Of a stretch of 28,573 nt of DNA, positions 1-28,573 are shown piece by piece; positions within the stretch are counted from its first letter, which is position 1; each line of letters begins with the position of its first letter. Source of the stretch: a virus. The notes beneath the pieces are model-generated. The model did not search any database, was not told where the DNA came from, and saw nothing but the letters and a program-made list of their open reading frames with translations. Where the stretch lies: the IMG/VR virus record IMGVR_UViG_3300037119_002076, positions 1-28,573 of that record; one strand, written 5' to 3'. The translations under genes were made by a program, and so were the position numbers.

Positions 1-84
1 ATGAACACGGCGCCTGACCTCGACAACTATCTTTGGCAATCGCCACGTGCGCGCGACTTGGCGTATCGGTATTGGAATATTTGA
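1..84 (+). CDS. Short 27-residue ORF at the window edge
   Basis: An ATG begins at the very first base and the frame closes with TGA at 82-84, three bases before the next gene. The product (begins MNTAPDLDNYLW, ends RYWNI) is aromatic-rich and matches no family I recognise. Because the window starts exactly at the ATG, this could equally be the C-terminal end of a longer gene running in from the left. Its ribosome binding site, if any, lies outside the window. Confidence 0.35.
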   Translation: MNTAPDLDNYLWQSPRARDLAYRYWNI

Positions 85-87
85 GCT

Positions 88-273
88 ATGAGCACGTTAA
101 ATTTTGAGCCGTTTGCGCGTATCGAAGAGGTAGAGGCCCGCATTGAAGCGCTGGAAGCGGCGCTGCGCAAGATCGCAGACTATAGCGAGAACGGTGATTT
201 TGGTCCCGCTTGGGACGAGATCGAAGAAGCCCGCAATATCGCCCGCGCCGCGCTCGATAAGGACGCAGGATAA
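88..273 (+). CDS. Small acidic coiled-coil protein, copy 1 of a tandem pair
   Basis: A 61-residue protein with a strongly helical, heptad-like core (EEVEARIEALEAALRKIA) followed by an acidic stretch and a second helix, EEARNIARAALDK. The same two helices recur in the next gene, so the pair arose by duplication. Small ORFs of the form LEAALRKIA...ARxIARAALxK are, from memory, common in phages of Alphaproteobacteria, with no known function. The ATG lies 3 bases after the preceding stop and no strong Shine-Dalgarno is visible. The stop TAA (271-273) overlaps the ATG of the next gene by one base, so the two are probably co-translated. Confidence 0.7.
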   Translation: MSTLNFEPFARIEEVEARIEALEAALRKIADYSENGDFGPAWDEIEEARNIARAALDKDAG

Positions 274-443
274 TGAATAATGATCATCTGACAGCGCCCA
301 TGTTGAGTGCCGCAATGGACGAGGTCATTCTCCTGCGCAACCGCATCGAGACGCTGGAGGCGGCGCTGCGCAAGATAGCCGGTTGGCCTTCTTCATGTGA
401 GGAAGCTCGCGACATCGCCCGCGCCGCGCTCGATAAGGAATAA
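273..443 (+). CDS. Small coiled-coil protein, copy 2 of a tandem pair
   Basis: A 56-residue product starting MNNDHLTAPMLSAAMDEV, with the ATG overlapping the stop of the upstream paralogue (TAATG). Its core RIETLEAALRKIAG and tail EEARDIARAALDKE align with RIEALEAALRKIAD and EEARNIARAALDKD of copy 1. Near-identical DNA in both halves (for example the cgcgccgcgctcgataagga ends) indicates a fairly recent duplication. The N-terminus differs, and the acidic linker between the helices is shorter. A coiled-coil homo- or hetero-oligomer is likely; the function is unknown. A dyad-symmetric sequence lies just downstream, before the SSB-like gene. Confidence 0.65.
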   Translation: MNNDHLTAPMLSAAMDEVILLRNRIETLEAALRKIAGWPSSCEEARDIARAALDKE

Positions 444-453
444 CAGAACGCTG

Positions 454-472
454 GCAACTGGCGCCCAGTTGC
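454..472. promoter_or_regulatory. Perfect dyad between mini-genes and SSB-like gene
   Basis: GCAACTGG at 454-461 and its exact reverse complement CCAGTTGC at 465-472 flank a 3-base CGC centre. There is no T-run after it, so it is not an intrinsic terminator. It sits about 30 bases upstream of the SSB-like start codon and could be an operator or an mRNA hairpin. This is inference from symmetry and position only. Confidence 0.4.
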
Positions 473-499
473 GAAATGGTGAAAATAGGAAACAGTGAA

Positions 500-1159
500 A
501 TGGCAAACATCTTTGGTTATCCCGAGAAGGTCAACGGCGCGGACTTCACCCCGCTTGTGAAGTACGACGCACGCGCCGGACGCTTTACCCGGATTGATCG
601 CGTGCAGGATCAAGACGGAAATTTCGTCAGCGAGCCCGTCGATATCACCGCTGGCTTCAAATGCATCATGGATCTCGAGAATATCGAGACGGGCTGGATG
701 CATTTCATGGCGGGCCAGGCGCCGCAGATGGTCTTGGTGAGGTTGGGCGAGCCGTACCCGGACCAGCCGTCGCAGGACTACAAGCCTGGCGTGCGGATCC
801 TGGTCAAGCTGGAAAAATCGTGCGGCGGAGACGTCAGGGAGATCACCGGCAACAGCAAGGCCTTCATGGCGTCAATGGAGCACCTGATCCCGCTCTACGA
901 TAGTCAGAAGAAGAACAACGCCGGCAAACTGCCCGTCGTCGTCGTCGATCGCGTCATCCCGGTCAAGAGCGGCAAGGGAGCGCAAAGCTCGACCAACTAC
1001 CACCCGGTGTTCAAGATATCCGGATGGGCTGCGCGTCCGGCCGATCTGGTGTTCGTGCCGAGGGCCTCGACGGCGTCGCACACCACGCCAGTGCCGCAGC
1101 CGCCATGGGTGGACCAGAACGCGCCGGCAGACTCGGCCGCCTCCGACGATTTTGGCTAG
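500..1159 (+). CDS. SSB-like (OB-fold type) DNA-binding protein with acidic FG tail
   Basis: A 219-residue protein. Its body resembles a conserved phage protein that I associate, from memory, with replication genes and single-stranded DNA binding; the assignment to an OB fold is inference. Recognisable stretches are FKCIMDLENIETGWMHF, a basic/aromatic centre around YKPGVRILVKLEKSCGG, and SSTNYHPVFKISGW near residue 170. The last residues are Pro-rich and then acidic, ending SAASDDFG. An acidic C-terminal tip with a terminal aromatic is the partner-docking signal of bacterial SSB and phage T7 gp2.5. The start at 500 is preferred over the upstream in-frame ATG at 476 because AGGA (487-490) precedes it at normal spacing. 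The next gene is a primase-helicase, consistent with a replication role. An intrinsic terminator follows the stop by about 30 bases. Confidence 0.6.
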   Translation: MANIFGYPEKVNGADFTPLVKYDARAGRFTRIDRVQDQDGNFVSEPVDITAGFKCIMDLENIETGWMHFMAGQAPQMVLVRLGEPYPDQPSQDYKPGVRILVKLEKSCGGDVREITGNSKAFMASMEHLIPLYDSQKKNNAGKLPVVVVDRVIPVKSGKGAQSSTNYHPVFKISGWAARPADLVFVPRASTASHTTPVPQPPWVDQNAPADSAASDDFG

Positions 1160-1187
1160 ATTTCACTGTCATCGAGGTATCAAATAG

Positions 1188-1224
1188 AAAGCCGGGGGGA
1201 GCATGCCGTTCCCCCCGGCTTTTT
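1188..1224 (+). terminator. Strong rho-independent terminator
   Basis: A 13-bp perfect stem pairs 1188-1200 (AAAGCCGGGGGGA) with 1210-1222 (TCCCCCCGGCTTT) around a 9-base loop, and the T-run continues to 1224. It separates the SSB-like gene from the primase-helicase. An in-frame ATG at 1203 lies inside this hairpin, so the downstream gene is better started at 1263. Confidence 0.9.
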
Positions 1225-1262
1225 CCCGTTCCTACCGCCAAAGCAGGAAGTCAGGTATTACA

Positions 1263-3437
1263 ATGGATATATCAGATAGACCCCCAACAAGCAACATCCA
1301 CCCGCTCCCGGTTCCCAATGCATCCGCAATGGCGGAGCACCTCGAGCACCTCTTTGGCGGCTATCTCGACGGGTTCCATGAGGGCTTGATCGAGCTGTCT
1401 TGGACGGACCACGTCCCCAATTCGGACGGAAGGTATCCCCTCCGCCACGCCGAGTTATTCGGCACTGACAGGCTCGACGAGCTGGTGGAGAAAGCGGTCA
1501 AATTAAACACTACTCCTCAGTGCAATGTGTATGTCGGCGCCGCGCTGCGCCGGCCGGAGACGCCGCCATTCGGCCGCGCCTCTGACAATGACGTGTGGGC
1601 GCTGACGTGCGGTTATGCGGATCTCGACGACCCCGGCGTGGCCGAGGCGGCTAAATCCGTCTATCTCGAGAACAAACCGACAATCATCGTTGTAACGGGC
1701 AGGGAGCCCTACAGGAGGGCCCAGCTGTGGTGGCGGCTCGAGGAGCCAGTCACCGACCACGGCGCCATCACGGCCCTTATACGGGGCATTGCGCAGGCTC
1801 TAAACGGGGATGTCACGGTCGCCAACCCCTCGAGGGTGATGCGGCTGGCCGGCTCGATCGCCTGGCCCGTCAAGCCTGGCAGGCAAGTAGAGCTAACCTA
1901 CATCGCGCCCCTCAAGGAGCCTGGCCAGCGGGAATATTCTTTTGAGCATCTGGTCATTTTATTCCCCCCTATTCAAACGGACCATGCAGGACTGTCCGTT
2001 CCCTCAAATCAGGGGGAGAAAGTTAACACAGGGCCTATTTCACGTGAAATGGGGCCACTCGGCCCAGGCCGCGTCAATGACGGCCGCGACATTTACCTCA
2101 CCAAAACCGTTGCCGCGGTGCTGATACAGCTGATCGGGGAGACTGGCGCCTGCCCTACGCCACAGCAGCTAATCGATGCCGTATGGCCGCAATACTCACG
2201 CAATACGGACCTTACCCGGCCAGGCAAAGGGCCGGAATTGGTGGTCGAGAAATGCAGCTACGCCATCAGGCGGTTCACCGAGGGTAAGATACAGGGATGC
2301 CGGAACCTCGACGAGGCCGTGGCCATCTACGCCAAGAAGGGGAGATCCGCGACATCCGCGACATTCCAGAGTAAATTCGTCACGCCAGAAGAACAAAGAC
2401 AGCACAGTTCCGGCCCATTGGTTCTCACGGCAGAGCAATTCGTGGCCGGGTTTACCCCTCCGGCGTACCTGATCGACGGCATCCTGCAACGCGGATACCT
2501 ATACTCCCTTACCGCCAGGACGGGGCACGGCAAGACGGCCGTCGCGATGTACATCGCCCAGTGCGTCGCCAGGGGGCAGATGATGCACGGCTGTCCGGTC
2601 CTTAAGGGCACTGTGCTGTTGCTTGCCGGCGAGAACCCGGACGATATCCGCGCCAGGTTCATGATCCTGGCCGATACCTACGGGTTTCACGCCGAGAGCC
2701 TGAAAATGCGGTTTGTGGCGGGCGTCGTTGATATCGCCAGCAGGATGCCGGAAATACGTGCCGCGGCCGCGGAGATCGATGACCTAGTACTCGTAATAGT
2801 CGATACCGCGGCGGCGTATTTCCCCGGCGATGACCAGAACAGCAACAGCCAGCAGGGCGCCTACGCCAGACTGCTGAGAGAGCTGACGTTCCTGCCCGGC
2901 AAGCCGTCGGTGATCGTGAACTGCCACCCTATCAAAAATGCAGCGCGGGATAACCTCCTTCCCATGGGAGGAAGTTCCTTCTTGAACGAGATCGACGGGA
3001 ACTTGACGCTATGGAGCAACTCCGAAAAGCAAGTCACCATGCACTGGCAGGGCAAGTTCCGCGGGCCAGAGTTCAACCCCGTCAGCTTTGAAATTGCTGT
3101 CGGGCAGTCGGAGAGGGTCAAGGACGCCAAGGACAGGCGCATGCCCAACGCCGTCGCCAAGCCGCTCTCCGATGAGGACCTGGCGGCGGCAGAGGCGGAA
3201 CAACAGACCGGAGAGGACAAGCTGCTGCGCCAGATTTACCGCAGCAACAGGGCGTCCCTGGCTGACCTGGCCGCCAGGATAGGTTCCAGCAAAAGCGCAG
3301 TCGGAAGAATGTGCATGAACCTAAAAAGCGACAGGCTAATTGAGATACATCGTGGCAGGTATCGCCTTACCGTAAAGGGCGAGAAGGAGATAGGAGTAGG
3401 AGGCAGAGACGACGATGAAAACACCAATTTTGGCTAG
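1263..3437 (+). CDS. Primase-polymerase (AEP-type) / RepA-like helicase fusion
   Basis: A 724-residue replication protein. The N-terminal half carries an archaeo-eukaryotic-type primase signature: YADLDDPG with D120 and D122 as the probable metal ligands, and PSRVMRLAGS downstream, the usual third motif of RepB/PrimPol-like primases. The centre is a RecA-like ATPase: Walker A ARTGHGKT with K424-T425, and a hydrophobic Walker B strand ending in D514 (LVLVIVDT). A predicted winged-helix segment follows (residues about 655-710), then the acidic end RDDDENTNFG. This arrangement is that of phage and plasmid proteins that prime and unwind DNA at the origin. The start at 1263 is chosen because AGGAAG (1245-1250) precedes it and the earlier ATG lies in a terminator. 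The gene is followed by a repeat-rich intergenic region. Domain order is clear; catalytic competence of the primase part is inferred. Confidence 0.85.
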   Translation: MDISDRPPTSNIHPLPVPNASAMAEHLEHLFGGYLDGFHEGLIELSWTDHVPNSDGRYPLRHAELFGTDRLDELVEKAVKLNTTPQCNVYVGAALRRPETPPFGRASDNDVWALTCGYADLDDPGVAEAAKSVYLENKPTIIVVTGREPYRRAQLWWRLEEPVTDHGAITALIRGIAQALNGDVTVANPSRVMRLAGSIAWPVKPGRQVELTYIAPLKEPGQREYSFEHLVILFPPIQTDHAGLSVPSNQGEKVNTGPISREMGPLGPGRVNDGRDIYLTKTVAAVLIQLIGETGACPTPQQLIDAVWPQYSRNTDLTRPGKGPELVVEKCSYAIRRFTEGKIQGCRNLDEAVAIYAKKGRSATSATFQSKFVTPEEQRQHSSGPLVLTAEQFVAGFTPPAYLIDGILQRGYLYSLTARTGHGKTAVAMYIAQCVARGQMMHGCPVLKGTVLLLAGENPDDIRARFMILADTYGFHAESLKMRFVAGVVDIASRMPEIRAAAAEIDDLVLVIVDTAAAYFPGDDQNSNSQQGAYARLLRELTFLPGKPSVIVNCHPIKNAARDNLLPMGGSSFLNEIDGNLTLWSNSEKQVTMHWQGKFRGPEFNPVSFEIAVGQSERVKDAKDRRMPNAVAKPLSDEDLAAAEAEQQTGEDKLLRQIYRSNRASLADLAARIGSSKSAVGRMCMNLKSDRLIEIHRGRYRLTVKGEKEIGVGGRDDDENTNFG

Positions 3438-3694
3438 GAAACTACCGTCCCAGATGCCGTCTCACGCTAAGGTTCCATTTTATCAAAATCCCATCGTCCT
3501 ATGGGGGTTGGACGATGCGGTACGATTTTTGATAAGTCTATGAAATCACCAGAAAAAATCGTCCCAGGACCCGTCCCACCCCCGACCCGAGGAGGGGTGG
3601 GCACGGCTCGTCCCGTCTCGTGCGTTAGCGTAGCGTTAGCGTACCCCAAAAACGAGAGCCGAAATGGCGAAAAGACAAACAAGGGAGCCAGATC
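3438..3694. other. Candidate replication origin / control region with dyads and short repeats
   Basis: This 257-base stretch has no convincing gene. It holds nested inverted repeats: an outer TATCAAAA (3481-3488) with TTTTGATA (3527-3534), and an inner CATCGTCC (3492-3499) with GGACGATG (3510-3517). A second hairpin pairs CCCACCCC (3575-3582) with GGGGTGGG (3594-3601). GCGTTAGCGTA occurs twice in tandem (3622-3643). CGTCC or its complement occurs at 3446, 3495, 3510, 3560, 3572 and 3609. Repeats plus dyads directly after a primase-helicase gene suggest an origin or a multi-site operator. A 65-codon ORF through the region (3501-3698) has no ribosome binding site and was not annotated. Confidence 0.5.
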
Positions 3695-4267
3695 ATGAAA
3701 TGGAGCTCAAGCCATGGAACCTACATCGCAGGCTGCGCCTCCCGCGACGGCGCCGACGCCATGGCGATCGACATGGAACGCAAGTGGGGCGCCGGCCGCC
3801 TCCGCCTCTTGGTGGATGTTGCGATGCGGGAGAAATTTGACCGCCAGCGCTACAAATACAATGCCGCTCTCTGGAACGCAGATCTGCCAACTCTCCAAGA
3901 GGAAGCGGCGCGCATGGTGATAGCCTACAACGCCCTAGATCGGGCTGCGGAGGCCGCTGGTGCGCTTAAGCTCGATCCCCGTGTCTGGGAGGCTACCCTG
4001 GCAGACGGCACTGTGCTGGCCCTGGTGCGCGATATGGCGGATGCGCACGCCGTTGTACAGGATGGCAGAAAGATGGTCGTCTTCGCGATCGGTGAAATAG
4101 TCGCCATGCTCGACAACTACCGCGAGGTCATCAAGGTCAAGGAAGCCATCCCAGGAACGACAGTCGAAACCATACGCCGCGATATAGAAGACCCCCTCGA
4201 CGCCATCCGCGACGCCGTATCATTAAATGACAGCCTTGATGACATATTACCTCAGTACCTCACTTGA
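3695..4267 (+). CDS. Hypothetical protein, 190 residues, helical
   Basis: I do not recognise this family. A good Shine-Dalgarno (AAGGGAG, 3681-3687) lies 7 bases before the ATG. The product starts MKWSSSHGTYIAGCASRDG and is then mostly predicted helix, with alternating charged and hydrophobic residues (LLVDVAMREKFDRQRYKYNAALWNADL, then EEAARMVIAYNALDRAAEAAG, written here as two separate segments). The last 40 residues are acidic. There is no signal peptide, membrane segment or metal motif. It is the first gene after the candidate origin region and sits before the packaging genes. It could be an early regulatory or host-interaction protein, but nothing in the sequence decides this. Confidence 0.75.
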   Translation: MKWSSSHGTYIAGCASRDGADAMAIDMERKWGAGRLRLLVDVAMREKFDRQRYKYNAALWNADLPTLQEEAARMVIAYNALDRAAEAAGALKLDPRVWEATLADGTVLALVRDMADAHAVVQDGRKMVVFAIGEIVAMLDNYREVIKVKEAIPGTTVETIRRDIEDPLDAIRDAVSLNDSLDDILPQYLT

Positions 4268-4285
4268 TCAAGGAGATTAGGGAAT

Positions 4286-4513
4286 ATGAAAAAATTCCTA
4301 GAAAATAAAACAGAGCGTTTACTAACAGTGAAAACAACACGTAAAGAAGGACGGACAATAGATGCCACCATCCTTCGCGAAGGAATGCTGTATATGCTTG
4401 AATGTAGCGTAAATGGGGGCGAAACCTTTAATCTTGGCCCGTATGGGAATATTGTGGAGACTTTGAGAAATCTAGACTTGTTGCAGTTGAACCAGCTGGA
4501 AATCAGCCCCTAG
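4286..4513 (+). CDS. Small AT-richer hypothetical protein, 75 residues
   Basis: The gene has a clear ribosome binding site (AAGGAG, 4270-4275) ten bases before the ATG. By hand count it is about 42 percent GC, visibly lower than its neighbours, with many AAA, ATT and TTA-type codons in the first third. The product is basic at the start (MKKFLENKTERLLTVKTTRKEG) and reads as a small alternating beta/alpha protein with one cysteine. No family is recognised. The different composition suggests recent acquisition from a lower-GC source or relaxed codon selection. Confidence 0.7.
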   Translation: MKKFLENKTERLLTVKTTRKEGRTIDATILREGMLYMLECSVNGGETFNLGPYGNIVETLRNLDLLQLNQLEISP

Positions 4514-4555
4514 ACAACGGTTCCAGCAGGCGTATGCTCCCGTAACATAGCTAAC

Positions 4556-4575
4556 AGAGGAGGGGCAATCCCCCT
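4556..4575 (+). promoter_or_regulatory. Shine-Dalgarno buried in a hairpin before the small-terminase-like gene
   Basis: AGAGGAGGGG (4556-4565) is a very strong ribosome binding sequence but ends 16 bases before the only plausible start (GTG 4582), which is too far for normal use. AGGGG (4561-4565) pairs with CCCCT (4571-4575) around a 5-base loop. The fold would shorten the spacing or occlude the site, so translation of this gene could be limited or structure-dependent. Confidence 0.4.
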
Positions 4576-4581
4576 GATCAA

Positions 4582-4824
4582 GTGCCTGAGATCAAAGATC
4601 GAATATGGCTCGAGAGCCTGTGTCGGGCGTACACCGAGGCTAACATCAGAACATTGGCCGGTTGGGCTAATGGAAAAGACACAAACGATGATCTGAAATA
4701 CAAAGCTATCATGGCCTTGATGGAGCGCGGTTGGGGAAGACCAAAGCAAGACCAAACGCACGAGGTCAAGGGCGAGATCAAAGTTGTGCTGCGACAAATG
4801 TTGGAGGATGACGACAATGCTTAA
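4582..4824 (+). CDS. Small terminase-like protein
   Basis: An 80-residue protein starting at GTG. The sequence AYTEANIRTLAGWANG followed by a spacer and ALMERGWGRPKQ matches, from memory, the helical repeat-and-tail pattern seen in phage small terminase or terminase-adjacent proteins (approximately AxxxAIxxLvxI...AAxALLDRGwGkPxQ). Such proteins recognise phage DNA at packaging initiation. It is shorter than most small terminases and lacks an obvious N-terminal HTH, so it may be a minimal or partial version. The large terminase lies two genes downstream, which fits. The last 8 bases overlap the next ORF. An upstream Shine-Dalgarno is sequestered in a hairpin. Confidence 0.55.
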   Translation: MPEIKDRIWLESLCRAYTEANIRTLAGWANGKDTNDDLKYKAIMALMERGWGRPKQDQTHEVKGEIKVVLRQMLEDDDNA

Positions 4825-4960
4825 ACTCTTTGCTATCACGCTCTCGCTTATCGCTCTCGCTGCTATTCCCGCGGACGCAGCAAAGAAGGCCGCTAAGAAA
4901 CCTCCACCCCAATGCGAACCGTATGGTGACGAACCGCAGATGTGCGGCACAAAACGATGA
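4817..4960 (+). CDS. Tiny secreted or periplasmic peptide, 47 residues
   Basis: The ATG overlaps the end of the previous gene by 8 bases and has a good ribosome binding site (GGAGGA, 4803-4808). The product begins MLKLFAITLSLIALAA and continues IPADA before AKKAAKKPPP. That is a textbook Sec signal peptide with a predicted signal-peptidase I cleavage after ADA. The mature part is about 25 residues, Lys/Pro-rich, with two cysteines (QCEPYGDEPQMCGTKR) that could form one disulfide. There is no lipobox. It resembles short export peptides in phage and host genomes, but no function can be assigned. Its position between the two terminase genes is unusual. Confidence 0.65.
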   Translation: MLKLFAITLSLIALAAIPADAAKKAAKKPPPQCEPYGDEPQMCGTKR

Positions 4961-4968
4961 GGTAAATC

Positions 4969-5388
4969 ATGCTCGATCCAATGATGATCGATGTGCTTCG
5001 CAAATTAACAGAGGCCATCGACTTGTTGCGTATCGTCGTAGCCAACAACGCGCGCGCGGAAAACGAGCTCGAGCCGGTCAGCGTCGATGGCGATCACTAC
5101 AATTGGACTAACACTAAGTTTCTAGACACGTATCTCGACGATATCGAACTCGGCCCAGGATATACCGTTCGCTTGCGTCAGATGTGTAAGTACTCGCGTT
5201 TTAGGATAAATGAGATGTCTGCGCCGTTTCAATTGCAAACAGTGCGCGACCTCGTGCAGCTGAGCGAAGCGCAGATCTTGCGTGAGCCCAACATCGGAAA
5301 GGCGTGCCTGCAACGTTACAAGGCAATGCTCGCCCCTCACGGCCTACATTTCGGAATGAGGTTTCCCCCGGTTAGAGTGGTGGCATGA
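4969..5388 (+). CDS. RNA polymerase alpha C-terminal-domain-like protein
   Basis: A 139-residue protein. The last 60 residues read like the helix-hairpin-helix domain of bacterial RpoA: FRINEMSAPFQLQTVRDLVQ, then an acidic helix, then NIGKACLQRYKAML and HGLHFG. In RpoA the equivalents are a 'tVGDLVQ' helix, 'NxGkkSLxEIkexL' and 'GLxLG'. L89-Q97 and N108-K111 are the diagnostic parts. The first 60 residues are a separate helical and acidic segment without an RpoA counterpart. The family knowledge is that alphaCTD binds UP-element DNA and transcription activators. A phage protein carrying it could redirect host RNA polymerase or bind DNA at packaging. GAGGT (4959-4963) is the ribosome binding site. 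The stop overlaps the terminase start (ATGA). Confidence 0.6.
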   Translation: MLDPMMIDVLRKLTEAIDLLRIVVANNARAENELEPVSVDGDHYNWTNTKFLDTYLDDIELGPGYTVRLRQMCKYSRFRINEMSAPFQLQTVRDLVQLSEAQILREPNIGKACLQRYKAMLAPHGLHFGMRFPPVRVVA

Positions 5389-6773
5389 ACGAGCCGGCCA
5401 AATTCTATCTGCCGTACCAAGGATGGGCGCCTCGGCCGCATCAGAAAAATCTCTGGCGCTTTCTCATGCGCGACGGCAAACGCGCCGTCGCTGTATGGCA
5501 CAGACGCGCAGGCAAGGACGAGGTCTGCTTGCACGCCACATCGCTGGCAATGATCAAGCGGCCGGCGAACTATGTGCATTTGTTACCAGAGTTTGCAATG
5601 GCGCGACGTGCGATATGGGAAAGCGTAAACCCGCATACAGGAAGGCGACGCATCGATGAGACTTTCCCGCAGCATCTCCGCGCTAACACCAACGAAGGCA
5701 CCATGTTCATCCGTTACCACAACGGAGCAACATGGAGCGTTGCAGGATCAGACAGTATCGTGCAAGGAGGTAGTGGCCTCGGTTCAAGTGTTGCGGGTAT
5801 TGTCTTCTCGGAAGCTGCTCTCGCGCGGCCGGAAGCGTGGGGCTTCTATAGACCCATCCTCGAGGAAAATGACGGCTGGGCGTGTTGGATCTCTACTCCC
5901 CGAGGACGCAATTATTTTCTACAACTCTACCAACATGCTGTTCGTACCCCCGGATGGTTCGCAGAGCATCTCCCAGCAACAGAAACTTTTGCCCTCACCG
6001 CAGAGGCGCTTGATGAAGCCAGAACAGAGCTGATCGATCTCTACGGAGAGGATCACGGCAACGCGCTGTTCGAACAGGAGATGATGTGCAGCTGGAACGC
6101 CTCGATTCAAATCGGCGCGTTCTACGCGCGAGAAATGCGCCAGGTGCGCATCGAGAACCGCATCATAGACTGCGAGCCGATCGCGGACGTGCCAGTGCAT
6201 CGCTCTTGGGATCTGGGCATGTCCGATGATACGTCGGTGTGGTGGTTTCAACCGCAGCCATCAGGACAAGTGTTAATCCTAGATCACCTCGCTAACAACT
6301 CGGTATCATTGGAATGGTGGCGAGATGAGATATTCAAGCGCGAGAACGCTCGAGGATGGCTGCACGGCTACGATTACGTCCCTCATGACGCCAAGGTTAG
6401 AGAGCTTGGCACCGGACGAACGCGAGTTGAGACTATGTCAGCGCTTGGTCTTAGACCTATGCCGGCGCCCAACGCTAGTCTCCACGACGGAATTAACGCT
6501 GTTAGGCGAACTTTGCCTCTATGCGTATTTCACCCGCGCACTGAAGAGGGCGGCATCTCGGCGCTCGAGCAGTACAGGCGCGAATGGGACGACGAGCGCA
6601 AGTGCTTCAGAGCAACCGAGGTACACGATTGGGCCAGTCACCCCGCGGACAGCTTCCGATACTTCGCAATGTCCTGGCGGCCGGTGCCGATCAAGCGAGT
6701 AGAGAGGCCAAGGCGCGATGGTTGGTATCTGCCTCCTCCAGCGGAGAATAAACGCAGGGGGATTGTGTTATGA
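5385..6773 (+). CDS. terL: Terminase large subunit
   Basis: A 462-residue packaging motor. The N-terminal ATPase has Walker A in HRRAGKDE (K44) and a Walker B-type strand GIVFSEAA with E143 as the catalytic carboxylate. As in several phage families, the residue before it is Ser, not Asp. The C-terminal nuclease has RSWDLGMSDD (D276) and the late motif HDWASHPADSFRY (D422), the usual acidic ligands of an RNase H-fold headful or cos nuclease. The length is normal for the family. The gene overlaps its neighbours by four bases on each side (ATGA), indicating translational coupling. It pumps DNA into the prohead through the portal encoded two genes downstream. Confidence 0.95.
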   Translation: MNEPAKFYLPYQGWAPRPHQKNLWRFLMRDGKRAVAVWHRRAGKDEVCLHATSLAMIKRPANYVHLLPEFAMARRAIWESVNPHTGRRRIDETFPQHLRANTNEGTMFIRYHNGATWSVAGSDSIVQGGSGLGSSVAGIVFSEAALARPEAWGFYRPILEENDGWACWISTPRGRNYFLQLYQHAVRTPGWFAEHLPATETFALTAEALDEARTELIDLYGEDHGNALFEQEMMCSWNASIQIGAFYAREMRQVRIENRIIDCEPIADVPVHRSWDLGMSDDTSVWWFQPQPSGQVLILDHLANNSVSLEWWRDEIFKRENARGWLHGYDYVPHDAKVRELGTGRTRVETMSALGLRPMPAPNASLHDGINAVRRTLPLCVFHPRTEEGGISALEQYRREWDDERKCFRATEVHDWASHPADSFRYFAMSWRPVPIKRVERPRRDGWYLPPPAENKRRGIVL

Positions 6774-7267
6774 GGAGAGCAAACAAGAAAGGGTCCAAGA
6801 TGAAAGAATTAACGAGAGCGCAGCTCCGAAAGGCGTTCGTTAAGACAGAGGCAAAGGTCAAGAAGCCGACGCAGCAGCAACAGGACATGCAGAGCATGAT
6901 CACCGGCATTAACAGGCTGGACGCTCGCTATCTGTCGCTGTCCAATCAAACCGCATCCTTTGGTGCTGTGGTCAAGTCAGCGGTGGATACAATCGTTGCC
7001 GGGTCGGCACACGATCGCAAGAGTATAACGGAAGTTGTAGCGGTGCTATCGACCGATGTTGTTAGGCTGGAGGGCGCCATTAGAGAGTTGACCTCTCTCA
7101 TCAACCGCAATGAGCGAGGCTTGAACAACTACGCGCACATCGGTGATCTGAACCACATACGCAAGACGCATCAGGTGTTGGCGAAGGCCGTCGTCCCGTT
7201 GCTGAAGAACGGAAGCACCGATCGTAAGGAACGGAAAAAGATCAAGGGAATAGCTAGAGATGGCTGA
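6770..7267 (+). CDS. Hypothetical helical protein between terminase and portal
   Basis: A 165-residue, strongly basic-ended helical protein. The N-terminus is Lys/Arg-rich (MRRANKKGSKMKELTRAQLRK), the middle is a coiled-coil-like stretch (VVAVLSTDVVRLEGAIRELT) and the C-terminus is again Lys-rich. The ATG at 6770 overlaps the terminase stop. An internal ATG at 6800 is an alternative start that would drop the first 10 residues. The gene overlaps the portal start by 8 bases. Genes in this slot of other short-tailed phages often encode small packaging or portal accessory proteins, but no specific family is recognised. Confidence 0.75.
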   Translation: MRRANKKGSKMKELTRAQLRKAFVKTEAKVKKPTQQQQDMQSMITGINRLDARYLSLSNQTASFGAVVKSAVDTIVAGSAHDRKSITEVVAVLSTDVVRLEGAIRELTSLINRNERGLNNYAHIGDLNHIRKTHQVLAKAVVPLLKNGSTDRKERKKIKGIARDG

Positions 7268-9590
7268 ATATGACGCTGACAAACCGCCGATAGAAGATGA
7301 CATTCGATCGGAGGATCACGAATACAACCCCGCGCTCGAGCCGCAAAGCGCCAAGGCGTGGCTGAATTTATTGAAGGAGAGCGAGGAAGCGTTCGAGGAT
7401 TGGAATAAGCATTGCGACAACACCGATAGGCTATTCGCCAACCTTGAGGAGCTGTCCTCCACCAAGTTAGGCCGCACCAAGCAATATCAAATGTTTTGGG
7501 CCAATCTCGAGGTTATTAAGCCGGCGATCTACGCCAAGGCGCCCGTCCCCGTTGTAACACCAAAATTCAAGGACAGAAGGCCCGTCTATCAGCAAGCCTC
7601 CGAAGTGATGGAGCGCTGCTGCAACGTCGCATTCGACTTAACCCGTATCAATGATCTGATGCTGTTGGTGCGCGATGATCTGGCGCTGTACGGCCGCGGC
7701 GTTGCCTGGTGCCGGTATGAGAGCGGCAGCAAGGGCTACTACGACCATGAGAAGGTGTGCATCGACTTCAAGGGGCGGCGAGACTTCCTGCATTCGATCA
7801 GCCGCAACTGGCGGGAAGTTATGTGGGTCGCCGCGGCGAGCTACCTAACGCGATCGGAGGCGAGAGAGAGGTTCAAGGACTACAGCGGCGACGCCTATCA
7901 GGATTGCGAGTACCGCGTTGACAAAGAAAGCAAGAACGTAGGCGGCGCGGACAATCGAGAGCGTGCCAAATTCTGGGAAATTTGGCATAAAGGCTCACGC
8001 AGAGTGCTGTGGGTGTCCGAGGGCTGCGAGGACATTCTCGACGAGGACGAGCCGCATCTCGAGCTGCAAAACTTCTTTCCTTGCCCCAAGCCGGCCTATG
8101 GCACGATACAGCGCGGCAGCCTGGTGCCGGTGCCGGACAGCATGCAGTACCGAGACCAGCTCGACGAGATCAACGACCTAACAGCCAAGATCCACGCATT
8201 GAGCGAGATGCTCGTTTGCAAGGGGTTCTACCCCGCGGGAGGAGGCGAAGCGGCCGAGGCCATACAGACTGCGCTGGCGATGAACTCGCCTGGCACTGTG
8301 ATTGTGCCAATCGCCAATTGGGCGGCGTTCGGCGCCAACAAAGAGCCGATCATGTGGATGCCGATCGAAATGATCAGCGCCACGATAACAGCGCTTGTTA
8401 TGTTAAGAAAACAAATCATTGATGATATATATCAAATCACTGGTATGGCCGACATAATGAGGGGTGATACCGATCCTAACGAGACGTTAGGCGCCCAGCA
8501 ACTCAAGACACAATACGGATCAAGCAGGATCAGAGACAAGCAACAGGAACTGGTGCGGTTGGCGCGTGATCTAGTCGAGGTAACGAGTGAAATCATAACG
8601 GAGAAGTTCGAGGAAAAGACCATCATTGAGATGTCGCAGACGCAATTGCCGACACAGAAAATGCAAGAGCAGAAAATGATGGGCGTGCAAGGTCAGTTGC
8701 AGCAACTGATGCAGCAAGCTCAAACGATGAAGCAGCAGGGGCCGCCCCCGCAGCAAGAAGCGCCTGATCCAACGCAGCCAGATCCGCAAGATCAGCAATT
8801 GGTGCAGCTAAACCAGCAGATTGAAAAGTGCGTGCTGGAAATGCAGCGGATACAGCACGAGCCGACAATTCAGCAAGTGCTCGAGCTCCTACAGAACAAC
8901 CGCGTCAAGAGCTTCGTGCTCGATATCGAGACCGATAGCACGGTGATGGGCGACGAGGATGCGGAGAAGCAGCGCAGGACGGAATTTGTTGGCGTCCTTG
9001 GCGGGCTAATCCCACAACTTGGTCAGCTGATCCAAGCCGACCCGCAGTCCGCGGATATGTGCGGCAAGATCCTCAAGTTCGGCACAGCGCCGTTCAGGGT
9101 CGGCCGCGAGCTAGAAGGCTCGATCGACGAGTACGTCGAGCACGTCAAGGCAATGGGCGACCAGGGCAAGGCGGAAGATCCCACCACGGTGAACGCCAAG
9201 ACCACGTTGCAGATTGAGCAAATGAAATTGGTTTACGCAAAGCAAAAGGACGACGCGGACAGGCAAGTTAAGATTGCGCAGATACAATCCCAGAATCAGG
9301 GCAAGATTGCAGACAACCAAATCGATGCCCAGGCTAAGCAGATGGAAGTACAGGGCCGACAGCAGGAGCACCGCGCCAAGATAGTACAGATACAACAGGA
9401 CGGGGTGAACAAGCAGAGGGAGCACGAGCTCAAGCTGCGTGAGGCTGCGATGAAGGCTCAAACGGAGATGGCGAAGCATCAGGCCATGATGCAGCAGAGC
9501 TCGATGAAAGCCAACATGCAAGTACAAGCGCAAGCCGATCGGAGGGCTCAGCAGCAATTCAAAATGACCAACACGGGAGGGCTGCCGTAA
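7260..9590 (+). CDS. Portal protein, P22 type
   Basis: A 776-residue dodecameric head-tail connector. The N-terminal two thirds match the P22-type portal pattern: an acidic lead, WANLEVIKPAIYAKAPVPVV, a strand-rich clip/stem region with DDLALYGRGVAWCRY, and the late core helix region YQITGMADIMRGDTDPNETL. From about residue 465 it becomes very Gln/Met-rich (many QQ pairs, repeated QxxQMEVQxxQ), predicted to form long helices, as in the helical barrel that extends into the capsid of P22 portal. The length is slightly above that of P22 portal (about 725 residues). The stop TAA overlaps the next ATG by one base. The assignment rests on recognisable sequence and position. Confidence 0.85.
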   Translation: MAEYDADKPPIEDDIRSEDHEYNPALEPQSAKAWLNLLKESEEAFEDWNKHCDNTDRLFANLEELSSTKLGRTKQYQMFWANLEVIKPAIYAKAPVPVVTPKFKDRRPVYQQASEVMERCCNVAFDLTRINDLMLLVRDDLALYGRGVAWCRYESGSKGYYDHEKVCIDFKGRRDFLHSISRNWREVMWVAAASYLTRSEARERFKDYSGDAYQDCEYRVDKESKNVGGADNRERAKFWEIWHKGSRRVLWVSEGCEDILDEDEPHLELQNFFPCPKPAYGTIQRGSLVPVPDSMQYRDQLDEINDLTAKIHALSEMLVCKGFYPAGGGEAAEAIQTALAMNSPGTVIVPIANWAAFGANKEPIMWMPIEMISATITALVMLRKQIIDDIYQITGMADIMRGDTDPNETLGAQQLKTQYGSSRIRDKQQELVRLARDLVEVTSEIITEKFEEKTIIEMSQTQLPTQKMQEQKMMGVQGQLQQLMQQAQTMKQQGPPPQQEAPDPTQPDPQDQQLVQLNQQIEKCVLEMQRIQHEPTIQQVLELLQNNRVKSFVLDIETDSTVMGDEDAEKQRRTEFVGVLGGLIPQLGQLIQADPQSADMCGKILKFGTAPFRVGRELEGSIDEYVEHVKAMGDQGKAEDPTTVNAKTTLQIEQMKLVYAKQKDDADRQVKIAQIQSQNQGKIADNQIDAQAKQMEVQGRQQEHRAKIVQIQQDGVNKQREHELKLREAAMKAQTEMAKHQAMMQQSSMKANMQVQAQADRRAQQQFKMTNTGGLP

Positions 9591-11173
9591 TGCCTATGGG
9601 CGCTCTCGCAAGCCAGGACGAATATGACGTCCCGCTCGAGCAATCGACCGGCGTAGGCTGGGCTAATCGCCTGGGCGAGATCCTCAATGTTCATCCGGAA
9701 TATGACGAGACGGTGCAATACAGGACTGCGAGCCCGTTGGTGAACATCACCGAGGGCGACATTGGGCGCGCGACCGCGGCTGCAATGGGTGTGGCTGGCG
9801 GCGGATTAAAAACCGAGGTGCCGCCTGGAAGCATACTAAGCGGCATGAAGGTGACCAGCGATCGACCGTGGTACACGTCGTCAAAGGAGGCGTTTGAACA
9901 GCCGGTAGTGGCGGCGCCATTACCGCAGGCGCAAGGCGCCATACGGCCGAATACATTCGCCGACCCGAGGCTGCGCGCGAAGGCGGAGAAGATCTGGAAC
10001 ACGTATCCGCAGTATGCAGAGCAATATCCTGATGTAGGCCCGCCGGCATTGCGTGCGAAGATGCCTGATCCAAAGAACGAAGGTAAGTTTCTGTCCAAGG
10101 CGACAAAGGAGGAAGTGCCATACGCCACGCTGGAGGAGGCGTTGGCAAAGGACGCTGAGCCGGGATATTTCCTCGAGAAGAAGCTATTGCCCGAGGTCGA
10201 GAAATTTCAGAAGGATCGCAACATCGTCCAGCGTGACATGGAACTACACGGCTATACGCCGTATTTCGACCCGGCTAAGCGCGCTGACGTTACCGGCTAT
10301 GGTCCGTTTGCGGACACGCGAACCGCGGCTAATCCAAAGACGGCCGCAACCACTGCCAAGTTCGACGAGATGTATGGCACGCCGGCAGCTCGAGCCAGGC
10401 TTCAAGCCGGCTACGAGAAGGGCGCGAGCATGCCCGATACCGATCGCTGGTATTTCATGAAGCAGCTCGAGAACGAGTACATCAAGGAGCTGGGACACGA
10501 GCGCGGCCGGGATGCGTTCGCCAAGGAGTTCGCGGGGATGATGGCCGCGACGACTGGTGGCGCCAGCCCGTACGATAATTTCCTGATGTCGCACTACGCC
10601 AATTACGTCAATAAGGCTAAGGAGAGATTGCCGGAGCGTGCGTATCAAATGCCGTTCCCGATCGGCGGTAGGTTCGCCAGCGGCAACATGGAGCAGGCGC
10701 AGAAATACATCGATCTCGGTCAATACGGGTTCAGTCCGGTCAAGAACCCCAAGCGTCACGATTTTCAGAACGCCTATTTGGGTGATGTAAATGCCGGCGT
10801 GATGGACGAGCAGATGTTTGGTGCTATCATGCCGGGGCAGACAATCCCGCAATGGTATGGCCCGGCAACACGTGTGCTGCACGAGGAGGCCGGCAAGATC
10901 GGCCACAACAGCGGCGGCGTGCGAGGAATGCAGGATGTCGCCTGGGCTGGGCTGAAGGCGCTCAAGACCGAGGCCGAAACCGGCAAGCCGTTCAGGTATG
11001 AAGGGCCGATGATCAACCAAATCAACAAGTCGATCGAAACAACGCACAGACTTACTGGCATGCCGCGTGAGGAGATTGTCAAGCGCGGCCTGATCTACAA
11101 GCAAATACCGATGTACGGCCTTGGCGGCGCGGCTGTAATGGGATCACTGGCCGCGCAGGATGACTACAGGTAA
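9590..11173 (+). CDS. Large conserved phage protein of unknown function after the portal
   Basis: A 527-residue protein with a good ribosome binding site (GGGAGG, 9575-9580). I recognise parts as recurring in Alphaproteobacteria phages (DRWYFMKQLENEYIKELG, FPIGGRFASGNMEQAQK) but cannot attach a function. It begins MPMGALASQDEYD and ends VMGSLAAQDDYR, so its two ends carry the same short motif. Residues 438-443 are GHNSGG, a GHN-type motif also present in the scaffold (GHNQPP). It is mostly helical with a hydrophobic C-terminus (MYGLGGAAVMG). Its location between portal and capsid-surface genes suggests a virion or internal protein. The C-terminal small-residue hydrophobic patch could be membrane-interacting; that is inference. 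Confidence 0.75.
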   Translation: MPMGALASQDEYDVPLEQSTGVGWANRLGEILNVHPEYDETVQYRTASPLVNITEGDIGRATAAAMGVAGGGLKTEVPPGSILSGMKVTSDRPWYTSSKEAFEQPVVAAPLPQAQGAIRPNTFADPRLRAKAEKIWNTYPQYAEQYPDVGPPALRAKMPDPKNEGKFLSKATKEEVPYATLEEALAKDAEPGYFLEKKLLPEVEKFQKDRNIVQRDMELHGYTPYFDPAKRADVTGYGPFADTRTAANPKTAATTAKFDEMYGTPAARARLQAGYEKGASMPDTDRWYFMKQLENEYIKELGHERGRDAFAKEFAGMMAATTGGASPYDNFLMSHYANYVNKAKERLPERAYQMPFPIGGRFASGNMEQAQKYIDLGQYGFSPVKNPKRHDFQNAYLGDVNAGVMDEQMFGAIMPGQTIPQWYGPATRVLHEEAGKIGHNSGGVRGMQDVAWAGLKALKTEAETGKPFRYEGPMINQINKSIETTHRLTGMPREEIVKRGLIYKQIPMYGLGGAAVMGSLAAQDDYR

Positions 11174-11186
11174 TGAGGAGACCACC

Positions 11187-12065
11187 ATGGCTCAAAGCGC
11201 ACTGACAGTTACTCCACCAAGCCCGACGCCTCCGACCAATTTCAGTTGCACTGGAGTGACGGGGCCTAACCCGCCTAATTATTCCCGGCAGCATTACGCC
11301 AACCCGTTCAACATGACGGCGCGAACCGCCAACGGAGCCGGCGGCGTTCCACAATCGCCTTACGGCGTCAATCCTAACCCGCCGCCATACTTTGATGACG
11401 GGTCGGCCGGAGCCCTGATTACGTTCGCCGCCAACACCTCTGCGCTGGCCGGCGGCGTATCATCGACGGACGATAACCCCGCGCCTGGCGATGGAACGGT
11501 GCACGGCACGGTGGCTACCGCGGCCGGCGGCACGGACTTCAACCTTGTAAGAGGGACTTATCCTGGCGCAACCGCCGGCCTGGTGCCGGCATCGACCAGT
11601 GTCGCGCACGAAGGCGCAGGCACCGAGACCATTGCGACGTGGGGCGTAGCGCCTTGGGTGACCAACTCTGGAACATATACGGGCGTAGGCACGATCGTTG
11701 CCAATCCGGCCGGAACGCCTGTGATGGTTGGATGCGGCCCGGCGCTGAGTGCGGCCTCTATCCTGGCTGGACCCAATGCCACGCACGCCTCGAGCATGTC
11801 TCCTGCGACCAACCCTGCGCTGGTGTCGATCGGTCTTGGCTCGTCGGTGTCAGGCGCCGGCACAACGCTGTTGACGTGCACCGGGACTGCATTCACGCCG
11901 CAGTGCAGGATCTGGGTTAACAATGTCGAGCAGGCGACAACGTTTGTCAGTGCGACATCCCTTACCTCGACGATCGCCAAGAAGGCGCAGGCAGGCACGT
12001 GGCCGGTTGTGGTCAAGCTCGCAGGCGTTCAGATGGGCGTCACCTCCACCATCACTTGGACATGA
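11187..12065 (+). CDS. Virion surface protein with C-terminal IPT/TIG-like Ig domain
   Basis: A 292-residue protein. The start at 11187 is chosen over an in-frame upstream ATG (11160) because GAGGAG (11175-11180) lies six bases before it. The first 190 residues are Gly/Ala/Thr/Pro-rich and strand-prone. The last 85 residues match an IPT/TIG-type Ig-like domain: SGAGTTLLTCTGTAFTPQCRIWVNNVEQ, shown here as the strand pattern 'G-TTLL-CTGTAFTP' then 'IWVNN', followed by TFVSATSLTSTIAKKAQAGTWPVVVK. Such domains decorate capsids or tails and bind surface carbohydrates. It is the first of four surface-type genes lying between portal and scaffold. The precise virion location is not known. Confidence 0.65.
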   Translation: MAQSALTVTPPSPTPPTNFSCTGVTGPNPPNYSRQHYANPFNMTARTANGAGGVPQSPYGVNPNPPPYFDDGSAGALITFAANTSALAGGVSSTDDNPAPGDGTVHGTVATAAGGTDFNLVRGTYPGATAGLVPASTSVAHEGAGTETIATWGVAPWVTNSGTYTGVGTIVANPAGTPVMVGCGPALSAASILAGPNATHASSMSPATNPALVSIGLGSSVSGAGTTLLTCTGTAFTPQCRIWVNNVEQATTFVSATSLTSTIAKKAQAGTWPVVVKLAGVQMGVTSTITWT

Positions 12066-12068
12066 GCC

Positions 12069-12524
12069 ATGACACAGGATGAAGAGCTACGCAGCGAGAG
12101 CATCAACGAACCGCCGGGAAGCAACATCAAAGGGATTGTTCTCCCCGAGGGAGTAGGCAAGCCTGTCATCGCCTCGATCGAGCCGACCAGTTGCATGATA
12201 GGTGATCCGGATTTTACGTTGGACGTGACTGGCGAAGGATTTTACGGAGGCAGCATCATCTTCTTCGCCGGTCACGATGAGCCCACAACCTGGAACGAAG
12301 AGGAGAGCACGTTATCGACGGGGGTTAAGCCGTCGCTGTGGAGCTCGCCCACTGTGGTGCAGTGCCAGGTTAAGAATGGATCGCTCATCTCTGACCCCGT
12401 GGATTTTACGTTCGCCTCGGCTGGCTCTACCCGTAACGCCGATCCTGATGATCTCGAGGATGAAATAGCCGAGGCCCTCGATGAAGGCGACGCTAAGACT
12501 GCTCCCAAGAAAAGGAAACGCTGA
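12069..12524 (+). CDS. IPT/TIG-like Ig-fold protein
   Basis: A 151-residue, acidic protein. Residues about 35-120 form an Ig-like strand pattern: KPVIASIEPTSCMIGDPDF, TLDVTGEGF, SIIFFAGHDEPTTW and VVQCQVKN...DPVDFTF. This is the same family style as the gene before it. The N-terminus carries SINEPPGSN, nearly repeated in the LamG/propeller protein two genes downstream (SINEPQT and SINQPPS). The C-terminus is acidic, then Lys/Arg-rich (TAPKKRKR). It probably decorates the virion and may act as a paralogue of, or alternative to, its neighbour. The next gene overlaps it by one base (TGATG). Confidence 0.6.
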   Translation: MTQDEELRSESINEPPGSNIKGIVLPEGVGKPVIASIEPTSCMIGDPDFTLDVTGEGFYGGSIIFFAGHDEPTTWNEEESTLSTGVKPSLWSSPTVVQCQVKNGSLISDPVDFTFASAGSTRNADPDDLEDEIAEALDEGDAKTAPKKRKR

Positions 12525-13273
12525 TGGGTATGCCGGTTGTCACGGTAGCATCAGGCGGCTTGCCGATCGTGGAGAGCACGGTTGGCGGCACGCCGGTCAC
12601 CGAGGCTACGAACGGCCGTGGCGTGGCGGTGACGAAAGTCGTCGGCAAGCCGGGGATGCCGGTGGTGTTCGAGACGATTGGGATAGTCGCTGTGCCGACG
12701 ACATGGAACCCCTCCGACAAGTCAGCTAATTTTAACTTGAGTGCGGGAAATCTGACGGCTGCTAGCACAAGTGGGGCAGGTGGTGGCGTTAGAGGCATTA
12801 ACGGACGCACAAGTGCAAAAATTTATTTCGAGATTTTGTATGTGTCCGTTGCAGGCGGGGCCTCATCTGCCGCCGGCATAGCGTTGTCGAGCGCTGATCT
12901 GGCGCTCTGGATGGGTAATGGTTTAGGCGGAATTTGTATTTTCGATAACGGCGGGATATTTCGAAATGGCGCTAGTGTAGGTGTCAATGTTGGTTCGGTT
13001 ACTGCGAGTAAACGACACTGCATTGCCGTTGATATGACTGCAAAACGGTTCTGGGCGCGGGTCGATGCCGGCATTTGGAACGCATCTGCTGGTAACGATC
13101 CGGCGACTGGCGTTGGCGGTATTGATATTTCCGCGGTGTTCACTGCGGGGTTGAATGCGTTCCCAGCTTATGGGGCGTCGTTTAGTGGCAATAGCTGCAC
13201 CGCTAATTTCGGCGCGACGGCGTTCGCTCAGACAATACCTTCCGGTTTCGTTTCTTGGAATGCGGGATCATAG
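12524..13273 (+). CDS. SPRY/ConA-like domain protein with GxPV-repeat N-terminus
   Basis: A 249-residue protein. The first 55 residues are a tandem array of short strands spaced about 10 residues apart, each of the form G-x-P-V (GMPVVTV, GLPIVES, GTPVTEA, GMPVVFE). The remainder matches the SPRY/B30.2-like beta-sandwich seen in many phage virion proteins: KIYFEILYV, AGIALSS, a GNGLGGICIFDNGG loop, HCIAVDMTAKRFWARVDAG, and ending TANFGATAFAQTIPSGFV. This fold is a ligand-binding module without enzymatic residues. AGGA precedes the ATG (overlapping TGATG). The G-x-P-V array is probably an anchoring segment. A glycan-binding role is inferred from the fold. Confidence 0.65.
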   Translation: MGMPVVTVASGGLPIVESTVGGTPVTEATNGRGVAVTKVVGKPGMPVVFETIGIVAVPTTWNPSDKSANFNLSAGNLTAASTSGAGGGVRGINGRTSAKIYFEILYVSVAGGASSAAGIALSSADLALWMGNGLGGICIFDNGGIFRNGASVGVNVGSVTASKRHCIAVDMTAKRFWARVDAGIWNASAGNDPATGVGGIDISAVFTAGLNAFPAYGASFSGNSCTANFGATAFAQTIPSGFVSWNAGS

Positions 13274-13274
13274 C

Positions 13275-15050
13275 ATGACACCATTAGAAACCACTCCCGA
13301 CAGCATCAACGAGCCGCAAACGTTTGCGTATCCGTCGGAGACGCCGCCGAGCATCAATCAGCCCCCGAGTGCTGGCTTTGCACCAGGTGGTGTTGCCGGT
13401 GCGGATTTGTGGTTGTCTGCGGATACCTACAACGCCACGTCGGGGACGTGGGCGGCCGTGACGGGTCAGTCGTTTACGCAAGCCGGCGCCGGGAAGCCGA
13501 CGTTGGTCGCCTCCGGTCTCAACAGCAAGCCAGTTGTGCGGTTCAATGGCACGCAATTTCTAACGGGCAACTACAAATTCACGGATGCCTACTTCACTGT
13601 GTTCATTGTCTGCCGTCAGACCACGATGGTTGATTTCGCAACATGGTTCTGCGAGCAGAATGGATCAGCGAATGGCACCTTTGGTTTCTGCGTCGGGACT
13701 GCGGCGCAGGGACGCAAGCATGGTATAGGCAAGTTTGGTGTCACTACCAGTTTAACAAACAGCGTCAGCGTCATCAATGTTTGGGACCTTCTCACCTATA
13801 GGTCTGTAGGCACAGCCAACGCAAATCAACTTGACAGTACGGGAATAAACAACGGCCTGGTCGAGTGTCTTCTCAGACAGAATGGAGCGTTTGCGGGTGG
13901 CGGCGGCAACGGACCAGGCTGTGGCGCCAACGGGTTCCCCATGACACCGCCTGGCGTGTGTTGTATTGGCGCTTCGCAAAATGGCACAGGCAATTTGATC
14001 ATTGGCGATATTGCCGAAATCATTGTTTACAAGCAATGCTTGGCTAACATCGATATTGTTAACGTCGAGGCTTATTTGGCGAGCAAGTACGCGTTGACTG
14101 TTACGCGAAGGCCCAAGTATGCCGCCGAGGCGTTCGATGGCTGGACGGTTAACACCGCAACTGACATGATCCTCGACAAAGGCGCGCCTGGTTCGTTTGA
14201 TGCTAATGCAGCGTATGGTCCATCGTTTATTTACGACGGTGGAGTTTATTACATGGTCTATGCGGGCCTCGATGCGGCTAACGTCAATGCGATCGGACTT
14301 GCTACCGGGCCGTCACTGAGAAGTCTTACCAAGTACGGAAGGATTTTGCAGAAGTCTGGGGCAGGCTGGGATAGCGCATACATCTCTGGCGATCGTCTGT
14401 TTAAAGATCCTGTGTCTGGTAAATGGTTTCTGTTTTATTTCGGAAGCAACGCGCCAGGGTTCGAGCAGCCGCCGGCACACATCGGTGTGTCTGGCCCACA
14501 GAACACGCCGTACGGTCCCTGGACCAACGCGGCAGGGCCAATCATAACCACGGGTGGCGTGGGGGCATGGGACGAGATCATCCTGTATCGTCCATACGTA
14601 TTTTATAAAGCGCCTACGTATTACCTGTACTACAACGCACATGGCACTGGCGCTCCCGCGCCGGAAAAGATTGGGCTCGCCACCGCAACGGCCATCGCTG
14701 GTCCCTGGACCAAGCACGCATCCAATCCAATCATCTCGCCAGTAGGCGGCACCGATGCCAGTCGCATTGGTGACGGCGTTGTTCTCGAGATCGACCCCGG
14801 CAAATATGTGATGCATTATTTTGGCGGCGCCAACCCGTCCGTTGGCGAAGTCTATTTGGCAGAGAGCACCGACTTGGTTGCGTGGACGAAATACACGGGC
14901 GGCATCTATGTGCGTGTGCCGGGGATGCCGAATTGCGTTCGTCTTGATGTTAGTTTAGTCAATGGTGTTTATGAGGGCGCCTGTGATGACGGTGACGTCG
15001 CCGCCGGCAAGGGGCACACGTTCGTGGCAACACTGAAGTATGGGCCATGA
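13275..15050 (+). CDS. LamG-type lectin fused to glycosidase-type beta-propeller (GH43/GH32/GH130-like)
   Basis: A 591-residue protein. The start at 13275 lies directly after the previous stop; a longer in-frame ORF exists upstream but overlaps the SPRY gene. Residues 1-35 are a Pro-rich linker with SINEPQT and SINQPPS. Residues about 37-275 form a ConA/LamG-like sandwich (ADLWLSADTYNA, VVRFNGTQFLTG, IGDIAEIIVYKQCL, NVEAYLASKYAL). Residues about 280-590 carry about five repeats of the sequence pattern of arabinanase/levanase-type propellers: SFIYDGGVYYMVYAG, WDSAYISGDRLF, WFLFYFG, AWDEIILYRPYVFY and GKYVMHYFGG. The pattern 'gxWDxxxxxxPxVxxxxxxYYLxYxG' is characteristic of these glycosidase propellers. 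Enzyme activity is inferred; a decayed or purely binding propeller is possible. A depolymerase or glycan-receptor role on the virion is likely. Confidence 0.7.
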   Translation: MTPLETTPDSINEPQTFAYPSETPPSINQPPSAGFAPGGVAGADLWLSADTYNATSGTWAAVTGQSFTQAGAGKPTLVASGLNSKPVVRFNGTQFLTGNYKFTDAYFTVFIVCRQTTMVDFATWFCEQNGSANGTFGFCVGTAAQGRKHGIGKFGVTTSLTNSVSVINVWDLLTYRSVGTANANQLDSTGINNGLVECLLRQNGAFAGGGGNGPGCGANGFPMTPPGVCCIGASQNGTGNLIIGDIAEIIVYKQCLANIDIVNVEAYLASKYALTVTRRPKYAAEAFDGWTVNTATDMILDKGAPGSFDANAAYGPSFIYDGGVYYMVYAGLDAANVNAIGLATGPSLRSLTKYGRILQKSGAGWDSAYISGDRLFKDPVSGKWFLFYFGSNAPGFEQPPAHIGVSGPQNTPYGPWTNAAGPIITTGGVGAWDEIILYRPYVFYKAPTYYLYYNAHGTGAPAPEKIGLATATAIAGPWTKHASNPIISPVGGTDASRIGDGVVLEIDPGKYVMHYFGGANPSVGEVYLAESTDLVAWTKYTGGIYVRVPGMPNCVRLDVSLVNGVYEGACDDGDVAAGKGHTFVATLKYGP

Positions 15051-15364
15051 TAGAGCTCATCGAGATCGAGCCTGGCAAGTGGCGGGTGAAGCGGGAGCAA
15101 CCGCAACCGCCGCGATCGGACTTACCATTGCCGTATGTGATAAGCGATACCATGCCGGAGACGGAGCAAGTAGACGGCCGATTTTATACCAGTAAGCGCG
15201 CGTTCAGGGCGGTGGGGAGACAATTAGGGCTAACCGAGGTAGGCGACCAGAAAATGGGTCCAAAGGTGCGCTCGACGGATTTGCCGGAGACAAAGGCAAC
15301 CCGCCGGCAGGCAATTCGCAAGGCCGCGGAGAGGGTCCGCGCCGGAGATACCCGAGGACACTGA
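15047..15364 (+). CDS. Small conserved protein upstream of scaffold
   Basis: A 105-residue basic protein whose ATG overlaps the preceding stop (ATGA). It contains LPYVISDTMPETEQVDGRFY followed by TSKRAFRAVGRQLGLTEVG, a stretch I recognise as recurring in phages directly before the scaffold gene. The C-terminus is Arg/Ala-rich and helical. It has no cysteines and no signal peptide. Function is unknown; position and conservation suggest a role in prohead assembly, for instance as a minor scaffold partner. Confidence 0.7.
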   Translation: MIELIEIEPGKWRVKREQPQPPRSDLPLPYVISDTMPETEQVDGRFYTSKRAFRAVGRQLGLTEVGDQKMGPKVRSTDLPETKATRRQAIRKAAERVRAGDTRGH

Positions 15365-15365
15365 A

Positions 15366-16619
15366 ATGAGCGACACGACGGTTACGACTGCCCCGCCGGC
15401 ACCCGCGCCTGCGCAGGGCGAGGTTCCCATTCCCACGAACCAAATCAGCCCCTCCAACCCGGTCGGCTCCCAGGCGCCTCCGGCGCCGGAAGGCGAGCAC
15501 CGCCCCATCAAGGCGTCTCTGAAGGAGGCCTACGACAGGGCGGTTAATCCTAACGCCAAACGGCCAGAGAAGCCCGCTCCGCGCGCTGCGGAGGCTAAGG
15601 CTGGCCACAACCAGCCCCCCGAGGAAACGCCTAAGCTGAACCTCCGGAAGCGGCCGGATGAGCAACAGGAATTGCCGTTGCGTGGCGAAAGGGGGCAGTT
15701 CGCGCCAAGAACACAGCAGGCACAGGTTCGCAACCCGCAGGAACAGAATAGGAACAACGGTCAGCAACCGCCGCAGGGGCAGGCGCAGCAACAGGTCAGG
15801 GTGCAGTCTGGGGCGTTTCGGGAGCCTCCGACCCGGATTGCCGAGCACGCCAAGCGCGAGTGGCACATGGTGCCGGAGAGCGTCCGCGGCGAGGTCAAGC
15901 GATTATATGATGAATTTGGAAAGGCTTACAGCTTTTACAAGAAGGACTACGAAGACTTCAAGCCGGTAAAGAAATACCATCAACTCGCTCAGCAGCACGG
16001 GACGACGCTGGAAAAGGCGCTCGATAATTACATCGGGATTGAGGAGAAGCTCAGAAAAGATCCAATTGGCGGCCTGGACACGATCGTCAATAACCTCGGC
16101 CTGGTGGACCCCGAGACAGGGCAGCGCCTGGGGTTACGTGACGTCGCTTATTCGGTGCTATCCCAGACCCCGGAGCAGTTACGCCAGATCCAACAAAGCA
16201 ATGCTATGCAGGCGTCAACCGCTCAAATCGGAGCGTTACATCAGAAGATAGAAAGACTTGAAAACGAATCCAGACAGATGCACTATAACCAACAGTTCAC
16301 GTACACTCGCAGCGCCATCGACCAGTTCGCTGTCGCTCACCCGAGGTTAGATGAACTCGGTGATATCATCGAAGCAGAGCTTAAATTAGGCTTCGATCTT
16401 CCCACCGCGTACCGTAGGGCGGATATGTTACGGCCCGCCACCCGCGCCGCTCAGACCGGCAATAGTACCCCATCGGCTCAGACCCGGACCCCCGATCGCT
16501 CGATCTCCGGTTCTCCAGACGTGGCTCCCTCAAACGGAGCGTCGAGGAGGAAGGAACCCAGCGGATCACCACGCGAGGCGGCTCGTAACGCGATTGCGCG
16601 TTTCAATGGGCACGCCTGA
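15366..16619 (+). CDS. Scaffolding protein
   Basis: A 417-residue protein located immediately before the coat gene, with a ribosome binding site GAGGA (15354-15358). The first 130 residues are Pro/Ala/Gln-rich and disordered and include GHNQPP (residues 80-85). From about residue 145 it is highly charged and helical (REWHMVPESVRGEVKRLYDE, YKKDYEDFKPVKKYHQLAQ), with a long Gln-rich coiled coil at 275-300. It ends in a basic Ser/Pro-rich tail (EPSGSPREAARNAIARFNG). A helical, coat-binding C-terminal region and expression just before the capsid gene are hallmarks of scaffold. The scaffold assembles the prohead and is then lost. Confidence 0.8.
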   Translation: MSDTTVTTAPPAPAPAQGEVPIPTNQISPSNPVGSQAPPAPEGEHRPIKASLKEAYDRAVNPNAKRPEKPAPRAAEAKAGHNQPPEETPKLNLRKRPDEQQELPLRGERGQFAPRTQQAQVRNPQEQNRNNGQQPPQGQAQQQVRVQSGAFREPPTRIAEHAKREWHMVPESVRGEVKRLYDEFGKAYSFYKKDYEDFKPVKKYHQLAQQHGTTLEKALDNYIGIEEKLRKDPIGGLDTIVNNLGLVDPETGQRLGLRDVAYSVLSQTPEQLRQIQQSNAMQASTAQIGALHQKIERLENESRQMHYNQQFTYTRSAIDQFAVAHPRLDELGDIIEAELKLGFDLPTAYRRADMLRPATRAAQTGNSTPSAQTRTPDRSISGSPDVAPSNGASRRKEPSGSPREAARNAIARFNGHA

Positions 16620-16647
16620 ACTCTGACCCTAATGTGGAGCGGCTATA

Positions 16648-17667
16648 ATGCCTAACATTACGACTAACGCAGCATACCAACAAATCCTTAGCATGGCGCT
16701 CGAGGATCGATCGTCCGGCTACCAGGATCTCGTCAGTAACAACAACGCACTCCTTGCGGTTATGAAACGCAAGGGGCTCTGGAAGACATACAGTGGACCT
16801 AAAATTCGTGAGACATTACAGATAGGTAAGCAAAATGCTCAGTGGTATTCTGGATACGATCAGCTGCTGAACCCGGCACTCGATTTATTCAATGACGCTT
16901 TCTGGGACCCTAAACAAGTAGTGGTGCCTGTGATTTTGAGCCTCCAAGAAATTTTGAACAATGAGGGCGAAGCACAACTTCTCGATGTTTTCGAACAGTA
17001 TATATCGGCGGCCGAGCGTGCCCTGGAAGACGCAATGGATGCCGGGATCTATAGCGATGGTACTGCAAATGGTAATAAACAAATCACTGGACTTGCAGCT
17101 GCCATTCCCGTCGTAACCAACTCCGGCACATATGGCGGCATCAACCGCGGCACTGCCACGATTTGGCAGACGGCAACGTTTGATGCGCATTCGTTCCTGG
17201 CCGGCGCGACACAGGTTACATCGACAACGATCAGGCCTATGCTCAACGCCATCATGACGCGGCAGTCCAGGGGCCGCGACTTCGCCGATCTTCTCATCAT
17301 GAGCCCAGAGCACTACGCGGCCTATGATGCGGCGACTGTTCTCATACAGCGCCAAACCAACGAGACGTCCCTCGGCAAACTCGGTTTCTCGGCGCTCGAA
17401 TATATCGGTGGCGGCAAGCGAGCGGAGATCGTGCTCGACGGCGGCATCGGAAGTAACATGCCGGCCAACACGACGTTCGGTATCAACACCGACACGTTTA
17501 GGATGCGTTACCATCCCAACAGGAATTTTGATAAGCTGTTTGATGGTGATGGTATGATGCCAATTGACAAGGACGCCATCGCTCAGTTCGTGGGGTGGAT
17601 GGGCGAACTTACCCAAGTAAACCCTTTATTCAACTGGCGTTTTTACGATTCAGTTCCTGCATCGTAA
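16648..17667 (+). CDS. Major capsid (coat) protein, HK97-fold type
   Basis: A 339-residue protein. It begins with the helical N-arm and elongated-arm pattern (NITTNAAYQQILSMALEDR). It has VVVPVILSLQEILNNEGEA followed by LLDVFEQYISAAERALEDAM. Next comes GIYSDGTANGNKQITGLAA, the usual 'YsDGtgn...GL' element after the spine helix, and then a GGINRGTATIWQ strand typical of this coat family. The C-terminus has an aromatic F-x-W end. There is no N-terminal protease domain, so assembly depends on the separate scaffold. GGAG (16635-16638) is the ribosome binding site. The 19-codon peptide starts ten bases after the stop. Confidence 0.9.
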   Translation: MPNITTNAAYQQILSMALEDRSSGYQDLVSNNNALLAVMKRKGLWKTYSGPKIRETLQIGKQNAQWYSGYDQLLNPALDLFNDAFWDPKQVVVPVILSLQEILNNEGEAQLLDVFEQYISAAERALEDAMDAGIYSDGTANGNKQITGLAAAIPVVTNSGTYGGINRGTATIWQTATFDAHSFLAGATQVTSTTIRPMLNAIMTRQSRGRDFADLLIMSPEHYAAYDAATVLIQRQTNETSLGKLGFSALEYIGGGKRAEIVLDGGIGSNMPANTTFGINTDTFRMRYHPNRNFDKLFDGDGMMPIDKDAIAQFVGWMGELTQVNPLFNWRFYDSVPAS

Positions 17668-17677
17668 GGAGAGAAAA

Positions 17678-17737
17678 ATGGCAAAGAAACCGCCTAAAAA
17701 ACCAAAGCCGAAGCCAATGGAAAAACCTGGCTGTTAA
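17678..17737 (+). CDS. 19-residue lysine/proline-rich peptide
   Basis: AAGGAGA (17666-17672) lies a few bases before an ATG that opens MAKKPPKKPKPKPMEKPGC and a TAA. The product has eight lysines, seven prolines and a terminal cysteine and no acidic residue except one Glu. It would be a polycationic, extended (polyproline-like) peptide, possibly nucleic-acid- or capsid-binding. The strong ribosome binding site and placement just after the coat gene argue for real expression. It is too small to rule out a chance ORF, but the SD-to-ATG spacing and composition make that less likely. Confidence 0.5.
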   Translation: MAKKPPKKPKPKPMEKPGC

Positions 17738-17791
17738 TACCGTTCTAGTTGCATGGTTTGGCTGGACCCCTTTCCCATGTGATTAGGAGAT

Positions 17792-17829
17792 GGGAGTGTA
17801 CGAGAAGCTAATGAGCTACGTGCACTCCC
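17792..17829 (+). ncRNA. Stable hairpin in the post-capsid intergenic region
   Basis: GGGAGTGTACG (17792-17802) pairs with CGTGCACTCCC (17819-17829) as an 11-bp stem with one G-U pair and a 16-base loop. With the terminator 8 bases further on, the 176-base gap (17738-17913) would form a two-hairpin RNA. It could be a small RNA, an mRNA 3' end stabiliser or a processing site. No protein gene fits in the gap. Confidence 0.4.
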
Positions 17830-17836
17830 GTTAATG

Positions 17837-17893
17837 CCCGGACCCGCTGCCGCCCATAGCAAACCCCCTATCCAAGTGGCGGGTCCGGGTTTT
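17837..17893 (+). terminator. Intrinsic terminator after the capsid gene (long branched loop)
   Basis: A perfect 11-bp GC-rich stem, CCCGGACCCGC (17837-17847) with GCGGGTCCGGG (17879-17889), is followed by TTTT (17890-17893). The 31-base loop can fold further (ATAG 17856-17859 with CTAT). It separates the abundantly needed capsid genes from the tail genes, a common place for phage termination or attenuation. The T-run is short, so read-through is likely. Confidence 0.65.
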
Positions 17894-17913
17894 GTCAAAC
17901 AATGGAGATGTAG

Positions 17914-18627
17914 ATGGCCTACCGCGGCAATCCTGACGATGCGCTCGTTGTGATTTTCAAACACCATCCCAAGGAAAATGAATTGCTGACCCGCGAAGAG
18001 GGGCGTCCGATTTTCGACGACGAAGAGGTTTGTGAAGTTCGAGCGCCTGGCAGTCGCGACGTCAAAGTCTTTCCTGCGAACTTCTTCTCACGATGGGTGG
18101 ATGATCCCGAAACTGGGCGGCCGGTCAAGCAGAGCTACGCTGAGCGGTTCAGCTACCAATACATCCAATTTAAGAAGCAGGCGACGCAGACCAAAATCGG
18201 AACGCCGCTTGAGCACGCACCGTTCCTGACCGAGGGCAAGCGTGCGGAGCTCAAGGCGCAGAACGTCTACACCGTGGAGGCGCTCGCCATCATCGAGGGC
18301 AACGAGCTCAAGAACCTCGGCCCTGGCGGCCGTGACCTTAAGAACCAAGCGGAAGCATACATCGAGGAGAGTAAATCATCCGCGCCCAACAAGCAGATGG
18401 TGGCAGAGCTCGAGGCATTGAAGGCGCGCAATGCTATCCTCGAGGAGGACGTGCATGTGCTCAAGGCCAAAAAGAAAAGTGATGAGGCTGAATTTGAAAA
18501 TATGTCGGATGAGCAATTGCGAGAGTTCATCAAGACAAACACGGGCTCCGGCCCAGTAGGGCAGCCGGCTCGTAAGACCCTGGTGCGAATGGCAATGGAG
18601 TGTCGCGTTGACGAGAAAGTAGCCTGA
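17914..18627 (+). CDS. Conserved head-tail-region protein with HhH-like segment
   Basis: A 237-residue protein. I recognise the pattern of a phage protein often found after the coat gene: an N-terminal strand region (DEEVCEVRAPGSRDVKVFPA), a short YSYQYIQFKKQATQTKIGTPLEHAP-like central linker (here starting at about residue 78), and a helical repeat VYTVEALAIIEGNELKNLG with GGRDLKNQAEAYIEE, which resembles a helix-hairpin-helix. The remainder is a coiled coil (LEALKARNAILEEDVHVL) with a final MSDEQLREFIKTNTG...ARKTLVRMAM helix pair. GGAG precedes the ATG. Function is unknown; a head-completion or tail-connector partner is probable from position. Confidence 0.65.
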   Translation: MAYRGNPDDALVVIFKHHPKENELLTREEGRPIFDDEEVCEVRAPGSRDVKVFPANFFSRWVDDPETGRPVKQSYAERFSYQYIQFKKQATQTKIGTPLEHAPFLTEGKRAELKAQNVYTVEALAIIEGNELKNLGPGGRDLKNQAEAYIEESKSSAPNKQMVAELEALKARNAILEEDVHVLKAKKKSDEAEFENMSDEQLREFIKTNTGSGPVGQPARKTLVRMAMECRVDEKVA

Positions 18628-18628
18628 C

Positions 18629-19339
18629 ATGACGCTGCTGTCAGTTGTTAGGGATGTCTGCGCGGTGGTTGGCGTTCAGATGCCTACCAGCGTGTTCGCT
18701 AACATTGATACCAACCGCACCATGGCTGAAATGCTGTCTTTGGCTAACGAGATGGCGCAAACGATCGCCTATGATGGGCGAGACTGGACGTTGCTTAGGA
18801 AGATTGGAGCGGTCGCTGGCGACGACGTAACTACAGGGTTTAGCCTGCCGGCCGATTACCAGAGGTTCCTGCTGACATCAAATGTATGGCGCTCCTCGTC
18901 AACGCAAACGCCCATGCAATTCATTTCAGATACCGACCAGTGGGCGAACCGTAGGATGTCTGGCAATACCAACTGGATGTCTATTGGCAGTTGGGGAGAG
19001 TGGACCATCCTCGGCGGTCTACTGCACATCTTCCCCCCGTTGACTGTGACTGAAAAAGCCTACTTCGCCTATTTGAATAAGAATTGCATCGATCTGAAAG
19101 GCGGCGGCCATGGCGACGTGTTCATGGATGACGCTGACAGCTTTTCCTTGGACGAGCGCGTTTTGAAATTAGGTATGATCTGGCGCTGGAAAGCGCAGAA
19201 AGGATCAGCCTACACCGAGGATCTGGGCACTTATGGTGATGCACTCGCCAATGTGTCCGCACGTGACAGTCCGGCGCCCATCCTCCTCCCGCGGACTGTA
19301 AATATTGGCATCTGGGGGAAGCGCTATGGCAGTTTCTAG
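18629..19339 (+). CDS. Head-to-tail adaptor, P22 gp4-like
   Basis: A 236-residue protein. It has the helical N-terminus of the family (MTLLSVVRDVCAVVGV, TMAEMLSLANEMAQTIAYDG) and the diagnostic middle FSLPADYQRFLLTSNVW. A barrel region with WTILGGLLHIFPPLTVTE and YFAYLNKNCIDLKGG, and a C-terminal helix ERVLKLGMIWRWKAQKG, complete the pattern. P22 gp4 binds beneath the portal and forms the platform for the tail hub. It overlaps the next gene's start. The ribosome binding site is weak (GAGAAAG). Together with the P22-type portal this supports podovirus-type morphology. Confidence 0.7.
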   Translation: MTLLSVVRDVCAVVGVQMPTSVFANIDTNRTMAEMLSLANEMAQTIAYDGRDWTLLRKIGAVAGDDVTTGFSLPADYQRFLLTSNVWRSSSTQTPMQFISDTDQWANRRMSGNTNWMSIGSWGEWTILGGLLHIFPPLTVTEKAYFAYLNKNCIDLKGGGHGDVFMDDADSFSLDERVLKLGMIWRWKAQKGSAYTEDLGTYGDALANVSARDSPAPILLPRTVNIGIWGKRYGSF

Positions 19340-20966
19340 CCGCCAGGTAATGCCGGATACCGCCGCGTTTAACGTCGCGCTGGAGGGTCCTGCGGGCGTG
19401 CAGGGACCGCCTGGCACGCAAGGACCGCAGGGCGTAAAGGGCGATACAGGCCCGCAGGGCGTAAAGGGCGACAAGGGGGATACTGGAGACACCGGACCGC
19501 CGGGCGCGTCAGGCTCCGGCTCCGGAGATGTGGCTGGCCCAGCTGGCGCAGTTGCGGATCGTATCGCAGTCTACAATGGCGCTACTGGCAAAGTGATCAA
19601 GGATGGTGGCCGCACGATCGCCGAGTTGGCGCTGCTGGCTTCGCCGACGTTCACGGGTGATCCGAAGGCGCCGACACCGACTGCTGGCGACAATGACACG
19701 TCCGTTGCCACTACTGCTTTCGTCACCACGGCTGTAGCGAGTGTTGCGCCTCCCGCGGCAGGCAGCGTTACCTTTACGCCAGCGGGCAACATCGCGGCTA
19801 CCAACGTACAGACAGCGCTCGTCGAGCTCGACAACGAGAAAGTCGCCAAGGCCGGCGACATCATGAGTGGCGCGCTGCGGACTGGCACAGCGTTCCCGGT
19901 AACGCCTTATACCTCGACGATCAGCGCCAATAATTTCTCGGCGGACAACGCCATTGGGTTCAATGCGTTTGTCAATTCTGCGGGCACTGGCTGGGTTGCC
20001 CAGAACGCCGGCTATGGCGCCACGATCTCACAGGCATCCGGCACCGGGCAGATTATTTTCTCGACGACGACAGCTTCTGTCGCTGCTGGTGCGGCCTACA
20101 CGCTCGCTACGACAGCGACGCTTGATCGTACAGGTGGTTTCAACCCTAAGTGGGTCAATATCACTTCCGCTGACAGTTTCTCGACGTACAATATTCTCAG
20201 TACTGACACGCCCGGCGCGAATTTCGGATTTGGCGTACAGGGCGGTTACATGGCGTTCAACGAACAAGGCAACGGGTATAACTGGTACGGGTCTGGCGCG
20301 TCGAGAATGCAATTAGCCCACGGCGGTGGGCTCACTGTTGTCCAGCCGGCTACTATTACAAACGTAGCGTTGTCCGTTGTCGGGGCGACAAACGCTCTCT
20401 GCGCTGATTTCAGGAGCAACACTACCGGCACTGCGGCCCTCATCGGCTGGTGTTATACGGTTGTTCATTACGGCCGTGTCGGCCATGAGGCCTCTGGCAC
20501 CAAATATAGCTTCTGGGGCAGCACGGGCGCGTTCCTGAACGCCGGGACCTGGGCCACCTCTGACGCCCGCGTCAAGAATGTTACTCGCACGCTCGACCCT
20601 GTCGCGGCGTTGATGGCGGTTAACGCGCTTCAGGTGAACGAGTTCACGCCGGCATCGCCAGCTGCAAAATCGATATTCTTCGGCCGCGAAGATGTCGAGA
20701 ATGACACGCTGTACGGTTGGAACGCCCAAGAAGTCGAAGCGGTGATCCCAATTGCGGTGCGCGACGTCGCGTTGTCGAAAGACGATCAGATTACGCGCGC
20801 GGCGCTAAAGTCCGTTCCGATGCCTGAACAAGACAGCAAGGAGGCCGAAGCGCTTGGCGAAGGAGACATGAGCATCAAAGCAATCAATGACAGGTACATG
20901 CTGACTGTACTGTGGGCGGCAGTACAGCGGCTATCGGCCGAAATTGAATTGTTAAAGGCAACGTAA
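19326..20966 (+). CDS. Tail fibre with collagen-like repeats and S74 intramolecular chaperone
   Basis: A 546-residue protein. The ATG at 19326 is preferred over an upstream in-frame TTG because GGGGGA (19314-19319) lies six bases before it; it overlaps the adaptor stop. Residues about 20-60 are Gly-X-Y repeats (GPQGVKGDTGPQGVKGDKGD) encoded by a 20-bp exact DNA repeat (19425-19444 and 19452-19471). The middle has the phage-tail motif TFTGDPKAPTPTAGDNDTS and long beta-rich sections. The last 135 residues are an S74 (ICA) chaperone: SDARVKNVTRTL with S412 and K417 as the expected autoproteolysis dyad, ending in a helical trimerisation segment (WAAVQRLSAEIELLKA). It trimerises and adsorbs to the host. 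The S74 segment is cleaved off after folding in related proteins. Confidence 0.85.
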   Translation: MAVSSRQVMPDTAAFNVALEGPAGVQGPPGTQGPQGVKGDTGPQGVKGDKGDTGDTGPPGASGSGSGDVAGPAGAVADRIAVYNGATGKVIKDGGRTIAELALLASPTFTGDPKAPTPTAGDNDTSVATTAFVTTAVASVAPPAAGSVTFTPAGNIAATNVQTALVELDNEKVAKAGDIMSGALRTGTAFPVTPYTSTISANNFSADNAIGFNAFVNSAGTGWVAQNAGYGATISQASGTGQIIFSTTTASVAAGAAYTLATTATLDRTGGFNPKWVNITSADSFSTYNILSTDTPGANFGFGVQGGYMAFNEQGNGYNWYGSGASRMQLAHGGGLTVVQPATITNVALSVVGATNALCADFRSNTTGTAALIGWCYTVVHYGRVGHEASGTKYSFWGSTGAFLNAGTWATSDARVKNVTRTLDPVAALMAVNALQVNEFTPASPAAKSIFFGREDVENDTLYGWNAQEVEAVIPIAVRDVALSKDDQITRAALKSVPMPEQDSKEAEALGEGDMSIKAINDRYMLTVLWAAVQRLSAEIELLKAT

Positions 20967-20967
20967 G

Positions 20968-23682
20968 ATGGGCTCAGCATACGCCAATTACAAACGTGCC
21001 TCGATGCCGCCACAGCTGGTGCAGAAGTACGAGCCAATCACATTTCCGGCGCCAACCCGCGGATTGATGCTGGCCGACAACGAGGCTTTCCAACAGCCCG
21101 GCGGTGCGGTGGTGATGGACAATTGGAAACCGACACTGCGCGGTTGCAGCCTGCGCGGCGGCTGCGTGCGCTGGGCGACCTTGCCTGAGACCACGCCGGT
21201 TATTTCCGCTTTCGAGTACGCTTCAGGAAACAACCAACAGATGTTCGCGGCTAACGCCACCAAGCTATACAACGTGACGGCTGGCGGCTCGCCAACGTTA
21301 GTCAAGTCGGGACAAACATCCGGTAATTACGCCGCCTCGCAACTGGCTAATCAGGGCGGTGATTATCTGATTGCGGTGAACGACGCCGGCAATGATGTTT
21401 TGCGTTATGACGGCACAAATTGGATAACACTAACTTATACAGTTCCGACAAACTGGGCCACGAGTACTTTCTACGCCGTTGGCGCCAGGGCGACGGATAC
21501 CGCCGATAACACCCACTGGAAAGTAGCTCCTACACACGCCCACACTAGTGCCGCCGCGGGGACGTTTCTCGCCGATCGCAGTGCACATCCGGGGTATTGG
21601 GTGGAGGATACGGCGTCTGACGACATCCCTTGGATTACCGGACCCGCAACCTCAAAAGTCGTCAACGGCAAAAACCTCGTTTACGTCAACAAGTATCGCA
21701 ATCGCCTGTTTTTCATTGAGGCGACCTCGATGAACGCCTGGTACCTACCGCCTAATTCGGTGGGCGGTCAGTTGCAGATGATTCCGCTTTCAGGCGCAGC
21801 CACCCGAGGCGGGAAGTTATTGTTTTGTGCAACCTGGAGTTTAGATGCCGGCGACGGTGTGGATGACAAGCTGGTCTTCGCGACAGACCTCGGCGAGCTC
21901 CTCATATTCACGGGTGGCGATCCCTCGAGCGCCGCCAACTGGCGCCAGGAAGGCCGCTATCAGATCAGTCCGCCGATGGGGATGAACGCATGGGTGCAGT
22001 TGGGTGGCGAGCTTCTGATACTCACCACGTCCGGCATCATCCCTGTCAGCGCCTCCATTACCAAAGGGCCTGAAGAGCTCGAGCTCGCCGCCATCACACG
22101 CAACATCCGCGAGATGTGGCGCGATGAAGTTAGCGCCAAGCGGCAATGGTCTTGGACGGCGTGCAATTGGGAGGAATATGGAGGAGCATTTGTCACCTGG
22201 CCGGGCGGCGCGCCAGGTAAACGTTATTGCGGCGTAGTCAACGCTTCGACTGGCGCCTGGTGTCGTTTTGTTGGTTATGACGCGACGTGTTTTATTCGCA
22301 TGCGCTCAGACATGTTTTTCGGCACCCAGGACGGCAAGATCATGCAGGCCGATCGCACTGGCTACGATGACGGTGTGCCCTACCTGGCGACGCTGGTTGG
22401 CGGCTGGGAAGTGTTTCAGTCACCAGGCCAGACCATCACGTGGCGGCAGGCGCGAGCTTCGTTCACGGCGGCCCAGGGCCAGCCATTCCAGCCGCAACTA
22501 TCGGGCACAACGGACTACAATGTCACGCTGCCGCAGCCGCCGCCGGCAGGACCAGATCCTGGCATCGCCGACGTCTGGGATCAGGGTCACTGGGGGCCTA
22601 ACATGGGTCCGGTACAGCCGGCGGCGTGGAAAAACAACACTGCGTACACGGTTGGGCAACAGGTCTATGAGCCTGGAACAACCACTCGTTCTTCAATCAA
22701 CGAAAATTTCGATGCGTGGCCGGGTGACACATCTTCGGACGGCTTGTGGATGAAGTCCGATTGGACGTCAGTCGGAAACGATATGGACCCATTGCGGGCA
22801 GTGGTTTCAGGCGGCCTACTCAACCTCACCAGCACGACCAGTTCGGCTCCATTGCAGGGCGCGGAGGTGCAAACTACGCGCGGTTATGGCTACGGCCGTT
22901 ATGAATGTCGCATGAAGGTCTCCCCCGCCAATGCGGGGGTTGCTAGCTTCTTCTTGTATGGCGTGGGTAGCGGCATTCCAGAATTTGATATGGAGTTTTT
23001 GCTTAACGAGCAGCAGATACTCCACGTCACTAATCATCCGGAAGTTGGCGAAACGATCGTTCCGTTATTTTTTGATCCCACCGCGGCGTTTCACACCTAC
23101 GCGATTAATTGGATTCCGGGTCCTGACCCTGGCACTGCCACAGTGCAGAATTTTGTCGATGGGCAGATGGTTGCCACCCAGACCAGCCCGAATTTTTTGC
23201 CTCCGACTGGCGGCTGTTTAATCATGATGAACGTGTGGAGTGGCGAGCCTGATTTTGGTGGCGGGCCACCTTCCACCAACGCGACAACACAATATGACTG
23301 GGTTCGTTTTACCCCGTTCGTTAGTTCGCCGCCACCTCCCAACAATTCACTGTGGTCGCTCTGGACTGTTGCCACTAATCACACCAGTGCGGCAACGGGG
23401 ATGTTTGGGGACGACCGTGCGGATCACCCGACTTACTGGACAGCGGCCGGGACGTTTCCGCCGCCGCCAGTGCCGACTGCACCGGAGCGCGTTGCTTACG
23501 CGCAGTGGGACCAGCACTACGCCAGCCACGGCCCGGTTCGCAACACGATGTGGGTCAGCATTGGCGTCACCGGGTTCTCGCATGCGCCGATCGTGCAAGT
23601 GATGGTCGCGCAGAACGCCAAGCCTAATGTGGATCTGATCGCAATTTCCGCTCTCTTTGAGCGAGCGGGGATGAACGTGTAG
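20968..23682 (+). CDS. Tail hub protein with nested GH16 glycoside hydrolase
   Basis: A 904-residue protein. The N-terminal 550 residues resemble a conserved phage tail (gp10-like hub) protein: FPAPTRGLMLADNEAFQQ, VVMDNWKPTLRGCSLRGG, and later ISPPMGMNAWVQLGGELLIL with TACNWEEYGGAFVTWPGG. Residues 163-211 form a carbohydrate-binding-like module (W163...Y169-V171-G172, then H192-T193-S194, D203-R204, H207-P208, Y210-W211). A second copy starts at W554 (TAYTVGQQV) and is interrupted after S575 by a GH16-type lectin-like catalytic domain (residues about 577-785). It then resumes with LWTVATNHTSAATGMF...HPTYW (residues 798-824). The GH16 signature ExDxE is complete: E672-F-D674-M-E676, in PEFDMEFL. 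Such enzymes cleave beta-glucans, agars or galactans. An endo-depolymerase at the tail hub would open host exopolysaccharide. The hub assignment is moderate; the GH16 call is strong. Confidence 0.8.
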   Translation: MGSAYANYKRASMPPQLVQKYEPITFPAPTRGLMLADNEAFQQPGGAVVMDNWKPTLRGCSLRGGCVRWATLPETTPVISAFEYASGNNQQMFAANATKLYNVTAGGSPTLVKSGQTSGNYAASQLANQGGDYLIAVNDAGNDVLRYDGTNWITLTYTVPTNWATSTFYAVGARATDTADNTHWKVAPTHAHTSAAAGTFLADRSAHPGYWVEDTASDDIPWITGPATSKVVNGKNLVYVNKYRNRLFFIEATSMNAWYLPPNSVGGQLQMIPLSGAATRGGKLLFCATWSLDAGDGVDDKLVFATDLGELLIFTGGDPSSAANWRQEGRYQISPPMGMNAWVQLGGELLILTTSGIIPVSASITKGPEELELAAITRNIREMWRDEVSAKRQWSWTACNWEEYGGAFVTWPGGAPGKRYCGVVNASTGAWCRFVGYDATCFIRMRSDMFFGTQDGKIMQADRTGYDDGVPYLATLVGGWEVFQSPGQTITWRQARASFTAAQGQPFQPQLSGTTDYNVTLPQPPPAGPDPGIADVWDQGHWGPNMGPVQPAAWKNNTAYTVGQQVYEPGTTTRSSINENFDAWPGDTSSDGLWMKSDWTSVGNDMDPLRAVVSGGLLNLTSTTSSAPLQGAEVQTTRGYGYGRYECRMKVSPANAGVASFFLYGVGSGIPEFDMEFLLNEQQILHVTNHPEVGETIVPLFFDPTAAFHTYAINWIPGPDPGTATVQNFVDGQMVATQTSPNFLPPTGGCLIMMNVWSGEPDFGGGPPSTNATTQYDWVRFTPFVSSPPPPNNSLWSLWTVATNHTSAATGMFGDDRADHPTYWTAAGTFPPPPVPTAPERVAYAQWDQHYASHGPVRNTMWVSIGVTGFSHAPIVQVMVAQNAKPNVDLIAISALFERAGMNV

Positions 23683-23693
23683 AGGGCCTTACG

Positions 23694-26315
23694 ATGGCAC
23701 TGTCAGCCTATGATGAGCGCCTGTTCGAGGACGATCCGCGCTGGACGCCGACAGAACGGGATGCAGCGCTGGCGCAGCGCAACGCTATCGCTACGGCAAT
23801 CTTGCGCAATAACGCGCAACAGCGTCCGAGTTATACATCACAGCTGCCACCCTATGGCGGCGGCTATGGCACGCTTGCGGGCGATCCTGGCTATGGTGCG
23901 CCTACTGGCACACCTACCGGCACACCTACTGGCCCGACAACTGGCGCGCCCGCTGGCCCAACTACCGGCGCGCCTACTGGCCCCGGTCACGGCCCGTCCA
24001 CAGGTCCCAGCCCATCCCCAGGCACACCCTCTGGAAAGGGCGGCATTGGCTCCGACGCCGCGGCGGCGCCTGGTCCAGCTTCAAGTCCCACAGGTGCGCA
24101 CGCCAGTGCAGCGGCTACTCTTGCCGAACAAGCCGAACATTCCAGTATCACGCAGCCAGGCTTAGTCGGGCCGGAAGCGCATACAAGTGAAACAGCACAG
24201 TCACCATTGGCCGGGCTGACCGCACATGGCCAATTGGCCAACCAAACCCAAAGTCAGGCCTTGGCAGAGGCGATGCAGCAAGGTTTGGTTGCGTCTCCTA
24301 CCCAGCAGAGTGTTGCACCTGACAAATCTCCACCTTCAGTCTTTGGTGAGCCTCCCACCGACTTAACACCAAATGTTACAATGGAGGGAAGAACTCCGAC
24401 AAAGGCCGATATGGCGACGATCGCGCAAAATTTAGCTGCGATTGCCACGGTTAATTTGGGCAAAACCAATCCAAATAATCCGTTTGCTACGCCAGAAGCC
24501 CCACCAGCCCCCATGAATCTTACTCAGGAAGCGCCGGAAGATCCCGCCGTCACAGCGATTAATAATGCCGTCAACCAAGCCATGCAGAAGGGCTACCAAA
24601 AGGGAGAGCCCACGGCCGAAGAAGACGCCGCCGCATTGGCTGCTGCCAATGCCCAAGCCGTGCAAAAAGGCTACATGACACAGGAGGGCGTGCCTACTCA
24701 AAATACCACGTCTCAGTCGCTATCGAGCCTAGGATTTACCGCCCCCGGCGTGCATGGGTTCACCGGCTTTTCGCCAAGTCCCGCTAATGCGGTTGGCAAG
24801 GGCAGTGTCAACGCTAACCAGGGATTTACCTCGCTCGGCAAGGGCGACCCTGACAATCCGACGCCTACTACGACGCCCAGCGACCCGGACAATCCGGCGG
24901 TAGTGGCCGATACCTCCATGACGGAAGCTGCCCAGCACGGTTTCCCCAAGGGGGAAGTAACCGTGAGCCCCATATCGCCGGTCACGCCTACGCCAATGGC
25001 GCCCCCGATGTCGCCGGTCGATCCGTTCGCGCCAACGATTAATACCCCTGACCCATTTGGCCAAGTAACGACGTCGCCCACGCCTACTTCACTCTCCCCT
25101 GCCCATGCAGCGCTTGCCGCGGCGATCGCTCAGCATGGCCCAGTAGGGCCCCTCGGTCATCCCTCGGCCGTCACTGCACCGGACCAGACTGCCCCGGACC
25201 CCACCGGCCTACAGTCAGATCCAGGGCTCCAGGCGCAGATGTCCGACGCTGCCGCGGCACTGGCCGCGGATGTCGGCACTGCGCCGGCTCCTACAACAAC
25301 AACGACAGGGCTCACCCAGTCGCAATCGGACCAGGCCGCGGCACTGGCCGCGGATGTCGGTATATCGCCGGCCGCTGCTGCGGCGGCTCTTGGGTTTGGC
25401 AAGGGGGCGCCCGCAACAGCGCCCACAGCACCGGCAGCGCCCACAGCACCGACAGCGGTGGCCCCGCTCGGCTATGCACCCGCAGAAAAGGGCGAACCGA
25501 CTGAGGCCGAGGCAGCTATCAATACAGCCGTCAATGCAACCCTTGGCAAGGCGGCGCCGCAGACTGCGGTGACCCAGGTATCTCAGGTGGCGCCGACGCC
25601 GACGACGGAGGTGCCTGCGGTTAATATCGAAAGCCAACCGGCTCTCGTCGCCGATCCAACTGAGCAGTCCACGGTCGATGCCGCGATCGCCCAGAGCTTG
25701 GGTCTGAGCCCGACGCAAGGACCAACCCAGGGCTTTAGCCTTGGATTTGGACTTGGCAATGCGGCGAGCAGTGGCAACCAAGGCGGGGTGGCTACAGGGC
25801 CCGCCGCGGGCTTGGGCGGAGCTCTTGGCGGCGCTCCGGGCGGGGATGCCGGCGGCGACAGCGGCGGCCTTGGCGGCGGCGGGGGCGGTAGCGGCGCAGG
25901 CGTAGGCGACGGCGGCCTCGGCGGGCCGGGTGGTCCAGGCAGTGGTGGCGGCCAGGGTGGCCTTGGTGGTGGCACCGGCAGCGCTGGCGTTGGTCCAGGC
26001 ATTGGGTTTGGCGGCAGCGCAGGCGACAGCAGCGGAGGCCTCGGCGGCCCAGCCGGCGGCGTCAGCGGCACCAGCGGGCAAGGCGTCAGTGTCGGTGCCC
26101 CCGGCGAAGGCGCCTCTCCTGGCGGCTTTGGCGAAGGCGCGGCCGGCATTGCAGGCGTATCGGGCGCAGGCGCCCTTGGTGGCGGTATTGGTATTGGCGG
26201 CCTTGGTGGCGGTATCGGAGATGGCAGTTCCACTGGCGGCGCCCTCGGTGGCGGCATCGGCGGCAGTGAAGGTGGCGGTATCGGTGCCGGCCTTGGCGGC
26301 GGCCCAGGGTGGTAA
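23694..26315 (+). CDS. Large Pro/Thr- then Gly-rich repetitive disordered protein
   Basis: An 873-residue, low-complexity protein. The first 45 residues are ordered (MALSAYDERLFEDDPRWTPT). Then comes a PTG-repeat stretch (GTPTGTPTGPTTGAPAGP, about residues 70-100), a long Ala/Thr/Pro linker and several loose repeats of AxxxGYxKGEPTAEE type (QKGYQKGEPT, EKGEPTEAEA). A 26-bp exact repeat encodes AAALAADVG twice (25251-25276 and 25335-25360). The last 180 residues are GLGGG/GGIG-type runs, silk- or glue-like. No enzymatic motif was found. It sits in the tail/adsorption module, so it could be a flexible fibre, an adhesin or an ejection protein. The reading frame is intact across the whole length despite the repetition. 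Confidence 0.7.
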   Translation: MALSAYDERLFEDDPRWTPTERDAALAQRNAIATAILRNNAQQRPSYTSQLPPYGGGYGTLAGDPGYGAPTGTPTGTPTGPTTGAPAGPTTGAPTGPGHGPSTGPSPSPGTPSGKGGIGSDAAAAPGPASSPTGAHASAAATLAEQAEHSSITQPGLVGPEAHTSETAQSPLAGLTAHGQLANQTQSQALAEAMQQGLVASPTQQSVAPDKSPPSVFGEPPTDLTPNVTMEGRTPTKADMATIAQNLAAIATVNLGKTNPNNPFATPEAPPAPMNLTQEAPEDPAVTAINNAVNQAMQKGYQKGEPTAEEDAAALAAANAQAVQKGYMTQEGVPTQNTTSQSLSSLGFTAPGVHGFTGFSPSPANAVGKGSVNANQGFTSLGKGDPDNPTPTTTPSDPDNPAVVADTSMTEAAQHGFPKGEVTVSPISPVTPTPMAPPMSPVDPFAPTINTPDPFGQVTTSPTPTSLSPAHAALAAAIAQHGPVGPLGHPSAVTAPDQTAPDPTGLQSDPGLQAQMSDAAAALAADVGTAPAPTTTTTGLTQSQSDQAAALAADVGISPAAAAAALGFGKGAPATAPTAPAAPTAPTAVAPLGYAPAEKGEPTEAEAAINTAVNATLGKAAPQTAVTQVSQVAPTPTTEVPAVNIESQPALVADPTEQSTVDAAIAQSLGLSPTQGPTQGFSLGFGLGNAASSGNQGGVATGPAAGLGGALGGAPGGDAGGDSGGLGGGGGGSGAGVGDGGLGGPGGPGSGGGQGGLGGGTGSAGVGPGIGFGGSAGDSSGGLGGPAGGVSGTSGQGVSVGAPGEGASPGGFGEGAAGIAGVSGAGALGGGIGIGGLGGGIGDGSSTGGALGGGIGGSEGGGIGAGLGGGPGW

Positions 26316-26317
26316 CC

Positions 26318-26797
26318 ATGATTGATTATGTCTATGGCCACGATAGAACCGTTGCGAACTTCGTCTCGCAGCTGATCCTGCCATGTCGCGGACGCGATTT
26401 TGGGAATTGTTCGGCAATCGGCGTCATCGACAACGACGGTAAGCTAATCGCCGGCATCGTCTACCACAACTATGACGTCGATGCTGGCGTCATCGAGACG
26501 TCGGTGGCGGCGCTTCCTGGTAAGAATTGGTACACGCGAGAAACCATCCGGCGCATGTACCAATACCCGTTTATCCAACTCCGTTGCCAGATGACCATCA
26601 TGCGGGTGCCGGCAGACAATGTTAGATTAGTGCGGATTGCCAAAGCGCTGAACTACCAGCTTGTCACTATACCGAGGTTGCTGGGTCGCAATCGGGACGC
26701 TGTGATTGGATTACTGACCTACGAGAGATGGGCCAACAACAAGTTCAATCAACGCTATCGTCACCACATCGTCGAGCCGATCGAGGAGGCCGCCTGA
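26318..26797 (+). CDS. GNAT-type acetyltransferase-like phage protein
   Basis: A 159-residue protein (start 26318; an in-frame GTG upstream is less likely because it overlaps the previous gene). It matches a phage family with the GNAT fold: GVIDNDGKLIAGIVYHNYD, VIETSVAALPGKNWYTRETI, YPFIQLRCQMTIMRVPADN and VRLVRIAKALNYQL. The family's acetyl-CoA-loop positions are partly covered by R/V residues, so activity is not certain. The substrate is unknown. Its place among virion genes is usual for this phage family (established pattern from memory). The stop TGA overlaps the next ATG. Confidence 0.65.
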   Translation: MIDYVYGHDRTVANFVSQLILPCRGRDFGNCSAIGVIDNDGKLIAGIVYHNYDVDAGVIETSVAALPGKNWYTRETIRRMYQYPFIQLRCQMTIMRVPADNVRLVRIAKALNYQLVTIPRLLGRNRDAVIGLLTYERWANNKFNQRYRHHIVEPIEEAA

Positions 26798-27021
26798 TGC
26801 CCAAGAGAGTAACGATGGCGGAAGCCAACTACGGTAAAGGTAGTCCAGTCGAGTGTTGCGGCATTTGCAAATACTATCAAGGACACCATCGTTGTTCGCA
26901 AGTGATGGGTAACATTAGCCCCTACGGACTGTCGGATGTATTTGCGGCCGACAACAATCCGTTTGGCAGAACGATCACCGATCAGGAAAAGATGCAAATC
27001 AGAGCGATGGCTGCGAGGTAG
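26797..27021 (+). CDS. Small Cys-rich (C-x2-C...C) protein
   Basis: A 74-residue protein starting at the overlapping ATG (26797). It has ECCGICKYYQGHHRCSQVMGN, that is C-C-x2-C with a further Cys after the YYQGHHR spacer, and ISPYGLSD. The pattern resembles small iron-sulfur or zinc-binding phage proteins (high-potential-iron-protein-like) with 'CxxCkyy...C..v.G.Isp.G'. The usual fourth Cys seems absent or moved; the CC pair may compensate. Metal binding is inferred. Genes of this type are often found among phage tail genes. Confidence 0.55.
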   Translation: MPKRVTMAEANYGKGSPVECCGICKYYQGHHRCSQVMGNISPYGLSDVFAADNNPFGRTITDQEKMQIRAMAAR

Positions 27022-27023
27022 AC

Positions 27024-27365
27024 ATGCCCATTTCCCCAGGCCCCAATAACCAAGGCTACCTCGATCCTTCCGCTAACAACCAGCGCAATAACATCACCAG
27101 CGCGTTGATGAACGTCGCTGCGCCTCCGCCGCAGATGGGCGCGCCTGGAATGGCGCCGGCACTGTCGGCGGGTGGCGTGCCGCCGCAGATGCCAATGCCG
27201 CAGATGCCGCCACCAGGAACGGGTATGCCGCAACTCAGTCAGCCCATGCCGGGCATGCCAAACACGGGCATGCCGACGCCTGGCATGCCGCCCCCTAATG
27301 TCCCGCTGTCGCCTGGCGTGCCGCCAATTCCGCCGCAACCGGGCATGCCGCCGCCGAGGTACTAG
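27024..27365 (+). CDS. Pro/Met-rich low-complexity protein
   Basis: A 113-residue protein with ribosome binding site GAGGT (27015-27019). After a normal first 40 residues (GPNNQGYLDPSANNQRNNIT) it is a run of P/M/G repeats (MPMPQMPPPGTGMPQLS, MPGMPNTGMPTPGMPPP). Predicted to be disordered. No family is recognised. Similar short Pro/Met/Gly-rich proteins lie among phage tail genes. It may be a linker or flexible extension; the function is unknown. Confidence 0.65.
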   Translation: MPISPGPNNQGYLDPSANNQRNNITSALMNVAAPPPQMGAPGMAPALSAGGVPPQMPMPQMPPPGTGMPQLSQPMPGMPNTGMPTPGMPPPNVPLSPGVPPIPPQPGMPPPRY

Positions 27366-27368
27366 GCC

Positions 27369-28573
27369 ATGAGCTTTCTGTTCGGAGATCCACCAACCCC
27401 ACCTAATCCGATCGACACCGCGCGAGCGGCGACGGGCACCAATGTCGGCACGGCCGTCGCCAACGCCAACCTGCAAAACATCAATCAGGTAACGCCAGGC
27501 GGCAATCTCACCTACTCCAACAGTGGCGAGTATTCCTGGGTCGATCCAACCACGGGGCAGACTTATAAAATTCCGCAATTCACGGCGACGCAGACTTTGT
27601 CGCCTGATAATTCTTGGCTCTACAACAAGCAAAATCAAACCAGGCAGCTATTAGCAGACACGGCATTTAAGCAGGCTACACGTATTGCCGGCGTGCTTGG
27701 CACACCGTTTAACCCAAACACCGGAGCTCCGGCGCGAGGTAATGCCGCTGGTATTTCCGCCATACCGAAGGCCTCGACCTCGTTTGCAGGCGGAGGTGCG
27801 GTTCAGAAAAGTCTGGGGGCGCAGGGCGCCATTACCAAGGCTTACGGGCCGGCCGATAATTTCAGCGCCGACCGGCAGCGTGTCGAAGACAGCCTGATGG
27901 CGAGAATGAACCCGCAGTTGCAAATCGAGCAACAGCGCGTTCAACAGCAATTGTCGGACCAGGGTATCCGCTACGGCTCGCAAGCCTACAACGATGCCAT
28001 GATGGATTATTCCCGGCAGGCGAACGACGCCAGGTATGGCGCCATCCAAAACGCCGGAGCAGAACAACAGCGCATGGTACAAGAAGCCGCGCAGCTGGCG
28101 GCATTTAAAAACGCGGCGCAGCAGCAGGGCTATGAACAAAGTCTTGGTGCGGGTCAGTTCACCAATGCAGCTCAGCAGCAACTGTTTGGTCAGAACGCGC
28201 AGCAAGCTCAGTTTCACAACCTCGGCCTGGCGCAGCAACTGCAACAGCAACAGGCTTTTTTCAACGCCTCACAAGCCGCGCGCGGATCTTACATGCAGGA
28301 GCAGTTCGCGACGCGCAACCAGCCGATGAACGAGATCTCTGCGTTGATGAGCGGAGCGCAAGTACAGCAGCCAAATTTCGTTAACACGCCAGGCGCGCAA
28401 ATACCCACGACTGACATTGCGGGACTGATCAATCAGAACTTTGCCCAACAGTTCGGAAACTACCAACAGCAAAATCAGAACACCCAGTCACTGATCGGAG
28501 GCGTTCTGGGACTTGGCGCTGGCGCGATAAGAGCGTCCGACCGCCGCATGAAAGAGAACATCTCCAAGATTCT
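27369..28573 (+). CDS. Tail fibre-type protein with S74 chaperone (3' truncated by window)
   Basis: An open frame of at least 401 residues, cut by the window end. It starts MSFLFGDPPTPPNPIDTARAA and has GTNVGTAVANANLQNINQVTP with YSNSGEYSWVDPTTG, a sequence I recognise from a family of Alphaproteobacteria phage tail proteins. A long Gln-rich helical part follows (many QQQ stretches). The last residues are SDRRMKENISKI (S390, K395), the start of an S74 intramolecular-chaperone domain; its rest lies beyond the window. GAGG (27355-27358) is the ribosome binding site. With the collagen-type fibre it makes two S74 proteins in one genome, suggesting different adhesion structures. Confidence 0.8.
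   Translation, partial: MSFLFGDPPTPPNPIDTARAATGTNVGTAVANANLQNINQVTPGGNLTYSNSGEYSWVDPTTGQTYKIPQFTATQTLSPDNSWLYNKQNQTRQLLADTAFKQATRIAGVLGTPFNPNTGAPARGNAAGISAIPKASTSFAGGGAVQKSLGAQGAITKAYGPADNFSADRQRVEDSLMARMNPQLQIEQQRVQQQLSDQGIRYGSQAYNDAMMDYSRQANDARYGAIQNAGAEQQRMVQEAAQLAAFKNAAQQQGYEQSLGAGQFTNAAQQQLFGQNAQQAQFHNLGLAQQLQQQQAFFNASQAARGSYMQEQFATRNQPMNEISALMSGAQVQQPNFVNTPGAQIPTTDIAGLINQNFAQQFGNYQQQNQNTQSLIGGVLGLGAGAIRASDRRMKENISKI

Follow-up and report, generated by a model that had tools for sequence, protein, structure and literature searches.

How a catalytic domain of glycoside hydrolase family 16 (GH16) came to lie inside a phage tail protein, and what it might do there, are the questions raised by a 904-residue open reading frame (ORF) at positions 20968-23682 (+) of the DNA analysed here, a stretch of 28,573 nucleotides called the window. 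Pfam, PHROGs and an ORF survey identify the window as a podovirus genome fragment with a structural gene cluster, from a soil phage. The cluster contains a terminase-like ORF (5385-6773), the portal (7260-9590), the major capsid protein (16648-17667), an adaptor-like ORF (18629-19339), a fibre (19305-20966) and the 904-residue ORF, which carries two copies of a small module as well as the GH16 domain. The fibre ORF (+) has a TTG start, collagen-like repeats and a C-terminal match to the S74 endosialidase chaperone that is below threshold. On the 3' side of the 904-residue ORF lies an 873-residue ORF (23694-26315, +), rich in proline, threonine, glycine and alanine, with a long glycine-rich C-terminus and no family match, and near the tail genes there is an N-acyltransferase-type ORF (phrog_4470; 26309-26797, +). 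The nearest cultured phage by capsid is Rhizobium phage RHph_I3_18 (61% identity), in which the order of portal, capsid, adaptors and hub is similar and an N-acyltransferase gene likewise adjoins the hub.

The 904-residue protein had been described from its sequence as a tail hub, and the fold search supports that assignment. Residues 24-543 match phrog_5107 (E 3.8e-113), GH16 is the sole family that Pfam finds on the ORF, and Foldseek of a full-length AlphaFold (AF2) model retrieves the Pan3 tail complex (9vyg, E 6e-12) and P22 gp10 (8u10, E 8.5e-10, TM-score normalised by target 0.60), with T7 gp12 and the SU10 nozzle also among the matches. The predicted fold is the beta-propeller of these hubs, and the gene occupies the same place, after the portal, capsid and adaptor-like genes; on this model, the ORF encodes a short-tail hub or nozzle with the P22 gp10/T7 gp12 fold. 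The matched proteins are described as structural, whereas the 904-residue protein adds two modules and a glycoside hydrolase of about 220 residues within one of them. The name 'amidase' is given to this hub family by phrog_5107 and in several GenBank records; because the model matches tail hubs, the label is judged misleading and is probably wrong. The C-terminal segment of the hub, residues 838-904 (23479..23679, +), is conserved in an alignment of 40 homologues.

The central domain, residues 581-782 (22708..23313, +), is a lichenase-type GH16 both by profile and by fold, as proposed in the preliminary description. Pfam PF00722 matches it with E 2.3e-15 (56.9 bits against a cut-off of 22), and phmmer against the PDB aligns lichenase 3o5s over the same residues with E 3.9e-19, the best PDB matches being Bacillus-type lichenases. 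In a second AF2 model, of residues 535-859 with GH16 relatives added, the domain is predicted as a beta-jelly-roll for which the top Foldseek matches are again lichenases (1u0a, E 5.4e-11; 1u0a, 1gbg and 3wvj, E about 1e-10). All three acids of the catalytic ExDxE motif, E672-F-D674-M-E676 (22981..22995, +), are kept at the residues first reported and align with EIDIE of lichenases, and most other invariant columns are kept too, among them GYG, FF, W187 and, in the numbering of the aligned segment, E63. The fold, motif and Pfam family are common to Bacillus BglS (1gbg/3o5s) and the rhizobial endo-1,3-1,4-beta-glycanase ExoK; in contrast to these secreted enzymes, the hub domain lies within a phage structural protein, is about 30-38% identical to them and falls below the NCBIfam equivalog cut-offs (81 of 300 bits for BglS, 41 of 350 bits for ExoK), and neither name appears warranted. 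The nearest cellular relatives found, 33-39% identical, come from the order around Rhodoblastus and from a Lachnospiraceae metagenome-assembled genome. The GC3 of the insert (0.585 versus 0.655) differs only mildly, and base composition is therefore a poor guide to its origin.

The function considered likely, ahead of its alternatives, is that of a virion-bound exopolysaccharide hydrolase. In a short-tailed phage the hub is where the particle meets the envelope, and an endo-beta-glucanase carried there could thin the exopolysaccharide layer while the particle moves forward, so that cutting of host exopolysaccharide or mixed-linkage beta-glucan at adsorption would let the hub reach the outer membrane. 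The capsid relative RHph_I3_18 infects Rhizobium, and Rhizobium etli and S. meliloti produce a mixed-linkage glucan that is cleaved by lichenase (PMC9495663), both of which count in favor of this explanation; a rhizobial host and a glucan substrate are putative. An unlikely alternative is that the domain is a glycan-binding lectin, an adhesin made from an inactive or weakly active hydrolase, through which the virion is attached to beta-glucan. The domain is very divergent, with a branch of 2.39 in the GH16 tree, and two residues, including a tryptophan, are missing just before the catalytic motif, features that would suit a lectin and that may reflect a changed substrate or even a changed activity; a dead enzyme would nevertheless be expected to lose some of the three catalytic acids and other invariant columns that are kept. 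Somewhat less likely still, the domain might act on plant or soil beta-glucans as an auxiliary means of carbon release rather than on the host envelope. The lichenase-like fold would allow this, as would the presence in the same structural cluster of a 631-residue ORF (13155-15050, +), between the portal and capsid genes, with a GH43-type five-bladed-propeller match at residues 347-560 (PF04616, E 1.2e-10, above cut-off; PDB 4u6d, E 2.7e-10) and a weak virion-structural match at residues 104-316; this ORF, not found in the contigs of 20 other relatives, is a candidate second sugar-active protein of the phage. Against such a role, the GH16 domain is part of a virion hub, present at the cell surface during entry, and not a free secreted enzyme.

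The setting of the putative hydrolase within the hub is defined by the module. A profile of about 49 residues was built from 99 fragments, with every copy from the 904-residue protein left out. It recovers an intact first copy at residues 162-211 (21451..21600, +; 54.0 bits), confirming the W163-W211 module of the preliminary description in residues and coordinates, and two pieces of a second copy: residues 553-571 (22624..22680, +; 14.3 bits), which correspond to profile positions 1-19, and residues 797-825 (23356..23442, +; 35.4 bits), which correspond to positions 21-49. The second copy starts at W554 and has HPTYW at 820-824; the reported identity of 10 of 17 residues between the copies in the last stretch is about right, a recount from HTS to YW giving 13 of 20. 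The module is aromatic-rich, about 45 residues long, and resembles carbohydrate-binding module family 5/12 (CBM5/12, PF02839) in its W..xTxY..G....G..W.C...HTS pattern, with Pfam E-values of 5e-4 to 7e-5. Its earlier designation as carbohydrate-binding-like holds in that such matches are seen (five of six seed modules at E<=5, the best at 5e-4), but all are below the curated cut-off, the best among homologous modules having E 7e-5 and 23.3 bits versus 26.2, and the module has a conserved C-terminal extension of its own, FxADRxAHPxYW, which the first copy shows as ADRxAHPxYW. Glycan binding by the module is plausible from this likeness.

The two pieces of the second copy are contiguous in the profile, with a clean break between positions 19 and 21, and are separated in the protein by 225 residues with the GH16 domain. 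Since both sets of positions were matched above the best score obtained from 2000 shuffles of the 904-residue protein (6.5 bits), the halves are complementary parts of one module. In the full-length model, the elements of copy 1 (strands at 162, 168-169, 174-177, 182-186 and 192-193, a helix at 200-206 and a strand at 211-213) correspond one-to-one to those of copy 2 (strands at 552-553, 559-560 and 565-567, then, beyond GH16, strands at 798-801 and 805-806, a helix at 813-819 and a strand at 824-828), and both models place GH16 between strands 3 and 4, as expected of a domain emerging from a loop. Predicted confidence (pLDDT) in the full-length model is in the 80s to 90s for copy 1 and about 76-84 for the halves of copy 2, while GH16, without aligned relatives there, is poorly predicted; in the second model the GH16 values are mostly 70-88, with the elements of the module halves unchanged. 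Secondary structure and profile together suggest that the halves pack as one module. The termini of GH16 lichenases are close together and circularly permuted variants fold, which explains how the domain is tolerated in a loop; the PDB matches of the hub domain include the circularly permuted 1cpn and 1ajk. That the flanking halves are instead independent linkers, module and GH16 having been added side by side, is very improbable: the N-terminal half by itself reaches just 14 bits, but in the profile the two halves complement each other exactly, the strands that DSSP assigns to both in the models need bonding partners, and in seven other contigs this site holds the whole module without interruption.

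These contigs belong to a set of IMG/VR hub homologues that present three states at the site of the second copy. In L003-L005, L008, L013, L018, L022 and others there is no module, and residue ~545 is joined directly to the conserved C-terminal segment at ~838; in L006, L050, L054, L087, L090, L099 and L100 the module is uninterrupted, and those of L006, L050, L054, L087, L090 and L100 align with the N-terminal half of copy 2; and in one phage only, represented by the window and contig L001, the module is split. The nearest uninterrupted homologue, L090, reads ...KVYDPANPPNNTLWTVAINHTSAATGLFAADRAAHPTYWTAAGT... where the window reads ...QVYEPG, GH16 and PPPPNNSLWSLWTVATNHTSAATGMFGDDRADHPTYWTAAGT... 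At the codon level, ..TAC GAC CCC and CCA CCC AAC AAC ACG CTC TGG ACT GTT GCC in L090 correspond to ..TAT GAG CCT, the insert, and CCT CCC AAC AAT TCA CTG TGG TCG CTC TGG ACT GTT GCC in the window, and on the right flank the L090 DNA is nearly identical to that of the window. By this comparison the inserted segment is about residues 570-789 (22675..23334, +), 220 residues with boundaries uncertain by a few residues. Direct repeats of 6 to 12 bases were not found at its ends. An 18-base string shared with L128 was considered as a second left junction and rejected, as it is part of a tail-fibre motif that is unrelated. That homologues have empty sites supports the direction of insertion, and parsimony favors a sequence of events in which the hub first gained the module and GH16 then entered this pre-existing module. 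A further contig, L002 (IMGVR_UViG_3300037071_003620), is a fragment ending at the left junction; it is otherwise identical to the window, but at its end (positions 5660-5722) the last three bases are TGT where the window has CGT, and this end could mark the point at which variants with the insert and variants lacking it diverge. Mis-assembly of GH16 into the gene is the least credible reading. In its favor, the insert is carried by one phage only, and L002, which comes from a sister sample, breaks off no more than a few bases from the left junction and differs there at one base; but the reading frame is kept across both junctions, the break falls in a loop, and the window and L001, which have different ends, are 100% identical along 11.9 kb that contain the entire insert.

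Nesting of GH16 in a hub module is well supported, and the module itself appears at several other places. In hubs it is found after about residues 71 and 108 and at the site of copy 1 (residues 155-214), with other places in more distant hubs, and tail-fibre-like ORFs carry it as tandem copies near their N-terminus. Among 152 distinct module-bearing ORFs (201 full modules), two modules are interrupted, that of this phage and one in L107, where an intact module lies within another, split between profile positions 34 and 35; the L107 case, in which the guest module occupies a loop other than the one taken by GH16 here, shows that nesting by itself is not unique. The L107 protein (5-970) is of secreted type, ends in a ...YWSGSSYAPYSYYAW... 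domain and lies directly upstream of a reverse transcriptase; it looks like the target of a diversity-generating retroelement. Tentatively, and with less confidence than the readings preferred above, the module may serve phage surface proteins as a mobile socket, one that occupies at least four hub loops as well as tail-fibre-like proteins and takes cargo in its own loops (GH16 here, a module in L107), by which enzymes could be fitted to a DNA-injection nozzle with the hub fold undisturbed.

A second GH16 domain was not found in any hub in the collections searched. A search of 50,697 cultured phage records returned zero GH16 matches, the records of 28 relatives other than the phage's own contig contain no PF00722, and two IMG/VR scans, resting on short exact peptide patterns that distant GH16s can escape, returned only this phage and one distant match, L126; other viral GH16s found by Foldseek are structurally distant. 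The preliminary description knew of no hub with such a nested hydrolase, and none came up in the open-access papers searched. The elements are of known kinds, namely domain mosaicism in phages and virion-associated depolymerases, here combined in nested form in a hub. As in Ig-like domain insertions and domain shuffling in phage structural proteins (PMC10684548, PMC9022992), small modules occupy loops of tail proteins, but here a catalytic domain is nested within such a module, at two levels. The dual-function tail tubular proteins TTPA gp31 of KP32 and gp11 of phiYeO3-12 resemble the hub in that a tail-tube component is reported to hydrolyze a polysaccharide; TTPA, however, is described as a single-domain adaptor with activity on starch (PMC7060351), whereas the hub has a catalytic domain of known fold inserted in it. 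Tailspike depolymerases, e.g. of Klebsiella phages (PMC6872550), are likewise virion-bound enzymes presumed to clear surface polysaccharide, but are separate proteins, attached by N-terminal anchors, rather than a domain placed within a loop of the hub.

The explanation that best accommodates these observations, and is considered likely as a whole, is that the surface loops of a podovirus hub were decorated with a small mobile beta-module, CBM5/12-like, one copy of which took an endo-beta-1,3-1,4-glucanase-type GH16 into the loop that connects its strands 3 and 4 and displays it as a virion enzyme. The module, folding from two halves, would be a rigid bracket that keeps the enzyme outside the hub, probably in six copies per virion, as in P22 and T7. 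Because the insertion is in-frame and two-level and relatives with the empty site are extant, living sequences allow the step of insertion to be retraced. The loop that tolerates 220 inserted residues is a natural precedent for enzyme display on a phage tail hub, and the placing of a putative polysaccharide hydrolase on the injection nozzle instead of a tailspike suggests another route by which phages may pass exopolysaccharide.
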